In this document: in pieces, positions 1 through 64,000 of the stretch
Numbering within the stretch: the stretch's first letter is position 1
How the letters are laid out: each line of letters begins with the position of its first letter
From: Prochlorococcus sp. AG-436-O11
GTDB lineage: Bacteria; Cyanobacteriota; Cyanobacteriia; PCC-6307; Cyanobiaceae
DNA: 64,000 nt
Assembly (NCBI GenBank): GCA_003212535.1
Contig: QCPO01000005.1
Coordinates: 1 to 64,000 of the forward strand
Direction of reading: 5' to 3'
Program-made: the position numbers and the translations under genes
The notes under the pieces: model-generated
What the model saw: only the letters and a program-made list of their open reading frames with translations
The model's database searches: none
Told to the model about the DNA's origin: nothing

Positions 1-148
1 AATTAAACGCAATATTTTAATATTGGCTAAATAATAATTCATAATTCTCTTATAATTTTAAGATTACTAAACTTATTTTTTTATATTAAATTTATAAGTT
101 TTTAATTATATTACCGATACAAATTTTTTTTTAATTACCAAGAATATT

Positions 149-628
149 TTAAGATTCCAAAGCAACTTCAATAGCCACAATTAAATTCTCATCAAATGGC
201 TTAACACTTGGCTTAAATCTTTCAATTACTTTACTATCCTTACCTATTAAAAATTTCTCGAAATTCCATTCTACATCCCCCTTTGGCTCGAAATTATTTA
301 ATGTTGTATAAGGTTCTGTCGTTTGACCTTTTGCATGAACTTTTTCAAGGATTTCAAATTTTACTCCAAATTTAGTTGAACAAAAATCTTTAATTTCTGT
401 TAGGGAATTAGGTTCTTGATTACCAAAATCATTACAAGGGAATGCGAGAATCCTTAGACCTTTTTTTGAATATATATCATGCAGTTTTTGAAGATCTTCA
501 TATTGGGCCGTATTCCCACAATAACTAGCGACGTTTACTATTAGTATTACATCTCCTGAATATTCTCCAAGATTTTTTTTTGATCCATCTGCTGAAATAA
601 CAGTTGTATTTTGAACGTCTACTATCAT
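149..628 (-). CDS. Glutathione peroxidase-family thiol peroxidase
   Basis: Reduces hydrogen peroxide or lipid hydroperoxides. The 159-residue length is normal for a bacterial or plant-type GPx. The peroxidatic residue is a cysteine, not selenocysteine: Cys37 in ASYCGNTAQY. The second family motif FPCNDFGNQEP (Cys65, Gln71) and the late WNFEKF (Trp121, Asn122) complete the expected active site. Cys83 in DFCSTKFGV fits the resolving region of thioredoxin-dependent members, so thioredoxin is the more likely reductant (inference). There is no signal peptide, so it should act in the cytoplasm. It is monocistronic, transcribed toward the left edge, and diverges from the small gene that precedes purT. 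Confidence 0.93.
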   Translation of the reverse strand: MIVDVQNTTVISADGSKKNLGEYSGDVILIVNVASYCGNTAQYEDLQKLHDIYSKKGLRILAFPCNDFGNQEPNSLTEIKDFCSTKFGVKFEILEKVHAKGQTTEPYTTLNNFEPKGDVEWNFEKFLIGKDSKVIERFKPSVKPFDENLIVAIEVALES

Positions 629-777
629 AATATTTTAAAATTATTTATTGAACATAACATTCAATGATACTTTTTGTGTTTTAAAAGTTAAAGGTTTTAA
701 ATTAATTTTATTTGTAATTTTTATATTGATAGTTTTAGATTTTTCTTATAATGGATATATATATTTTAATATTTTAA

Positions 778-1020
778 TTGGATCCACTAGACCCACTAAC
801 CGAAATTATTAATTCAGGACAAGCATATTCACAAGCAATTGCAATAGAAAGAGTTCTCTGGTTAATAATCGGGGTTTTTTTTATAGGAGCTCTTTCATCA
901 TCAATTAAAATTACTATTCGGAATCAGAATCCATCTGGTAAGAAAACAAATTATCAGTTTTTTAAGCCTATTAAAAATAAAGATGAAGTTTCTAAGAACT
1001 CTTCCAGTGATCAAAAATAA
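778..1020 (+). CDS. Small single-pass membrane protein of unknown function
   Basis: An 80-residue protein with one membrane segment (about residues 25-43, VLWLIIGVFFIGALSSS) and a Lys/Asn/Ser-rich polar tail. The start is TTG: the nearest upstream ATG in this region runs into a stop after eight codons. It ends 17 bases before purT on the same strand and is probably co-transcribed with it. I recognise no family and assign no function. Confidence 0.6.
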   Translation: MDPLDPLTEIINSGQAYSQAIAIERVLWLIIGVFFIGALSSSIKITIRNQNPSGKKTNYQFFKPIKNKDEVSKNSSSDQK

Positions 1021-1037
1021 AAAGGATTTAATTAATT

Positions 1038-2213
1038 ATGAAAGAGCATATTTTTTCTAAAAAGAGGATATTATTACTTGGTAGTGGTGAACTTGGTAAA
1101 GAGTTAGTTATAGAAGCTAAAAGATTAGGATTGGAAGTAATTGCAATTGATAAATATAAGAATGCTCCCGCAATGCAGGTCGCTGATGATTCATATGTTA
1201 TAGATATGAGTAATAAAAATGTTTTAAAAAATACTATAAAAAAACTTAATCCAGATTTTGTCGTTCCAGAGATAGAATCGCTGTCGATTGAAGCTCTAAA
1301 GGAATTAGAGGAAGAGGGCTTGAGAATTATACCTAACGCTAGAACTGTAGAAATAACAATGAATAGGGATAAAATTCGAGATCTAGCATCTAAAGACTTA
1401 AATATAAGAACCGCTGAATATCAATATGTTTTTAACTATGATGATCTAGATAAAAAAGCAGTTGAAATTGGATTTCCATTGCTACTTAAACCTTTAATGA
1501 GTTCTTCTGGTAAAGGACAAAGTTTGGTTGAACGAGAAGAGCATCTTTTAAAGGCTTGGAGTGATGCACAGTCGAATTCCAGAGGTAATGTTAACGGTGT
1601 AATTCTTGAAGAATTCATAGATTTTGACTTTGAATTTACTTTATTAACTGTCAGAAAAGATAATGGAGAAAATGTTTTTTGTTTACCAATAGGTCATATT
1701 CAATCTAAGGGAGACTATCAAAGCAGTTGGCAGCCTTTAGAGATAAATGATTTACTAATAAATGAAGCTAAAAAAATTACCAATCAAATATTAAATAACC
1801 TAAATGGCCCCGGAATCTATGGAGTTGAGTTTTTTGCTAAAGGAAATGATGTTATCTTTTCAGAATTATCTCCTAGACCTCATGATACTGGAATGGTTAC
1901 ATTAGTTAGTCAAAATATTAATGAATTTGAATTGCACTTAAGGGCATTCTTAAATCTACCAATACCCAAAATAACTTTATTAAAACCCTCGGCTACTAGA
2001 GTAATACTCTCAGACGAAGAGTTTATTAACCCTAAATATACAGGTTTAAATGAAGCATTAAATTTTGAAAATACTAAGGTACTCTTATTTGGAAAACCTA
2101 ATGCTAAAAAAGGTAGGAGAATGGGTATTGTCCTTTCATCAAATGATGACCTTAATTTAGCTCGACAAAATGCTGATGAAGCTTCTCTTAGTATTAATGT
2201 TATTTCAAATTAA
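1038..2213 (+). CDS. purT: Formate-dependent phosphoribosylglycinamide formyltransferase (PurT)
   Basis: Converts GAR, formate and ATP to formyl-GAR in purine synthesis, the folate-independent alternative to PurN. At 391 residues it has full PurT length and ATP-grasp architecture. The N-terminal domain begins ILLLGSGELGKELVIEAKRL. The ATP-grasp domain carries FPLLLKPLMSSSGKG, and the metal/nucleotide end shows VEFFAKGNDVIFSELSPRPHDTGM. A small C-terminal lid contains RVILSDEE. A paralogous PurK would have a different C-terminal end; the SPRPHDTG signature favours PurT. The ATG start follows a modest purine-rich stretch after the upstream small gene. Confidence 0.95.
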   Translation: MKEHIFSKKRILLLGSGELGKELVIEAKRLGLEVIAIDKYKNAPAMQVADDSYVIDMSNKNVLKNTIKKLNPDFVVPEIESLSIEALKELEEEGLRIIPNARTVEITMNRDKIRDLASKDLNIRTAEYQYVFNYDDLDKKAVEIGFPLLLKPLMSSSGKGQSLVEREEHLLKAWSDAQSNSRGNVNGVILEEFIDFDFEFTLLTVRKDNGENVFCLPIGHIQSKGDYQSSWQPLEINDLLINEAKKITNQILNNLNGPGIYGVEFFAKGNDVIFSELSPRPHDTGMVTLVSQNINEFELHLRAFLNLPIPKITLLKPSATRVILSDEEFINPKYTGLNEALNFENTKVLLFGKPNAKKGRRMGIVLSSNDDLNLARQNADEASLSINVISN

Positions 2214-2248
2214 AAAATAAGAAAACATTTAAAAAATACTGATTTCCT

Positions 2249-2503
2249 TTGTTTTTGTTCCCTTTGTTTATAGCTATTATTTTTATAAATTATTTAATAT
2301 TTATTATGATAGAAAATTATAAGGGTTGGGATATAATTTTAAATTGGGATGATAGAAATTATCTCAACAAAAATATCTCTAAAAATAATTATTATAATCA
2401 AAAAGAAAAATGGAAAGGTGTTAATCTAAATGGTTCTAGTATATATGGATCCTCTCTCAAGGAAATAAGACATATAATTGATTATCCTGGGTTACATAAA
2501 TAA
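2249..2503 (+). CDS. Hypothetical small protein, Trp/Asn-rich
   Basis: Read from a TTG, the product has 84 residues with an N-terminal hydrophobic stretch (FPLFIAIIFINYLIFIM) and a polar domain. An ATG at residue 20 (position 2306) would instead give a 65-residue soluble protein starting MIENYKGWDIILNWDD. The hydrophobic lead makes the longer, membrane-anchored form plausible, but the start is not settled. It follows purT by 35 bases. No family recognised. Confidence 0.45.
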   Translation: MFLFPLFIAIIFINYLIFIMIENYKGWDIILNWDDRNYLNKNISKNNYYNQKEKWKGVNLNGSSIYGSSLKEIRHIIDYPGLHK

Positions 2504-2527
2504 TCATTCTTTAAATTAAAAAACATT

Positions 2528-2689
2528 TTATTTCTCTTCAGGTTGATTATTATCTTCAATAAGTTCTTTTGCAATTTTGTTTAAATCTCCTTTTATTGAG
2601 ACCCATGTGAAAGCAATAATAAATATAGTACCCGAGACAGCTACAGTAATCGTTTCTAAAGGAGACAATCCTAGCGCAATAGCAAACAT
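2528..2689 (-). CDS. Small single-pass membrane protein, 53 aa
   Basis: A compact reading frame with an ATG start. One membrane helix (about residues 11-32, ending FIIAFTWVSIKGD) is followed by an acidic tail ending QPEEK. Codon use looks like the neighbours, and the hydrophobic-then-charged pattern is protein-like, not random. It faces the preceding gene tail to tail. Function unknown. Confidence 0.6.
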   Translation of the reverse strand: MFAIALGLSPLETITVAVSGTIFIIAFTWVSIKGDLNKIAKELIEDNNQPEEK

Positions 2690-2873
2690 GAAAATATATA
2701 AATATTAATTTTTAATTATATTCTACATTTCTAAATATATTTAATTAAATATTCTTTTGAAATGTAATTTAATTATTTACTAGGTAATAAATTGATAGAT
2801 TATATTAATATTTTATATTGGGTATTATTCTGTAGGTTGTCTATTATTTATTTTATTTAGTAATATATCAAAT

Positions 2874-3098
2874 ATGAACCAGAAAAAATGCCCACAGTGT
2901 AAAAACTTAATTTCAAAAACAGCACCAACTTGTTTATATTGTGGAAGACCGAATAAATTTGTAACTAAGGATTATATTAATAGAAAGTGGAATAAAGATA
3001 ATAGACATTCAATTAATTTCTATAATACTTACATCTTTAAATATTTCTTATTTTTAATTATTTTTATATTAATAATTGTCATTATTATATTTAAATAA
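2874..3098 (+). CDS. Membrane-anchored zinc-ribbon protein
   Basis: A 74-residue protein with an N-terminal zinc ribbon, CPQCKNLISKTAPTCLYCG (two CxxC pairs at residues 6-9 and 20-23). A basic linker and one C-terminal membrane helix (residues 54-73, nearly all Phe/Leu/Ile) follow. This double-zinc-ribbon-plus-TM layout is common among uncharacterised bacterial proteins of the zinc_ribbon_2/DZR type. The ribbon should face the cytoplasm. It converges with pepN, with about 15 bases between the stops. No specific function can be assigned. Confidence 0.7.
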   Translation: MNQKKCPQCKNLISKTAPTCLYCGRPNKFVTKDYINRKWNKDNRHSINFYNTYIFKYFLFLIIFILIIVIIIFK

Positions 3099-3112
3099 TT
3101 TCTTTGGAAATA

Positions 3113-5722
3113 TTAATTAATTATGGAATCTATTACCTCTCTTGTATTAGGTGATAGTTTATTATTCTTTATATAATTAAGTGTTTCAATCATATTACTT
3201 TTGTAAGGTTCGATATAATATTTAAACCTGCTGAATATTTTTATAAAACGAGATATAACAATAGGATTTAATTTGTCATATTCTATGATCTTTGTTGAAA
3301 TATATTTATAACCTGATCCATCAATTGCATGAAAAAATCTATTCTTTGTTACGTAAGCATTTAAAATTGCTCTTAATGTGTTTGGTGATTTTAAATCAAA
3401 ATATATATTCTTGAACAAATTTTCAATAATTTTATGATTATCATCAATTTCAATAGAGGCTTGATAGGAGAACCAACTATCGAGTACAACACTATTTTCT
3501 TTCCATTTTTCAAAAAATATTTTTGAGATTAATTTTCTCTCAGGACAATCAATTCTTATAAATACATTCAATGCTGCTTTTGCAAGTGTCATTGAATCTC
3601 CACTAACATAATTTATTATTTTATTTTTAATTTCTTCATCCTTACTATGTAAAAGTAGTTTCCATAGTGTCTCAATTAGTTTTCTTTCATCTTTGCCATT
3701 CGGCCAAATTTTGTCTAAATTAATTTCAATCTCATCGAGCTTACAATATAATTCTTTTTTTAATTCCGTACCAAATAAAAAATTTAATTCATCAATAGTT
3801 TTATATACTTTTAATGGATCTATATCGATTATCTCTGATTCTATTTCTGAAAACGTCGGAATACTAAGTATTTCTGATAAAAGAGATAAATTTATTTCTT
3901 TATTTTTTATAATTATTGAACCTAACGTCTTTATTAATTTCTTTTCAATGTTAATATCGTGATTGTCATCTAACCTATTTATAATTATTGTTTTATAGAG
4001 TCCTTTGACGGTATCAAAAATCGTGAAATAATCTGTTTCAGACTCTATTATTAATAATTTTTCATTAAATGTAGTATCTGTTTCCCACTCAACAGGAGCT
4101 GAAAATGAACGAAAGTAAGTAACTATAGGAATTTCCTTGTCGGTTTTGATTTTTTCAAAAATAAATTCTTCTTTTTTTTCTTTTAGGACAATTTGTTTTG
4201 TATATTTTTTCTCATTATTAAATAAAATAGCTATATCTATAGGAATTATTAATGGTAAATCATTATAAGAATTGTTTGCAAAAGGATTACTTTGGGAGAC
4301 CTGAATTGTAAGATTTTGATTCTTTTCGTCCCAAATTCTCTTAAACTTAACTTTTGGCGTTCCATTTTGTTTGTACCAGATTTTAATTTTTTCAGTATTT
4401 ATCTCTTTATTATTCTTTAAAATTTCATATATAAATTGATCGATTGTTGCTGCTTTCCCATCATATGTTGATATATAATTACTAAAACCTCTATAAAAGT
4501 TTTTTTCTTTTACAAGCGAGCAGATCATCCGTATTATTTCTGAACCTTTTTCATAAATTGTTGTTGTATAAAAATTGTCAATTTCCAGATATTTATCTGG
4601 CATTACAGGATGAGATGTTGGACCGGAATCTTCCCTAAATTGATTTCTTCTAAGAAACTTTGCATCCTCAAGTCTCTTTATTGAATAATTATGAAGATCA
4701 GCAGTAAATTGTTGGTCCCTAAATACTGTTAAACCCTCTTTTAAAGACAATTGAAACCAATCTCTGCAAGTCACTCTATTTCCAGTCCAATTATGGAAGT
4801 ATTCATGAGCAATTACTCCCTCTATTCGTTCTAATTCTTCATCAGTTGACGTTTCTGAATCTGCAAGTATCAGCTTAGAATTAAATATATTGAGACTTTT
4901 ATTTTCCATAGCGCCCATATTAAAGTGTCTTACTGCAACGATATTAAATAAAGATAAATCGTATTCAAGGTTGTATTTCTCTTCGTCCCATTTCATTGCT
5001 TTCTTTAATGAACTTATTGCATGTTGAACATATTTTTCATCGCCTTTCTCAACATATATATTTAACTCTACTTTTTGATTTGATTTTGTTGTGAAATAGT
5101 CTTTAATACATTTAAGTTTTCCTGCTACTAAGGCAAAAAGATAAGATGGCTTAGGATATGGGTCTTCCCAATGAACTTCATGCCGATTGTCTTTAAGATT
5201 TTTTTCTCTAATAATATTCCCATTTGAAAGTAAAACCGGATAATTTTGCTTGTCTGCCTCAATCCTTACGGTGTATTTGCTTAGAATATCTGGCCTGTCA
5301 GCATGATAACTTATTCTTCTAAATCCCTCTGCTTCGCATTGTGTGGTAATAATCCCATTACTTTCATACATTCCTAAAAGGGAAACATTTCTCTTTGGCT
5401 TGATTATGCCCTCTATTGTTAATGAGAAACTTTCATTATTTATATTGTTAATTATTAAACGATATTTTTGCTGTTTATAGTTATTCGCATCTAACAGCTC
5501 TTCATCAATATATATTTTTTTAATAAATATGTCTGTCCCATCAAGAACAAGATTTTTAGTTTTTTTATTTCTTTTTTTTACTTTAAGTTTCGTTATAACA
5601 GTAACTTCTTCTTTCTCAATAACAAAATCTAAAAAAGTTTCAGGTATTTCATAATCAAATTCTTTATAGTCCTCAAGTTTTATGTATCTTGAATTATTCT
5701 TATTATCTGTTGAGCTTTTCAT
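3113..5722 (-). CDS. pepN: Aminopeptidase N (M1 family)
   Basis: Removes N-terminal amino acids from peptides in the cytoplasm. At 869 residues it matches the E. coli PepN-type length. The exopeptidase motif GAMEN lies near residues 268-272. The zinc site is HEYFHNWTGNRVTCRDW, with His306 and His310 of HExxH and the distal Glu in SLKEGLTVFRDQQF. A proton-donor Tyr is expected in the NFYTTTIYEKGSE segment. The C-terminal half is divergent and Lys/Ile/Asn-rich, as expected from the AT bias. It sits alone between a small zinc-ribbon gene and a short secreted-like protein. Family assignment is secure. Confidence 0.96.
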   Translation of the reverse strand: MKSSTDNKNNSRYIKLEDYKEFDYEIPETFLDFVIEKEEVTVITKLKVKKRNKKTKNLVLDGTDIFIKKIYIDEELLDANNYKQQKYRLIINNINNESFSLTIEGIIKPKRNVSLLGMYESNGIITTQCEAEGFRRISYHADRPDILSKYTVRIEADKQNYPVLLSNGNIIREKNLKDNRHEVHWEDPYPKPSYLFALVAGKLKCIKDYFTTKSNQKVELNIYVEKGDEKYVQHAISSLKKAMKWDEEKYNLEYDLSLFNIVAVRHFNMGAMENKSLNIFNSKLILADSETSTDEELERIEGVIAHEYFHNWTGNRVTCRDWFQLSLKEGLTVFRDQQFTADLHNYSIKRLEDAKFLRRNQFREDSGPTSHPVMPDKYLEIDNFYTTTIYEKGSEIIRMICSLVKEKNFYRGFSNYISTYDGKAATIDQFIYEILKNNKEINTEKIKIWYKQNGTPKVKFKRIWDEKNQNLTIQVSQSNPFANNSYNDLPLIIPIDIAILFNNEKKYTKQIVLKEKKEEFIFEKIKTDKEIPIVTYFRSFSAPVEWETDTTFNEKLLIIESETDYFTIFDTVKGLYKTIIINRLDDNHDINIEKKLIKTLGSIIIKNKEINLSLLSEILSIPTFSEIESEIIDIDPLKVYKTIDELNFLFGTELKKELYCKLDEIEINLDKIWPNGKDERKLIETLWKLLLHSKDEEIKNKIINYVSGDSMTLAKAALNVFIRIDCPERKLISKIFFEKWKENSVVLDSWFSYQASIEIDDNHKIIENLFKNIYFDLKSPNTLRAILNAYVTKNRFFHAIDGSGYKYISTKIIEYDKLNPIVISRFIKIFSRFKYYIEPYKSNMIETLNYIKNNKLSPNTREVIDSIIN

Positions 5723-5768
5723 CTTATTGAGTTTTTGTATAAATTAATTTATGGAATTTATTTTGAAA

Positions 5769-6095
5769 TTATACATTTTCTTTATTTTCTATTAAATGGC
5801 ATAAATTTTCCTTTAATTCTCCTGAAGGCAGTAGTTCGTATAAAGTGGGATTCTCAAAATTAGGATAACCATCTTGATTTAATGTGTACTTCCATTCCCA
5901 TTTCTTATCTGTAAAAGATAAAGAGTCTTTCTTCAGTGAGAATGGAAGCATAAGTTTTTTTTTATTCCAATTTATATTTATAAAGGCACCAGCTTTAATC
6001 TCCGAAAGTGAATTTATAATTGTGTAGTCACCATTTATATTGTTTCTAATTACCATTTCAAGCATTGAATTCTCACAGATATAAGTCGTGTTCAA
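5769..6095 (-). CDS. Small protein, probably secreted; start uncertain
   Basis: From a TTG codon this gives 108 residues. The open frame continues upstream and encodes a hydrophobic stretch (KIYKFIYTSILLLTL) that looks like a signal peptide, but no ATG, GTG or TTG precedes it before the stop near position 6170. ATT at 6134 or ATA at 6149 are the only initiator-like codons. Either the TTG is used and the signal is lost, or a non-canonical start is used. The mature part is beta-rich and polar with one Cys near its start (YICENSMLEM). It is 46 bases upstream of pepN in the same direction. Family not recognised. Confidence 0.5.
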   Translation of the reverse strand: MNTTYICENSMLEMVIRNNINGDYTIINSLSEIKAGAFININWNKKKLMLPFSLKKDSLSFTDKKWEWKYTLNQDGYPNFENPTLYELLPSGELKENLCHLIENKENV

Positions 6096-6206
6096 AGTAA
6101 GTAAAAGAATTGAAGTATAAATAAATTTATAAATTTTCGAAACCCCTATTAGATTTGTTTTTAGTTGTTATATGTAAATCAAAATTAAATAATAATTGAA
6201 ATTATA

Positions 6207-6923
6207 TTAAATAATGATTGATTGCATGCTATTTAAATATACTAGATTGCAATTTATTTCTCCTTTATATTCCTGACTTGATATTAATTTATTTAAAAAA
6301 CCTGAATACTTCACTTTGCCTCCTATTGTACTCGAAAGTATAATTTTTGGATTAAAGGTTTTAATTAATTTAGGTATAACATCGGCACCTTTCACAAAAG
6401 AGCCTACAAGAGGTAATTTAAGGTTCTTTGTAGGTGTTATGACTGCATCAAGATCCTCTTTCTTTATATTTTTATCAAGATAACCATGAGGCTCTATGTA
6501 AAACCCTTTCCCGTTATCGTCCTTAACTATATATCCGTTTTCTATTCGTGGAACACGAGCGCCAGCAGTTGCTTTAATACTTAAATTGTTTTGATATGTA
6601 TTCTCTGAAGGTTGAAGATTTCTAATAGATTTGAAACCTAATTTTTCTAAGATTTTACTAGCACTTATTGGACAAATTATAGGAATATCTTTTCTAAATT
6701 TTTTTAAGGTTGGAATATGACAATGGTCAGGCAAGGCCTGGGTTAATAAAATGATATTAATATTTTTATTTATCAAAATTTCCTTTTCTAAAGATCCTTT
6801 AAAAAACCAATCTCCAGGTGGAAATATTAAATCTCCAGTAAGCCAAGGGTCAATTATTAAGTTTGTGTTTTTAAATTTAATAAACCAACCATTTGTTCCA
6901 AGATAAGTTGCCTCAAAACTCAT
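6207..6923 (-). CDS. Metallo-beta-lactamase-fold protein (UlaG/RomA-like)
   Basis: A 238-residue protein with the beginning of an MBL fold: TYLGTNGWFIKFKNTNLIIDPWLTG resembles the first strands of UlaG-type hydrolases, where IDPWL is typical. The canonical HxHxDH metal motif is replaced by LTQALPDHCH, which keeps only the Asp-His half. PHGYLDK and VITPTKNLKLPLVGS correspond to later strands. Similar divergent MBL proteins occur across cyanobacteria with unknown substrate. It could still bind metal or have become non-catalytic. It is a stand-alone gene. Confidence 0.7.
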   Translation of the reverse strand: MSFEATYLGTNGWFIKFKNTNLIIDPWLTGDLIFPPGDWFFKGSLEKEILINKNINIILLTQALPDHCHIPTLKKFRKDIPIICPISASKILEKLGFKSIRNLQPSENTYQNNLSIKATAGARVPRIENGYIVKDDNGKGFYIEPHGYLDKNIKKEDLDAVITPTKNLKLPLVGSFVKGADVIPKLIKTFNPKIILSSTIGGKVKYSGFLNKLISSQEYKGEINCNLVYLNSMQSIII

Positions 6924-6989
6924 TATTTAATAGATATATAATTAAACTATAAAATAAAATTATATATATTGAGAAAAAATAAATTAAAA

Positions 6990-7291
6990 TTAGCTGGCTT
7001 CTTTTAATATTTGGAATGACTTTTTTCTTAGATTAAATATTAATACTTCGCTCTCTTTAAAATTGCTTTTAAAATTTTGTTTTTTCAATAAATTTATTGG
7101 TATTAAATCTAAACCTCCGGTTCCTGAAAAGATTATTGGAATGTTAAATCTTTTATTCAATTGTTTTGTTGCAAATCTATTGCTTGAGATATATTTTTTT
7201 TGTCTTTTTCAAAACCATAATCTTCTATTAATTTAGACCTTATTAGTTTTACTGACTCATATTTTTAAAACTCAATTTGTATACTTTTCAT
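6990..7291 (-). pseudogene. Decayed small gene (one nonsense codon, one frameshift)
   Basis: Read on the minus strand, an ATG at 7289-7291 begins MKSIQIEF and then meets TAA. The same frame continues KYESVKLIRSKLIEDYG until an A-run of eight bases near 7200. After a one-base shift there, a coherent frame follows: ISSNRFATKQLNKRF, then IPIIFSGTGGLDLIP, ending LRKKSFQILKEAS and a stop. Restoring one A and replacing the TAA gives a continuous protein of about 100 residues. No family recognised. A sequencing error could explain the A-run but not the in-frame stop as well. Confidence 0.6.
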
Positions 7292-7336
7292 CTAAAAAGT
7301 TAATAAATATAAAAAATTATTTATAAATATTTGTAA

Positions 7337-7573
7337 TTAAATACGTTTCTTAAATCTATCCATAACTAATTGCAACATATCAACAACATCTCCATCAGTT
7401 AAATTTAGATCCTTCTTTAAATCATTGCATGTTAAATTCATTTCAAGTGCGGCTTCTGCCATATGATTGACTTTTTGGTTGTCGCCGCCTAATGAAATAA
7501 AAGGATTGAAGTTTTCTATCATATCTTTTTTATGTTTCTTATATGTTCTAGCTAAAAAATACAAAATTATCAT
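7337..7573 (-). CDS. Small conserved-looking soluble protein of unknown function
   Basis: Up to 78 residues. A second ATG at residue 18 (position 7522), preceded by an A-rich purine stretch, gives a 61-residue form starting MIENFNPFISLGGDN that looks more natural. The C-terminal part, LTDGDVVDMLQLVMDRFKKR, is predicted helical and resembles a small helix-turn-helix-like or Nif11-size module, but I cannot name the family. It is followed by the DCC-family gene on the same strand. Confidence 0.55.
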   Translation of the reverse strand: MIILYFLARTYKKHKKDMIENFNPFISLGGDNQKVNHMAEAALEMNLTCNDLKKDLNLTDGDVVDMLQLVMDRFKKRI

Positions 7574-7628
7574 TCAATGATGAACAAGCTTATAAATATG
7601 TTATTTATGCTAAAAAATGTTTTTATTT

Positions 7629-8012
7629 TTAAACTAATGACCTTGATACACCTTTTGATATCAAGGCAAATCTTCTAGCTTTTAAAAGGAAAGGAAACAA
7701 TAATTTAGTTCTTTTATTAGATTTAAATACACTTGAAAGGATTTTAAGAAGATTACTTGATGGATCTTTGACTTCTTTGCATATAGTATTTATTGCCTCT
7801 GCTCCATGAAAAATGTTATCGTCCTTTAAAAGGATTGCTCCTTTATCTATATCATAACCTTTCTCTAATAGTGACTTGATAATACTCAAGTTCTTCCTAG
7901 CATCAAGAATTTTAATGTTGTTTACCTTGCTTTTTATTTCAAGAAGCTCCGCAAAATAATTGCAAAAAGGACATTCTCCATCATAAATAAAGGTGAAATT
8001 AGAAGTCATCAT
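7629..8012 (-). CDS. DCC-family thiol-disulfide oxidoreductase (DUF393)
   Basis: A 127-residue protein starting TFIYDGECPFCNYFAELL. YDGxCxxC is the signature of the DCC/DUF393 family, a thioredoxin-like group with redox Cys residues at the N-terminus. KILDARKN and the DKGAILLKDDNIFHGAEAI segment match later conserved parts of the family. The C-terminal arm is basic. Role in picocyanobacteria is not established; generic thiol redox chemistry is the likely activity. The ATG start is well placed. Confidence 0.85.
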   Translation of the reverse strand: MMTSNFTFIYDGECPFCNYFAELLEIKSKVNNIKILDARKNLSIIKSLLEKGYDIDKGAILLKDDNIFHGAEAINTICKEVKDPSSNLLKILSSVFKSNKRTKLLFPFLLKARRFALISKGVSRSLV

Positions 8013-8222
8013 AAAAATATCTACACTTTATATTAATTTAAAAGACTTATATTTGTAGTTTTTTAATTTCAATCAGTATATAAGTAAGGAATTTAGATTC
8101 TTTGGTTTCCTAATATAGGGGTGATTTATTTATAAGTTTTTCCTAATTACGAAGAAATGTCTCAATATAGGTATATTTCCCCCCAAAATTCTGTATGATT
8201 TCAAGATATTTGTTTTTTAATC

Positions 8223-8354
8223 ATGAATTTATTAGCTTCATTTGCTTTAGGTGGTTTCAATCCTTATGCTACAGCCTTTGGAATTTTTTCTCTAGTTCTT
8301 TTTGCTCTAGTCGGTTTGGTAGCAGGACCAAATTTAAGCAAATTTGATCAATAA
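8223..8354 (+). CDS. Tiny membrane protein, 43 aa, own terminator
   Basis: Clean ATG-to-TAA frame. A short N-terminal segment (MNLLASFALGGFNPYATAF) is followed by one membrane helix (GIFSLVLFALVGLVAG) and a polar tail PNLSKFDQ. Size and layout resemble low-molecular-mass photosystem or cytochrome subunits, but it does not match PsbI, J, K, L, M, N, X, Y, Z, PsaI, J, M or PetG, L, M, N as I know them. A strong intrinsic terminator begins 23 bases after the stop, so it forms a single-gene unit and is probably well expressed. Confidence 0.75.
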   Translation: MNLLASFALGGFNPYATAFGIFSLVLFALVGLVAGPNLSKFDQ

Positions 8355-8377
8355 AGAAAATTTCCATGAATTTCGAG

Positions 8378-8405
8378 AAAAGACTCATTAGAGTCTTTTT
8401 TTTTT
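8378..8405 (+). terminator. Intrinsic terminator after the 43-aa gene
   Basis: A perfect nine-base stem AAAAGACTC / GAGTCTTTT with the four-base loop ATTA is followed by an unbroken T-run. This is the clearest terminator on the plus strand in this part of the window and defines the end of the 43-aa gene transcript. Confidence 0.9.
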
Positions 8406-8749
8406 GCAATAACGTATTTTCAGTTATTTACTGCATATATTATTCAAATATATTATAAATAAAGGGTTTTAAATCATTTCACCCTTTAGCTTTCTTAAAC
8501 TTTAATTCTCTACAATATACATTATTGTAATTTTTGTACTCTTATAGGTATTCAAATATGAAAACTATTAATACTTTGAGTGAATTGATCCCATTAGTCT
8601 TGTAATTGAAGGGTATATTAAAGCCTCAACTTCTTTATCATTTTAATTAGTTTATATAAAGAAACTTAATATTTACTTTTAGTATAATTAGTTTCCATTA
8701 TGGATTTAGAAACTTTTAAAATATAAGTTTTCTTATAAAGTCTTTATTC

Positions 8750-8866
8750 CTAAAAAGGTGTACCTGGTAAGAAATGAAGGACTAAAAAACCAGTACCAGC
8801 TGCGAATATAATTTAAAATCTTATTATTAGTAGTCCTGTTGCTATTCCACCTTCATTAAATGCCAT
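8750..8866 (-). pseudogene. Small membrane-protein gene interrupted by a stop codon
   Basis: The minus strand reads MAFNEGGIATGLLIIRF, then TAA at codon 18, then continues in the same frame as IIFAAGTGFLVLHFLPGTPF and a TAG stop. Together this is a typical one-helix protein of 37 coding residues with Gly-rich ends. The intact flanks on both sides of the in-frame stop indicate recent decay of a small membrane protein gene. The rest of the 8.4-8.95 kb gap shows no other convincing gene. Confidence 0.55.
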
Positions 8867-8951
8867 TTGGAAAATAATTTTTTTATAAATAGGTTATTTG
8901 TTTTTTAATTGTTTTGTGAATTATTTAAGTCAACCAAATTTGTTATTTATT

Positions 8952-9149
8952 ATGAATAAAAGTAAAAATATAGAACTTATTGAGATTATAAAACCAAACA
9001 TTATTAATGTTTTAGATTCTTTTCTAACTTTATCTTCAGAAATATTTCTAGCAGAGGATAATTTGTTATCTTTTTTTAAATTAGAAATGTTTGAGAAAGG
9101 TTTAATCACGACTAAATTTAAAAAAGTAGTTTTTAACCCAAAGACTTGA
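8952..9149 (+). CDS. Hypothetical small soluble protein
   Basis: A 65-residue protein from an ATG. A TTG 54 bases upstream would add a short hydrophobic lead but is a weaker choice. It is helical and moderately charged (MNKSKNIELIEIIKPN at the start; basic end TTKFKKVVFNPKT). Its last 17 bases overlap the 3' end of the convergent DUF3303-like gene, so the two transcripts are complementary at their ends. No family recognised. Confidence 0.45.
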   Translation: MNKSKNIELIEIIKPNIINVLDSFLTLSSEIFLAEDNLLSFFKLEMFEKGLITTKFKKVVFNPKT

Positions 9150-9450
9150 ATAAATCTTTATGGTAATCAACAACATTTTGGCAGCTTATTACAGGAGTAA
9201 ATTCCATATGAAGGCCGAATTTTGCTCTCCAGGGGGCAAAATGCTCAAAAAGTTCTTTATCACTATATGCTTTACACAAACAAACTACCCTTCCTTCTCC
9301 TGGGGCATGCACTCTAAAAAGCATTTCAAATTTGTCTGTTTTATCAGATTTTGCAATTTCGCCGTTCTCCCATGCTTCAACGAATAATTGATAAGCTTTT
9401 ACCTGGTTTTCAATATCTGAAAATTGGCAGTCTGCAAGGAATAATTGCAT
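9133..9450 (-). CDS. DUF3303-like picocyanobacterial protein
   Basis: A 105-residue soluble protein. The alpha/beta pattern MQLFLADCQF...VHAPGEGRVVCLCKA...FAPWRAKFGLHMEFTPVI resembles small dimeric alpha-beta barrel (ferredoxin-like) proteins. It agrees with my memory of proteins labelled DUF3303 in Prochlorococcus and Synechococcus. Base composition is noticeably less AT-rich than its neighbours, suggesting strong protein-level conservation. Function unknown. Confidence 0.65.
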   Translation of the reverse strand: MQLFLADCQFSDIENQVKAYQLFVEAWENGEIAKSDKTDKFEMLFRVHAPGEGRVVCLCKAYSDKELFEHFAPWRAKFGLHMEFTPVISCQNVVDYHKDLFKSLG

Positions 9451-9541
9451 TTTAGTTTTATTTCTAATTATTATTATCGGTTAAAAATTAATTTTTTTAT
9501 TAAACTGTCTTAATTTGAAGATCATATAATTATTAGTTTTT

Positions 9542-9694
9542 CTAAATGAAGTTAGAAGAAAGAATTTCTAGAAATTTACCAATATCTTTCTTATACAGAC
9601 TATCCGTTATTCTCAATGAAAATAAATTATTTTCATTTAATTGTTTATTTTCACTTTCAAAATTAATATTTCCTTTAATAGAAATTTTCTTCAT
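9542..9694 (-). CDS. Hypothetical small protein, 50 aa
   Basis: ATG-to-TAG frame with a polar, AT-codon-rich product beginning MKKISIKGNINFESENK and ending LEILSSNFI. It fills an otherwise empty 370-base gap. It lacks strong signs of conservation visible from one sequence, but composition and strand fit the following minus-strand genes. Low-to-moderate confidence. Confidence 0.4.
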   Translation of the reverse strand: MKKISIKGNINFESENKQLNENNLFSLRITDSLYKKDIGKFLEILSSNFI

Positions 9695-9824
9695 TGGAAA
9701 AATAATTACTAATTAAAATTTAAGCAATTTAAAGTATTTGGCAATATTCTTTACATTACGTTTATTCCTTTAATAAGGAATACTTAAATTTTGTGGAGAA
9801 TTATTAAATTATATAGCGTAATAA

Positions 9825-10142
9825 CTATGTTAATAATTCCTGTACGAATAAAAATAAGTTTGTTATGGAAAAAATTACTGCTAATAGAGATGCTAGAACG
9901 GGTAAGATATTAAACCAGAGCTGGGCAGTTGACATTGATGAATCTATTGGTAGAAAATTACTTATTTTTTTAATTCTTATTTGAAGCCAAAAAATTGATA
10001 ATGGATATAAAATTCTTGTGAAACTAATTAAAAATGAATATAAATTACCTTTTTGTGTATAAAGAATAAATCCTGATAATAAATATAAAACCCATATGAA
10101 AAGTCTTTTAAATATTATTATTTTATTACTTCTGCGAATCAT
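9825..10142 (-). CDS. Small membrane protein with three predicted helices
   Basis: A 105-residue hydrophobic protein with helices near residues 12-26 (LFIWVLYLLSGFILY), 31-51 and 76-102 (LPVLASLLAVIFSITNLFLF). It starts MIRRSNK. It lies 7 bases downstream of the GNAT gene on the same strand, so the two are probably one transcript. No family recognised. Confidence 0.6.
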   Translation of the reverse strand: MIRRSNKIIIFKRLFIWVLYLLSGFILYTQKGNLYSFLISFTRILYPLSIFWLQIRIKKISNFLPIDSSMSTAQLWFNILPVLASLLAVIFSITNLFLFVQELLT

Positions 10143-10149
10143 TATTTAT

Positions 10150-10620
10150 TTAATTAAAATTCTTAATCATTTTATATCTTTCGAAATATTTGTTGTTGAT
10201 AATTACTTTTTCTTTACTTTTAACTTCCCAATTATGCTTAAGAAACAATCTGTAACTTATTAGACTCGCATCTGTAGATAAGTAATCTAGCCCCTCTTTC
10301 TTAGATTCATCTTCTAATTTATAAAGTAACTTGCTACCGTATCCTTTTCTTTGTGATTTACCTCTGCAGTAAAATAAGGCAATTGTATTATTAGGATATC
10401 TTAAGATAAATGCAAGAATTGTCTCTTTATCAAATATTAGCCATCCTTTCCCTTTAGAAATTGTCTTTTCAAATTTTGAATTTTGCCAAGCTTGGATTGA
10501 CCAAGACCATTTTTGCTCTTTACTATATATTCTTTCATCTATTGATTGAATTGAATCAAAATAGACACTCTTTAAATCAAGTTGATCTTTATTTGTAATT
10601 CGTCTTAAATTGATTAACAA
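10150..10620 (-). CDS. GNAT-family N-acetyltransferase
   Basis: A 156-residue protein of GNAT length. The acetyl-CoA pyrophosphate loop is YCRGKSQRKGYGSKLL (motif Q/RxxGxG/A). The last strand/helix pair reads LISYRLFLKHNWEVKSKEKV, typical of the family's C-terminal end. Substrate cannot be predicted. It starts 15 bases from the divergently transcribed S51 peptidase gene, so both promoters must overlap this short region or the coding ends. Confidence 0.85.
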   Translation of the reverse strand: MLINLRRITNKDQLDLKSVYFDSIQSIDERIYSKEQKWSWSIQAWQNSKFEKTISKGKGWLIFDKETILAFILRYPNNTIALFYCRGKSQRKGYGSKLLYKLEDESKKEGLDYLSTDASLISYRLFLKHNWEVKSKEKVIINNKYFERYKMIKNFN

Positions 10621-10634
10621 ATTAATTTTTTAAA

Positions 10635-11315
10635 ATGCATATTAAAAATATAGTTGCTATTGGAGGAGGAGGATTCGGACGTTCTTTAGGATCTCTAGAG
10701 ATTGAAAAATATATAATTTCATTAGTAAATAAAAAGAATCCCAAAATTTGTTTCATTCCAACAGCATCTGGAGATAATGATTTATATAAATTAAATTTCT
10801 ATAGAGCATTTTCAAAATTGAACTGCATAACAAGCCATATTGATTTTTTTTCAAGAACAGAAGAGTTAGAGGAGAAAGTTTTAGCTCAGGATATCATTTA
10901 TGTTGGCGGAGGTAATACAAAAAGTATGATCGCTGTTTGGAATGAATGGAATTTGCATACAATCTTGAAAAAGGCTTACTCAAATGGGATTGTAATGAGT
11001 GGAGTAAGTGCTGGCGCAATATGTTGGTTTGAGAAGGGAATAACAGATTCATATGCGGATAAATTAGAAATCATAGATTGTTTGGGATTTGTTAATGGCA
11101 TTGCTTGTCCACATTTTGATGAAGAGAAGGAAAGGGAACCTTATGTTTATCAAATATTACAAAAAGAAATAATTAAATCCTGTATTTGTATAGAAGGTAA
11201 TTGTGCTTTACATATAAAGAATGATTTCGAATATATTTCAATAAATTTTGGTAAGAATAAAAAGTGTATCCGAATATTTAATGAAAATAATCAGTTGAAT
11301 AAAGAAATTTTATAA
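10635..11315 (+). CDS. Peptidase S51 family protein (dipeptidase E / cyanophycinase-like)
   Basis: A 226-residue protein whose nucleophile elbow GVSAGAICWFEKG (Ser125) matches S51 peptidases, which are class I glutamine-amidotransferase-like folds. The N-terminal IVAIGGGGFG and the IYVGGGNTKSMI segment are further family features. Known members hydrolyse Asp-X dipeptides (PepE) or cyanophycin; the length and motif favour PepE-type. It lacks a signal peptide. Ends 25 bases from a convergent hypothetical gene. Confidence 0.88.
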   Translation: MHIKNIVAIGGGGFGRSLGSLEIEKYIISLVNKKNPKICFIPTASGDNDLYKLNFYRAFSKLNCITSHIDFFSRTEELEEKVLAQDIIYVGGGNTKSMIAVWNEWNLHTILKKAYSNGIVMSGVSAGAICWFEKGITDSYADKLEIIDCLGFVNGIACPHFDEEKEREPYVYQILQKEIIKSCICIEGNCALHIKNDFEYISINFGKNKKCIRIFNENNQLNKEIL

Positions 11316-11339
11316 AAAGAAGAATTTCTACTATAACTT

Positions 11340-11744
11340 TTATAACTCTTCATTTTTTGAGATTGAAGTAAATTCAATACCTTTGTATTTTATGAATGAA
11401 ACTGACCAGACTTCTTTGGATAAATTACCAAGATATTTTAAAAATTGATTGGTATCCCCGTCTCTTATCCATTCAGATTTAATAAATGGTAACTCTTTCT
11501 GCATTCGTTTGGGATGCATATGCACTAAGAGTAAACCTTTATCTTCTGATGCCCTTTTCAATGCGCCTTCATCACTTCTTTGAAAAACTCGAAGAAGAAG
11601 ATTTAAAATCACATCTTCTCCAAGTTTTTTAAAGTTGTCTGTATCTTCTAAATTATCTTTTATTTCTTTTCCTCCTAGAGGCATAGCTCTAAGAGAATTT
11701 TGTTCTATTAATGCTATTGCGATTAGATAATCTTGACTTGCCAT
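11340..11744 (-). CDS. Conserved-looking soluble protein of unknown function
   Basis: A 134-residue mixed alpha/beta protein beginning MASQDYLIAIALIEQNSLRA. A basic centre (LLVHMHPKRMQKELPF) and WSVSFIKYKGIEFTSI near the end look structured. No catalytic motif is recognised. It is converged upon by the S51 peptidase gene, and 430 bases upstream hold a decayed gene. Confidence 0.55.
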   Translation of the reverse strand: MASQDYLIAIALIEQNSLRAMPLGGKEIKDNLEDTDNFKKLGEDVILNLLLRVFQRSDEGALKRASEDKGLLLVHMHPKRMQKELPFIKSEWIRDGDTNQFLKYLGNLSKEVWSVSFIKYKGIEFTSISKNEEL

Positions 11745-11910
11745 ATTCTTAGGTAATATTTTTTAAATATTCTAACCTCTAGAGTTCATTAAAAAATTAT
11801 TACAATAAAGGATTTTAGATAGTCATAATAAAAGTATCATTTAATATCTTAAATACAATTTGATAATTAATTTTTTATTATTATTTGTTTAATCTTTATA
11901 TGTTATTAAT

Positions 11911-12151
11911 ATGAGATCTATATTATTTTTTATTTCTGGAATTTTATTAGTTTTTGAATAACATGGCCTGGGATTTTAATTCCTAATAATGGGAAATGTT
12001 TTAATGATTTTATTCTAAACTCAGCAACTGAAAATTTTCTATAAAAGCGTTATTAACTGTTTCACTAAATTATCTACTTAAAGGTATAAATAATAAAATG
12101 GCTTCTAAAATAAGAATTGTATGTGATGCTTACTTTCGAAAGTATATATAA
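11911..12151 (+). pseudogene. Frameshifted small exported-protein gene
   Basis: Three successive frames give one coherent protein: MRSILFFISGILLVF (a signal-like hydrophobic start), then ITWPGILIPNNGKCFNDF and ILNSATENFL, then IKALLTVSLNYLLKGINNK and MASKIRIVCDAYFRKYI with a stop. Shifts are needed near 11957 and 12040. The junctions are compact and no frame alone is open for long. An ancestral product of about 78 residues with two Cys is inferred. It ends 24 bases before the MTHFR-like gene. The remaining sequence of this 430-base gap holds nothing else I can support. Confidence 0.5.
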
Positions 12152-12174
12152 CTCTATATCTTGGGAAATTAAAT

Positions 12175-12969
12175 ATGATTAATAACTTAAGATTCGAATT
12201 GTCTTTTAAGGATTTAGCTCAATTAGAAGAAAAACTTATTTTCTGCAAATTGCATAGAATATATAATATAAATATTCCATGTAAAGGTCATATAAAGAAA
12301 GAATTCTATAAGGCATCTTTTGAATTTATAAATAAAAATTTTAAAGAATTTGATGTTGTTTATCATTATAGTCTTTTCCATCAATACGCTAGAAATAGAG
12401 AAAATTCATATAATGAATTTTTAAATTTCTATAAAAATTGTAATTCCTATAATAATTCTAGGATACTTCTTGTCTCAGGCTCTATTAAGAAAAAAAATTA
12501 TGATGCAATTAACGTATTGAATAATCTTCAATATGAAAAAAAATTAAAATATAAATTAGGAATTGCATATAACCCTTATTTGAATAAATACTTTAATTTT
12601 TCTTTAGAAAGAGAGAGGTTTGAAAAAAAGATTTCATCTCGATTAATTAATTCTATTTGGTTTCAATTTGGAACTGATATTAAAGTACTCGAAAGCGAAG
12701 TTAACTATCTCCAAAACAACGATAACAATAAAAAACTGAGTTTATACGGAAGCTTATTAATACCTTCCAAACAATTTATAGCAAGGTTTAAATTCAGACC
12801 ATGGAAAGGCATTCACATCGCAGATCAGTATTTAAATTCTTTACAGGATTTTAATTCTTTTATAAAAGAATTAATATGTTTTTATCTTGATAATAATATT
12901 ATTCCAGTTATTGAAACAGACTTTTTATCATCAAAAAAAATTGAGTTAATATACCGTCTTTTTAAATAA
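12175..12969 (+). CDS. MTHFR-like TIM-barrel protein, divergent
   Basis: The 264-residue length fits a single TIM-barrel domain. Several segments line up with methylenetetrahydrofolate reductase (MetF): RILLVSGSIKKKNYDAI with the HIVALRGD strand; LGIAYNPYLNKYFNFSLE with VAAYPEVHPEA; SIWFQFGTDIKVLESEV with the AITQFFFD strand; LSLYGSLLIPSKQFIARF with IIPGILPVSNFKQ. The N-terminal FEFFPP signature is reduced to FELSF. FAD and folate use are therefore uncertain. It is monocistronic, lies next to a decayed gene and shows no pathway neighbours. Enzymatic role is inference only. Confidence 0.5.
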   Translation: MINNLRFELSFKDLAQLEEKLIFCKLHRIYNINIPCKGHIKKEFYKASFEFINKNFKEFDVVYHYSLFHQYARNRENSYNEFLNFYKNCNSYNNSRILLVSGSIKKKNYDAINVLNNLQYEKKLKYKLGIAYNPYLNKYFNFSLERERFEKKISSRLINSIWFQFGTDIKVLESEVNYLQNNDNNKKLSLYGSLLIPSKQFIARFKFRPWKGIHIADQYLNSLQDFNSFIKELICFYLDNNIIPVIETDFLSSKKIELIYRLFK

Positions 12970-13162
12970 AAGGTTAATTATCTATATTTGAAATCTTAAG
13001 AAATTTATAAATATTTTAGATCGTTAAATTATTTCTGGATTCAATTTCATTAGTAATTTTTAATATTTTCAATAATAAAAAGATTTTGCTTAAAAGGATT
13101 TTATTAATACGATATTGGATTAATTTAAGTAGAAATTATAAATTCTTGAAATTTCTAAGAAA

Positions 13163-13762
13163 TTAAGTATTTAAATTAAGTTTATTTTTCAGTTCAATAT
13201 ATATATCATTCTTTTTTGAAGATACTAAGAAATTTAAAAAGTTAATTGAATTACAATTTTTACCATAGTAAAGATTCCAAGATTTCAAGAAATCTTTTTC
13301 AGCAAGTTGTTTACACTTTCCTCTTTCATTTATATCTCTATTAGTTACTCTATTCATACAAGATTCTTTATTTGTTTCTAACTCGATAAAAAAACAATTA
13401 TGCTTATGAAAGTTTCTTAATAACTCTTTTGTAAAAATACCTTCAACAATTATATATTCTAAATTAATAGTTTTCTTATATGATTTTTTTATTGATTTAT
13501 TTTTAAAATTATAAGTAAATTGATTAACAGATTTACCTTCCTTTAGAATATAGTTAAAGTCCTTTTTGAAAAGTTTGTAATTAAAACTTATTCTTCTATC
13601 AAAATATCCATCTATTATTTTTGAAAGAAGTTTACTTATTAAACCTGTTTTATAGTAATTGTCTGTACTTAATTCAATACCATTTTTAAATCTTTTCAGA
13701 ATTTGGTTGGATAAAGTAGTCTTCCCGCTACCTGTTGGCCCACTTATTATAATTATTTTCAT
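13163..13762 (-). CDS. P-loop kinase, uridine kinase-like
   Basis: A 199-residue protein with Walker A GPTGSGKTT at residues 8-16. LSTDNYYKTG mirrors the DxFY substrate loop of uridine and phosphoribulokinase-type kinases. YIIVEGIF corresponds to the Walker B/EG motif, and RVTNRDINERGK to the family's RDxxxRG lid. These four features together support a nucleoside or related small-molecule kinase. It is solitary between 190 and 270 bases of non-coding DNA, so context does not reveal the substrate. Confidence 0.75.
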   Translation of the reverse strand: MKIIIISGPTGSGKTTLSNQILKRFKNGIELSTDNYYKTGLISKLLSKIIDGYFDRRISFNYKLFKKDFNYILKEGKSVNQFTYNFKNKSIKKSYKKTINLEYIIVEGIFTKELLRNFHKHNCFFIELETNKESCMNRVTNRDINERGKCKQLAEKDFLKSWNLYYGKNCNSINFLNFLVSSKKNDIYIELKNKLNLNT

Positions 13763-13980
13763 TTTAACTTTTATATTTCTATGATAACTCTAATGATACT
13801 AATGATTAATACAAGAAAAATTTGTAGATAAATATAGTATTTTTTGACCAGACTTCTTTCAGGATAATTTAATAGTCGATCATTAGTGTTTTAACCTTGC
13901 ATAACAATTAAAAATGTGTCTTTATATAATTGTAAATAAATTATTTTCTCAATTATCTTAATTTTAATTATTAAGTTCCT

Positions 13981-14001
13981 TATGTATTTGATAAATACAT
14001 A
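13981..14001. promoter_or_regulatory. Perfect 9-bp inverted repeat, candidate operator
   Basis: TATGTATTT-GAT-AAATACATA: two perfect nine-base arms around a three-base spacer. It ends 36 bases before the ATG of the helix-hairpin-helix gene, where an operator or -10/-35 region would be expected. The arms are too short and too AT-rich for a terminator, and no T-run follows. The cognate regulator is unknown. Confidence 0.4.
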
Positions 14002-14037
14002 GATGATGAAGATTTAATTTCTTACTTACATAAATAA

Positions 14038-14352
14038 ATGATTTCTAAATTATTAAATAAACTAAAATCTCTGTTATTTAAAAATTCAGTACCTTCTGAA
14101 ACAACTTTGGTTAATGCTAAAAAAACAACTAATTCAGCCAAAACAAGCAAAAGCAAATCAAAAAAAACCGACTCAAAAAAAAGCATTCAAACTTTAAAAG
14201 CTCTTCCAGGTGTGGGATCTAAGTGTGCTAAGGCTCTTTATGATGCAGGTTTTAAATCAACTAAATCAATAATCTCGGCTAATGAAAAAGATCTATTGGC
14301 TGTTCCTGGCGTTGGGATTAATCTTGTTAAGAAGCTTAAAAACCTTAAATAA
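14038..14352 (+). CDS. Helix-hairpin-helix DNA-binding protein
   Basis: A 104-residue protein. The first 55 residues are basic and Ser/Lys/Thr-rich (KTTNSAKTSKSKSKKTD) and probably disordered. The C-terminal half contains two HhH motifs, LPGVGSKCAKALYDAG and VPGVGINLVKKL, like those in RuvA, DNA ligase and DUF4332-type proteins. Non-specific DNA binding is the likely property. It sits alone with a palindrome in its upstream region and converges with rpsU. Confidence 0.75.
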   Translation: MISKLLNKLKSLLFKNSVPSETTLVNAKKTTNSAKTSKSKSKKTDSKKSIQTLKALPGVGSKCAKALYDAGFKSTKSIISANEKDLLAVPGVGINLVKKLKNLK

Positions 14353-14407
14353 AAATATAAATACTTTATATCTTCTTTAATTTTAAAATTATATAGATTA
14401 TTACTAA

Positions 14408-14584
14408 TTATCTTCTTCTTGCTTTTCTTCTTTGTTGTAATTTACGCTTATATTTTTCTATAGGTGTCTCATGATGCCTAAGTCTTTTTAAATCAGCAAA
14501 GATTCCTGATTTTGATACTTGTCTTTTGAATCTTCTAAGGGCAGACTCAATTCCCTCATTCTCACCAACAGTAACCTGTGTCAA
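14408..14584 (-). CDS. rpsU: 30S ribosomal protein bS21
   Basis: A 58-residue basic protein reading [20 protein letters not shown] near the start, then [16 protein letters not shown] and ending QQRRKARRR, which is classic cyanobacterial S21. The initiator is TTG: the nearby ATG is in another frame and stops after two codons. S21 binds the 30S subunit near the anti-Shine-Dalgarno region. Its short length and TTG start make it easy to miss. Confidence 0.96.
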
Positions 14585-14648
14585 AACATTTTTAATAAAC
14601 TATACTTTTTATTCTAACAGAAACAGCATTAATATTGAAATCTGTTTT

Positions 14649-15044
14649 TTAATTTACCCCTCTTTTGTCAAGGTATTTTTTATGGTCCCTAAGGGTATTT
14701 TCTTTGTTTTCCCATGGAAAAACTATCCATTCTTTTTCTTGAGATATATTAACCGTGTTCCACCAAGTGGGTTTCTTTTTACTAAATAATACAAAAAACA
14801 TTGAACCTTCGATCCCTCTTAAAGGATTTAATGAGAATCCTGTTTCATATACGTCATCAACTATAAGCGAATTCTTTATAGGTTCAGAAGTCAATTTAAC
14901 GTTTAATTTATGGCTGAGTGCAACAGCAAGACATAGACCTCCACGAGGAATTCCATAAATACCACTAAATTTTAAAGATTTACATTTATTGGCTATGTAT
15001 TCTACGCTTTTATCAAATTCACTCCATGAAAAATAGTTTATCAT
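14649..15044 (-). CDS. Phosphoribosyltransferase-domain protein
   Basis: A 131-residue protein with the PRTase type I layout: IYGIPRGGLCLAVALSHKL near residues 29-47 and a PRPP loop-like NSLIVDDVYETG near residues 59-70 (hydrophobics, then DD, then TG). The C-terminal part contains WIVFPWE, which is typical of the xanthine-guanine type PRTases ending in VxxPWE. It is on the small side, and the nucleobase substrate is not clear; cyanobacterial paralogues are often unassigned. Its ATG is 8 bases from the stop of the upstream 58-aa gene. Confidence 0.8.
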   Translation of the reverse strand: MINYFSWSEFDKSVEYIANKCKSLKFSGIYGIPRGGLCLAVALSHKLNVKLTSEPIKNSLIVDDVYETGFSLNPLRGIEGSMFFVLFSKKKPTWWNTVNISQEKEWIVFPWENKENTLRDHKKYLDKRGVN

Positions 15045-15052
15045 ATTAAATT

Positions 15053-15229
15053 TTACTTATGGTTTAAGGGGGCGAAACTTGAGGCGATAACACTTAAAAG
15101 TGCTACCACCTGCTCATTTGGGCAATTAGTATCTTTTTTTAATTTTTCACATTCTTTTATTATATTTGAAAAAGTTTCTTCGACAATTCCATTCATTTGA
15201 TCATTGCTAAAAGAGTATGGTTTATTCAT
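15053..15229 (-). CDS. Small soluble protein, 58 aa
   Basis: ATG-start frame encoding MNKPYSFSNDQMNGIVEETF, then a helical, Cys-containing stretch and the end ASSFAPLNHK. Two Cys residues flank a Lys-rich segment. It lies 8 bases upstream of the phosphoribosyltransferase gene on the same strand, so the two are likely co-transcribed. The frame uses native codons and has a good helix pattern. Function unknown. Confidence 0.6.
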   Translation of the reverse strand: MNKPYSFSNDQMNGIVEETFSNIIKECEKLKKDTNCPNEQVVALLSVIASSFAPLNHK

Positions 15230-15302
15230 TTTTAATTAATCATTAATATTATTCTTACTCATATTTTCTATAAGTAAATATATTTATTATTTAAAAATAA
15301 AA

Positions 15303-15806
15303 TTATTTCCACATAGGTTCATTAGAGAGATTTTTTCTTACTGAATTTGGTTTGTAACTATGAAGGGTTTCGACTCTTATAGCCCATTTCTTTGAGTTCC
15401 CCTTTAAACTGCCGCTTTTGATAAGGTTTGATAATGAGATTCTTTTTCTGATTTTGAGAAGCCCTAGACAGGTTTCCCATCCTTCTTTTTCTTTATATGT
15501 ATCTAACCAGAAATCAAATATTTTTTCTACATATTCTAATGGAATATCAAATGTAATTCCCAAAGAAGGTTGATAAATTAAAAATTTATTTTTTTCAAAT
15601 TCATCAAATAAGTTATTTAAATTTAGATTTATAGCATAAAGGATGTCTTTTGCTGATTCATTTCCTATTAATTCTTTTCTATGGCAATCTAATAAGTTTT
15701 TATCATCAAGAATATTTTCATCACTATTCTTGACTCCAACAAACCAAAAACCTTCGTCATTTTTTAACCCACTAGCAAGAAATAGAAATTGGGATGAATT
15801 AAACAA
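15303..15806 (-). CDS. Conserved-looking soluble protein of unknown function
   Basis: A 167-residue mixed protein beginning MFNSSQFLFLASGLKNDEGF, with aromatic-rich strands (FWFVGVKNS) and a basic C-terminal third (KIRKRISLSNLIKSGSLKG). No motif is recognised. It could be the first gene of a transcript running through the 58-aa and PRTase genes, as all three share a strand with gaps under 75 bases. Confidence 0.55.
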   Translation of the reverse strand: MFNSSQFLFLASGLKNDEGFWFVGVKNSDENILDDKNLLDCHRKELIGNESAKDILYAINLNLNNLFDEFEKNKFLIYQPSLGITFDIPLEYVEKIFDFWLDTYKEKEGWETCLGLLKIRKRISLSNLIKSGSLKGNSKKWAIRVETLHSYKPNSVRKNLSNEPMWK

Positions 15807-15927
15807 AAATAAAAGTCATTTCTTTTATTTTTAACATTTTTCTTTAATAATGAAAATATTTTTTCATATACATATTAAATTATTTTTACTTTACTATAAA
15901 ATAATTTATTTTTTTTAATAGTATAAT

Positions 15928-16146
15928 TTATTTTCCTTTAGGGAACAGTTTGCTTATCTTTTCTTTTTGTTTAAATTCTTTTTTCTTTCTTATCTTCTGA
16001 TCCTCTATTGATTCTTTATTAGTACTAACAGAATAAAGAATATATAAAATCATTGCAGAAAATATTAAACCCAAACACAATATTATTATTCCTAAAGGTT
16101 CAGTAGGACTAAATATAGTTACATCAATATTTGAGTCCTTCATCAA
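15928..16146 (-). CDS. Single-pass membrane protein with basic tail
   Basis: A 72-residue protein with a helix at about residues 17-38 (PLGIIILCLGLIFSAMILYI) and a strongly Lys/Glu-rich cytoplasmic tail (KIRKKKEFKQKEKISKL). No recognised family. It follows the next upstream small gene on the same strand by 38 bases, a likely two-gene unit. Confidence 0.6.
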   Translation of the reverse strand: MMKDSNIDVTIFSPTEPLGIIILCLGLIFSAMILYILYSVSTNKESIEDQKIRKKKEFKQKEKISKLFPKGK

Positions 16147-16184
16147 TATTATTAAATAAAAATAATAAAAAGATATAATTTTTA

Positions 16185-16403
16185 TTATTTTATTTCTTCG
16201 AATCCATAAAATGATGAATTACCTGAGTCCTTATAACCATTTGCTGCTTGTTTTGGATTTTGGCTATCAAAGCTTCTGGCTTTTGCATGGATCATATTAA
16301 ATGGAAAAATTACTGCTCCAACAAAGAAATGAAGTATTAAAAAGTCAGAAGGAAATCCATTAGCCCAAGCAGGAAAAAAAAGTAGTGAATGTTCCACACC
16401 CAT
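16185..16403 (-). CDS. Small membrane protein with aromatic/His-rich helix
   Basis: A 72-residue protein. GVEHSLLFFPAWANGFP is followed by one hydrophobic helix, FLILHFFVGAVIFPFNMIH, which carries His residues that could ligate chlorophyll or haem, and then a polar tail SQNPKQAANGYKDSG. The pattern resembles small pigment-protein-associated subunits, but it lacks the ExxNGR motif of high-light-inducible proteins and I cannot name it. Composition is less AT-biased than neighbouring hypotheticals, implying constraint. Confidence 0.65.
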   Translation of the reverse strand: MGVEHSLLFFPAWANGFPSDFLILHFFVGAVIFPFNMIHAKARSFDSQNPKQAANGYKDSGNSSFYGFEEIK

Positions 16404-16578
16404 ATTGCAAAAATTAATTAACTACATTGAATATTATGACTAAGAGTAATGTAATAAAAATAACATTTAATAAATTGAAATTAATTTAATAAATTTCTAA
16501 ACATAAAAAAACTTATATTATTAGGCTTAAAATTTATAAAAAGTTATTTATAATGTTAAAAACCAATATATATAACGA

Positions 16579-16980
16579 TTGTTGAAAAGACTTTTTGGGT
16601 TGCTTTTATTATTATTCTTATTATTAAACCCTTTAATAGCTATTGCTTTAGACACATCCGATCCTAGTGTGAGTTTACTTCAAAATAGAATCTCGAATAA
16701 TTTCTCAAGGAAATTTTGTAAAGCTATTCAAAATGGTTTTTCCAAGGATGAAGCTATGACCTCAACAATTATCAAAACTGAAAATATAATCTCTTTTTCA
16801 TATAATCCTCAAAAAAAATGGATAGAGCCTAATGACTTAGCTAATCAGATCTCATTAAAGGTAATAAATGATTGCGGTTGGTCATTTGGTTTGGATGGGA
16901 AAGATGGTGTTAATTATTTTAAATCTTATTTTTTGGAAATTTACGAAAAAACTACTCCTGACAAAAAGTTAACTAGGTAG
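16579..16980 (+). CDS. Exported protein of unknown function
   Basis: A 133-residue product from TTG. Residues 1-24 are a textbook signal peptide (LKRLFGLLLLLFLLLNPLIA with an IAIA-L cleavage region). The mature part contains two Cys (FCKAIQNGFS and NDCGWSFG) that could form a disulfide. It is likely periplasmic or lumenal. It is 10 bases upstream of a single-pass membrane protein gene on the same strand. Similar exported proteins occur in picocyanobacteria, but I know no function. Confidence 0.65.
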   Translation: MLKRLFGLLLLLFLLLNPLIAIALDTSDPSVSLLQNRISNNFSRKFCKAIQNGFSKDEAMTSTIIKTENIISFSYNPQKKWIEPNDLANQISLKVINDCGWSFGLDGKDGVNYFKSYFLEIYEKTTPDKKLTR

Positions 16981-16990
16981 ATTTATTATT

Positions 16991-17185
16991 ATGAATAATA
17001 TTTCAGACAAATTTGTTATAACAATTATCTTAATAACTGTTTTCTTTGTTTTTGGTTTGATTTTTTCAGTAAAATCTCCTGAGAGAAAAGTTATTGAATC
17101 ACCAATAATGTGGAAGGACGATTATTTAAATATTGTATTTGTTGACAAAGATAATGGAATTCTTGAGAAAAATTTATCTATTTAA
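16991..17185 (+). CDS. Small membrane-anchored protein, 64 aa
   Basis: ATG start. An N-terminal helix (FVITIILITVFFVFGLIFSV) is followed by a polar domain, PIMWKDDYLNIVFVDKDNG. It is probably co-transcribed with the exported protein just upstream. No family recognised. Confidence 0.55.
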   Translation: MNNISDKFVITIILITVFFVFGLIFSVKSPERKVIESPIMWKDDYLNIVFVDKDNGILEKNLSI

Positions 17186-17374
17186 AAATTTAATTTAATC
17201 ATGATAACTTTATGTATTAAAAATAAAACATATTTTAGTCATAGTATATATAACATAATTATTTTTCATCAAAAAATAATTAATTTGAATTTTTTTTTAT
17301 AATATTAGGAAAAACAGATTTTAAACAATTTTAGTTAGTCCTATTCTTTATGTATATATTATCTTTGGGATATA

Positions 17375-17716
17375 TTATTTTATATATTCTAAAAGAACGG
17401 AAGCCATTTTTAAATCATTATTAAACCATGCCCTAATTGCCATTGATCTTCTAGGATCATAATAACTTTGGTTTCTATACCAATTAAGTACTTCAGAATC
17501 TGATTTCATTCCGTTACAAGACAAACAGCATGGGATACAATTACTTGTAATACTTTTACCTCCTTTTGACTTTGGATGGATATGGTCAAGTGACTCAGAA
17601 GGTTTACCGCAATAAATACATTGATAATTAGTTAATTTATGTAGTGAATCTCTCCAGTTTTTATTATTTATCTTTGGACATAATTGATCAAGGTAAATTG
17701 CATCTTTTTTATGCAT
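17375..17716 (-). CDS. HNH endonuclease-family protein
   Basis: A 113-residue protein with a complete HNH/zinc arrangement: CIYCGKPSESLDHIHPKSKG, then SNCIPCCLSCNGMKSD. CxxC pairs bind structural zinc and DHIHP supplies the catalytic His. Small stand-alone HNH proteins of this type are common in cyanobacteria and need not be mobile. The tail (WYRNQSYYDPRRSMAIRAW) matches the extension seen in the HNH subgroup of cyanobacteria. I see no intron or restriction partner beside it. Confidence 0.88.
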   Translation of the reverse strand: MHKKDAIYLDQLCPKINNKNWRDSLHKLTNYQCIYCGKPSESLDHIHPKSKGGKSITSNCIPCCLSCNGMKSDSEVLNWYRNQSYYDPRRSMAIRAWFNNDLKMASVLLEYIK

Positions 17717-17849
17717 AATAATCTTGATTATTTATTAAATAATAACAGTTTTTATTTATATAGTGAATTCTTTATATAATTTGAGATTATCAATAGGCTT
17801 TTGTTACAACCTATAATTTAAATTAAATAAAAAGATTTGTTTAAAGTTA

Positions 17850-18662
17850 ATGCTTTTATCTTTTATAAGTTTCTTAAAAAGCATTGATTATTATTTATTC
17901 GAATATTTTTCAATTTTCATAATATCTTTTTTTTCTAATACATTTTCAGCAATTTCTGGAGGCGGAGCAGGATTAATTCAATTACCTGCGTTGATTTTAT
18001 CTGGTATTCCTTACTATCAAGCTCTAGCTACCCATAAATTTGCAACAGTAGCCTTAGGTATAGGTGGTTCAATAAGAAACTATAAATCTCTTAGAAAAGA
18101 TACTTTTATTTTATGGCAAATTTTAATCTTTGGAATACCAGGGGTCGTTTTTGGAGCTTCTATAATTGAATTTATTTCAGAGAAATATCTTTACCTAATA
18201 TTAGGTATATTTTCAGTCCTATTGGCCTTATATTCACTTCGTAAATCAGATTTTGGGTTGGTATCTGCAGATAAAAAGCTAAATATTTTGTTGAAATTAA
18301 GATTTGTCATTCTTATTTTTTTTATAGGTATTTTAAATGGGTCTGTATCTTCAGGAACTGGATTATTAGTGACAATATTGTTAATTAAAACTTTTGGAAT
18401 GGATTTTCTTAGAGCTGTAAGTTTAACTTTTTTTACTGTTGGAATTTTCTGGAATGCTGTTGGAGCAATTTCTTTAACTAGAATCGGATCAATTCCTTCT
18501 AATTTATTAATATTACTAACATTGGGATCTTTTATTGGTGGTTTCTTTGGAGCTCATTTATCAAACTTAAAAGGAAATAAATTAATTAAGAACACTTTTA
18601 CTATAGTATGCCTATCAGTAGGTTTTAGTTTATTAATTAAATCGATTAATATTTTTATCTAG
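17850..18662 (+). CDS. TauE/SafE-family anion permease
   Basis: A 270-residue membrane protein with about eight helices in two repeats. The repeats begin with the family's Gly-rich motifs: ISGGGAGLIQLPALIL in the first and GSVSSGTGLLVTILLIK in the second. The family exports or imports sulfur-containing or organic anions such as sulfite, sulfoacetate and taurine. The substrate is not visible here. It is a single gene ended by a hairpin and T-rich stretch. Confidence 0.88.
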   Translation: MLLSFISFLKSIDYYLFEYFSIFIISFFSNTFSAISGGGAGLIQLPALILSGIPYYQALATHKFATVALGIGGSIRNYKSLRKDTFILWQILIFGIPGVVFGASIIEFISEKYLYLILGIFSVLLALYSLRKSDFGLVSADKKLNILLKLRFVILIFFIGILNGSVSSGTGLLVTILLIKTFGMDFLRAVSLTFFTVGIFWNAVGAISLTRIGSIPSNLLILLTLGSFIGGFFGAHLSNLKGNKLIKNTFTIVCLSVGFSLLIKSINIFI

Positions 18663-18685
18663 ATTAATTAAAGGCAAATTTTAAT

Positions 18686-18720
18686 ACAGTCTTTTTAGAA
18701 AAATTAAAAAAAACTGTTTT
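18686..18720 (+). terminator. Probable terminator of the TauE-family gene
   Basis: ACAGTCTTTTT and AAAAAAACTGT form an eleven-base stem with one mismatch around a short A-rich loop, 24 bases after the stop codon, followed by TTTTCTTT. The stem is AT-rich, so it is a weaker terminator than the one near 8.39 kb. Confidence 0.55.
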
Positions 18721-18827
18721 CTTTATTAATAAATTACTTTTTTTAAAGTACTTGAATTTTTAATTTTTTACCTAAATTTTCTTTAATTAGTAAATACTGG
18801 TTGTAAATATTTGAATAAATAAAAATT

Positions 18828-18960
18828 AAAAAAAAAAAAGACCTTACATTTGCAAGGCCAGGTGATGGGGAACCTTATTTTTAGACCAATTTCTAAAAAA
18901 TTGCAACCCCCTATCTGTAGCGCTATTGAGAGTTAAAAGTCACACTACAGGTAGTGGTTT
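18828..18960 (-). ncRNA. Candidate structured small RNA with intrinsic terminator
   Basis: On the minus strand a GC-rich hairpin (GGCCTTGC-AAAT-GTAAGGTC) is followed by twelve T residues, a near-ideal terminator. No minus-strand gene lies within 650 bases upstream of it. The 100 bases before it are locally GC-rich and foldable: CACTACCTGTAGTG is self-complementary, CCACTACCTGTAG can pair with CTACAGATAGGGG (11 of 13), and CAATTT-TTTAG-AAATTG forms another stem. No reading frame of note exists. The 5' end is a guess. I cannot match it to SRP RNA, tmRNA, RNase P RNA or a named Yfr RNA. Confidence 0.6.
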
Positions 18961-19090
18961 AACTTGTAAATAGTATTAAGAGTATCCCAAGTATAAATGA
19001 AGTGTAATTTTAATATTCATTTTTGCCAATCCATTCTTTTGATATTTTGTTTTTTAAGTAATTTAACTTGTTAAAAAGCTCATTCATTGT

Positions 19091-19351
19091 ATGATTCGTA
19101 TGATTTTGATAGTTAAATTTTTAATGATCGAATTAACTCTTATAACACTCTTGAATTATGTTGGAGATAATTTCTGTGATTATAGAAATATAGGACATGA
19201 TAATTATAAATCTTTACTTCTATCTTATAGTGATGCAAGTCAAGAATTTGGACCACTAGAAGTAAAAAGGATTATAGAGAAATCAGATAATTTTAAAGTT
19301 GCTGCAATTGCTACAGCTGCAATTAAATGTCCTCAGTACATTATGGAATAA
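19091..19351 (+). CDS. Small exported or membrane protein, upstream of a paired gene
   Basis: An 86-residue protein with an N-terminal hydrophobic segment (MILIVKFLMIELTLITLL) and a polar domain with two Cys (NFCDYRNIGHDN and AAIKCPQYIME). Its TAA stop overlaps the next gene's ATG by one base (TAATG), a sign of translational coupling. The pair lies upstream of the convergent ABC-2 operon. No family recognised. Confidence 0.5.
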   Translation: MIRMILIVKFLMIELTLITLLNYVGDNFCDYRNIGHDNYKSLLLSYSDASQEFGPLEVKRIIEKSDNFKVAAIATAAIKCPQYIME

Positions 19352-19620
19352 TGAAGTTCGAATTAAAAACTGAAAACGATCATTTTTTAAATCAGTTTTA
19401 TTCCGTATTTATTTTCTTTGTAAGTATTTCAACCATTATCATAATGTCTAATATTGCTTTGAAATTAGGGCCCATTTCAAAGTATTTTGAAGTTAATTAT
19501 TTCTGTAATCTTTTAACAGCAGAAAAGTCTTCTTATAATTTTAAGAAATTATCAAAATTGTCAGGTATAAAAAGTAAGCAAAAGATTTGGGATATATGTA
19601 GACAAATGGCCAAGGATTAA
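19351..19620 (+). CDS. Small membrane protein coupled to the preceding gene
   Basis: An 89-residue protein starting MKFELKTENDHF. One helix (FYSVFIFFVSISTIIIMSNI) precedes a basic domain with FCNLLTAEKSS and ends KIWDICRQMAKD. An earlier in-frame ATG would overlap the upstream gene by 25 bases; the ATG in TAATG is preferred. Its stop is directly adjacent to the stop of the convergent permease gene, with no spacer. Confidence 0.55.
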   Translation: MKFELKTENDHFLNQFYSVFIFFVSISTIIIMSNIALKLGPISKYFEVNYFCNLLTAEKSSYNFKKLSKLSGIKSKQKIWDICRQMAKD

Positions 19621-20415
19621 TTAGCTAGATGCTGATGAGTAGAACTTTAATGCAAATAGCCAAAACCTTCTTGAAGTAAATAAGAATACACATGAAATAA
19701 CAATCTGTAATATTATCTTCCATAATTGATTCAGACCTAAGAACACTTCAGATGGAATTGTAGTTATAAATGCAATAGGAATGAAAATGCTAAAAAATAT
19801 TCTTAAAGAAAAAGAAAATGAAGTTATTGGAAATCTTCCAATGTAAAGAAAAGACCTTAATACTTCAGTCGCATTCCATGTTTTAACGAACCAGATAGTT
19901 GTCGAAGAAATAAAAAACCATAGGCTATAGAGAATACAAATAGAGCAAAATATAGTTATTAAGCATAATATAAAAAAACTTAAACTTACATTTATTTGAT
20001 TAATTTTTATACAGTAAAACAATAAGCCAACTCCGAGTATTATTTCTAAAAAGCCAGATGGGTTAATTTTATTTAAAGAAATAAAAAATTGGCTATCAAT
20101 AGGTTTTAGAAGTACAAAATCTAAAGTACCTTCTCTGACATGCGTTACTATCTCTCTGAGATTTGGGTTGAACCAAGTATTGGTAATTCCATTCAATATT
20201 GTATATATCCCCTGGATTATTAACGCTTGTTCGAATTTCCAACCCCCAATACTTCCTGTATTTTGAAAGAATATTGATAATAAAAAAATACTCCCCACTA
20301 AACTTAAAATTGAAGTGATCGTATCAATAATGATATTAGTTTTATACTCCAATTCAGAAGCAAAAGATGTATGTAGGAATTTTCTATAAACTACTAAGTA
20401 TTTGTTTTTAATCAT
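19621..20415 (-). CDS. ABC-2 type transporter permease, second subunit
   Basis: A 264-residue, six-helix membrane protein. NLREIVTHVREGTLDFVLLK and PIDSQFF are typical of the PF06182/DUF990-type permeases that work in pairs with one ATPase. It overlaps the preceding permease gene by four bases (ATGA), so translation is coupled. The substrate of this exporter class is unknown in cyanobacteria; lipids, polysaccharides or drugs are possible. Confidence 0.85.
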   Translation of the reverse strand: MIKNKYLVVYRKFLHTSFASELEYKTNIIIDTITSILSLVGSIFLLSIFFQNTGSIGGWKFEQALIIQGIYTILNGITNTWFNPNLREIVTHVREGTLDFVLLKPIDSQFFISLNKINPSGFLEIILGVGLLFYCIKINQINVSLSFFILCLITIFCSICILYSLWFFISSTTIWFVKTWNATEVLRSFLYIGRFPITSFSFSLRIFFSIFIPIAFITTIPSEVFLGLNQLWKIILQIVISCVFLFTSRRFWLFALKFYSSASS

Positions 20416-21188
20416 GAGCCCATAGCGGTATATTTTTTGGTTCCTTCAGACCAGATTTTTATAAATAATGGTAAAAGTAACAAAATCCAAAGAATTTGCA
20501 TAATAAATCCACCACTAATATTTGTTTTATTACCTGATAGTAAGTTTGCTGGAAAATCAATTAGATACGGAAAAGGAGTTAAATAAATCCAGGATTTAAC
20601 ATATTGAGGAAATGAGACTACTGGTGCTAAAAGGCCTGAGAGAAATAGTGTTGGGATAAATAATAGTCTTTCAATTGATGAAGCTTTCTCTGTCCAAAAA
20701 CATAAACAAGCAATTATTGATTGTATTAAAAATTGAATTAAAAAAGATAAAAAAGTAGATATAATTGATAAGAATAAAAAAATCAAATTTGGGATCCATA
20801 TACTTTCTGGATTTAACAGAAAAAAGATGAAGGCTATTATAATAGCGAATGGAAATCTTGTTATTTGTTCTGCAATATGTTGAGTAAAATATCTGAAAAA
20901 AGGATTTAAAGGTTGGATTATATATGGAGATAACTTACCTAGAAGAACATCTTCTTCAAAAGAAAATACAACCCAAACTACAGAAAATTGTCGAACAAAA
21001 AATGCACTTAGGAAATACCTAGAAAGCATAGTGTTATTAATATTTATTGATTCGTTCAAATTATTATTAGTCCATATATTTAACATAAAAAATGGAATTA
21101 TCCCAGATATGGCCCATAATGCTATTTCTACTCTATATTCCAACATGTTTGAATATTGAACTTTTAATAAGGTAAATAGTTTGTGCAT
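20412..21188 (-). CDS. ABC-2 type transporter permease, first subunit
   Basis: A 258-residue six-helix permease related to its downstream partner. The segment VVFSFEEDVLLGKLSPYIIQ-PLNP corresponds to the partner's REGTLDFVLLKPID and is the amphipathic coupling region of this family. It lies 7 bases after the ATPase gene and overlaps the next gene by ATGA. The three genes thus form one operon for a heterodimeric exporter. Confidence 0.87.
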   Translation of the reverse strand: MHKLFTLLKVQYSNMLEYRVEIALWAISGIIPFFMLNIWTNNNLNESININNTMLSRYFLSAFFVRQFSVVWVVFSFEEDVLLGKLSPYIIQPLNPFFRYFTQHIAEQITRFPFAIIIAFIFFLLNPESIWIPNLIFLFLSIISTFLSFLIQFLIQSIIACLCFWTEKASSIERLLFIPTLFLSGLLAPVVSFPQYVKSWIYLTPFPYLIDFPANLLSGNKTNISGGFIMQILWILLLLPLFIKIWSEGTKKYTAMGS

Positions 21189-21195
21189 ATCTCGA

Positions 21196-22191
21196 TTAGA
21201 GTTTATATTCTTTTTTAATTAATATTTTTCCTATGATTTCATCTATTGGAGGTTCATTTATATATAAATCGTCGATATCATAACTATTTAGGATTGTTCT
21301 TAATGAAGAAGAAACATATTTATTTTCTATTTTTAGTGTGATTTCATTCTTTATTTTACTTTTAACTATATATCCGGCATTATCTAATGCATTCGCATCT
21401 TTTTCTGAACGACAGACTATTAGTATCTCTTTTACAGGGGAGAGCTTTTTTACTAATTTATCAAGCTTTCCATCATATGAGATAGATCCATTGTGCACAC
21501 ATATAACCCTCTTGCACAATGATGTAATATCCTTCATGTAATGGCTTGTGAGGCATATAGTTGCATTAGTCTCTTTATTATATAGTTTTAGAAATTTTCT
21601 TAGATTTCTTTGTGCATTAATATCTAAACCAAGTGTAGGTTCATCAAGAAATAGTATATTTGGTTTATGTATCAATGCTGCTAACAACTCTGACTTCATA
21701 CGTTGACCTAGAGATAATTTTCTAACCGGTATGAATAGCTCCTCTTCAATTTCAAGCATATCTGATAATTTTTTAATTCTTCTTTTAGCTTCGTGTCTAT
21801 CTATGTCATATATAGATGCATTCAAATAGAACGATTCAATAGGAGGCAGATCCCAAATAAGTTGTTGTTTTTGCCCCATTATTAATGTGATATTTTTTAA
21901 GAAATTATCTTTTCTTCTGTAAGGCAAAAAGCCTGAAACTGAAATTGAACCTTCACTTGGATATATTAATCCACAAAGCATTTTCAAAATAGTTGTTTTT
22001 CCCGCGCCATTTGCACCAAGAAAACCTATTATTTCACCTTCTTTAATTTCAAAATTTATATTTTTTATAACTTTTAAACTTTTTGTTTCTCTTTTAAAAA
22101 AATGTTTTAATGTACCCTTTAACCCAGGATTCTTAGATGAAATATCAAAACACTTTGATAAATTCCTGACTTCAATAATATTTTTTACCAT
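21196..22191 (-). CDS. ABC-2 exporter ATP-binding protein
   Basis: A 331-residue ATPase. Walker A is GANGAGKTT, the signature is LSLGQRMKSELLAAL, Walker B is ILFLDEPTLGLD, and the switch His is in TSHYMKDI. The signature LSLGQRMK is typical of the DUF990-linked, NatA-like subgroup. The extra 80 residues at the C-terminus form the small accessory domain found in this subgroup. It is the first gene of the three-gene exporter operon and probably sets its promoter. Confidence 0.93.
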   Translation of the reverse strand: MVKNIIEVRNLSKCFDISSKNPGLKGTLKHFFKRETKSLKVIKNINFEIKEGEIIGFLGANGAGKTTILKMLCGLIYPSEGSISVSGFLPYRRKDNFLKNITLIMGQKQQLIWDLPPIESFYLNASIYDIDRHEAKRRIKKLSDMLEIEEELFIPVRKLSLGQRMKSELLAALIHKPNILFLDEPTLGLDINAQRNLRKFLKLYNKETNATICLTSHYMKDITSLCKRVICVHNGSISYDGKLDKLVKKLSPVKEILIVCRSEKDANALDNAGYIVKSKIKNEITLKIENKYVSSSLRTILNSYDIDDLYINEPPIDEIIGKILIKKEYKL

Positions 22192-22280
22192 TTTAAAATA
22201 AAGGATTTCTTTTTATGCTGTTATTTATTTTGTAAGTTATAGATTTTATTAATTCCTAACTTAGAAAAATGTTTAGTAAT

Positions 22281-22670
22281 TTAATAAATATCTCTAAAGG
22301 ATACTATTAACCAAATTATAAAGTTAATTGGATTAATTAATTCACTAATTTTATTTTTATTCTCATATCTTAGATCCTTAAATACTTCTAATCTAAAATC
22401 ATTATTCTCACTTTTATCAATATCTTTTTCTATTATATTTCCATTCTTGTCTAGAATATCTATTTCATCCTCAAAAAACCATTGCTTTTTACCATTGGAT
22501 AATTTCAATATAACTCCAATACCTTTACCATCAGTTAATCTGAAATCGCAGATAGTACCTAAAGAGGAAATGTTTATATCTTCGATAATTTCTTTATTAA
22601 GCCTATCTTTTAATAGTTCTAGATTAACCTTAACAAAAGATCCTATTTGAGCCTTATCTAAGATTGACAT
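22281..22670 (-). CDS. DUF2862 protein
   Basis: A 129-residue cyanobacterial protein. The first 75 residues form a small beta-barrel-like domain: AQIGSFVKVNLELLKDRL, LGTICDFRLTDGKGIGVIL and GKKQWFFEDEIDIL. This is the DUF2862 pattern, which has no known function. The Trp-Phe-Phe-Glu-Asp-Glu motif is the most conserved part as I recall it. The C-terminal third is less regular and may end in a hydrophobic helix (FIIWLIVSFRDIY). Confidence 0.8.
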   Translation of the reverse strand: MSILDKAQIGSFVKVNLELLKDRLNKEIIEDINISSLGTICDFRLTDGKGIGVILKLSNGKKQWFFEDEIDILDKNGNIIEKDIDKSENNDFRLEVFKDLRYENKNKISELINPINFIIWLIVSFRDIY

Positions 22671-22742
22671 TTTTTTAGGTTATTATACCTAGTATGTTGT
22701 GAGTTTTGTGGTTATTGCAAAATTATTAATTTATTTTTGTAT

Positions 22743-22889
22743 TTAGGGTTTTTTGAATAAAGCTTCTAAGATTCTTTTTATTAATAATGCTATTATTCTC
22801 AAAAAAACAAAACTTATCCCTAGCCAACCTAAAATGATTGCCAATGAAAGTAGGGTTGAGCCAAGGTCGCGTTGTAGTAACTCCTGCAT
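22743..22889 (-). CDS. Tiny membrane protein, 48 aa
   Basis: ATG-start frame. The amphipathic start MQELLQRDLGSTLLSLA leads into a helix (IILGWLGISFVFLRIIALL) and a basic end KRILEALFKKP. The positive tail after the helix is typical of an N-out protein. A longer plus-strand frame overlaps it but reads as an unstructured shadow; this strand gives the credible protein. Confidence 0.65.
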   Translation of the reverse strand: MQELLQRDLGSTLLSLAIILGWLGISFVFLRIIALLIKRILEALFKKP

Positions 22890-23041
22890 AAGTTATTTAA
22901 TTATTATTTTTACTCTAGCCCAAGCCCTAACTTATTCAATTGGTAAAATATTACTATAATATATTATATATTAATTATTTTAATATTATTTTATAGATAA
23001 AATTTATGAGGTAATATTATGTTTATATATCGAATTAAGTT

Positions 23042-23143
23042 TTGGATCTATCTTTAAACACATATTTAGGAATCATTTTTATTATATTTGGTTTGCTTGT
23101 TAGAATTGACTTCAAAATTGGTATACAAAAAGATATCCAATAA
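23042..23143 (+). CDS. Possible tiny membrane protein, 33 aa
   Basis: From a TTG: MDLSLNTYLGIIFIIFGLLV is one helix, then RIDFKIGIQKDIQ. Composition is convincing for a micro-protein, but the non-ATG start and small size leave it uncertain. It is followed by three further small plus-strand frames. Confidence 0.4.
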   Translation: MDLSLNTYLGIIFIIFGLLVRIDFKIGIQKDIQ

Positions 23144-23288
23144 ATTTTTAAATACTCTTAACCATAATTCAACTCATTGTTAATCCTTATAAAAAGAAAA
23201 TAACTATAATTTTTTTATAAATTCTTTTATTATTAATATTGACTTTTATTATTCTTATGATGATAATAATTTCAATTAAATTTAAATT

Positions 23289-23462
23289 GTGGATCCTCTT
23301 TTAGATACTTTTGATGATTTTGTTGATGATTTACTTTTGTCTGATATTGATTTATTGAAATCAGAACTAGATTTTCTAATTATTCAACATATTTTTCGGT
23401 CAATTGATTTAGAATCAATAAAGAATATTGAATATATCAATAATGATACTTTTGCTGCTTAG
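23289..23462 (+). CDS. Small acidic protein, 57 aa
   Basis: From a GTG start: MDPLLDTFDDFVDDLLLSDI, then a helical stretch and FIDLE-like acidic residues. The product is leucine- and aspartate-rich, probably soluble and helical. It is 9 bases upstream of the next small frame on the same strand. No family recognised. Confidence 0.5.
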   Translation: MDPLLDTFDDFVDDLLLSDIDLLKSELDFLIIQHIFRSIDLESIKNIEYINNDTFAA

Positions 23463-23471
23463 TTTGTGTTT

Positions 23472-23591
23472 ATGAAATTCTTATACGAAAGATTCTGGGT
23501 CCCCTTTTTTGGGAATATTTTGTCTAAGTTTGTTTTTTTAATTGAAGGCGATAAAAAAGAATCTAAAAATAAGAAAGGTAGAAATTCATAA
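23472..23591 (+). CDS. Small basic protein, 39 aa
   Basis: ATG start. An aromatic-rich N-terminal half, MKFLYERFWVPFFGNILSKF, may associate with membrane and is followed by VFLIEGDKKE and a Lys-rich end. It follows the 57-aa gene closely, suggesting a small two-gene transcript. Confidence 0.5.
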   Translation: MKFLYERFWVPFFGNILSKFVFLIEGDKKESKNKKGRNS

Positions 23592-23707
23592 TTCATTTAA
23601 TATTCTTTTTTTTGATATATTTATATTGAAAACAACAAAAATTATTCTATTTTTGAAAATCTCAGTTCATCTTTAAGATATAGTTTAATTGCTTTTTAGC
23701 TGAAAAA

Positions 23708-23887
23708 ATGAGCCTTGATTTCCACTTAAAGCCATATACCGTTCACTATAGAGATTTTCAAAATATAAGATTAGAAAATTGTTTTTATGCTGTTGATGCT
23801 TATGAGGCTAGAACACTAGCAATTGAATTAAATGGTTATATAAATGAACATCCAAATAGTATTGAACTTATAAGATGTGAATGTTGA
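23708..23887 (+). CDS. Small soluble protein, 59 aa
   Basis: ATG start. MSLDFHLKPYTVHYRDFQNI begins a small alpha/beta protein; CFYAVDAYEARTLAIELNGY follows, ending ELIRCEC. The pattern (strand, strand, AxxAxxxAxxL helix, strand) looks like a genuine compact fold of the kind seen in small cyanobacterial proteins. It ends 5 bases from the stop of the convergent GpgS gene. Confidence 0.68.
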   Translation: MSLDFHLKPYTVHYRDFQNIRLENCFYAVDAYEARTLAIELNGYINEHPNSIELIRCEC

Positions 23888-23892
23888 TTTAA

Positions 23893-25110
23893 TTAATTAA
23901 TTTTGTTCTCATTCTGTCTTATCTCTTTTGATCCTGCTACAGCTAAATCTTCTTGTAATTTATTTTCGCATGAAAGTACCCTTGACCAACTTGGTAACTG
24001 TTGAGTAGTTGGGCATTCTAAATAATTTTCGGTAGCAGGCCTTAATAATTTTGCAAATTTCTGCACTGATAGTTCTTCTTCATGTCTATCGTATGGAAGT
24101 TGATTAACGGCTGAATCTAAACCAAATTGTTTAACACGATCTTCACCAACTCTCTTATAAAGAACTTCTAGAGTTGCAAGCTGCGTACTAGTTAAAGTTT
24201 CTGCTTGATGCTCCATAAGACCTCTCAAAACACTTGAAAGTATTTCAGTACACATTTTTTGCAATCCTTCTCTTGAAGAATCTCCAATATTCTTATGTTT
24301 ATGATCAAATAAGCCAAGGTCAACTTGAGCTATTTTTGATGTCCTTACATTCCTATAAACTTCTGATAATAAACCTATTTCTAGACCCCAATCACATGGA
24401 ATTCTTAAGTTCATAGCAAGGTCTTTTGTAAATGCAAACTCTCCTGCTAAGGGATATCTAAATGATTGAAGATATTGTAAAAATGGCCCCTTCCCAACTA
24501 ACTGCTCAAGACTAGCTAGCAATGGACCCACAAATAACCTTGTAGCTCTACCTTGAAGTTGATTAGTTTCTAAAGATAATCTACTGTAAAATGCCTTTAC
24601 ATATGATATTCCATATGATTCATCTAAAAGAGGAAGTATCATTCTTGAAGGATATAAAGGACTAAAAGTTCTTATATCAGCATCAAAAAGTGCCACAACG
24701 TCTGATTTTCTTGTGGCAACTCCTATTCCTTGCCAAACAGCCCATCCTTTTCCTGGCGTTACTAATAATTCTAAACCGTTTTTTTCTTGATCTTTTAACA
24801 GACTTATTACTGACGGTGAATTTGTCCATTGAATATGAACTGGGAATGGCATCGAATCAAAAAATGATTTTGCTGCTTTTACTTGTTCAATAGTTTTTGC
24901 TGAAAGAGCTATAACCAATTCATTTAAACCAGTAAGATTCTTTAAAACTTCTTTGATATCATTTAGTGCCGGACGTTCAAATTCTTCATATAAACAAGGA
25001 ATTAATATACTAGTGGATCTTTTCTTCAGAGATTTATTTAATTCTTTAATTAAATCATTAGTGACACCGTATTCATGTATTGTTGTGATTAACCCTTGTT
25101 GAAAGTCCAT
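23893..25110 (-). CDS. Glucosyl-3-phosphoglycerate synthase (GpgS-type)
   Basis: Transfers glucose from an NDP-glucose to 3-phosphoglycerate, giving glucosyl-3-phosphoglycerate, the first step to the osmolyte glucosylglycerate. At 405 residues it is a family-81 type GT-A enzyme. VVALFDADIRTF (Asp143, Asp145) is the metal/NDP-sugar motif, preceded by the loop LVTPGKGWAVWQGI. FPLAGEFAF and PCDWGLEIGLLSEV match the acceptor-side signature of GpgS. It is transcribed away from the divergent operon at 25.16 kb that encodes the later steps; the start codons are 50 bases apart, so they share a promoter region. Confidence 0.9.
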   Translation of the reverse strand: MDFQQGLITTIHEYGVTNDLIKELNKSLKKRSTSILIPCLYEEFERPALNDIKEVLKNLTGLNELVIALSAKTIEQVKAAKSFFDSMPFPVHIQWTNSPSVISLLKDQEKNGLELLVTPGKGWAVWQGIGVATRKSDVVALFDADIRTFSPLYPSRMILPLLDESYGISYVKAFYSRLSLETNQLQGRATRLFVGPLLASLEQLVGKGPFLQYLQSFRYPLAGEFAFTKDLAMNLRIPCDWGLEIGLLSEVYRNVRTSKIAQVDLGLFDHKHKNIGDSSREGLQKMCTEILSSVLRGLMEHQAETLTSTQLATLEVLYKRVGEDRVKQFGLDSAVNQLPYDRHEEELSVQKFAKLLRPATENYLECPTTQQLPSWSRVLSCENKLQEDLAVAGSKEIRQNENKIN

Positions 25111-25160
25111 TTTCTATTTGATGTGCAGAATAGTGTTAATACTTCGATGATTTTTTCAAA

Positions 25161-26921
25161 GTGAAGCAAATTGATTCAGAGAAAAAATTAGATAGATTGA
25201 AATTACATAAATTGTTAGAAACAATTTATTCAAGTAATACTTCAGAAGAAATAAATTTTATTTCAAATCAATTATTACAGATTTTAGATGATTTCTCAGC
25301 GAAATCTGCTTATGAAGAAATAAGTGATAATGAACGCTGGGATGAATCTTATTCAGTTTTAATAACATATGCTGATAGTGTTTACAAAAAAGGGGAACCA
25401 ACATTAATTACTCTACGAGATTTATTAAGCAATCATTTTGGAAGTCTTTCTAAAGTTGTGCATATTCTTCCCTTTCTTAAATCGACTAGTGATGGTGGTT
25501 TTGCTGTTTCAAGTTTTGAAACTCTAGAGGATAAATTTGGGAATTGGCATGATCTTAAGAGTCTTTCTCAAAAACATATTTTGATGGCTGATTTGGTACT
25601 AAATCATGTTTCATCTTCTCATCCTTGGGTTCAACAATTTATTAAATCCCAAGAACCAGGTATGTCAAATATTTTTTCCCCACAGCAAAATCTTGACTGG
25701 ACAAATGTTGTTAGACCTAGAAGCTCATCTTTATTCTCTCAAATAAAAACTGAGGATGGTTCTAAGCAAGTTTGGACAACTTTTGGGCCAGATCAAATTG
25801 ATTTGAATTGGCATAATCCAAAGATGGCTCTAGAGTTCTTAATTTTAATTATTACTTATTTATCCAATGGAATTAAATGGTTTAGGCTCGATGCTGTAGG
25901 TTTTATTTGGAAAGAATCCGGGACAACATGTTTACATTTACCAAAGGCTCATTTAATTGTAAAAATTCTCAGAATTTTTCTAAATAATCTTCTTTCTGAT
26001 GGATTGTTAATTACTGAAACGAACGTCCCTCAGAAGGAAAACTTGTCTTATCTCTTACCTGATGATGAAGCTCATATGGCATATAATTTTCCTTTACCCC
26101 CTATTCTTCTAGAAGCAATTATTTCTTCTAAAGCAGATATTCTGAATTCATGGATTTTTGATTGGCCAGAGTTGCCTGATACTACTACTCTTTTTAATTT
26201 CACAGCATCACATGATGGAGTTGGTCTAAGGGCCTTAGAGGGACTAATGAATGAAAAGAGAATTAATGATTTATTAGTTAATTGTGAGAAAAGAGGAGGA
26301 CTCGTAAGTCATAGACGCTTATCAAATGGAGAGGATAAGCCTTATGAGTTAAATATTAGTTGGTGGAGTGCAATGGAAGATTCTGGTAGAGATTCTAATC
26401 GTTATCAGTATGAAAGATTTATATTAACTCAATTATTTGTTATGGCTCTTAAGGGTGTTCCCGCTTTTTACCTCCCAGCTTTAATGGCCTCAGAAAATGA
26501 TATTAAAAGTTTCTCCTTAACTGGTCAAAGAAGAGATCTTAATAGAGAAAAATTCAAATCTGAAAACCTTTCATCTATATTTAATAATCCTGATTCTAAC
26601 GCTAATAAAAATTTAAAATATCTAAAGAATGCTATGGATGTAAGATCAAACCTAAGTCAATTTCATCCTTGTTCTCAAATGGAATGTTTAACTAAAGGGA
26701 GAAGCGATATTGTTGTTATAAAAAGGGGTGTCGGACCAAAAGCTGTATATACAATACACAACATTACAGATAATAAAATTAATTATCAATTGAATGATGG
26801 AGATGTTCCAAAACCAAATAAAAATGAACTTAATATGCAAGATTTGTTAACATTCAACAAATATAATTGTAAAAATATTAATCTTGATCCTTTTAAAGTT
26901 ATTTGGCTTGGTTCTATATAA
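25161..26921 (+). CDS. GH13 sucrose-phosphorylase-family enzyme (probable glucosylglycerate phosphorylase)
   Basis: A 586-residue GH13_18-type protein from a GTG start. The nucleophile is in FRLDAVGF (Asp244), the acid/base in ITETNVP (Glu286) and the stabiliser in TASHDGVGL (Asp352). ADLVLNHVSSSHPW and GVPAFYLPALMASEND are further subfamily features. The family splits glucosides with phosphate to glucose-1-phosphate. Sucrose is the classic substrate, but this gene heads an operon with MpgP-type phosphatase and glycerate kinase, opposite GpgS. That makes glucosylglycerate the best candidate (inference from context). Confidence 0.8.
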   Translation: MKQIDSEKKLDRLKLHKLLETIYSSNTSEEINFISNQLLQILDDFSAKSAYEEISDNERWDESYSVLITYADSVYKKGEPTLITLRDLLSNHFGSLSKVVHILPFLKSTSDGGFAVSSFETLEDKFGNWHDLKSLSQKHILMADLVLNHVSSSHPWVQQFIKSQEPGMSNIFSPQQNLDWTNVVRPRSSSLFSQIKTEDGSKQVWTTFGPDQIDLNWHNPKMALEFLILIITYLSNGIKWFRLDAVGFIWKESGTTCLHLPKAHLIVKILRIFLNNLLSDGLLITETNVPQKENLSYLLPDDEAHMAYNFPLPPILLEAIISSKADILNSWIFDWPELPDTTTLFNFTASHDGVGLRALEGLMNEKRINDLLVNCEKRGGLVSHRRLSNGEDKPYELNISWWSAMEDSGRDSNRYQYERFILTQLFVMALKGVPAFYLPALMASENDIKSFSLTGQRRDLNREKFKSENLSSIFNNPDSNANKNLKYLKNAMDVRSNLSQFHPCSQMECLTKGRSDIVVIKRGVGPKAVYTIHNITDNKINYQLNDGDVPKPNKNELNMQDLLTFNKYNCKNINLDPFKVIWLGSI

Positions 26922-27722
26922 ATGATTGAAAATTCCTCTATTTGGGTTGTGAGCGATGTTGATGGAACTTTAATGGATCATTCATACGATCTAACTCCAG
27001 CGAAAGAGACTATAAAAACCTTAAAAGAATTATCTGTACCTGTTATTCTTTGCACGAGCAAGACTGCTGCTGAAGTAAAGGTTATCAGAAAGGAACTGAA
27101 TTTAACTGATCCTTATATTGTTGAAAATGGAGGAGCAATATATGGTGAATCACTAAAAAATGTTAATTGTAAAATTATTCTTGGAGAAAAGTATGAAGTG
27201 CTTGAGGATATATTGAATTTTATTTCTAATGATATTAGTTACAATTTAATACCTCTTAATAACCTTTCTGATCAAGAAGCCACTGATCTTACAGGATTAA
27301 AAGGAGATTCATTAAATTTAATGAGAGATAGGCATTGGAGTATGCCTTTTTTAAACCCACCTGATTACCTTGAGGAAAAAATTAAAATTTGTTGTAAAAG
27401 ATTTAACGTTGAAGTTTTCAAAGGTAATAGAATGAGTCACTTATTATCAATTAATTCAGATAAAGGAAAAGCTATAAATGAACTTAAGAAGTATGCAAAT
27501 AATCCAAATATTAAAATTATAGGTTTAGGAGATTCTCCTAATGATTTCCCTTTATTAATTAATTCAGACTTTAAAATTGTTATTCCAGGTATAAATGGTC
27601 CAAATTTAAATTTACTAGATAAATTAAAGAATTATGAATTTACCTTGGCTGACAAGCCTAATGGTTATGGTTGGAAACATGAAATAAATAAATTAATTAA
27701 TATATTAGACATTAGAAGATAA
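26922..27722 (+). CDS. HAD phosphatase for glucosyl-3-phosphoglycerate (MPGP family)
   Basis: Removes the phosphate from glucosyl-3-phosphoglycerate to give glucosylglycerate. At 266 residues it has a class IIB HAD layout: WVVSDVDGTLMD (Asp12, Asp14), VILCTSKTAAEV for motif II, ENGGAIYG, and IIGLGDSPNDFPLL for motif IV. These are the marks of mannosyl/glucosyl-3-phosphoglycerate phosphatases, where EVKxIRKELNL is also typical. Its ATG immediately follows the stop of the GH13 gene with no spacer, and the next gene starts directly at its own stop. Confidence 0.9.
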   Translation: MIENSSIWVVSDVDGTLMDHSYDLTPAKETIKTLKELSVPVILCTSKTAAEVKVIRKELNLTDPYIVENGGAIYGESLKNVNCKIILGEKYEVLEDILNFISNDISYNLIPLNNLSDQEATDLTGLKGDSLNLMRDRHWSMPFLNPPDYLEEKIKICCKRFNVEVFKGNRMSHLLSINSDKGKAINELKKYANNPNIKIIGLGDSPNDFPLLINSDFKIVIPGINGPNLNLLDKLKNYEFTLADKPNGYGWKHEINKLINILDIRR

Positions 27723-28664
27723 GTGAAATTTTCAAATATTAACTTCCCCTTAGATAAATTTGAAAAATTAATTATTAAAATTGGATGGGATTCATTAGAA
27801 GATTGGATCAAGTTTTGGAATAATAAAAAAGATCTTCTTTTAATAAATGAATATTGGGATAAAAATGTAAGAGAAGATTGGATCTGGGGTTTAGCTTTAC
27901 CTCTTTTGTCACAGGCATATAAATATAAAAATAAATTTTCAGATAGAAAAATAATTGGAATATCAGCTTTACCTGGTACTGGCAAAACAACATTGGGTAA
28001 ATGGTTGGAAGCAATATCTTTAAAACTAAATTTTAAAATAGCTGTTATTTCCATTGATGATTTTTATCTCCCTTCTGAAGAAATGAAGTTATCTATAAAG
28101 AACAACCCTTGGGATGTTTCTAGAGGGTTCCCAGGCAGCCATTCAGTTCTCTTAATGCGAGAGACTTTATTAAATTGGAAGCTTTATGGACTATTAAAGG
28201 TCCCTGTTTTTGATAAATCCTTAAGGAATGGTTTAGGTGATAGATCTCATTGGAGGGTAGATGAACCTGATTTGTTAATTATTGAGGGATGGTTTTTAGG
28301 AGTAAAACCTCTTATTAATTGTTTTGATGACTATAACTTAATAACACCCCCGTTAACTTCTAATGAATCTTCTTATAGAATAAAAATTCAAAAAAATTTA
28401 ATCGAATATTTAGATACTTGGAATTTAATTGATAATATTTGGCAATTAAAACCTCTTAAATTTGAATATATGAATTTATGGAAATCAAAGCAAGAAAAGG
28501 AAATGCTTAGAAAAAAAGGAAATGCTCTAAAAGAAATACATTTATCAAATTTTTTGAGAATGTTGAATGTTTCTATTCCTAATAAAAGTTTTGATCAAAT
28601 TAATCCTGATGTTTTGTTGTTGATTAATCAAAAGAGAGAATTAATAGAAGTGGGTTTAAATTAA
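27723..28664 (+). CDS. D-glycerate 3-kinase (plant-type GLYK)
   Basis: Phosphorylates glycerate, here probably that released from glucosylglycerate or from photorespiration, to 3-phosphoglycerate. A 313-residue P-loop protein: Walker A is ALPGTGKTT (residues 82-90), followed by IAVISIDDFYLPSEEM and the RGFPGSHS loop, then LLIIEGWFLGVKPL. These match plant and cyanobacterial GLYK. The start is GTG, one base after the phosphatase stop. Translational coupling ties it tightly to the glucosylglycerate genes. Confidence 0.88.
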   Translation: MKFSNINFPLDKFEKLIIKIGWDSLEDWIKFWNNKKDLLLINEYWDKNVREDWIWGLALPLLSQAYKYKNKFSDRKIIGISALPGTGKTTLGKWLEAISLKLNFKIAVISIDDFYLPSEEMKLSIKNNPWDVSRGFPGSHSVLLMRETLLNWKLYGLLKVPVFDKSLRNGLGDRSHWRVDEPDLLIIEGWFLGVKPLINCFDDYNLITPPLTSNESSYRIKIQKNLIEYLDTWNLIDNIWQLKPLKFEYMNLWKSKQEKEMLRKKGNALKEIHLSNFLRMLNVSIPNKSFDQINPDVLLLINQKRELIEVGLN

Positions 28665-28753
28665 ATCAATTTAAATATTATTTTCTTTAGTAATTTTTAA
28701 TACAATTTTCTTTATTAAATTTGTTGTTAAATAAGTTAATTTTAATTTTTGGG

Positions 28754-28981
28754 ATGGTTGAGTTTTCTTATAAAAACGAAGGATGTAGGATGGTTGTTTT
28801 GAGATGTATTGGTCCATCAAATTTTTTTCTTGAAAGGGTATTATTCCCAACTAATATTTTAACTTTTATGGCTCCAAAAAATTCAAGAGTAGAAATATGG
28901 GGAAATGAGTTGTATGGTCCTAATCTTGAAGAAAGATTAAGAGTTTCATCGGAGAATCAAAATTCTACCTTGGTTTCTTAA
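28754..28981 (+). CDS. DUF1830 protein
   Basis: A 75-residue protein starting MVEFSYKNEGCRMVVLRCIG. The segment NFFLERVLFPTNILTFMAP followed by VEIWGNE is the DUF1830 pattern (xxRVxFPxExLxFxAP...LEI), a cyanobacteria-specific domain of unknown function. An upstream in-frame ATG would add 11 hydrophobic residues and is the weaker start. It follows glycerate kinase by 90 bases on the same strand. Confidence 0.82.
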   Translation: MVEFSYKNEGCRMVVLRCIGPSNFFLERVLFPTNILTFMAPKNSRVEIWGNELYGPNLEERLRVSSENQNSTLVS

Positions 28982-29266
28982 CTTCATAAATTACTTAATT
29001 GTCTTCGAGTCAATATTTTTAGTATATACATAAAATAATGTTGATATTATTAATTAGTTTTTAACTGAAGATTAAATTTTATTTTTTATTATAAATATAA
29101 GATTTAGAATCTTCTGTTATTTCAATTAGTATTACTATTTTGGTTTAGTAAGATTCTTATCCCTAGACATTAAAGGTTATACAATTTTTTTATTAATCCC
29201 AGATTTCATTTAAGAATTATTTTAAATAAATCTTTGCTTATTCAATTAAAGGTTTTTTATAGAGTT

Positions 29267-29401
29267 ATGGATCTTACAACAGTTTTATTTTTATTAAGCA
29301 TTCCATTTGTTGCATTAACAGTTTATTTCGGAACTAAAAATGATTTTTATGAAAGTGAAAATTATAAGGGTGACGGATGTGCACACGATGTAAAAAGATA
29401 A
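29267..29401 (+). CDS. Tiny membrane protein, 44 aa
   Basis: ATG start. MDLTTVLFLLSIPFVALTVY is one membrane helix; the tail FGTKNDFYESENYKGDGCAH is polar with a Cys-Ala-His end. The 285 bases before it carry no other gene I can support. It ends 5 bases from the stop of the convergent exported protein. Confidence 0.62.
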   Translation: MDLTTVLFLLSIPFVALTVYFGTKNDFYESENYKGDGCAHDVKR

Positions 29402-29406
29402 TTCTT

Positions 29407-29685
29407 TTAATAATTTCCACTAAAAACACAAGTCCATTTACTATCGAATTGCCAGACAGGTTTATATATTTTATCAGTAATTTCTTTCCCTGCATTTTTA
29501 CATGTCTCTAAATCCTTCATTGGAATAGAGTGTAATGTTGGACTTGTTATTCCGCTTACTACTGGTCTTCCTCCTGGCCCTTGCCTATAAGTTCCAATAA
29601 TTAACCAATAATTTGCTTTAACAGAGTCGGTTATTAATAAGACAGAAAAAACAAGTAATAATTTTATAAAAAATTTATTCTTCAT
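29407..29685 (-). CDS. Exported small protein with two Cys
   Basis: A 92-residue protein with a clear signal peptide, KNKFFIKLLLVFSVLLITDS with cleavage near VKA-NYW. The mature part starts YWLIIGTYRQGPGGRP. It has LETCKNAGKEI and WTCVFSGNY, two Cys in a layout (xxxxC..A...ITD...WxCxFSGNY) that is common in small secreted picocyanobacterial proteins. Probably periplasmic with one disulfide. Function unknown. Confidence 0.65.
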   Translation of the reverse strand: MKNKFFIKLLLVFSVLLITDSVKANYWLIIGTYRQGPGGRPVVSGITSPTLHSIPMKDLETCKNAGKEITDKIYKPVWQFDSKWTCVFSGNY

Positions 29686-29758
29686 AAGTCAATATTATCT
29701 TTTAATTTTATAATGTAAATTGTATTATTTATTAGTGAAGTACTTGTATACATAAATT

Positions 29759-30559
29759 TTGGAATATTTAAAATTTATTTTGTACGGATTAATTCAAGGT
29801 TTAACAGAATTTATTCCTGTTAGCAGTACAGCTCATTTAAAAATTATATCTTTATGGTTGGGAATTGAAGACCCAGGTACATCTTTGTCGGCAATAATTC
29901 AACTTGGAAGTGTTTTAGCAATCTTTTGGTACTTTAGACAAGATATTTTTAATTTTAGAAATCCTAATTCAAAAAACAATTTAGATTCTTTTTTATTTAA
30001 AAAATTATCAAAGTCTATATTTATTGGGACTATTCCAATCATTCTTATAGGAGGATTTATAAAGTTTTTTATTCCTTATTTTTTAAATACGAATCTCCGA
30101 TCAAATTTTTCGATAGCCATAATTTCAATACTAATGGCTTTTTTTATGTATATTGCTGACAATTCAAAAAGTAAATTTATTAATTTAAGAAATCATAATT
30201 ATTTAAATAGCTTATTAATAGGTTTTGCCCAGGCTTTAGCAATAATTCCTGGGGTATCTAGATCAGGCATTACTATTTCTGTAGCACTTTTATCCGGATG
30301 GGAACGAAGAGAAGCTGCAAAATTTTCTTTTCTATTAGGTATACCTGCTATTTCTTTAGCTGCTATAGTTCAATTAATCTTTTCTTTAAATCAATTCTCT
30401 AACTTTAGTTTTTTTCCTTTAATAATTGGACTTGCTACCACATTTTTATCTTCTTTATTAGCAATAGACTTTTTAATAAAATATATATCTTCTCGTGGAA
30501 TGAAATTATTTATTTACTATAGAGTTATATTTGGTCTTTTGATTCTTTTGAATTTATAA
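29759..30559 (+). CDS. uppP: Undecaprenyl-diphosphatase (UppP/BacA)
   Basis: Regenerates undecaprenyl phosphate for cell-wall synthesis at the membrane. A 266-residue protein with the two family motifs: GLTEFIPVSSTAHLKI near the N-terminus (the E...SSTAH active site) and IIPGVSRSGITISVAL in the second half. About eight helices are visible. The start is TTG in front of EYLKFILYGLIQG; no ATG fits. Confidence 0.95.
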   Translation: MEYLKFILYGLIQGLTEFIPVSSTAHLKIISLWLGIEDPGTSLSAIIQLGSVLAIFWYFRQDIFNFRNPNSKNNLDSFLFKKLSKSIFIGTIPIILIGGFIKFFIPYFLNTNLRSNFSIAIISILMAFFMYIADNSKSKFINLRNHNYLNSLLIGFAQALAIIPGVSRSGITISVALLSGWERREAAKFSFLLGIPAISLAAIVQLIFSLNQFSNFSFFPLIIGLATTFLSSLLAIDFLIKYISSRGMKLFIYYRVIFGLLILLNL

Positions 30560-30599
30560 TTTGATTCAAATTAAATAGTTATTTTAGGATCTTAGGAAA

Positions 30600-30761
30600 A
30601 TGATTAATCAAATTTTTATATCTTATCAATTAGGTGAGGTTGAGGTTTCAAATCTCACTTTATTTATTCTTCTATCTTTTTCATCTTTTACATTCATCGC
30701 TGTTGGAATAAGTTCATATAAATTATACAAATCTTTAATAAATGATAATGAAGATAATTAA
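30600..30761 (+). CDS. Tiny membrane protein, 53 aa
   Basis: ATG start. MINQIFISYQLGEVEVSNLT precedes a helix, LFILLSFSSFTFIAVGISSY, and an acidic end SLINDNEDN. The last base of its stop codon touches the 3' end of the convergent tRNA gene. It follows uppP on the same strand. Unknown function. Confidence 0.6.
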   Translation: MINQIFISYQLGEVEVSNLTLFILLSFSSFTFIAVGISSYKLYKSLINDNEDN

Positions 30762-30835
30762 TCGGAACGGCGGGATTTGAACCCACGACCCCCACTACCC
30801 CAAAGTGGTGCGCTACCAAACTGCGCTACGCCCCG
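30762..30835 (-). tRNA. tRNA-Pro, anticodon GGG
   Basis: On the minus strand CGGGGCG pairs with CGTTCCG (acceptor, with two G-U pairs), GCGC...GCGC forms the D arm, CCACT/AGTGG encloses the loop TTGGGGT with anticodon GGG, and GTGGGTTCAAATCCCGC is the T arm. The discriminator is A, and CCA is not encoded. It reads proline codons CCC and CCU. It abuts the stop of a small convergent gene, and msrA starts about 750 bases to the right on its strand. Confidence 0.97.
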
Positions 30836-30862
30836 TATTATTACTATAAAGATAAGAAGGAC

Positions 30863-31591
30863 TTAATTGTTATTCTTTATAGGTTTATTATCAGATTTCA
30901 ATACACACTTATCAATATCCCAATTAAAGTTATCCCATATTCTTTTATTTAATTTATAATTACTACCATCAAAAGGCCCTAGTTTTACTTTTGTTGGAGA
31001 AGCCGAGCAATATTGTCTACTTCCTTCTATAGCGAGATATTGTTGATGATATTCTTCTGCATAAAAATAATTGTCAATCTTTTTTATTTCTGTTTCAATT
31101 GATCCATGATTATTTTTATTAAGTTCCTTTTGATATTCCTCTTTACTTGATTGTATTATGTCTTCTTTGTTTTTATTTATATAGTATATCGACGATCTAT
31201 ACTGAGAACCTAAGTCATTACCTTGTCTATTCTTTTGTGTTGGATCATGACATTCCCAAAACATTTTTAATAGATCACTAATATCGATCTCGTTTTTATT
31301 CCAAACTACTCTTACTACTTCTGCATGACCAGTTAAACCAGAACATACTTCATAATAGGTCGGATTATTTTTATGACCTCCTGCATATCCAACAGATGTT
31401 GTTACTACTCCAGGAAGTTTCCAAAAACATTTTTCAGCTCCCCAGAAACATCCGCATCCAAATATTATTAAGTCCTCTTGAGAACTGGGATCTTTTTTAA
31501 TATCAGTATTTAATATTCTATGAATTAAATTAGTTTTATTACTAATAATTGATTCTTTTTTATTCATGAAAAGTTTTAGAAATTCAAACAT
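30863..31591 (-). CDS. msrA: Peptide methionine-S-sulfoxide reductase
   Basis: Repairs oxidised methionine. A 242-residue protein with the catalytic motif FGCGCFWGAEKCFW (Cys48 in GCFWG) and YAGGHKNNPTYYEVCSGLTG; the CHDPTQKNRQGNDLGSQYRS segment is equally diagnostic. The family core is about 160-200 residues; the N-terminal 40 residues here are an extra, poorly conserved lead. A recycling Cys is present near the end (RQYCSASPTK). It sits downstream of the ABC transporter on the same strand. Confidence 0.95.
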   Translation of the reverse strand: MFEFLKLFMNKKESIISNKTNLIHRILNTDIKKDPSSQEDLIIFGCGCFWGAEKCFWKLPGVVTTSVGYAGGHKNNPTYYEVCSGLTGHAEVVRVVWNKNEIDISDLLKMFWECHDPTQKNRQGNDLGSQYRSSIYYINKNKEDIIQSSKEEYQKELNKNNHGSIETEIKKIDNYFYAEEYHQQYLAIEGSRQYCSASPTKVKLGPFDGSNYKLNKRIWDNFNWDIDKCVLKSDNKPIKNNN

Positions 31592-31627
31592 ACTTCTGAT
31601 AATTAATATTAAGTTAAAATATTGATT

Positions 31628-33373
31628 TTAGCTTTCTATTCTTTTAGTTGCTAATTCTCTTTCCCAAAGTTTTTTATATAGGCCTTTTTCGTTAACTAAA
31701 TCTTCATGAATACCTTCTTGAACTATTAAACCTTTATCCATTACTAGTACTCTGTCACAAGTCGCGGCTACTGATAATTGATGACTGATCATCAAAATAG
31801 TTTTGTTCCTGTTATCTCTCATTTCTTCAATTATTAATGAAGCAGTTTTATTATCTACACTTGCCAAAGCATCATCTAGAACAATTACAGAAGAGTCAAT
31901 AAGCAATGCTCTTCCTAGAGCTGTTCTTTGCCTTTGCCCTCCACTTAAGGTGATACCTCTTTCTCCTACAATTGTTTTGAATCCTTGAGGAAAATTATCA
32001 ATGTCATCAATCAAGCCAGCTTTAGAGGCACTTTCTCTGATTAATTTCTTTGAGGCCATTGGCTCGCCAAATTTCAGATTTTCAGAAATTGTAGAAGTAA
32101 ATAAAAAGGCTTCTTGAGGAACAATAGCTACATTCTTTCTCAAATCTCCTAATCTTATTTGTTTTATATCAATTTCATCTAAAAATAATTGTCCATCTGG
32201 GATTTCAATTGTTCTACCAAGCGATTTTGCTAAGGTTGTTTTCCCAGAACCTACTGGACCAACTATCGCAATAAGTTCTCCCGGAAAAATTTTAAAGTTT
32301 AACCCATTTAATGAATTAAATTTAGATCCTGGATATTTTATTTTTAAGTTTTTTGCTTCTAACAAACCTTTTATCTTTTTCTTTAAGAATTTTGTGTCTT
32401 TTCTATCAACAATATTGGGATAATTCTGAAATATTTCTTCAACACGATCTAAACTGACTTGACCAAGTTGAAATGTATTTAATGTAAACCCTAGAAGTGC
32501 AGTTGGAAATACAAGTCTTTCTACAAATAAAATTAGAGCTACTAATCCACCAATTGTTATAAAACCATTTTCTAATTGATAACTACCTAAGCTCAATAAG
32601 ATTAATAATGATATTGAAGAGATACCTTGTAAAAGAGGGAATAATGTACTTGCGGTTCGTGCAAGTTTTATTGCTGCGTTACGATAATCATTATTATAAA
32701 TATTAAATTCTTTCATTTCAGCATTTTCTTGACCATAAATTTTAATCGCACTTATACCAGATAAATCCTCTTGGATTAAATCACTTAGTTTAGATAATGA
32801 TTCTTGTTGTAGCTTTCTTTGTCTTACCATTCTTCCTCCAAATAAACTTACTATTCCAAGAATTATTGGAAAAATCATTAATGCAGATATGGTAAGTTGC
32901 TTATTAATTAAAAACATTGAGGGTATTGTCAATGAATAAGCCAGAACTATATTGCATAAACTTAATACAGTAAAACCTAGAAGTCTCCTTATGTTTTCTA
33001 CGTCACTAGTAGCTCTACTAATAATATCTCCACTTCCTTTTTTCTGTATCCATTCTGGATCTTGAATAAGTAGATGATCAAATAGTTTTTGTCGAAGATT
33101 TACTTCAACTTTTCTACCTATCCCAAAAACTATCTGACGTGAAAATAACCTAATTAGACCCATGCAAGATGCAAGGAAAATTAGCCACAAAGATTTTGTA
33201 ATTATAAAATTTGAAGAAAATCCATTTTGCAATTGATCAATAATATTTTTTACTTCCAAAGGTATTAAAACACTTAATATATTTACAATAAGTAAAGCTA
33301 TTGCTCCAAATAAAAATTCTTTTTTATATGGTTTAAGATATTTTTTTATGACTTTTAATTTTAAGTTTTTCAT
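31628..33373 (-). CDS. ABC transporter, fused permease/ATPase (MdlB/MsbA-type half-transporter)
   Basis: A 581-residue half-transporter: six helices in residues 1-310, then the ATPase. Walker A is GPVGSGKTT, the Q-loop IVPQEAFLF, the signature LSGGQRQRTALGRAL, Walker B VIVLDDALASVD and the switch ISHQLSV. Such proteins export lipids, drugs or peptides as dimers. Sequence alone does not name the substrate. It is upstream of msrA by 36 bases, and the start ATG leads KNLKLKVIKKYLKPYKKEFL. Confidence 0.92.
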   Translation of the reverse strand: MKNLKLKVIKKYLKPYKKEFLFGAIALLIVNILSVLIPLEVKNIIDQLQNGFSSNFIITKSLWLIFLASCMGLIRLFSRQIVFGIGRKVEVNLRQKLFDHLLIQDPEWIQKKGSGDIISRATSDVENIRRLLGFTVLSLCNIVLAYSLTIPSMFLINKQLTISALMIFPIILGIVSLFGGRMVRQRKLQQESLSKLSDLIQEDLSGISAIKIYGQENAEMKEFNIYNNDYRNAAIKLARTASTLFPLLQGISSISLLILLSLGSYQLENGFITIGGLVALILFVERLVFPTALLGFTLNTFQLGQVSLDRVEEIFQNYPNIVDRKDTKFLKKKIKGLLEAKNLKIKYPGSKFNSLNGLNFKIFPGELIAIVGPVGSGKTTLAKSLGRTIEIPDGQLFLDEIDIKQIRLGDLRKNVAIVPQEAFLFTSTISENLKFGEPMASKKLIRESASKAGLIDDIDNFPQGFKTIVGERGITLSGGQRQRTALGRALLIDSSVIVLDDALASVDNKTASLIIEEMRDNRNKTILMISHQLSVAATCDRVLVMDKGLIVQEGIHEDLVNEKGLYKKLWERELATKRIES

Positions 33374-33454
33374 TTAATTCTTCCTATAAGATTAAGATAA
33401 TGTTTCTTTTTTTAATATGTGAGCTAGTTTTATAATTGATTTATTATTTATTTT

Positions 33455-33751
33455 ATGAGTAACGAACAAGCTCATCCACTACATGAAACAGATAAGAATA
33501 TTATAGATTCTCTTATTACTAAGGAATATCCAGAAGACCTAGATTTTATTAATTTAGCTAGATTAATAAATCGTTATTCAAATTTTCCTGGGGAAATTGA
33601 AATTAAAAATGATATAGAAAAAATCCTAAAATTCTGGAAAATTTCTGAAAATGATCTTTTCTTAAAAACTAGAAATATTTGGTCAAATAACTTCAGACCT
33701 TCTAATACTTTTAAGGAATTAGTTGGATCTGGATTTGATACTTCTGATTGA
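33455..33751 (+). CDS. DUF3288 protein
   Basis: A 98-residue cyanobacterial protein: QAHPLHETDKNIIDSLITKE, then DLDFINLARLINRYSNFPG. The pattern (QxHPxxxTDxxIvdxLL...LAeLarLRiRYxxFPGA) is DUF3288. Function unknown. It precedes trpD by 27 bases on the same strand and may share its transcript. Confidence 0.85.
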   Translation: MSNEQAHPLHETDKNIIDSLITKEYPEDLDFINLARLINRYSNFPGEIEIKNDIEKILKFWKISENDLFLKTRNIWSNNFRPSNTFKELVGSGFDTSD

Positions 33752-33778
33752 ATTTTCTAAGCATATTTTTTTTTATAA

Positions 33779-34822
33779 ATGTCTATTAATAAATTAAATT
33801 CTGAAATCCTTAATCAATTACTTCAAGGACAAAACCTAGATGAACTTACTGCTAGGACTTTAATGAAAAGATGGCTTAATGATGAAATATTAGATGTCCA
33901 AACCGGAGCTTTTTTGTCTGCATTAAGAGCAAAGGGTTCTACCGGGATAGAATTATGTTCTATGGCAGAAGAACTTTTAAATGTTTGTAAACTGCCTATG
34001 GCGAGACCAGATCTTTTTATGGTTGATACATGTGGTACTGGAGGTGATGGGGCTAATACTTTTAATATATCTACTGCTGTAGCTTTTGTAGCAGCATCTT
34101 GCGGAGTTAAAATAGCCAAACATGGAAATAAAAGTGCTAGTGGTAAAGTTGGCTCTGCTGATGTTTTGTTAAATCTTGGAATAAATTTAAATTCTTCTTT
34201 AGAAAATGTTATATCTGCAATAGGCGAGATTGGAATCACCTTTTTATTTGCTCCTGTTTGGCATAAATCATTAATAAAACTAGCCCCTTTAAGAAAGGCT
34301 CTTGGTATTAGAACTGTTTTTAATCAACTTGGACCCTTGGTAAATCCTTTAAGACCTAATGCACAAGTTTTGGGTGTAGCATCTGAAGATCTTTTAGAAC
34401 CAATGGCATCTGCTCTTTGTAAGATGGGAATGAATAGAGCAATAGTTGTTCACGGTTCTGGGGGGCTTGATGAGGCCTCACTTCAAGGTGATAATAAAAT
34501 TATATTTGTCGAGAATGGCAAATTAACCAATTCTAAACTTAATATCTCTGATTTTAACCTTGCTAATATTCCTAATAGCAAGCTTGTTGTATCTGATCAT
34601 GAATCTAATGAGCAAATATTAGAATCTGTTTTGAATGGTTCTGGCCAAATAGCTCAAAATTATGTTGTAGCATTAAACACTGCTTTAGTTCTATGGGTCG
34701 CGGGAGTAGAAGACAATTTACAAGAAGGATTTAACCAAGCTTTATTTTCAATAAAAGAAGCATATCCTTGGCAAAAATTTTTAAAACTAAGAAGTTATCT
34801 TTCCCCAGAGTTGTCAAATTAA
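33779..34822 (+). CDS. trpD: Anthranilate phosphoribosyltransferase
   Basis: Second step of tryptophan synthesis: anthranilate plus PRPP to phosphoribosylanthranilate. A 347-residue protein with [18 protein letters not shown] (PRPP/Mg site), [18 protein letters not shown] and [19 protein letters not shown], all near-identical to characterised TrpD. Its TAA overlaps the carA ATG by one base, so trpD and carA are translationally coupled. Confidence 0.96.
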
Positions 34823-35967
34823 TGTCAATGAATAATCCTTATAAGAAAAATGCAAAACTAGTTCTTAGTAATGGAATTACTTTTCCTGCTTTTTCTTTTG
34901 GAGCTTCTGGAACAACAGTAGGCGAAATCGTTTTTAATACAGGAATGACAGGTTATCAGGAGGTAATAACTGATCCAAGTTATTATGGTCAAATTCTTAC
35001 CTTTACATATCCAGAAATTGGTAATACTGGAATTAATCAAGAGGATTCAGAATCCAGTATCACTGTTAAGGGAATAATAGTACGTAATTATTCCTCAAAT
35101 AATACAAATTGGAGATCAGAAAAGAATTTTAATCAATGGCTTATTGAAAAAAATATTATTGGACTTTATGGAATAGATACAAGAGCACTAGTCAAAATAT
35201 TAAGATCTAATGGTTCAATGAATGGACTTATTACATCAGAAGATAGAGATATAAAAAGTTGTCTAAAGGTAATTTCTGATACCCCTAAAATGGAAGGATT
35301 AAATTTATCCAAGGAAGTATCAACTAAAAAGAATTATATTTGGAAAACTACAACAAAAACAAATTTTGACATAAGAAAAAAGAATTCAAATCATTTAAAT
35401 AAATTAAAAATAATAGCAATAGATTTTGGAATAAAGGAATCTATTTTAAATAGACTTGTTTCTCATGGATGTGAAATTTTAGTTTTACCGTACACATCTT
35501 CGTTTAAGGATATTTTAGATAGAAAGCCTGATGGGATATTTTTCTCTAATGGTCCAGGCGATCCCTCTTCAGTCTTTGAGGGAATTAATTTAGCCAAATT
35601 ACTTATTGATTACGGAAAGATTCCTATGTTTGGGATTTGTCTTGGCCATCAAATATTTGGATTAGCATTAGGAGGCTCTACTTATAAATTGTCCTTTGGA
35701 CATAGAGGTTTAAATCATCCATGTGGAAGAAATAATAAAATTGAGATAACTAGTCAGAATCATGGGTTTGCTATTGATCCTGATTCTCTACCAAAAGACA
35801 TAGTAAAAATTACTCATTTTAATCTTAATGATAATACTGTTGCTGGTTTGCAAGTAAATAATAAGCCAATATTTAGTGTTCAATATCACCCAGAAGCAGG
35901 ACCTGGTCCACATGATTCAGATTACTTATTTAAAAAATTTGTTTCTCTAATGTTAGAAAGATGTTGA
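34822..35967 (+). CDS. carA: Carbamoyl-phosphate synthase small subunit
   Basis: Glutaminase subunit that feeds ammonia to CarB for arginine and pyrimidine synthesis. A 381-residue protein from the ATG in TAATG: SNGITFPAFSFG and NTGMTGYQEVITDPSYYGQI form the CarA-specific N-terminal domain. The class I GATase domain has FGICLGHQIFGLALGG (nucleophile Cys) and QYHPEAGPGPHDSDYLF (His and Glu). A longer frame from inside trpD exists but the ATG is at the usual family start. carB is not in the window. Confidence 0.96.
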   Translation: MSMNNPYKKNAKLVLSNGITFPAFSFGASGTTVGEIVFNTGMTGYQEVITDPSYYGQILTFTYPEIGNTGINQEDSESSITVKGIIVRNYSSNNTNWRSEKNFNQWLIEKNIIGLYGIDTRALVKILRSNGSMNGLITSEDRDIKSCLKVISDTPKMEGLNLSKEVSTKKNYIWKTTTKTNFDIRKKNSNHLNKLKIIAIDFGIKESILNRLVSHGCEILVLPYTSSFKDILDRKPDGIFFSNGPGDPSSVFEGINLAKLLIDYGKIPMFGICLGHQIFGLALGGSTYKLSFGHRGLNHPCGRNNKIEITSQNHGFAIDPDSLPKDIVKITHFNLNDNTVAGLQVNNKPIFSVQYHPEAGPGPHDSDYLFKKFVSLMLERC

Positions 35968-36031
35968 CATATTGTTTTCTTTTGATTTGATAATTACATT
36001 TGATACATTATTTTTTTGGAGGGACTAAGTC

Positions 36032-36403
36032 ATAGAAGAATTTCAAAAGCTAACTGTTTCTTTAAGAGGAAACATCGATCTAAAGACAAATATTATTGTT
36101 TTTACTTTTAAAGGTCAGCTTGATGCATTTTCAGAAAAACAATTTAAGGATTTTGTTACTAATAACCTTAGAAATAATTCAAAGGCTCTTGCATTTGTAA
36201 TTGATCTTACAAATATTGATTTCCTCGACTCAAGTGGTTTAGGTGCACTTGTTCAGACTTCTAAAGAATGTAAAAAGCTTAAATTAGGGTTTTCTGTTGT
36301 AGGAAATTCTAGAGTTGCGCAAACCATTAAGCTTGTTCGTTTAGGTGACTTTCTTAATTTAAAACCTACCCTTGAAGAAGCATTACTTAATTTGAAAAAT
36401 TGA
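36032..36403 (+). CDS. STAS-domain anti-anti-sigma factor with a non-canonical (ATA) start
   Basis: A 123-residue STAS protein: VFTFKGQLDAFSEKQFKDFV, then ALAFVIDLTNIDFLDSSGLG with the phosphorylatable Ser67 and VVGNSRVAQTIKLVRLGDFL. This is the SpoIIAA/RsbV pattern of partner-switching proteins. No ATG, GTG or TTG exists in the frame except one TTG near the stop. The upstream in-frame stop lies six bases before the ATA at 36032, which has a strong GGAGGG eight bases before it. ATA (read as Met) or GTC is therefore the start. Its stop overlaps the TTG start of mini-RNase III. Confidence 0.85.
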   Translation: MEEFQKLTVSLRGNIDLKTNIIVFTFKGQLDAFSEKQFKDFVTNNLRNNSKALAFVIDLTNIDFLDSSGLGALVQTSKECKKLKLGFSVVGNSRVAQTIKLVRLGDFLNLKPTLEEALLNLKN

Positions 36404-36798
36404 ATTATTGGATTCAGAATCTTATCCCATATGGCTCTCCAGAGGAAATTGGCGTCATACAGCTTGCTTGGCTTGGTGATTCCGTATGGGAACTTCATCA
36501 AAGATTAAGATATGTTCATTTTCCTTTGAAATCTAAGGAACTCCATTTATCAGTAGTAAATGAAGTAAAAGCAAAAGCTCAATCAAAATCATTAAGCCAA
36601 ATTGAACATTTATTAAATTCTTTTGAAATTGATTTGATTAGACGAGCTAGAAATAAAACTAAACGATATCCCAAGTCTGCAGAACCCTTTATATACTCAA
36701 GAGCAACTGGTTTCGAGACTCTTATTGGCTGGCTATTTCTAAAAGACCCCAAAAGACTATCACATTTTTTCGAATATCTAGAGAAAAAAATGCATTGA
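36400..36798 (+). CDS. mrnC: Mini-ribonuclease 3
   Basis: Matures 23S rRNA ends in many Gram-positive and cyanobacteria. A 132-residue RNase III catalytic domain without a dsRBD: LAWLGDSVWELHQRLRYV holds the catalytic Asp region, HLSVVNEVKAKAQS the substrate helix, and IYSRATGFETLIGWLFLKD the ETLIGWL end. The start is TTG, overlapping the stop of the STAS gene by four bases (TTGA), so translation is coupled. The rRNA methyltransferase gene follows by 4 bases. Confidence 0.9.
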   Translation: MNYWIQNLIPYGSPEEIGVIQLAWLGDSVWELHQRLRYVHFPLKSKELHLSVVNEVKAKAQSKSLSQIEHLLNSFEIDLIRRARNKTKRYPKSAEPFIYSRATGFETLIGWLFLKDPKRLSHFFEYLEKKMH

Positions 36799-36802
36799 AT
36801 CA

Positions 36803-37837
36803 ATGAAAAACTATTCCAAAAAAAACTATTTAGAAAAAAATAGTAAAAATTACAAAAGAAATTCAGAATCTAAGAATTCATCGCAATCACAAAATTCTTT
36901 TAATGAAAATAACTTATCTAGTAATAAAAATTTTCATGCTAGAAAACCTTCTAATAAAAAAAATCAATTTAATCAAATAAATTCAAAGGATAAAAAAGAA
37001 AAGAATTTTCTTTCTTTAAGTAGAAGAAATGTTTCTTATAAATCTAATTCCGAATTTTCTTCTAAGAAGTCGGATAATTATCATCAACAAAAACTTAACA
37101 AAAAAAATTTTGATGATTGGATATGGGGAAAACATTCTGTTTATGAAGCATTAAATAGTGAAAGACCTATTAATAGAATTTGGTGCACATCAGAAATTAT
37201 TTCTTCAGAGAAGTTTTATATATTACTTAAGGACCTTAAGTTGAAAGGTGTCTTGGTAGAAGAAGTCTCTTGGAATAGGCTTTCTCAATTAACTTTTGGT
37301 GCTTCACATCAAGGTGTCGCTATGCAATTAGCACATACAAAATCTATATCTTTAAATAAATTAATTGATTTATCTAAAACTAATTGTTCAAATCCTATTA
37401 TTGTTGCATTAGACGGTATAACAGATCCACATAATTTAGGAGCGATTATAAGGTCTGCAGAAGCTTTTAATTGCAAAGGGATTATTCTTCCTCAAAGAAG
37501 ATCTGCTGGTTTAACTGGAACCGTTGCAAAAGTAGCAGCAGGAGCTTTAGAACATATACCTGTCAGCAGGGTAGTTAATTTAAATAGATCATTAGAAGAA
37601 CTTAAGAAAAATAATTTTCTTACTGTAGGATTAACCGGTGATGGTCAATTAGCAATTTCAGAATTCAATGAAAAATCTCCCATAGTAGTAATAGTTGGAG
37701 CTGAGGATAAAGGTATTTCTTTACTTACCCAAAAAAAATGTGATTATCTATTAAGAATTCCTCTTAAAGGAAAAACTTCTAGCTTAAATGCATCAGTTGC
37801 AGCAGCTATATCCTTATTTCATTTAACTACTTTATAG
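36803..37837 (+). CDS. rlmB: 23S rRNA (Gm2251-type) methyltransferase, SpoU/TrmH family
   Basis: A 344-residue SPOUT methyltransferase. The first 105 residues are low complexity, Ser/Asn/Lys-rich and probably disordered. The core begins WGKHSVYEALNSERPINRIW, the substrate-binding domain. SPOUT motifs follow: VALDGITDPHNLGAIIRSAE, VIVGAEDKGIS and IPLKGKTSSLNASVAAAI. These match RlmB/TrmH 2'-O-methyltransferases that use AdoMet in a knotted fold. It follows mrnC by 4 bases, giving a small rRNA-maturation unit. Confidence 0.9.
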   Translation: MKNYSKKNYLEKNSKNYKRNSESKNSSQSQNSFNENNLSSNKNFHARKPSNKKNQFNQINSKDKKEKNFLSLSRRNVSYKSNSEFSSKKSDNYHQQKLNKKNFDDWIWGKHSVYEALNSERPINRIWCTSEIISSEKFYILLKDLKLKGVLVEEVSWNRLSQLTFGASHQGVAMQLAHTKSISLNKLIDLSKTNCSNPIIVALDGITDPHNLGAIIRSAEAFNCKGIILPQRRSAGLTGTVAKVAAGALEHIPVSRVVNLNRSLEELKKNNFLTVGLTGDGQLAISEFNEKSPIVVIVGAEDKGISLLTQKKCDYLLRIPLKGKTSSLNASVAAAISLFHLTTL

Positions 37838-37983
37838 ATTTTATTTATAAATTATTATTATTTCAAATGCTTTTTAAATATTGTTGTTTCAATACATTTG
37901 CTTAATTAGTATATATTTATTGAAATTTTACTACAAAATTGTATAGAATTTAACAAGAATTCAGGTCTAAATGGCCAAGAAAA

Positions 37984-38202
37984 TTGATTAGAAATTTTTG
38001 TAACAAACTTGGTTTAGCTTGGTGGGCTAAAATAGAAACAGAAACACCTATATCAACATATTGGTATGGCCCTTTTATTACAAAACGTAGCCTAAAATCT
38101 AATTTATATTCTTTTATTGATGAACTTTCAGATGAAGGTTCTATCAACATCAAACATAATATTGTTAGATGTAAAAAGAATGAACCATTAACTATTTTTT
38201 AA
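37984..38202 (+). CDS. DUF1816 protein
   Basis: A 72-residue cyanobacterial protein: FCNKLGLAWWAKIETETPIS, then TYWYGPFITKRSL and IKHNIVRCKKNEPL. LGLAWWxxIxTxxPxxTYxxGPF is the DUF1816 signature, a short domain in phycobilisome-bearing and related cyanobacteria with unknown function. The TTG start is the first possible initiator after an upstream in-frame TAA; no ATG is available. It precedes gatA by 30 bases on the same strand. Confidence 0.8.
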   Translation: MIRNFCNKLGLAWWAKIETETPISTYWYGPFITKRSLKSNLYSFIDELSDEGSINIKHNIVRCKKNEPLTIF

Positions 38203-38232
38203 TCATTTGATTGTTATAAAAAGCGTTTTTAT

Positions 38233-39681
38233 ATGAACTTTAAGTTTATTCGAAATGAAATTATAAGCGGAAATGCCTCAGTAAAAGAAATAATAAATGA
38301 TTATTTCTCCAAAATTGATGATTTAAATACTAAAATTAATGCATATGTTTGTATAACAAGAGATATTGCAGAATCTCAAGCATTGGAAATTGATAAATTA
38401 ATTCAAAACAATGAACAACTTCCTCCCCTAAGTGGTTTGCCAATAGCGATCAAAGATAATATTTGCACAAAAGGAGTAGTTACTTCTTGTTCAAGTAAAA
38501 TGCTCAAGAATTTTGTTGCACCATATGAATCAACAGTTTCAAGTAAATTATGGTCATCAGGAGGTATCTGCTTAGGAAAAACAAATTTAGATGAATTTGC
38601 AATGGGCAGCTCTACAGAGACATCAGTCTTTGGAGTTACTTCAAATCCATGGGACATAAATAGAGTTCCGGGCGGAAGTTCTGGTGGTAGCGCTGCTTCA
38701 GTCGCAGCTGGTTTATGTGCCGCGGCTATAGGTTCTGATACTGGAGGTTCAATAAGACAGCCTGCATCATTTTGTGGAGTTGTTGGACTTAAACCTACTT
38801 ATGGCCGAGTAAGCAGATGGGGGCTTATAGCCTTTGCGAGTTCTCTGGATCAAATTGGTCCAATAACTAATACAGTTTCTGATGCAGCCGAAATTCTCTA
38901 TTCAATTTCTGGCAAAGATCCCTATGATTCCACATGTCTTGACAAGCCTGTTCCAAATTATATAAAAGATTTAAACAAATCCATCAAGGATTTAAAAATA
39001 GGAATTATTAAAGAATGCTTTGATCATCCAGGTCTTAATTCTGAAGTAAAAGAATCTGTTCTTTCAGGTGTTGAAAGATTTAGAACTTTAGGTGCTCAAA
39101 TTATTGACATAGAATGCCCAAGATTTAATGATGGAATAGCAACATATTATGTTATTGCCCCCTCTGAAGCATCTGCTAATTTAGCTAGATATGATGGGGT
39201 TAAATACGGATATAGATCTGACAGTACATCCAATCTGTTGGATATGACTTCTAAAAGCAGAGCTAAAGGTTTTGGTGATGAAGTGCAAAGAAGGATTCTT
39301 ATTGGAACTTATGCTTTATCAGCAGGTTATAGCGATCAATATTATAAGAAAGCACAGAAAGTTAGAACTTTAATTAGAAAAGATTTTGATAATGCTTTTG
39401 AGAAAGTTGATATTTTATTAACACCTACCTGTCCAACTACTGCATTTATGAAAGGAGATTTTGTTAATGATCCCCTTTCTATGTACTTATCTGATCTTTT
39501 AACTGTCCCTGCTAATTTAGCAGGACTCCCAGCAATTAGTATTCCATGTGGATTTGATAAAAAAGGATTACCTATTGGTCTTCAATTAATAGGTAATGTT
39601 TTGGAAGAGCATAGAATTTTGAATGCTGCAAATATTTTTGAGATTGATGCTGAAGTTATCAAGAATAAACCTTTTTTCTAA
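38233..39681 (+). CDS. gatA: Aspartyl/glutamyl-tRNA amidotransferase subunit A
   Basis: Amidase subunit that supplies ammonia to convert Glu-tRNA(Gln) to Gln-tRNA(Gln). A 482-residue amidase-signature protein: [15 protein letters not shown] carries the catalytic Lys, and [20 protein letters not shown] with [16 protein letters not shown] carries the cis-Ser and nucleophile Ser. [15 protein letters not shown] ends the family core. Cyanobacteria lack GlnRS-only charging, so this gene is essential. gatB and gatC are not in this window. Confidence 0.96.
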
Positions 39682-39765
39682 ATTTGTATTAAAAATTAAT
39701 TTGTAAGCCTAAACTATAGATCTTTTAAAAATATTCTTTATCTTATATATATGTATTAATTAATT

Positions 39766-42700
39766 ATGGGTTTTGTTCCTCTCCATAATCATAGTGACTA
39801 CAGTCTGCTAGATGGAGCAAGTCAAGTTTCTAAAATTGTTGATAGAGCTTCTGAGCTTGGAATGGATTCTATTGCTTTGACCGATCATGGAGTAATGTAT
39901 GGTGTTCTTGATTTAGTTAAAAAGTGTAAGGAGAAAGGAATAAAACCGATCATTGGAAATGAAATGTATATTATTAATGGTTCTATTAATGATCCTCAAC
40001 CTAAGAAGGAAAAAAGATATCATTTAGTTGTATTAGCAAAAAATCAGACTGGATACAGAAATCTTGTAAAGTTAACAACTATTAGCCACTTAAATGGGAT
40101 GAGAGGTAGAGGTATCTTCTCTAGACCATGTATTGATAAATTTCTTTTAGAGGAATATAAAGAAGGTCTTATTATTTCCACAGCCTGTCTTGGTGGTGAA
40201 ATACCTCAAGCTATTTTAAAAGGCAGGATAGATGTAGCTGAGAATATTGCTCTTTGGTATAAGAAATTATTTGGTGGAGATTTTTATTTAGAAATTCAAG
40301 ACCACGGATCTATAGAAGATAGAATTGTTAACGTAGAATTAATAAAGATTGGAAAAAAACATCAAATTAAAGTTATTGCAACAAATGACTCTCATTACAT
40401 ATCTAATATGGATGTAGAAGCACATGATGCATTACTTTGTGTACTAACTGGAAAATTAATAAGCGATCAAAAGAGATTGAGATATACAGGTACTGAATAT
40501 ATTAAGAGTGAGAAAGAGATGCTTTCACTTTTTAAAGATCATATAGATGAAGAATCAATAAAAGAAGCAGTAAATAATACTGTTGAGATTTCACAAAAAA
40601 TTCAGGAATTTGAATTATTTGGTACCTATAGAATGCCAAAATTCCCACTTAAAGAGGACAAGGATTCATTGTCTCTTTTGACCAGAATATCCCATCAGGG
40701 TCTTTTAAAGAGATTAAATATATCAAGTTTTGAAGAAGTTAGTGAAATATATAAAGATAGATTGTCTTCGGAATTAAAAATAATTAATGATATGGGCTTC
40801 CCAGATTATTTTTTAGTCGTTTGGGATTATATAAAATTTGCTAGAGACCATTCTATACCAGTAGGACCAGGGAGAGGTTCAGCTGCTGGATCCCTTGTTG
40901 CATATGCACTTCAAATTACAAATATAGATCCTGTAGAGCATGGATTATTATTTGAAAGATTCTTAAATCCTGCAAGAAAGTCAATGCCTGATATTGATAC
41001 TGATTTTTGCATCGATAGGAGAAATGAAGTTATTGATTATGTTTCTAAAAGATATGGTGAAGATAAGGTAGCTCAAATAATTACCTTTAATAAAATGACT
41101 TCCAAGGCAGTTTTAAAAGATGTTGCGAGAGTACTCGATATTCCATATGGAGAGGCAGATAAATTAGCTAAATTAATACCAGTTGTGAGAGGGAAACCTT
41201 ATAAACTTAATGAAATGATTGAAAAAGATTCACCTAGTCATGAATTCCGAGATAAATATATAAATGATACTAGGGTAAAAAAATGGATAGATTTAGCTCT
41301 TAGAATTGAAGGTACTAATAAAACATATGGTGTACATGCTGCAGGTGTAGTAATAGCTTCAGAGCCACTAGATGAACTTGTACCTCTTCAAAGAAATAAT
41401 GAAGGCCAAATAATAACTCAATATTCTATGGACGATATTGAATCTCTGGGATTATTAAAAATGGATTTCTTAGGCCTTAAAAATCTTACTATGATAGACA
41501 AGACAATTTCTTTGATAAGAGAATCTACTGGACAAAAAATTAATATTGATGAATTACCACAGAATGATGATAAAACCTTTGATCTTATTGGTAGAGGAGA
41601 TTTGGAGGGAATTTTTCAGCTCGAATCCTCTGGGATGAAACAGGTTGTCAAGGATTTCAAACCTAATTCTCTTGAGGATATTTCTTCTATTTTAGCTCTT
41701 TACAGGCCTGGACCACTTGATGCTGGTCTTATACCTAAATTCATTAATAGAAAAAATGGTAAAGAAAAAATAGATTTTCCACATCCTTTTATTAAATCAA
41801 TTCTTACTGAAACTTATGGAATTATGGTCTATCAAGAACAAATTATGAAAATTGCTCAGGATTTAGCAGGTTATTCACTTGGTGATGCTGATTTGTTACG
41901 AAGAGCAATGGGTAAAAAGAAAGTATCAGAGATGATAAAACATAAGAATATCTTCGTAGAGGGCTCTATAAAAAATGGTGTTGATAAAAAGATAGCGAAT
42001 GATCTTTTTGATCAAATGGTTTTATTTGCGGAATATTGTTTTAATAAAAGCCACTCAACAGCTTATGGCGCTGTTACTTATCAAACAGCCTTCTTAAAAG
42101 CTCATTATCCTGTTGCATATATGGCCGCACTTTTAAGTGTTAATTCAGGTTCTAGCGATAAAATGCAGCGATATATTTCTAATTGTTATGCGATGGGAAT
42201 AGAAGTTATTCCACCCAGTATTAATTTCTCAGGAATTGATTTCACCATAAAAAAAGATCAAATTTTATTTGGTTTGTCGGCGATTAAGAATTTAGGAGAT
42301 TCAGCTATTAGAAATATAATTTCTAACCGTAATAAATTAGGCAAATTTAAATCTTTATCAGATATATGCGATCGTTTACCATCTAATTTTCTCAACAAAA
42401 GGAACCTTGAATCTCTTATACATTGTGGTGCTTTGGATGAGTTTTCTGAAGATAAAAATAGAGCCCAATTATTCTCGGAACTTGAATATGTAATGGAATG
42501 GGCAGCATCACGTAATCGTGATCGAATTTCAGGACAAGGAAATCTATTTGACTCTTTTGATAAAAATTCAGACACCCAATTTTCTCTATCTGAATTTTCT
42601 AAAGTAGATGATTATTCTCTTATTGAAAAGTTAAGATTAGAAAAACAACTATTAGGTTTTTATTTATCCGATCACCCTTTAAAGCATTTATCTAAACCTG

Positions 42701-43263
42701 CTAAACTTATTTCCCCAGTTAGTATATCTCAGTTAGAAGAAATAAATGATAGAACAAAGGTTTCACTTGTCGCGATGATTCCGGAGCTAAAGCAAATCAC
42801 AACAAGAAAAGGAGATCGAATGGCTATAGTTCAATTAGAAGATCTATCAGGTAGTTTTGAAGCGATAGTTTTCCCTAAAACATATTCGAGATTATCAGAA
42901 TTCCTATTAACAGATACAAGACTTTTGGTTTGGGGCACTATTGATAAAAAAAGTGATAAAACTCAATTAATTATTGATGATTGTAGAGAAATTGATAACT
43001 TGAAATTACTTGTTATTAACCTTGATAGTTCTCAAGCTTCAGATATAAGAGTCCATAATAAGTTAAGAGATTGTTTAGTAAAATTCAAACCAGATAAAGG
43101 CAAATGCGGTGTTAAGATTCCAGTATTAGCTGCTATTAGGCATGAAAATACAGTAACTTATGTTAAATTTGGTGAGCAATTCTGTATAGGAGATATTTTC
43201 GGTGCATCAAAATTACTTGAAGCAAAATCCTTTCAAGTAAATTTGAAATCATTAGTATCCTAG
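39766..43263 (+). CDS. dnaE: DNA polymerase III alpha subunit
   Basis: Replicative polymerase. At 1165 residues it is full-length type DnaE1. The PHP domain starts FVPLHNHSDYSLLDGAS. The palm has GPGRGSAAGSLVAYAL and SMPDIDTDFCIDRR (Asp409, Asp411). The tRNA-synthetase-like fingers contain LYRPGPLDAGLIPKFI and FNKSHSTAYGAVTYQTAF. The C-terminal OB fold (VSLVAMIPELKQITTRKGD) binds DNA. No intein is visible; in several cyanobacteria dnaE is split, but here it is contiguous. Confidence 0.97.
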   Translation: MGFVPLHNHSDYSLLDGASQVSKIVDRASELGMDSIALTDHGVMYGVLDLVKKCKEKGIKPIIGNEMYIINGSINDPQPKKEKRYHLVVLAKNQTGYRNLVKLTTISHLNGMRGRGIFSRPCIDKFLLEEYKEGLIISTACLGGEIPQAILKGRIDVAENIALWYKKLFGGDFYLEIQDHGSIEDRIVNVELIKIGKKHQIKVIATNDSHYISNMDVEAHDALLCVLTGKLISDQKRLRYTGTEYIKSEKEMLSLFKDHIDEESIKEAVNNTVEISQKIQEFELFGTYRMPKFPLKEDKDSLSLLTRISHQGLLKRLNISSFEEVSEIYKDRLSSELKIINDMGFPDYFLVVWDYIKFARDHSIPVGPGRGSAAGSLVAYALQITNIDPVEHGLLFERFLNPARKSMPDIDTDFCIDRRNEVIDYVSKRYGEDKVAQIITFNKMTSKAVLKDVARVLDIPYGEADKLAKLIPVVRGKPYKLNEMIEKDSPSHEFRDKYINDTRVKKWIDLALRIEGTNKTYGVHAAGVVIASEPLDELVPLQRNNEGQIITQYSMDDIESLGLLKMDFLGLKNLTMIDKTISLIRESTGQKINIDELPQNDDKTFDLIGRGDLEGIFQLESSGMKQVVKDFKPNSLEDISSILALYRPGPLDAGLIPKFINRKNGKEKIDFPHPFIKSILTETYGIMVYQEQIMKIAQDLAGYSLGDADLLRRAMGKKKVSEMIKHKNIFVEGSIKNGVDKKIANDLFDQMVLFAEYCFNKSHSTAYGAVTYQTAFLKAHYPVAYMAALLSVNSGSSDKMQRYISNCYAMGIEVIPPSINFSGIDFTIKKDQILFGLSAIKNLGDSAIRNIISNRNKLGKFKSLSDICDRLPSNFLNKRNLESLIHCGALDEFSEDKNRAQLFSELEYVMEWAASRNRDRISGQGNLFDSFDKNSDTQFSLSEFSKVDDYSLIEKLRLEKQLLGFYLSDHPLKHLSKPAKLISPVSISQLEEINDRTKVSLVAMIPELKQITTRKGDRMAIVQLEDLSGSFEAIVFPKTYSRLSEFLLTDTRLLVWGTIDKKSDKTQLIIDDCREIDNLKLLVINLDSSQASDIRVHNKLRDCLVKFKPDKGKCGVKIPVLAAIRHENTVTYVKFGEQFCIGDIFGASKLLEAKSFQVNLKSLVS

Positions 43264-43271
43264 TCTAATTT

Positions 43272-43715
43272 TTATTCTTCATAGTTTTGAGACGCAGGCT
43301 TAAAAGCAGCTTTTGCTCTTTTTATATTCAATGGAATATTTTCTATACCAAAAAAACTTCCAGGTTCCTTATCCCAACTTGCTGATAATATTCCAAAACT
43401 TAAACCTGCTAGTCCTAATAAAAAGAATAATGCTGATATTGCAATTGTTGCTGAAGGAGGTATTTCAGCAATATTTCTTGTAACAATGATGTAGCTAACA
43501 ACGAATACTGACATTCCTAAAATTGTAGGTATTCCTGTAGTAAAAAAAATCCTTCTTGCCATCCTGTCAGCAACGTATTTAGGTATTCCACTGGATGAAG
43601 AATTTTTACTTTCTACTATGGGTGTATTTTTCTCTATATTTTTAAAAACATCTTGTTCCGCAATTTTTTTCTTTCTTTTACTTGTATTCTTTTTGCTTGT
43701 TTGTTTCTTTTTCAT
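43272..43715 (-). CDS. PAM68-like (DUF3464) photosystem II assembly protein
   Basis: A 147-residue membrane protein: a Lys-rich N-terminus (KKKQTSKKNTSKRKKK), then SSGIPKYVADRMARRIFFTTG and two helices (GIPTILGMSVFVVSYIIV and IAISALFFLLGLAGLSFGIL). GIPxxVADRMxRRixxxxGiPt is the signature of PAM68, a thylakoid assembly factor that in plants promotes PSII/D1 assembly. It overlaps no gene: dnaE stops 8 bases away, and rpsO lies 9 bases upstream of its start on the same strand. Confidence 0.85.
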   Translation of the reverse strand: MKKKQTSKKNTSKRKKKIAEQDVFKNIEKNTPIVESKNSSSSGIPKYVADRMARRIFFTTGIPTILGMSVFVVSYIIVTRNIAEIPPSATIAISALFFLLGLAGLSFGILSASWDKEPGSFFGIENIPLNIKRAKAAFKPASQNYEE

Positions 43716-43724
43716 TAAAGGAAG

Positions 43725-43994
43725 TTATCCCCTTATTCCAATCTTTTTAACTAATTCATTATATTTTAGTTGGTTTTTCCCTTTTATATAAGACAGTAAT
43801 CTTTTTCTTTTTCCAATCATTTTTAACAATCCTTGTCTTGAAGCAAAATCATGATTATTATTTTGAAGATGATCACTTAATTTTGATATTCTTTCAGATA
43901 GCATTGCTACTTGAACCTCAGCAGAGCCTGTATCTGTGGCATGTATTTGGTGGGATTCAATAAGTTTTTGTTTTTCTGCAGTATCTAGTGACAT
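43725..43994 (-). CDS. rpsO: 30S ribosomal protein uS15
   Basis: An 89-residue protein with [20 protein letters not shown] and [20 protein letters not shown], which is textbook S15 (binds 16S rRNA near the platform). The start [20 protein letters not shown] matches the family. It is upstream of the PAM68-like gene and downstream of ruvA on the same strand, so the three may form one transcript. Confidence 0.97.
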
Positions 43995-44026
43995 AAAAAT
44001 TTTCTACGTAGTATTATATTACTATG

Positions 44027-44710
44027 TTATCGGTCTAAATTACTATTATTATCTAGATAGTTCATAGCATGTTTTAATATATATTCAAATGATAGTTTAT
44101 CTTTTTCTAGTATTGGAATTTTATTATTTTTAATATCGTTGAGAAGTATAGGAAATAATTTTTTAATTTCTTTCTTAGTATAATTTAATGACTGGAGCGT
44201 CAATTCAAGATCTTGAAGCAAAGAATTAATATCATTGTTTTCGTTTAAGAAATTATCATTTTTTATTTCTTCATGAACTTTTGCTTTCATTTTTAAGTTA
44301 ATTTTTAACTCTAAGATAATTCTTTCTGTCATTTTCTGACCTATCCCCTGAACCGAACTAATTAGTTTTTTATCTTTAGTGTTTATTGCATTGATAATTT
44401 CTTCTATTGAAAATTTATTCAATAATGACATTCCTATTTGGGATCCTACACCTTTAATATTTAGAATTTCAACAAAGAAATCTTTTTGTTCTTTAGCTAT
44501 GAATCCAAACAATAAATCTGAATCTTCTTTTTTTATATGTTTTAACCAGAGAATAAAATTTCTATGAGAGATTCTTTTCGATTTTAATTCATTGAATATT
44601 GGCTCAGATATCTGAATCTCATATCCAAGCCCTTGACAGTTTATTAAAACAAAAAATTTGGTATTTGATTGCCATAAACTTACTACTTCCCCTTTTATCC
44701 AGCTAATCAA
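44027..44710 (-). CDS. ruvA: Holliday junction helicase subunit RuvA
   Basis: Binds Holliday junctions and targets RuvB. A 227-residue protein: an N-terminal OB fold starting MISWIKGEVVSLWQS with LGYEIQISEP; a double HhH in KGVGSQIGMSLLNKFS and VQGIGQKMTERIILEL; and a C-terminal RuvB-binding helix bundle (LELTLQSLNYTKKEI). The linker is longer and more polar than in E. coli. It starts one base after the stop of the upstream exported-protein gene. Confidence 0.93.
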   Translation of the reverse strand: MISWIKGEVVSLWQSNTKFFVLINCQGLGYEIQISEPIFNELKSKRISHRNFILWLKHIKKEDSDLLFGFIAKEQKDFFVEILNIKGVGSQIGMSLLNKFSIEEIINAINTKDKKLISSVQGIGQKMTERIILELKINLKMKAKVHEEIKNDNFLNENNDINSLLQDLELTLQSLNYTKKEIKKLFPILLNDIKNNKIPILEKDKLSFEYILKHAMNYLDNNSNLDR

Positions 44711-45064
44711 TTAACCACCATCAACTTGACAACCAATTAGTGCGCCAGCTGTTCCACCTGCTGGAACAGCCCAAAATCTATCTTTACCTCTAGAAGAAGA
44801 AAGGGCTAAACCTGCTCCTAGAATTCCACCTATAAATGAGCCCTCACTACAATCATTATCATCTATTTTTCTAGCTCTTGCTCCTCCACAGGGTATTTCT
44901 ACGTCAACTTCATAACTTTTGACATAGCCTGGACTTGATTTTGTTCCAGGAATATATTCTTCTCTATATTCAGTTCTGGTACAGGTTACTGATTTAGGAG
45001 TTGAAGCATTTACGGGAATAAATGGTGAAAAACCAAATAAAAATGCAAAAAATAAGAATTTCAC
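44711..45064 (-). CDS. Exported glycine-zipper-like protein
   Basis: A 117-residue protein with a signal peptide (KFLFFAFLFGFSPFIPVNAS). The mature part has four Cys, including VTCTRTEYREEYIPGTKSSP and VEIPCGGARA, and two Gly/Ala-rich segments, GSFIGGILGAGLALSSSRG and AVPAGGTAGALIGCQVDGG, spaced like glycine-zipper motifs of outer-membrane-associated proteins (the 17-kDa/SlyB type). It probably sits in the periplasm or outer membrane. Its stop is adjacent to the ruvA start. Confidence 0.7.
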   Translation of the reverse strand: MKFLFFAFLFGFSPFIPVNASTPKSVTCTRTEYREEYIPGTKSSPGYVKSYEVDVEIPCGGARARKIDDNDCSEGSFIGGILGAGLALSSSRGKDRFWAVPAGGTAGALIGCQVDGG

Positions 45065-45089
45065 TTAATTACTAGTCTTTTTAATTATT

Positions 45090-45977
45090 TTAAATGTTTT
45101 TAAGCATTTTGCTAGTAGATATAATAGTTCCTAATAAAACTAGTAAAGAACCAAATAAGAAATTGATATTTATTAATTCACTAAAGAATAAAATACCCCA
45201 AGTTGATCCAAAAAATACCTGTAAATAATTTATGCTTGAAGCTTCTGAAGCTGGTAAATTCTTTAACCCTAAAGTTAGAAAAGTTTGACCTAATTGGGTA
45301 AATATGCCAATTCCCATTATCCAAATTAATTCAATTAGGTTAGGTGTTACCCAATTTATTAATACAAAAGGAAATAATGTACTTACTGAAACAAGTGGAA
45401 AATATTTAATTATTATGAACACATCCTCGGTTAATGAAAGTTTTTTAACAGTTACGTAAGCCAATGCAGTAGATATTGCGCCAAAAAATGCTATTAAAAT
45501 TGATGATTTCTCGATCTCAACGTTTAAATGAGCTAATTGTGACTGATTTAATATTACTAAAATACCTATCCAACCTAATATTAATCCTAAGACAATATTC
45601 ATCGTTATTTTTTCTTTTATAAATATCCCTGCAAATATAGATATAAAAAGTGGATAGGTATATTGAATAACAGTAGAAATATTAAGAGGCATATTTCTTA
45701 TTGCATAAAATATACAAAGTAAAGCCACAGTTCCTAAAAAACCTCTTAATAAAAGTAATTTTCGATTGTTACCCCATGGATTTATATCTTTTGTCTTTAA
45801 TATAAATGAAGTAATTAATAAACTTATCAATGATCTAAAGAAAACTAATTCATAAATTGATATTCTTTCATCTATTTTCTTTACACAGACAGTCATCAGA
45901 CTGAAGAATAATGAAGCAAATATTAAATTAAACTTATTAAGTAAGTTATTTCTATCATTTATTTTTTCTCGCTCCAT
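45090..45977 (-). CDS. EamA/DMT-family transporter
   Basis: A 295-residue protein with ten predicted helices in two EamA repeats: FASLFFSLMTVCVKKIDERI and YELVFFRSLISLLITSFIL in the first, ILIAFFGAISTALAYVTVKK in the second. Members export amino acids or nucleotide sugars and move drug-like molecules. The substrate is not predictable. It lies 25 bases upstream of the exported protein and diverges from dnaG. Confidence 0.88.
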   Translation of the reverse strand: MEREKINDRNNLLNKFNLIFASLFFSLMTVCVKKIDERISIYELVFFRSLISLLITSFILKTKDINPWGNNRKLLLLRGFLGTVALLCIFYAIRNMPLNISTVIQYTYPLFISIFAGIFIKEKITMNIVLGLILGWIGILVILNQSQLAHLNVEIEKSSILIAFFGAISTALAYVTVKKLSLTEDVFIIIKYFPLVSVSTLFPFVLINWVTPNLIELIWIMGIGIFTQLGQTFLTLGLKNLPASEASSINYLQVFFGSTWGILFFSELININFLFGSLLVLLGTIISTSKMLKNI

Positions 45978-46075
45978 TATGTAAAAAAGTTTTATTGTGA
46001 AATTAAGTAGATTCTTGTTTAATTTTGAACTATAACAAATAAATTATTGTTTCTTCTTTTTATATAAATATACCA

Positions 46076-48109
46076 ATGAGACCTTCTATACATCCAAGAA
46101 CTATTCAGGAGGTTAAAGAAAAGGCAGATATTGTAGATGTTATTTCTGAACACATTGTTCTAAAGAAAAAAGGTAAGGAGTTTGTTGGAATTTGTCCTTT
46201 TCATGATGACACAAAGCCATCTATGACTGTTTCTCCATCTAAGCAATTCTATTATTGTTTTTCTTGTGGAGCCGGCGGTAACTCGATTAAATTTTTAATG
46301 GAGTTTACTCGCGCAAATTTTTCAGATGTTGTCCTATCTCTTGCTAAAAAAAATAATATAACTATAGAAAGTCTCGAAGGTCCTCAAGAGGAGGCATATA
46401 AAAGACAATTATCAAGAAAAGAAGAACTTTATAAAATTCTAAGAATTACTAAAAACTGGTTTAAGTCTCAATTAAATAATTCCTTGGGTAAAGAAGCTAT
46501 CAATTATTTAATATCCCAAAGAAACTTAAGTAGCAAAATTATTAATGATTTTGAATTGGGCTTTGCTCCCAATTCTTGGAATGATCTATTTAATTACCTT
46601 TTAAATGTAGAAAAATTACCTTTAAATTTAATATTGAGATCAGGGCTTGTTATTTCTAAGGATAATTCTAATAAAAATTATGATCGTTTTAGAAACAGAT
46701 TAATTGTTCCTATTTATGATATGCAGGGAAGAGTAGTTGCCTTTGGTGGTAGATCTTTAGATGATCAGGAACCTAAATATCTTAATTCTCCCGAATCTGA
46801 AGTTTTTGAAAAGGGTAAAATGTTGTTTGGATTCGAAAAAGCATCTAGCAATATTAGAAAAAGAGATAGAGCAATAATTGTTGAAGGTTATTTTGATGTT
46901 ATTTCTCTTCATTCAAAAGGTATTACTAATTCTGTGGCTTCTCTTGGGACAGCTCTAAATAAATATCAAATATCGCAACTCTGTAGATGTACTGATAACA
47001 AAAATATAATATTAAACTTTGATTCTGATAATGCAGGCATATTAGCTACTAAAAGAGTAATAAACGAAGTTGAGAATTTGTCAATTCATGAACAAATTAA
47101 CCTAAAAATACTTCAACTAAAAAACTTCAAAGATCCAGATGAATATTTAAATAACCATACTCCTGAAGAGTATATTAATTTAATTGATAAAGCTTTGTTT
47201 TGGATTGATTGGGAGATTGAGCAGATCTTTAATAATAAAGATTTAACTAAATCTGATATTTTTCAGAATGTTATTTCATCTTTGGTTAAGTTATTAAGCA
47301 AATTACCTCAATCATCTACTAGAACTCACTATCTACAAAAAGTCTCTGAAAGATTAAGTATGGGGCAAGCCAGATTGGCGATACAATTTGAACAAGATTT
47401 AAGAAATCAAGTAAAGGGTTTTCGTTGGCATGGGAGGTCAAAGAGATTTGAACAACCAAATGAAATTTCCCTACGTGAGAAGAATGAATCTGAAATAATA
47501 TTTTATTATCTCCATTGTCCTAATCTTAGGCTCTTTATTCGAGATGAATTACTTAAAAGGGAAATTAATGATTTCAATACCGATTACATTCGTATTATAT
47601 GGGAAGTAATTTCAAGAATTGAAGAAGATAATTTAGGACCTGATTATAAAAATAAATTTCAGAAACTTGATAGTCAAAAACAAATTAATGAATTTTCAAA
47701 AGTTAACTTGATTTCTTTATTACCAGATTATTTAGCTCTTAATCATTCTGACTTATCTAATAAAATTAATATCTTTATTAATCCAAGTGAGCTATTCCTA
47801 ACTATTTTAAAAAGTCCCAAAGATAATTTACTTGGAACTCTATCTCTTCTTGAGAGGTATAAATCTTTAAAAAGATGTAGACACTTGATCGAATCTTGGA
47901 GTTCTCAAAGATTAAAAACATTAGAAAACTGTATATCTATACTAATAGATAATTCCTCCTCAGAGCCCTCTAATTCTATTAAGGAAATCGATGATCTTTT
48001 TAAGGATTTAAACTCAGATGCTATTAAATTTCAAGAACTATATTATATAGAAAGACAACATATAATTTCTTTAGATAAACAACGTTGTGGCAATTTTATT
48101 GCTAGCTAA
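46076..48109 (+). CDS. dnaG: DNA primase
   Basis: Makes RNA primers for replication. A 677-residue primase: the CHC2 zinc site is formed by Cys40, His43, Cys61 and Cys64 (GICPFHDD and YYCFSCGAGGNS). The catalytic core has LIVPIYDMQGRVVAFGGRSL and the TOPRIM domain has AIIVEGYFDVISLHSKG and NIILNFDSDNAG. The C-terminal region (about residue 420 on) is the less conserved helicase-binding part. Start ATG gives MRPSIHPRTIQEVKEKADIV as in other cyanobacteria. Confidence 0.96.
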   Translation: MRPSIHPRTIQEVKEKADIVDVISEHIVLKKKGKEFVGICPFHDDTKPSMTVSPSKQFYYCFSCGAGGNSIKFLMEFTRANFSDVVLSLAKKNNITIESLEGPQEEAYKRQLSRKEELYKILRITKNWFKSQLNNSLGKEAINYLISQRNLSSKIINDFELGFAPNSWNDLFNYLLNVEKLPLNLILRSGLVISKDNSNKNYDRFRNRLIVPIYDMQGRVVAFGGRSLDDQEPKYLNSPESEVFEKGKMLFGFEKASSNIRKRDRAIIVEGYFDVISLHSKGITNSVASLGTALNKYQISQLCRCTDNKNIILNFDSDNAGILATKRVINEVENLSIHEQINLKILQLKNFKDPDEYLNNHTPEEYINLIDKALFWIDWEIEQIFNNKDLTKSDIFQNVISSLVKLLSKLPQSSTRTHYLQKVSERLSMGQARLAIQFEQDLRNQVKGFRWHGRSKRFEQPNEISLREKNESEIIFYYLHCPNLRLFIRDELLKREINDFNTDYIRIIWEVISRIEEDNLGPDYKNKFQKLDSQKQINEFSKVNLISLLPDYLALNHSDLSNKINIFINPSELFLTILKSPKDNLLGTLSLLERYKSLKRCRHLIESWSSQRLKTLENCISILIDNSSSEPSNSIKEIDDLFKDLNSDAIKFQELYYIERQHIISLDKQRCGNFIAS

Positions 48110-48124
48110 AAAATATATATTATT

Positions 48125-48592
48125 TTATAAACAATAGCTTTTAAGCATTTCTTTTACCTTTCTTGGTTTGTCTTCCAAAATATAAGCTTCTATTTCTTTA
48201 GCGTAACTCCCAGCAAATTTAGAAGTAGAAATTTCTAATGCTCTTCTTTTACTCTTATGTAATTTAGTTTCTAAATCTTTTATTTCGCCAACTGTTTTAT
48301 TCCCATTGCATTTTTGTATAACATGAGTTGCTTCATGCCTTAATGCTTTTCTAATAGCCTTTTCCGTTTTAAAATTATCCTTATTTGAATTGTGTTTTAA
48401 TACCTTAAAATTTGTTTTTCTTTTTGCATTTTCAGTACATATTATTATTTTATTTTCTTTAATGTTGTATAGACCTTTTATTTCTTTGTTTATTAAACAT
48501 TCTTTTTTATTTTCTTCAACAATATAGTTTGCTTTTCCTAATAGTTCTAAAATTTCTTTGTCTAATTTACTTAGAAATATAATAAATTCCAT
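48125..48592 (-). CDS. Uncharacterised HExxH metallopeptidase-like protein, downstream of umuC
   Basis: A 155-residue basic protein. ALRHEATHVIQKCNG contains a zincin motif HExxH (His86, Glu87, His90). A candidate third ligand is in SYAKEIEAYILED (Glu133 or Glu135), 43-45 residues later. There is no signal peptide or membrane helix. The N-terminal half (ENKIIICTENAKRKTNF) looks beta-rich, as in small zincins such as the SprT- or WLM-type clan, but I cannot place the family. It begins 14 bases after umuC on the same strand, so it is the probable third gene of the SOS operon. Confidence 0.65.
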   Translation of the reverse strand: MEFIIFLSKLDKEILELLGKANYIVEENKKECLINKEIKGLYNIKENKIIICTENAKRKTNFKVLKHNSNKDNFKTEKAIRKALRHEATHVIQKCNGNKTVGEIKDLETKLHKSKRRALEISTSKFAGSYAKEIEAYILEDKPRKVKEMLKSYCL

Positions 48593-48606
48593 ATTGATTT
48601 TTGTTT

Positions 48607-49893
48607 TTATATAACTATAGTTGGAATTTTTATTATATCTGTTGTAGATGTGCGACTTAATAAATTTCTATTGATTGTCCATTCTTTTGGCTTGTTTGTA
48701 ATTGCCCATGTAATTGCTTTGTTTTTATATTTTTTATTCAATGAGTCTATTGTTCTCATAAGATTTTCTGATTTCTTCATATCTTCCTGAGATTTATAAT
48801 TGATAATTGATTGCTGTAAATTCTTGCAAGTAGTTAGATCCTGCATTAAAACGCCAGCCTTTGATAATTTATACTCAGGATTATAAATTTCTTTAGATAA
48901 TTCAACTACTATTTTTAAAATAGCGTTTGTGTTATCTGTTGCATTTATAAGTTTTTTATTGGCACTTTTTTGATAATTTTGACTTGAATATTTACTAGTT
49001 CTTGCAAATACACTAATGAAAGATGTTCGTAAGCTTTGACTTCTCATCTTTGCCGATGCTTTTATCGCATAAATTGCTAATGCTTGAGTTAAATCTTCTA
49101 ATTTTGTGATAGGAGTACCGAAACTTCTACTTACCTGAATTTGTCTTTTTGATTTATTACTTTTTTCTATGGGCAGACATTTATAACCTTTTAATTCTAA
49201 TTGCATTCTTCTCCCTACGATCCCTAGTTTCTTAAGGATTTGATTCTCTTTCATGTCTCTTAATTCTTGGGCATTTCTAATGCCTTTACTTTTTAACCAA
49301 TTAGATGTTTGTTTCCCAATCCCCCAGATTTTATCTACACTAATTTCTTTAAAATAGTTATTCTCATCTTTTGTTCTAGCTAAATCAAATATTCCTGCTG
49401 AATAATCAATATTTTTAGCTAACTTGTTAGCAACTTTCGCCCTTACTTTGTTCTCTCCTATTCCTATTGTTAGTGTGATTCCTAGATTCTGATATATTAA
49501 TGCCCTTAATTTTCTAGCCCAAGGATATAGATTTTTATCATTAGGTCTAGAAATTGATACAAAGGCTTCATCAATAGAATAAATCTCCATTTCTTCACAG
49601 TGATTTTTTAATAAATTCATTAGTCTCTTACTCATATCAGCGTAAAGCGAGTAGTTAGAGCTTAAAACTGCTACATCTAATTTATTTAATCTTTCTTTTT
49701 CTTTAAAATAAGGGCAGCCCATTTTAATTTTTAAAGCGCGAGCTTCGGGGCTTCTTGCAATAATGCATCCGTCATTATTAGATAAAATTACTACTGGTTT
49801 ATTTCTTAAATGAGGGTTTATGCTTTGTTCGCACGAAGCGTAAAAATTATTAGCATCTATAAGAGCTATTGCTTCAATACTTGAAATGGTCAT
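48607..49893 (-). CDS. umuC: Translesion DNA polymerase V subunit UmuC
   Basis: Y-family polymerase that copies damaged DNA. A 428-residue protein: AIALIDANNFYASCEQSINP holds the first catalytic Asp13, YSIDEAFVSIS the Asp108-Glu109 pair, and the HhH thumb DKIWGIGKQTSNWLKSKGI follows. The end TWAITNKPKEWTINRNLLSR is the DUF4113 tail typical of UmuC. It overlaps umuD by four bases (ATGA), so they are translated together. Confidence 0.94.
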   Translation of the reverse strand: MTISSIEAIALIDANNFYASCEQSINPHLRNKPVVILSNNDGCIIARSPEARALKIKMGCPYFKEKERLNKLDVAVLSSNYSLYADMSKRLMNLLKNHCEEMEIYSIDEAFVSISRPNDKNLYPWARKLRALIYQNLGITLTIGIGENKVRAKVANKLAKNIDYSAGIFDLARTKDENNYFKEISVDKIWGIGKQTSNWLKSKGIRNAQELRDMKENQILKKLGIVGRRMQLELKGYKCLPIEKSNKSKRQIQVSRSFGTPITKLEDLTQALAIYAIKASAKMRSQSLRTSFISVFARTSKYSSQNYQKSANKKLINATDNTNAILKIVVELSKEIYNPEYKLSKAGVLMQDLTTCKNLQQSIINYKSQEDMKKSENLMRTIDSLNKKYKNKAITWAITNKPKEWTINRNLLSRTSTTDIIKIPTIVI

Positions 49894-50306
49894 AAGTAGC
49901 TATGTATTGAATAGATGACAACCCCCCATATCTGTACATCAATATGATTTTTAAACCTGAAGTCTGGATAATTATGATTCTCTGCTTTTAAATATAATTC
50001 ATTATTTTTTATGGATAATCTTTTTATTGTAAATTCTCCGTCTATCATCGCAATGATAATATTACCGGGTTTAGCTCTTAAACTTTTATCTACTATTATT
50101 AAATCTTTATCTTTAATTCCTGCATTAAGCATTGAGTCACCTTTAACTCTAAGAAAAAAAGTACTAAAAGGATTAGATATCAAATGCTCATTTAAATCAA
50201 TATTTTCTTCTGTATAATCATCTGCAGGTGAAGGAAACCCTGCTGATATTGAATCACTTAATAAGGGAATCTTTAATTTCTTAGAGGTCAAATCAAAGGA
50301 ATCCAA
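49890..50306 (-). CDS. umuD: SOS mutagenesis protein UmuD (S24 peptidase)
   Basis: Self-cleaves to UmuD' and binds UmuC. A 138-residue protein: cleavage site SAGFPSPADD (Ala22-Gly23), catalytic Ser58 in VKGDSMLNAGI and Lys95 in MIDGEFTIKRL. The start is TTG before DSFDLTSKKLKIPLLSD. A LexA-like palindrome lies 13 bases upstream. Because LexA itself is an S24 protein with an HTH domain, the absence of a DNA-binding N-terminus here distinguishes it as UmuD. Confidence 0.93.
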   Translation of the reverse strand: MDSFDLTSKKLKIPLLSDSISAGFPSPADDYTEENIDLNEHLISNPFSTFFLRVKGDSMLNAGIKDKDLIIVDKSLRAKPGNIIIAMIDGEFTIKRLSIKNNELYLKAENHNYPDFRFKNHIDVQIWGVVIYSIHSYL

Positions 50307-50318
50307 GACTTAGTTCGA

Positions 50319-50334
50319 TAGTATATCTGTACTA
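50319..50334. promoter_or_regulatory. LexA-like SOS box before umuD
   Basis: TAGTATATCTGTACTA is a sixteen-base imperfect palindrome (TAGTAnAnnTnTACTA). It resembles the cyanobacterial LexA consensus RGTACNNNDGTWCB, differing in its left half (AGTAT rather than AGTAC). On the minus strand it contains TATACT, a plausible -10, so a bound repressor would block the umuD-umuC promoter. Confidence 0.65.
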
Positions 50335-50409
50335 TACAGTAAAAGGGTAAAAATTGGTTGGTTCTTAGAATTATATATATTAATTTAAGATTAACTCTAA
50401 TTTTTTCCT

Positions 50410-50826
50410 TTAGGTACGATGGTATGGGGAATTTTTCGAAATAGAAATAGCTCTATAAATTTGCTCCAGTAAAATTAATCTAGCTAATTCATGAGGAAAA
50501 GTTAGAGAAGAAAGACTTAGTAAAAGATCAGATCTTTTTTTAACCTCAGAACTAATCCCATCAGCATCACCAATTAGAAAGTTGATTTTTTTATTTTTAA
50601 AATTTAAAAGTAAAGTAGTTAGTTCAAGAGAATTAAATTGTTTCCCTTCCTCGCTGAGACTGATAATAATATTATTTTTGAATCTAAGATTATTTATATT
50701 AAAAATTTTTAACTCATTAATGATAAGATCTGGCATTCTTTTTTTGTACTGATTAATTCCATCTCTAATCCAGTTTTTTTTTATTTTTCCAATAGCATAA
50801 ATTGATAATCTATTAGTCTGGAGCAT
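50410..50826 (-). CDS. rlmH: 23S rRNA (pseudouridine1915-N3)-methyltransferase RlmH
   Basis: Methylates pseudouridine at the 70S stage. A 138-residue SPOUT protein: [20 protein letters not shown] at the start, [20 protein letters not shown] in the knot and [20 protein letters not shown] with SKNSPYHRT at the end. The last two are the RlmH C-terminal signatures, where NSPYHR contacts AdoMet. The usual length is 155; the N-terminal part is slightly shorter. Confidence 0.95.
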
Positions 50827-50846
50827 ATGTAAATATTGAAATTTAG

Positions 50847-51176
50847 TTATTCCTCAAGAAGATAATTAAATTCATCATATAGTTCATCTTCAGTTGTTAA
50901 TTGATTTGTATGATTAGCAATCTTAAAATTTTTGTTAATGAGATCCTTCTCAGAGTTTCTTAGTGAATGATTTATTTTAGAAGTATTGCTAAGGCTTTCT
51001 GAATTGTCAATTAAAGAATAGAAAATTCTACTAGGATCTTCTAATTTGGGAGGATTCTTGGCTTTTTGAGGGTTGCCGATTGTATTTTTTCTCTCCTTTA
51101 TATTGCGATCATTTGCTAAATCGTTATTTTTAATAAAAGTCTTGAGTTTATCTAAATTTTTTTTTGATAAGCTCAT
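50847..51176 (-). CDS. Hypothetical polar protein
   Basis: A 109-residue Asn/Lys/Glu-rich protein without a visible fold motif; [20 protein letters not shown] is the most structured part and it ends DEFNYLLEE. Much is probably disordered. It is 20 bases upstream of rlmH on the same strand and diverges from rsmA. Homologues with this position are plausible in other picocyanobacteria, but I cannot verify that. Confidence 0.5.
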
Positions 51177-51232
51177 GATATAAATTAGATATTAAAATTA
51201 TATTTAATTTAAACATATTATTTATCTTTTGG

Positions 51233-52057
51233 ATGAATTTTAAAAACAATTATCAAAAAAAAAGATTTGGACAACATTGGTTGGTAAATAAAAAAATATT
51301 AGAAAAAATTAAAGAAGTGGCTGAGCTTAATGAAAATGATTATATTCTTGAAATTGGTCCTGGAAGAGGAGCCTTAACATCAAAGTTATTAGATTCAGAG
51401 ATTAGAAAATTGCACGCTATTGAATTAGATAAGGATTTAATAGATTTTTTAAATGATAAATTCAAAAATAACGAAAAGTTTTCACTTCAACAGGGAGATA
51501 TACTTTCAACAAGTCTAGATTCATTTAATAATAGGATTACAAAAGTTGTTGCAAATATTCCGTATAATATTACAGGACCAATATTGGATATATTTGTAGG
51601 AAGATTAGGATTAATAAGAGATTACAATTACAAAAAAATAATATTTTTAATGCAGAAGGATGTTGTAGATAGGATCTTATCAAAAGAAGGTAGCACTAAC
51701 GCGGGAGCACTAAGCGTGAGAATGCAACTTTTATCTAAAATAAAGAAAATATGCGATGTAGACCCCTCTTCCTTTAGTCCTCCTCCAAAAGTATTTTCTT
51801 CTTTAGTTGTTTTTGAACCATTTAAAAAAGAATTAAGATTGAATATTACATCGGAGAAATATATAGATAAACTTCTTCGAGTTGCATTTAATTCAAGAAG
51901 AAAAATGCTTAGAAATACACTTAACTCAATACTTTCAAATGATGAGATTAATGAATTATCAGAATCATCTAGTATTTGCTTTAATTTAAGACCTCAAGAT
52001 CTTTCAATTAATCAATGGATTAATCTTGCGGATAATTATATTAAAATTAAAAAATAA
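51233..52057 (+). CDS. rsmA: 16S rRNA dimethyladenosine transferase (KsgA)
   Basis: Dimethylates A1518 and A1519 of 16S rRNA. A 274-residue Rossmann methyltransferase: the start [17 protein letters not shown], motif [19 protein letters not shown], motif [15 protein letters not shown] (NxPY) and the C-terminal [15 protein letters not shown] and [12 protein letters not shown]. All are RsmA signatures. ispE follows by 11 bases. Confidence 0.96.
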
Positions 52058-52068
52058 AATCTAAATAA

Positions 52069-53004
52069 ATGTCAGAATTATCTAAAAGAAAAATTAGTAT
52101 AAAATCACCAGCCAAGATAAATTTACACCTTGAAGTTATTGGAAAAAGACAGGATGGATATCATGAATTAGCAATGATCATGCAAAATATTGATCTTGCA
52201 GATTACTTAGATTTTGAGATTAATCAAGAAGGGTTAATTAAATTAAAATCAGATTGCAATGATTTAAGCCTTGAAAGCGATAACTTAATAGTTAAATCTG
52301 CAAATCTGATAAAGAAAATATCAAATATAGATTTAGGTGCTAATATTTTTTTAAGAAAAAATATTCCTATAGGAGCAGGATTGGCCGGAGGTTCAAGTAA
52401 TGCAGCTGCGGCATTAATTGGACTTAATAAATTGTGGAATTTGAATCTTGACTTCAATACATTGTTAAAATTGTCAGAATCATTAGGATCTGATGTTCCT
52501 TTTTTTATACATGGTGGCAGTCAATTATGTTTTGGAAGAGGCGAGATTCTAGAGAAATTAAATTATAAATACGAATATGGAGTGCTTCTTTTAAAAAATC
52601 CAAATATTTCAATATCTACAGCTGAAACATATAAAAGATATAGTTATCAGTTCAGTAAAAAATATGATATGAGAAAAGAGGTGGTTGATAATATAAGAAA
52701 TAATTTGAGAAAAAAAAGTATAAAAAGTTTTAATAATGATGATCAATCCATCAAAATAAAAAATGACTTACAGTTAATAGTCGAAAATGAGAATCATTCT
52801 GTAAAACAAGCTTTATATTTGCTTTCTAATTTAAAGAATTGCTTGACATTTTCCATGAGTGGATCAGGTCCTACATGCTTTGCTCTCTTTAAAGATATTG
52901 ATCTTGCTAATAATGCCTTTAAGGAAAATTATAAATTATTCAAAAACAAAGGTTTTGATTCATGGGTTTGTAAATTACTTGATAAGGGTATAAAAATCGT
53001 TTAA
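52069..53004 (+). CDS. ispE: 4-diphosphocytidyl-2-C-methyl-D-erythritol kinase
   Basis: Fourth MEP-pathway step for isoprenoids. A 311-residue GHMP kinase: motif 1 IKSPAKINLHLEVIGKRQDG, motif 2 NIPIGAGLAGGSSNAAAALI, and motif 3 LTFSMSGSGPTCFALF, with LGSDVPFFIHGG in between. All are diagnostic. rsmA-ispE adjacency is common in cyanobacteria. The next gene starts 3 bases after its stop. Confidence 0.96.
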   Translation: MSELSKRKISIKSPAKINLHLEVIGKRQDGYHELAMIMQNIDLADYLDFEINQEGLIKLKSDCNDLSLESDNLIVKSANLIKKISNIDLGANIFLRKNIPIGAGLAGGSSNAAAALIGLNKLWNLNLDFNTLLKLSESLGSDVPFFIHGGSQLCFGRGEILEKLNYKYEYGVLLLKNPNISISTAETYKRYSYQFSKKYDMRKEVVDNIRNNLRKKSIKSFNNDDQSIKIKNDLQLIVENENHSVKQALYLLSNLKNCLTFSMSGSGPTCFALFKDIDLANNAFKENYKLFKNKGFDSWVCKLLDKGIKIV

Positions 53005-53006
53005 AT

Positions 53007-53345
53007 TTGATTATGATTAAAATTAACAGTTTGGATGATAAGGACAAGAATATAGGCAAAAATATTGATAATAAAAATATTCCGCAAAAAGGACCATTAA
53101 ATTATATTGTTGGATCATTAACAAGTTTTTTATTGTGTATATTTTTTTATTTCGTCAGTAAAAATATTGCAATCTATTTTACTTTACATAAACCCTCAAA
53201 TTCATCTGAAATAGTACAAAATATTTCCTCTAGTATAAACACATTAATAATTGGATTATCCTTTTTACTAACTTTTTCATTTGGTTTTATTGGTATTGGT
53301 CTTTTTATTGTATTTATTCGCAGTTTTTATGTGAAGAAAACTTGA
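53007..53345 (+). CDS. DUF3082 membrane protein
   Basis: A 112-residue protein with a polar N-terminus, then two helices (GSLTSFLLCIFFYFVSKNIA and INTLIIGLSFLLTFSFGFIG). The cyanobacterial DUF3082 family has this size and layout (IxGslTSflLCiffYfvSk...). The start is TTG 3 bases after ispE; an ATG two codons later (MIKINSLDDKD) is equally possible. Probably co-transcribed with ispE. Confidence 0.75.
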   Translation: MIMIKINSLDDKDKNIGKNIDNKNIPQKGPLNYIVGSLTSFLLCIFFYFVSKNIAIYFTLHKPSNSSEIVQNISSSINTLIIGLSFLLTFSFGFIGIGLFIVFIRSFYVKKT

Positions 53346-53378
53346 ATTATAAATATTATAAAAAAAAAGGCTTTATTA

Positions 53379-53474
53379 ATGACATTAAATGATTTAGGAC
53401 TTTTAATACTTTTGCTCTTGCCAGGGATGCTTTTGTCAATATTACTACTATTAACTTTTGCTGAAGGAGGATAA
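53379..53474 (+). CDS. Tiny membrane protein upstream of pdhB, 31 aa
   Basis: ATG start. The frame is almost entirely one helix: MTLNDLGLLILLLLPGMLLS, ILLLLTFAEGG. The clean ending GGA-GGA-TAA sits 49 bases before the pdhB GTG. It might be an independent micro-protein or a leader that affects pdhB expression; the sequence alone cannot tell. Composition is clearly protein-like. Confidence 0.6.
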   Translation: MTLNDLGLLILLLLPGMLLSILLLLTFAEGG

Positions 53475-53523
53475 ATTAACCAAAATGGTAAAATTTATAT
53501 ATTGATTAATCAGGAAATTACTC

Positions 53524-54507
53524 GTGGCTGGAACCTTATTATTTAATGCTTTGAAAGAGGCAATTGATGAAGAGATGTCAAATGATGTAAATGTATGTGT
53601 TATGGGTGAAGATGTAGGACAATATGGTGGTTCTTATAAAGTTACTAAGGATTTGTATGAAAAATATGGAGAATTAAGAGTTCTTGATACTCCTATTGCA
53701 GAAAATAGTTTTACAGGCATGGCTGTTGGAGCAGCAATGACAGGTTTAAGACCAATAGTTGAAGGAATGAATATGGGATTCCTACTTTTAGCTTTTAATC
53801 AAATATCAAATAATATGGGTATGCTTAGATACACTAGTGGTGGAAATTATAAAATACCTGCAGTAGTAAGAGGACCAGGAGGAGTTGGCCGACAACTTGG
53901 TGCTGAGCATAGTCAAAGACTAGAAGCATACTTCCATGCAGTTCCTGGGATAAAAATTGTTGCTTGTAGTACTCCTACAAATGCTAAAGGTCTAATGAAA
54001 GCAGCTATAAGAGATAATAATCCTGTTCTATTTTTTGAGCATGTACTTTTGTATAATTTATCAGAAGATTTACCTGAAGGAGATTATACATGTGCATTAG
54101 ATCAAGCCGATATAGTAAAAGAAGGTAAGGATGTTACCTTACTAACTTATTCAAGAATGAGACACCATTGTCTAAAAGCTATTGAAGATTTAGATAATAA
54201 AAAAATAGAAGTAGAGCTAATTGACTTAATAAGCTTAAAACCTTTTGATATGAAGACTATTTCAAAATCTATAAAAAAAACAAACAAAGTAATTATTGTA
54301 GAAGAATGTATGAAGACTGGTGGTATAGGAGCAGAATTAATTGCACTAATAACAGAAGAGTGTTTTGATGATCTTGATGCCAGACCTATCAGGTTATCTA
54401 GTCAGGATATACCAACTCCATATAATGGAAATCTCGAGAATTTAACCATAATTCAACCACATCAAATAGTAGATAAAGTTGAACAGTTAGTAAATGGGAG
54501 TCTTTAA
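53524..54507 (+). CDS. pdhB: Pyruvate dehydrogenase E1 component beta subunit
   Basis: Part of the pyruvate dehydrogenase complex. A 327-residue transketolase-like protein from GTG (in [17 protein letters not shown]): [20 protein letters not shown], then [18 protein letters not shown] and [19 protein letters not shown]. These match cyanobacterial and plastid PdhB. pdhA is not in the window, as is usual in cyanobacteria. secD starts 3 bases after it. Confidence 0.95.
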
Positions 54508-54509
54508 TA

Positions 54510-55976
54510 ATGAAAAGAAGGCAAGGTTGGCTTTTTTTTATAATTTTTCTACTAACATTAGCAATTTATTTATTAATTAATTATCCCTTACAGTTAGGTT
54601 TAGATTTAAAAGGAGGTTCGCAATTAACACTCCAATTAGTAAAGGAAGATGGAAAAGTAACTAAGGAAGAACTTGAAGCAGTTAATTCAGTTTTAGATAA
54701 AAGAGTTAATAATTTAGGAGTCTCTGAATCTAATTTGCAAACTTTAGGCCGAGATCAATTGATTTTAGAATTACCTGGAGAACAAAATCCACTAGTAGCT
54801 TCAAGAGTATTAGGTAAAACTGCTTTGTTAGAATTTAGAACTCAAAAAGTTGGAACCACTACAGAATTAAAAAATCTACAACTTCAGAGATTGAATATAA
54901 AGGACCTAATTTCTGAATATTCCTTATTAGAAAAAGATAAAAATGATGATATTTCATTAAATAATATAAGAAACATGCTTGAAGATATTGAAGATAATCT
55001 AAATTATTCCTCTACAAGTCAAGGTTTATATGCAAAATTAATTGATACTAAAATCTATATTAATAATGAAATTGCTAATTTATTCATTAAAACAGAATTA
55101 TCTGGTAAGGATTTAATTAATGCTGGAAGGAGACAAGAACAAACAAATAATAATTGGGAAGTTTTACTAACATTTAGTAATGATGGAGGAGAGAAATTTG
55201 AGAATATTACAAAATCAATAGCTGGTACTGATCAATTATTAGCAATTATCCTAGACGGTGAATCTATTAGTGAAGCAAGTGTTGGTAGTCAATTCTCTAA
55301 TACTGGTATTACTGGTGGATTAGCTACAATTAGTGGAAACTTTAGTGCTGAAGATGCTAGAGAATTAGAAGTTCAACTTAAAGGAGGTTCATTACCGTTA
55401 CCAATAGAAATAGTCGAAACCAATACTATAGGTCCTTTATTGGGGTCTAAAAATATTTTAAAAAGTCTTTATGCTGCTATTAGTGGACTGATTTTTGTTG
55501 GTATATTTATGATTTTCAATTATAGAATTCTTGGTTTAGTTTCAGTAATTTCCTTAATTATCTATGGATTTTTTAACTTAGCTCTTTACTCTTTAATACC
55601 TGTAACATTAACTTTGCCTGGAATTTCAGGCCTTATATTGAGTATTGGTATGGCTGTAGACGCTAATATATTAATATTCGAAAGAATTAGAGAAGAATTA
55701 AAAAGAGGTAATACTCTTATAAGATCTATTGATAGTGGTTATCAAAGAGCTAATTCATCAATTATTGATGGTCATATAACTACTTTTGTTAGCTGTTTTG
55801 TTTTGTTTTTATTAGGAACTAATTTTGTTAAGGGTTTCGCAGCTACTTTAGGTATTGGCGTTGCAATAAGTTTGTTTACTTCTCTAAGTTGCTCTAAAAC
55901 TATATTGAAATTTTTAACAACTTATCAATCCCTAAGAGATAGAAATCTTTACCTTAGTAAGGAGAGTTTCCTTTAA
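54510..55976 (+). CDS. secD: Protein translocase subunit SecD
   Basis: Uses the proton gradient to pull proteins out of SecYEG. A 488-residue protein: a first helix (LFFIIFLLTLAIYLLIN), the motif YPLQLGLDLKGGSQLTLQLV and the P1 periplasmic domain, then five C-terminal helices with the D1-D4 motifs (GISGLILSIGMAVDANILIF; ANSSIIDGHITTFVSCFVLF). Matches cyanobacterial SecD. secF follows 22 bases later. Confidence 0.96.
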   Translation: MKRRQGWLFFIIFLLTLAIYLLINYPLQLGLDLKGGSQLTLQLVKEDGKVTKEELEAVNSVLDKRVNNLGVSESNLQTLGRDQLILELPGEQNPLVASRVLGKTALLEFRTQKVGTTTELKNLQLQRLNIKDLISEYSLLEKDKNDDISLNNIRNMLEDIEDNLNYSSTSQGLYAKLIDTKIYINNEIANLFIKTELSGKDLINAGRRQEQTNNNWEVLLTFSNDGGEKFENITKSIAGTDQLLAIILDGESISEASVGSQFSNTGITGGLATISGNFSAEDARELEVQLKGGSLPLPIEIVETNTIGPLLGSKNILKSLYAAISGLIFVGIFMIFNYRILGLVSVISLIIYGFFNLALYSLIPVTLTLPGISGLILSIGMAVDANILIFERIREELKRGNTLIRSIDSGYQRANSSIIDGHITTFVSCFVLFLLGTNFVKGFAATLGIGVAISLFTSLSCSKTILKFLTTYQSLRDRNLYLSKESFL

Positions 55977-55998
55977 TAAAATTTAATTTAAAAATATT

Positions 55999-56916
55999 AT
56001 GAAATTATTTAACCTGAATTTAATAAAAAATAGAAAAAAGGTATTTAGCTTTTCATTTGTTCTTATTTTATTGAGTTTTATAGGAATTTTATATTCAAGT
56101 TTTAATACTAATTATAAAAGACCTATTAATCTAGGAATGGATTTTATTGGGGGTAATGAATTAAGAATTGAAAGAATCTGTGAAAAGAAATGTAGTGATA
56201 TTTCTCCTGATAAAGTTGTTGAAAATTTAAAAATGTTTTCAGAAAACAAAAATATAGTAAATAATATTAAATTACAACTTCAAAATGACTATAAATTAAT
56301 ATCTATTAGAACGCCTTATTTAAAAATCGAAGATTCAAATAAACTTATTAATAATATTGAGAGGATAATTGGCCCATTAAATTTTGAAACTAAAAAATCT
56401 AGATTAATAGGACCTAAACTTGGTAGAAAACTTCTTATAAATTGTGCAACTTCTCTATTGGTTTCTTTATTTGCAATATCACTATATATAACTATTCGCT
56501 TTGACAGGAAATATGCATTTTTTGCTTTACTAGCCTTATTTCATGACTTATTTATTGTTTTTGGAATTTTTTCCTGGTTAGGTATCTTTCTGTCTATTGA
56601 GGTAAATAGTTTATTCGCAGTTTCTTTATTAACAATTGCTGGTTACTCGGTAAATGATACTGTTGTAATTTTCGATAGAATTCGTGAAAATTTAAAACTA
56701 AAAGATAAAAATTATAACGAAACTATTCAATTATCAGTTAATGAATCATTCAGAAGAACTGCATTTACAAGTATTACAACCTTAATTCCTTTATTAACTC
56801 TAATATTATTTGGATCTTACTCTCTTTTTTGGTTTTCAATTTCATTATCACTAGGAATTATAATTGGAAGTTATTCTAGTATTTTATTAGCACCATCTTT
56901 TTTACTTAAAGATTAA
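55999..56916 (+). CDS. secF: Protein translocase subunit SecF
   Basis: Partner of SecD. A 305-residue protein with one N-terminal helix, NLGMDFIGGNELRIERI as the SecF variant of the LGLD motif, and five C-terminal helices with AGYSVNDTVVIFDRIRENL and RRTAFTSITTLIPLLTLILF. FGSYSLFWFSISLSLGIIIG ends the protein. Directly downstream of secD and cotranscribed. Confidence 0.96.
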   Translation: MKLFNLNLIKNRKKVFSFSFVLILLSFIGILYSSFNTNYKRPINLGMDFIGGNELRIERICEKKCSDISPDKVVENLKMFSENKNIVNNIKLQLQNDYKLISIRTPYLKIEDSNKLINNIERIIGPLNFETKKSRLIGPKLGRKLLINCATSLLVSLFAISLYITIRFDRKYAFFALLALFHDLFIVFGIFSWLGIFLSIEVNSLFAVSLLTIAGYSVNDTVVIFDRIRENLKLKDKNYNETIQLSVNESFRRTAFTSITTLIPLLTLILFGSYSLFWFSISLSLGIIIGSYSSILLAPSFLLKD

Positions 56917-56933
56917 TAAATTATATTAAAGTT

Positions 56934-57116
56934 ATGCAAATAAATTACTATTTAATAATTTTATTTTCTTTAGTATTAATTGACTTATCAACTGAATTGA
57001 AAATATTATTAGATCACTTTACTTTTAATTCGTTATATTTTGCTTTATCTAAGAATCCGCTTGCCTTTTTTATTCTTTTTTCCTATCCATATTTATATAA
57101 AAAATTAAGTAAGTAA
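56934..57116 (+). CDS. Small two-helix membrane protein
   Basis: A 60-residue protein starting MQINYYLIILFSLVLIDLST with a second hydrophobic stretch (NPLAFFILFSYPYLY). It follows secF by 17 bases and converges with the AI-2E permease, with 5 bases between stops. Likely the last gene of the secDF transcript. Unknown function. Confidence 0.55.
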   Translation: MQINYYLIILFSLVLIDLSTELKILLDHFTFNSLYFALSKNPLAFFILFSYPYLYKKLSK

Positions 57117-57121
57117 TTCTA

Positions 57122-58165
57122 TTAACTTTCATTAATTGACTCTTTTATTAATACTTGAATAACTACTGCAAGAGGTAGAGATAATATTAATCCTAATGGT
57201 CCAAAAACAAAAGTAAATCCAAATTGAGATATTAATGTTAATCCTGGAAGTAAATTGGTTCTTTTCTTCATTATTGATGGCATTATTATGTAGCTTTCTA
57301 TATTTTGTATTAATATATATGATCCTAATACAGCTAATGGCTTCCAAAAATTATCTAGTAGTGCTATAGATATTGGAAATATACCGCTTATTACAGGACC
57401 AATATTCGGAATTATATTTAATATCATTGCTATTAAAGCATTAGAAAGAACATATTTTACATCTAATATAGATAAGACTATTAATGATAATAAACCTACT
57501 GATAATGAACTTATGACCATTGAAAAACTCCAGTTTGTAAGAGCAATATTACATTTATCTAAAATATTTCTAAATTTATTACGGTAGTTCTTCGGAATGA
57601 TTAATAAAATATTCTCTTTATATTGCTTAGGCTCAATTGAAATCATCAAACTTACGACCAACACAAATATAATTCTAATCAATCCTGATCCAAGGTTTCC
57701 TGCCAAATTAATTAGGTTCATAAAACTTTCTTGAATTGCTTTCGCTATATTTGCTCCATCCGGTATCGCAAAAATACTATTTATAAGATTAAAAACATCA
57801 ATGAAATTTTCTGATTCTTCTCCATAATATATGGCGTTAAATTTATTAATATTTGTATTTAGCAAAATGTTTATTTTTGATAATCCATTAGGAATCTCTC
57901 CTAAAATTTCATTAAATTCTTTTATAAATGGAGGCAATACTATAACGAGAATTGTAAAAATAACAAAGGAAATAACAGATATAACAGAAAATAAGGAAAT
58001 TAATCTAGGTAGTTTTAATTTCTTTTGTATTTGATTAGATAAATTACAAACAATATTTGAAATAACTAAAGAACATATTATTAAAAGGAGAAAATCTCTT
58101 AATGTCCAAATAATTAGAAATGCTATTAAAATTACTACAAATTTAAAATATAAGTAATTATTCAA
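57122..58165 (-). CDS. AI-2E family (YdiK/PerM-type) transporter
   Basis: A 347-residue membrane protein with about eight helices. The family motif is in ALIAMILNIIPNIGPVISGI followed by FPISIALLDNFWKPLAVLGS, and the C-terminal NIESYIIMPSIMKKRTNLLP and FGPLGLILSLPLAVVIQVL. The name refers to autoinducer-2 export by TqsA; most members, including those in cyanobacteria, have unproven substrates. psb28 is 12 bases upstream on the same strand. Confidence 0.88.
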   Translation of the reverse strand: MNNYLYFKFVVILIAFLIIWTLRDFLLLIICSLVISNIVCNLSNQIQKKLKLPRLISLFSVISVISFVIFTILVIVLPPFIKEFNEILGEIPNGLSKINILLNTNINKFNAIYYGEESENFIDVFNLINSIFAIPDGANIAKAIQESFMNLINLAGNLGSGLIRIIFVLVVSLMISIEPKQYKENILLIIPKNYRNKFRNILDKCNIALTNWSFSMVISSLSVGLLSLIVLSILDVKYVLSNALIAMILNIIPNIGPVISGIFPISIALLDNFWKPLAVLGSYILIQNIESYIIMPSIMKKRTNLLPGLTLISQFGFTFVFGPLGLILSLPLAVVIQVLIKESINES

Positions 58166-58177
58166 TTTGAAAATTTC

Positions 58178-58546
58178 TTAATTATTTTCAGAATATCCTA
58201 ATCCGTTAGATTTAGCATAACTATTAGCAAATCTCATAAATCTTTCAAAATCTAATGTTTTTTTCCATATATATATAGCTTCTAAAAATATTGGTTCACC
58301 ATCTACAAACCTTGCTTTTACATCTCTAGTTAAAATCTCTCCCTCAGAATCAATCATCCTCATACCTGTTATTTCACCACTTGTAATGGAGGATAAAGCT
58401 TGAGGCTTCTCAAATAAAAATATAGCTTGTCCTGTTGTTCCATCTTTACTTCTTGTTAACCTTATCACTGGAACTACAGGTTCATCTATTCCATTATAAA
58501 ATTGTATTTTTGCTGATTTATCTTTTTTCATAAAAAAGTTTCTCAT
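58178..58546 (-). CDS. psb28: Photosystem II assembly protein Psb28
   Basis: Binds PSII assembly intermediates at the cytoplasmic face near CP47. A 122-residue protein: [20 protein letters not shown], then [13 protein letters not shown] and [20 protein letters not shown], which are the conserved Psb28 stretches; [18 protein letters not shown] ends it. Psb28 homologues begin AxIQFxxGxxE. The first residues ([10 protein letters not shown]) are an extra lead; ATG at codon 6 could be the true start. Confidence 0.94.
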
Positions 58547-58590
58547 TATAGTATTTTATAAAATTTTTATCTAATTCGATTTTATATCAT

Positions 58591-59637
58591 TTATAAAATA
58601 TTATTTATTAATTCTATGATATTTTTATCATATTCTAGATCTGTTAAATCTATTCTTTTTATGTTGTTTTTTCCAATCTTTTCATATTCATAGCATTTAT
58701 CATAATATTCTAGGACCGCTCTGCAGACAGCATCCCATTTTTTTTCTTTTATTGAATCAATAGCAATTTTTGTTCTTTGTGGACCGAGTCTTTTCTTTAT
58801 CCTTAAGACAGACTCTTCTAGTTCATCTTGTTTAAAGACACTATAAGTACTAATTAATTCATCTAATCGGTTTGATTCACTTCTTATAATTTCAATTCTC
58901 TTTGAGTTTTTCATCTGATTAAATAATTCATGAGGTACTTTGCATTTTCCTATATTTGAACTTTCAGCTTCTACAAATATATGTTTATTTGTTTTAAAAG
59001 AATTTAATCTTTCAGCAATTAAATTTTCAAAATGTTCATTAGAAGGTTGTTTATTCTTTCCTAAACCACCAAAGGTACTTCCTCTATGACAAGCAAATCC
59101 CTCAAGATCTATAGTTTGATAATCATTATTTTCTAGTAGTTTTAATAATTTTGTTTTACCAGTTCCTGTTTTACCTCCAATTACTACAAGGTCATATTTA
59201 TTAGAAAAACTATCTATTATCCATCTCCTATATTGTTTATAACCACCCCTTAATGTAATGACTTTGAATTTATACTTCTCCAATAGCCACCCTATACTAA
59301 GTGATCGCATTCCTCCTCTAGCACAGTAGATTCTTATAAGTGAGTCATCTATATCAATTACAGGATTTCTATATTTATGATTCTCAATACACTTAAATAA
59401 ACTATTTAAAAGTGTTTCAATTTTTTCTTCGACAAATATTAACCCTTTCGTAACGGCACTTTCTCTACCTTCTTTTTTATAAATTTTACCAACTATAGCT
59501 CTCTCATCATTATCAAATAATGGAATATTAATAGAATTAGGCATATGTCCTTTATAATATTCACTCGGGCTTCTAACATCTATAAGTGGTCCATTAAAAC
59601 TTCTGAATTTCTTTAGTTCTTCCCTTTTGAAATACAT
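58591..59637 (-). CDS. mnmH: tRNA 2-selenouridine synthase (MnmH/SelU)
   Basis: Replaces the sulfur of 2-thiouridine at the tRNA wobble base with selenium, or geranylates it. A 348-residue protein: rhodanese domain with DVRSPSEYYKGHMPNSINIP and catalytic Cys105 in RIYCARGGMRSLSIGWLL, then a P-loop domain with GGKTGTGKTKLL (from residue 154). This fusion is unique to MnmH. Selenium use in Prochlorococcus is not shown by this sequence; SelD was not seen here. Confidence 0.92.
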   Translation of the reverse strand: MYFKREELKKFRSFNGPLIDVRSPSEYYKGHMPNSINIPLFDNDERAIVGKIYKKEGRESAVTKGLIFVEEKIETLLNSLFKCIENHKYRNPVIDIDDSLIRIYCARGGMRSLSIGWLLEKYKFKVITLRGGYKQYRRWIIDSFSNKYDLVVIGGKTGTGKTKLLKLLENNDYQTIDLEGFACHRGSTFGGLGKNKQPSNEHFENLIAERLNSFKTNKHIFVEAESSNIGKCKVPHELFNQMKNSKRIEIIRSESNRLDELISTYSVFKQDELEESVLRIKKRLGPQRTKIAIDSIKEKKWDAVCRAVLEYYDKCYEYEKIGKNNIKRIDLTDLEYDKNIIELINNIL

Positions 59638-59672
59638 TGACAGTTTTTTACTTTTAGATCAATTAATTTGAA

Positions 59673-60392
59673 ATGACTAACAAATCTCAAGATAACTATA
59701 GTAATGCTACATTAGATCTAGTTAAAAAATTCGTAGCTTCTAATCAAAGAAAGAGAATAAATTTATTAAGTGAGATAGAATCTGACGCGATTGGAATATT
59801 TAATATAGGTTATGTAGTATTTGATGAATTTGATAAGGAAGGTGATGATTGGGCTGTTGGCTGGATATTGCAGGTTTTAAAAAAACACAAACCTGAGTTT
59901 TTCGAACAAGTTTTATTTAATAATTGGTTTAATACATATTCGGATGTCAATATTAACTATAAAGAATTGCAATTGATGTTATTGGAGCAAAAATTTGAAG
60001 ACGCAGACAGATTAACAAGTTCTTACTTACGAAAGTTAGCTGGTAAGCTTGCTGAAAAACGAGGATATGTCTTTTATAGTGAGGTAAATAATATGTCAGG
60101 AACTGATCTTAAATCAATTGATCGACTTTGGAATATTTATTCTAATGGAAGATTCGGATTCTCAAACCAAGCAAAAATTTTAAAATCAGTAGGTATAAGG
60201 TATGAATCTTTATGGCCTAAAATAGGATGGAAAAAAGATGGCATGTGGACAAGATACCCTAATTCATTTTGTTGGTCATTAAAAGCTCCTGATGGACATA
60301 TGCCTTTAATTAATCAATTAAGAGGTGTTAGGTTAATGGATTCAATATTAAGACATCCAGCTATAGCAGAAAGACATAATAATATTCTTTGA
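59673..60392 (+). CDS. GUN4-domain protein
   Basis: A 239-residue protein. The N-terminal region resembles an ARM-like helical domain. The GUN4 domain spans about residues 90-225: YKELQLMLLEQKFEDADRLT, then LKSIDRLWNIYSNGRFGFSN and WPKIGWKKDGMWTRYPNSFC-W. GUN4 binds Mg-protoporphyrin IX and stimulates Mg-chelatase in chlorophyll synthesis. This may be the Gun4 of this organism or one of its paralogues. The neighbouring mnmH is divergent, with start codons 35 bases apart. Confidence 0.9.
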   Translation: MTNKSQDNYSNATLDLVKKFVASNQRKRINLLSEIESDAIGIFNIGYVVFDEFDKEGDDWAVGWILQVLKKHKPEFFEQVLFNNWFNTYSDVNINYKELQLMLLEQKFEDADRLTSSYLRKLAGKLAEKRGYVFYSEVNNMSGTDLKSIDRLWNIYSNGRFGFSNQAKILKSVGIRYESLWPKIGWKKDGMWTRYPNSFCWSLKAPDGHMPLINQLRGVRLMDSILRHPAIAERHNNIL

Positions 60393-60441
60393 TCTCAGGC
60401 TATTTAATAAGTTAGAATTAAGTTAGTATAAAAATATTATT

Positions 60442-60876
60442 ATGTCCTTTTTTCAGGGCAAAAATATTTTAAAAATATTACTTAAGAGACCAAGAATTTA
60501 CTGGTCAATTTTTGAATTTGAATCTTCATTGCAAATAAATGAATTTGTAGAATTATTATTAGAGCCAATACAAACCTATCATTCAATATATCGAATTAAA
60601 CTTGGCTTACATGAAGCTCTAGTTAATGCTGTTAAGCATGGAAATAACTTAGATCCAAAGAAAAATGTTAGAGTTAGAAGAATTATTACTCCTAATTGGT
60701 GTGTTTGGCAGATTCAAGATCAAGGTAATGGCTTAGAGATTAAAAATAGAAATTATAAATTACCAGCAAAAGCAAGCAGTGTTTGTGGCCGTGGTCTTTA
60801 TCTTATAAATGAATGTTTTGATGATATCAGATGGAGTAGTAAAGGGAATCGGTTGCAGTTGGCTTTAAAAAGATGA
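60442..60876 (+). CDS. RsbW/SpoIIAB-like anti-sigma histidine-kinase-fold protein
   Basis: A 144-residue HATPase_c domain: the N box in IKLGLHEALVNAVKHGNNLD, the G1 box in WQIQDQGNGLEI and the G2 box in SSVCGRGLYLINECFDDIRW. Small stand-alone proteins with these boxes are serine kinases that phosphorylate STAS proteins and hold sigma factors. The STAS gene at 36.0 kb is a possible partner. Its stop overlaps the end of the convergent small gene. Confidence 0.85.
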   Translation: MSFFQGKNILKILLKRPRIYWSIFEFESSLQINEFVELLLEPIQTYHSIYRIKLGLHEALVNAVKHGNNLDPKKNVRVRRIITPNWCVWQIQDQGNGLEIKNRNYKLPAKASSVCGRGLYLINECFDDIRWSSKGNRLQLALKR

Positions 60877-61119
60877 ATTTTTACTTGGACATGGTCTATC
60901 TATATTAATTTCTTTCAACCACTTAATACTTTCTTCCATATAGTCGATAGCATCTTTTTCATTAAGGGAAATAATTAATTGGCATAATCCCGCTGACATA
61001 AGTTCTGCAGATCGTTTGTATTTATTCCCCTTATGTTTATGCCAATTATTATGATCAATTTTTAACTTGGAATTCAATTTTTGTGCAAGTTCAATGGTTT
61101 CTTTATCCCAATAATTCAT
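60865..61119 (-). CDS. DUF6439-like small helical protein
   Basis: From the ATG at 61119 the product has 84 residues, MNYWDKETIELAQKLNSKL; it is helical with KYKRSAELMSAGLCQLIISL and IEWLK-type helices and ends PCPSKNSSF. A longer frame starts inside the preceding methyltransferase gene and is less likely. I recall similar picocyanobacterial proteins as DUF6439, with no function known. Its 3' end overlaps the RsbW-like gene by 12 bases. Confidence 0.65.
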   Translation of the reverse strand: MNYWDKETIELAQKLNSKLKIDHNNWHKHKGNKYKRSAELMSAGLCQLIISLNEKDAIDYMEESIKWLKEINIDRPCPSKNSSF

Positions 61120-61136
61120 AGTTAAAATATTTTTTG

Positions 61137-62192
61137 TTATTTTATAGCAGACCAAACTTTAGTCATAAAAAATGAAGATGATTTAACGTTGTTAAAACCT
61201 ACTTCTTTTATTTTAGAATTAATATCATCTTTAATGTAGTCACAGTAAAATGGCTCATGAAATGTTTTATAAAAATCCTCCATAATTTGAATAAACTCAG
61301 GCGAATCACTAATTTGTATAGAATCAGCAATGACTAATGTTCCATTCTTTTCAAGTACTCTAAAGAATTCCTTTAATACTTTTTCACGGATAGTTCTTGG
61401 TAATTCATGAAATAAATATACACAAGAAATAGCTTGTATACTATCATTCTCGAAAGGTAATTCTTCAGCATTACCCATTATTAATTCAATAAGATCTCCA
61501 TCTAAATCCGATATATATCTACTAGCTTCTTTTAAATATGATCCAGATAAATCGATTCCTTTAATTTTTTCATTTGGGAAAGCCCCTCTTAATTGTTTAA
61601 GTGTTCTCCCTGAACCTGTAGCAACATCAATTATATTTATGGAACTTTTTTTTCTGTCACTAAAATTTATCAAACCTTCTTTAATCGGCTTTATTATTCT
61701 TCTTCTCATTGCATCTGCAGTTCCATTGAAAAGGATTTCTACCTGTAAATCATATATACTTGCAGAGAAATCAGATAAATAACCATCTGTTTGATGATGA
61801 AAGTTTCTTAAGTAATATCTTGGATAATTATCTTTATCAACAGATTTAGGTAGATCCTCATAGTTTTCTTTTCTCCGCCTATTCCATATGTTTGGCATAT
61901 CTAACCAAATTTTAGGGTATTGTGTCAAATATCTAAGCCATGGTTCATCAAATAATAATTTAATAGGATAAATATTTCTTTCTGCATCTCTCCAATCTTC
62001 TTCTCTTAGAAGTTCCATTGAATTTTGTATTTGTATTAATAAATTTTTATCTAAATTAAAATTTGAAATTTCGTTATCAGGAAGTATAAAGTTCATTATT
62101 CTTGAACTTAGTTCCTTATGGGCAAGGCCTGCTATGCTTTTACCTTGCTGTAGAGTTTTATATGCAATTTTTGAAAATTGTTCTCTTGCCAT
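61137..62192 (-). CDS. SAM-dependent methyltransferase (class I)
   Basis: A 351-residue protein with the AdoMet domain in residues 175-320: INIIDVATGSGRTLKQLRGA (motif I), IKGIDLSGSYLKEASRYI and ELIMGNAEELPFENDSIQA (motif II). AISCVYLFHELPRTIREKV is typical of a UbiE/COQ5-like subgroup. The first 170 residues are a lineage-specific helical domain. Substrate unknown; candidates include quinones or pigments. It precedes the small DUF6439-like gene, and a terminator separates it from glnA. Confidence 0.85.
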   Translation of the reverse strand: MAREQFSKIAYKTLQQGKSIAGLAHKELSSRIMNFILPDNEISNFNLDKNLLIQIQNSMELLREEDWRDAERNIYPIKLLFDEPWLRYLTQYPKIWLDMPNIWNRRRKENYEDLPKSVDKDNYPRYYLRNFHHQTDGYLSDFSASIYDLQVEILFNGTADAMRRRIIKPIKEGLINFSDRKKSSINIIDVATGSGRTLKQLRGAFPNEKIKGIDLSGSYLKEASRYISDLDGDLIELIMGNAEELPFENDSIQAISCVYLFHELPRTIREKVLKEFFRVLEKNGTLVIADSIQISDSPEFIQIMEDFYKTFHEPFYCDYIKDDINSKIKEVGFNNVKSSSFFMTKVWSAIK

Positions 62193-62220
62193 TTTTAATA
62201 TTATCTATATATATTCCAAC

Positions 62221-62267
62221 AAAAAAAAAGTCAATTTGAGAATATTTTGTGATATTTCTCAAATTGA
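62221..62267 (-). terminator. Intrinsic terminator after glnA
   Basis: TCAATTTGAGAA and TTCTCAAATTGA form a perfect twelve-base stem around a short AT loop; on the minus strand a run of nine T follows. It lies 30 bases after the glnA stop, so it ends the glnA transcript and isolates it from the methyltransferase gene. Confidence 0.92.
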
Positions 62268-62296
62268 TTAATTTAACTCTTTATGTTTTGTTTTTC

Positions 62297-63718
62297 TTAT
62301 GCGTCATAATACATAAAGAATTCATGAGGGTGAGGTCTTTGTCTTAATTGCTGAACTTCCTCATATTTAATATCTATGAAATTATCTATAAAGTCTTCAG
62401 TAAATACTCCTCCAGCCAATAAATAATCTTTATCTGCTTTCAGTGCATTAAGTGAGTCGTTGAGAGATGAGGGAACTGTATCAATTTTTGAAAGTTCTTC
62501 AGCAGGTAAATCAAATAAATCAACATCTACTCCGTCTCCTGGATCAATTTGATTTTTTATTCCATCAATACCAGCTAGCATCATTACGGAGAATGCCAAA
62601 TATGGATTGGCAAGCGCATCTCCTGATCTAAACTCTAATCTTTTAGCTTTTGGACTTGGACCTGTTAAGGGTATCCTTACAGCTGCAGACCTATTGCCCT
62701 CTGAGTAAACCAAATTTACTGGAGCCTCAAATCCTGGGACCAATCTTTTATAACTATTAGTGGTTGGATTAGTAAATGCTAAGAAAGAAGGGGCATGTTT
62801 GAGTATTCCACCGATATACCATCTTGCAGTTTGAGATAAGTTTGCATAAGCACCTTCTCCAAAAAATAGTGGTTGACCACTTTTCCATAAACTTTGGTGA
62901 ACATGCATTCCTGTACCATTATCGTTAAAAACAGGTTTAGGCATAAAGGTTGCAGTCTTGCCATATTTCTTTGCAACGTTTCTAACTACATATTTATATG
63001 TCATTACATTATCAGCAGATTTTATTAATGAATCAAATTTCATTCCAAGCTCGTGCTGACCGGCACCTGCAACTTCATGGTGATGTTTTTCTGTAGGTAT
63101 ACCTAATTCACCCATAAGAAGAAGCATTTCTGATCTGATATCCTGAGCAGTGTCATTTGGAGAAACTGGAAAATATCCTTCTTTGTATTGAATTTTGTAT
63201 CCTAAATTTCCACCTTCTTCTACCCTTCCAGTATTCCATGGGGCCTCTATAGTATCTACACTATAGAAACAAGATCCTTCTTTTGAATCATATCTGACAT
63301 CATCAAACAAGAAGAATTCAGGTTCTGGTCCAAAGAATGCTGTATCTGCAATGCCTGTAGAATCTAAGTATTTTAAAGCCTTTTGTGCAAGTGATCTTGG
63401 ACATCTGTCATAAGGCTGTCCGCTTCTTGGCTCCTGTATAGAGCAAATCATACTTAAAGTCTTATGTTTATAAAATGGATCTATCCAGGCTGTACTTGCA
63501 TCAGGTACCATTGACATATCAGAAGCATTAATTGCCTTCCAACCTCTTATAGAGGACCCATCAAATGCAAGTCCCTCACTAAATGATTCATCTTCTATCA
63601 TGTCTGAGGTTAACGTTAAATGTTGCCATTTTCCATGAATATCTGTGAATTTTAAATCGATGAGTTCAATTCCTTCATCTTTAATTTGACTTAGAACATC
63701 TTGTGGAGATTTAGCCAT
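62297..63718 (-). CDS. glnA: Glutamine synthetase type I
   Basis: Makes glutamine from glutamate and ammonium, the entry point of nitrogen. A 473-residue [23 protein letters not shown], then [42 protein letters not shown] and [20 protein letters not shown]. The end is [11 protein letters not shown]. All match cyanobacterial GlnA. NtcA-type promoter elements lie upstream. No inhibitory factor (IF7/IF17) gene is visible nearby. Confidence 0.98.
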
Positions 63719-63740
63719 TGCTTTTTAAATACCTTCTATG

Positions 63741-63782
63741 AAATTAATTAGTTAATGCTTCTTATTATGTATCAAGGATTAC
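63741..63782 (-). promoter_or_regulatory. NtcA-activated promoter of glnA
   Basis: On the minus strand GTA-ATCCTTGA-TAC matches the NtcA site GTAN8TAC exactly. After 22 bases comes TAATTT, fitting the TAN3T -10 box; NtcA promoters place these 20-24 bases apart. The glnA ATG is about 22 bases downstream of the -10 box. This predicts strong activation under nitrogen limitation. Confidence 0.85.
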
Positions 63783-63930
63783 TTTTTTCAACACTTGCGG
63801 TCTTCTTTTAGTATTTCAAGTTAATTGTTAAATTATATCGACTTAATTATTTAATTGAATAAATTTTTTAAAGAAATATCACTTATGTGACTTTATTAGT
63901 CTAAGTTTAAAAGTAATACTTTAAAAGGCT

Positions 63931-64000
63931 TTGTCAGAAGCAAAACTAATTTCAAGTTTAAACGAGGAGAACTTATTTCATTTCTCTAAGACTTATGTCC
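63931..64000 (+). CDS. Possible 5' end of a gene continuing past the right edge
   Basis: A TTG after an AAAGG stretch opens MSEAKLISSLNEENLFHFSK and runs off the window. It is 212 bases divergent from glnA. Only about 23 codons are seen, so product and even the start are uncertain. No family can be assigned. Confidence 0.35.
   Translation, partial: MSEAKLISSLNEENLFHFSKTYV

Follow-up and report, generated by a model that had tools for sequence, protein, structure and literature searches.

The STAS gene at 36032-36403 (+) of the window (the whole analysed stretch of 64,000 nucleotides) has no canonical start codon, and this is a real feature far beyond chance, because ATA stood at the start position in 95 of 95 distinct loci from high-light (HL) Prochlorococcus (114 of 114 fetched) and a canonical start (ATG, GTG or TTG) in 0 of 195 distinct cyanobacterial loci (95 from HL strains, 32 from other Cyanobiaceae, 48 from other families and 20 further ones). 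From the comparative sequence data it is quite probable, all parts being judged jointly, that translation of the gene starts at AUA, that the weak AUH class of start codons (AUA, AUU or AUC) behind a strong Shine-Dalgarno (SD) site is kept to limit the dose of the product, and that the encoded protein is a functional anti-sigma-factor antagonist in a partner-switching module.

The open frame spans 36029-36403 (+) and reads GTC and ATA directly after an in-frame TAA (36026-36028), then GAA GAA TTT CAA AAG, and ends with the stop codon TGA at 36401-36403. Counted from the ATA at 36032-36034, which was assigned as the start codon on a comparative sequence basis, the predicted product is a SpoIIAA/RsbV-type anti-sigma-factor antagonist of 123 amino acids. 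The SD sequence GGAGGG (36018-36023, +) lies 8 nt 5' of ATA. This spacing was as given in the earlier note, which had the frame itself begin at 36018; positions 36018-36023 are the SD sequence and ATA begins at 36032. Two further observations made there were borne out, namely an in-frame stop just before ATA and the lack of a canonical start until the last codons: the TAA, separated from ATA by the single codon GTC, rules out an in-frame start further 5', and within the gene the sole in-frame canonical codon, a TTG, has index 120 (0-based) of 123, with none before codon 121.

For the comparison within HL Prochlorococcus, 114 loci of the same genus (95 distinct) were used, the HL label being taken from an earlier reading and from related records. 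Alignment of the start codon across the HL strains, proposed in the earlier note as a check, gave ATA everywhere and ATG in no strain, with a GGAGG-type site 7-10 nt 5' and a variable codon directly before ATA. On an HL tree built from the flanking DNA, 0 changes were counted at each of the three bases of the start codon; at the third positions of 79 conserved codons the median was 7 changes, and one codon had zero. Codon usage was rejected as the cause of ATA, since ATT was about four times commoner than ATA in HL gene bodies and two other conserved isoleucine columns of STAS were mixed (ATT, ATA and ATC), with 13 changes each on the same tree. An in-frame stop was present two codons or fewer 5' of AUA in 76 of the 95 distinct HL loci, and no in-frame canonical start was present 5' of AUA in 84 of 95, for which an in-frame start further 5' was thereby excluded. 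AUA is fixed in HL Prochlorococcus with no drift among the AUH codons, and a constraint beyond that of a weak start may exist in this group.

Among 32 loci from other Cyanobiaceae the start position was occupied by ATA (18), ATC (9) or ATT (5), one locus (L136) with a small insertion after the start being hand-aligned to ATC; among 48 loci from other families it was occupied by ATT (39), ATC (8) or ATA (1), and among 20 further loci (15 from other families and 5 from Cyanobiaceae) by ATT (15), ATC (3), ATA (1) or CTG (1). AUH was thus present in all 195 distinct loci but one (CUG), its third base shifting among A, T and C between lineages and G being avoided. The sampling of loci was weighted to high-scoring matches and not to any start codon, and lineages were assigned by kinship only. 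Strong STAS orthologs were found throughout the oxygenic class, and outside it weak STAS matches alone; as judged from these alignments, the non-canonical start is a trait of the oxygenic cyanobacteria sampled and not a quirk of HL strains. An SD or SD-like site was located 5' of AUH in 95 of 95 HL loci, 31 of 32 loci from other Cyanobiaceae and 48 of 48 from other families, and no ATG, GTG or TTG occurred in any frame 3-12 nt after it in 93 of 95, 31 of 31 and 47 of 48 loci, respectively. A frameshift model, with canonical initiation 3' of the SD site in a different frame, was rejected, no such codon being present in these 93 HL loci. A conserved promoter is not relied on here, a TA[CT]A[CA]T-like motif being located 5' in 29 of 32 and 32 of 48 non-HL loci and in 5 of 114 HL loci (raw counts).

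The rarity of genes of this kind was estimated by comparing 0.82 Mb of the source genome with 0.80 Mb of a related genome (G225), antisense shadow frames being removed before the counting of 399 reciprocal-best ortholog pairs. A canonical start was in reach in both genomes for 395 of the 399 pairs, and the source genome was without one in four, which were the STAS gene, yfiH, cobS and an ABC transporter. The ABC-2 transporter (contig C21, L305, about 10640-10770) looks frameshifted, with its N-terminal part in another frame, and this is perhaps an error of the draft assembly. At the conserved N-terminus of cobS (PF02654; contig C18, L302:5232-5993; genus set L340-L369), ATC was present in 30 of 30 loci, with a canonical start absent there and directly 5' of it in nearly all 30 and the SD site not clear. 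The yfiH-like gene (contig C4, L310; genus set L310-L339), which we take to belong to the multicopper oxidase/PgeF family, had no canonical start across the genus; at the start position stood ATT (ATA or ATC in some), preceded by a site of the AGGAG type and in many cases by an in-frame stop a few codons 5'. The infC gene, scored in the source genome alone, has an ordinary ATG 18 codons before the conserved INERI motif (contig C1, about 3970-4030, minus strand, L266). It was therefore rejected as a second AUH-start gene here, and the sequence of this genome gives no sign that IF3 is autoregulated through AUU.

The STAS protein matched PF01740 with 63.4 bits (E-value 1.9e-17, cut-off 22.6) as a single STAS domain, and the TIGR00377 anti-sigma antagonist model with 67.8 bits against a cut-off of 53.45. 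The frame was intact in all sampled loci, and the DSSG motif (36227-36238, +), with the predicted phosphorylated serines S67 and S68 (S59 and S60 in Ssr1600), was present in 174 of 174 distinct STAS proteins. In the source genome (80% complete) this gene was the only stand-alone STAS gene found, the other two STAS matches being located in frames of about 530 amino acids that are probably SulP-type transporters. A candidate partner anti-sigma factor, an RsbW/SpoIIAB-like serine kinase (HATPase_c_2) with an ATG start, is encoded at 60442-60876 (+); its PF13581 match (60586-60861) is the sole one of the 80% complete genome and lies, like the STAS gene, within the 64-kb window. This kinase is possibly the counterpart of PmgA or Slr1861. 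One SpoIIE-type phosphatase was detected as a single PF07228 match on contig C7. As far as the 80% complete genome shows, one STAS protein, one RsbW-like kinase and one SpoIIE-type phosphatase would make up a minimal partner switch.

Ssr1600 of Synechocystis is the probable ortholog of the STAS protein, a match made on four published residue positions and wide family conservation and not on the full Synechocystis sequence. Residues L24, G43, S59 and S60 of Ssr1600 map with one constant offset to family residues 30, 49, 65 and 66, which in members outside Prochlorococcus are L (sometimes M), G, S and S, respectively; these positions also fit STAS proteins generally. The orthology fits poorly with the gene name, because 'ssr' names usually denote products of fewer than 100 amino acids. 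If it holds, the annotated start of Ssr1600 would lie 6 codons 3' of the AUH codon, as the differing residue numbering implies (PMC12329169). Ssr1600 is an anti-sigma antagonist that is bound and phosphorylated by Slr1861 and controls the formation of RNAP-SigC; its lowering rescues a sigma-imbalance mutant, and cells that overexpress it grow more slowly in high CO2 (PMC12329169). In the Ssr1600/Slr1861/PmgA-SigC switch of Synechocystis (PMC12329169, which cites Nakamura et al. 2024), the STAS antagonist is likewise conserved in cyanobacteria. The main text of the Ssr1600 paper (PMC12329169) has no mention of the start codon. In the literature, no earlier report of an AUA or AUU start in this STAS gene or in cyanobacteria was found; Nakamura et al. 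2024 may mention one.

In the proposed mechanism, the strong SD site most likely draws the 30S subunit to the STAS leader, where IF3 would reject most initiation complexes with fMet-tRNA mispaired at the third codon base. Of the three bases of AUU, AUA or AUC, only two pair with fMet-tRNA. The output of antagonist would thus be low and IF3-limited, and would stay below the level of its kinase/anti-sigma partner. A change to AUG, GUG or UUG would produce an excess of antagonist, which would titrate away its anti-sigma partner and release the sigma factor; such a change would hence be selected against, as is suggested by the absence of such changes from the loci together with the sigR precedent. 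Selection for a weak start predicts the pattern observed, namely a strong SD site and a third base free except for G. The actual initiation at AUA, the low dose, the discrimination by IF3 and the harm from AUG are the parts that we infer. The suggestion in the earlier note that AUA is a weak start like the AUU of infC stands as regards the AUH class, the conserved SD site and the constant lack of a canonical codon; the parallel with infC is an analogy, infC of the source genome having ATG.

To our knowledge, conserved starts outside AUG, GUG and UUG are known for very few genes. The infC gene starts with AUU in Escherichia coli and with AUC in Streptomyces and is autoregulatory; it resembles the STAS gene in having an AUH start of the class discriminated by IF3 and differs in its autoregulation, the STAS protein being no translation factor. 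The sigR gene of Streptomyces has a GUC start behind AGGAGGTG, IF3 represses its translation, and the sigma switch becomes deregulated when GUC is exchanged for a canonical codon (PMC5472188). It resembles the STAS gene in its place in a sigma switch and in its conserved non-canonical start and strong conserved SD site, and also in its misannotated start, in a 3' gene overlapping at the stop/start and in a critical dose ratio (PMC5472188). In sigR, however, the codon is GUC or GUU, is conserved within one genus (34 genomes) and is located in the gene of the sigma factor itself (PMC5472188), whereas AUH is located in an anti-anti-sigma gene of oxygenic cyanobacteria; IF3 repression was tested in sigR and would apply to STAS by inference. 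In Listeria rsbW, reporter measurements ranked the starts as ATG > ATA > ATT, and weak starts shifted SigB activity (PMC13068326). There AUA or AUU lowers the translation of a partner-switch protein and shifts sigma activity, as it would in STAS, but the rsbW changes are recent laboratory-selected mutations in the kinase gene (PMC13068326), whereas the AUH start of the antagonist gene would be of ancient origin and fixed. Conserved non-canonical starts as such are already known from infC and sigR. Within the literature searched, one of the AUH class that is fixed in an anti-anti-sigma gene throughout the oxygenic cyanobacteria apparently has no earlier description.

The same anatomy would be expected of a condition-gated switch, in which AUH ties the synthesis of the STAS protein to the level or activity of IF3 (with growth rate, light, carbon or stress) and so couples initiation to sigma choice. 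Non-canonical starts belong to the class that is IF3-sensitive and rejected by IF3 (PMC5472188), and Ssr1600, the probable ortholog, has a role in acclimation to Ci and high light (PMC12329169); but with an ATG in infC no autoregulatory loop is evident in the source genome, and the sigR study failed to show enhanced translation under stress (PMC5472188), so that we regard this gating as rather unlikely. Translation from a downstream canonical codon (for example TTG or GTG at codons 7-11), with AUH as non-coding or RNA-regulatory sequence, is improbable. The numbering of Ssr1600 (S59/S60) would agree with it if the protein is an ortholog, and in many non-HL genomes TTG or GTG occurs at codons 4-11, from which a shorter product is possible by sequence alone. 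These codons are not conserved in position, however, and the first 20 STAS codons contain no canonical codon in 88 of 95 HL loci (in 78 of 95, none is present either 5' in frame or within these 20 codons). The SD site, moreover, lies 4-10 nt from AUH and more than 20 nt from codon 7. Codons 2-13 of the HL loci vary mostly synonymously with the residues conserved, and because of this pattern protein-level constraint on the STAS sequence is taken to start at codon 2 and thus to include codons 2-6. Retention of the AUH triplet for an RNA reason (leader structure or binding of an sRNA or protein), its role as a start being incidental, agrees with the invariance of all three bases in HL strains; yet the third base varies among A, T and C between lineages, broadly tracking GC content within Cyanobiaceae, the leader varies between loci in both sequence and spacing, and the avoidance of G alone is what start-codon strength predicts, which makes such a reason very improbable. 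Decay of the gene from an ancestral ATG to ATA in the source strain, raised in the earlier note, or a sequencing error, has nothing beyond ATA itself in its favour and a probability close to nil, being ruled out by the 195 loci, with ATA in every distinct HL locus (single-contig genomes included), AUH or the one CUG in all other lineages, intact frames, a conserved DSSG motif and mostly synonymous change in codons 2-13.

As a wider reading of the weak start, we tentatively propose, at somewhat below even probability, that an IF3-gated non-canonical start has been kept by selection since the oxygenic-cyanobacterial ancestor in this one sigma-switch gene, as a translational governor tying the fidelity or capacity of initiation to sigma choice during carbon and light acclimation. 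Because the start is fixed across the sampled oxygenic cyanobacteria, in a regulator with a dosage-sensitive probable ortholog, it would offer a clean natural test of whether selection acts on the weakness of a start codon as such. Exchange of one base to give ATG is predicted to overactivate the controlled sigma factor. It is also implied that the annotations of many genomes either miss the STAS gene or place its N-terminus wrongly, and Ssr1600 constructs designed from an annotated start may be without the native start codon and the low dose that goes with it.

The 5' neighbour of the STAS gene, carA (carbamoyl-phosphate synthase small subunit; 34768-35967, +, given as the longest ORF, the true start of which may be internal), was located 5' of STAS in 114 of 114 HL loci, 31 of 32 loci from other Cyanobiaceae and 22 of 48 from other cyanobacteria. 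On the 3' side, a mini-III ribonuclease-like gene (RNase III domain) with a TTG start (36400-36798, +) followed STAS in 114 of 114, 32 of 32 and 30 of 48 loci, respectively. Its TTG overlaps the STAS stop codon as TTGA (window 36398-36403), an arrangement which suggests that STAS and mini-III could be translationally coupled, and the weak STAS start may, through such coupling, also limit mini-III.
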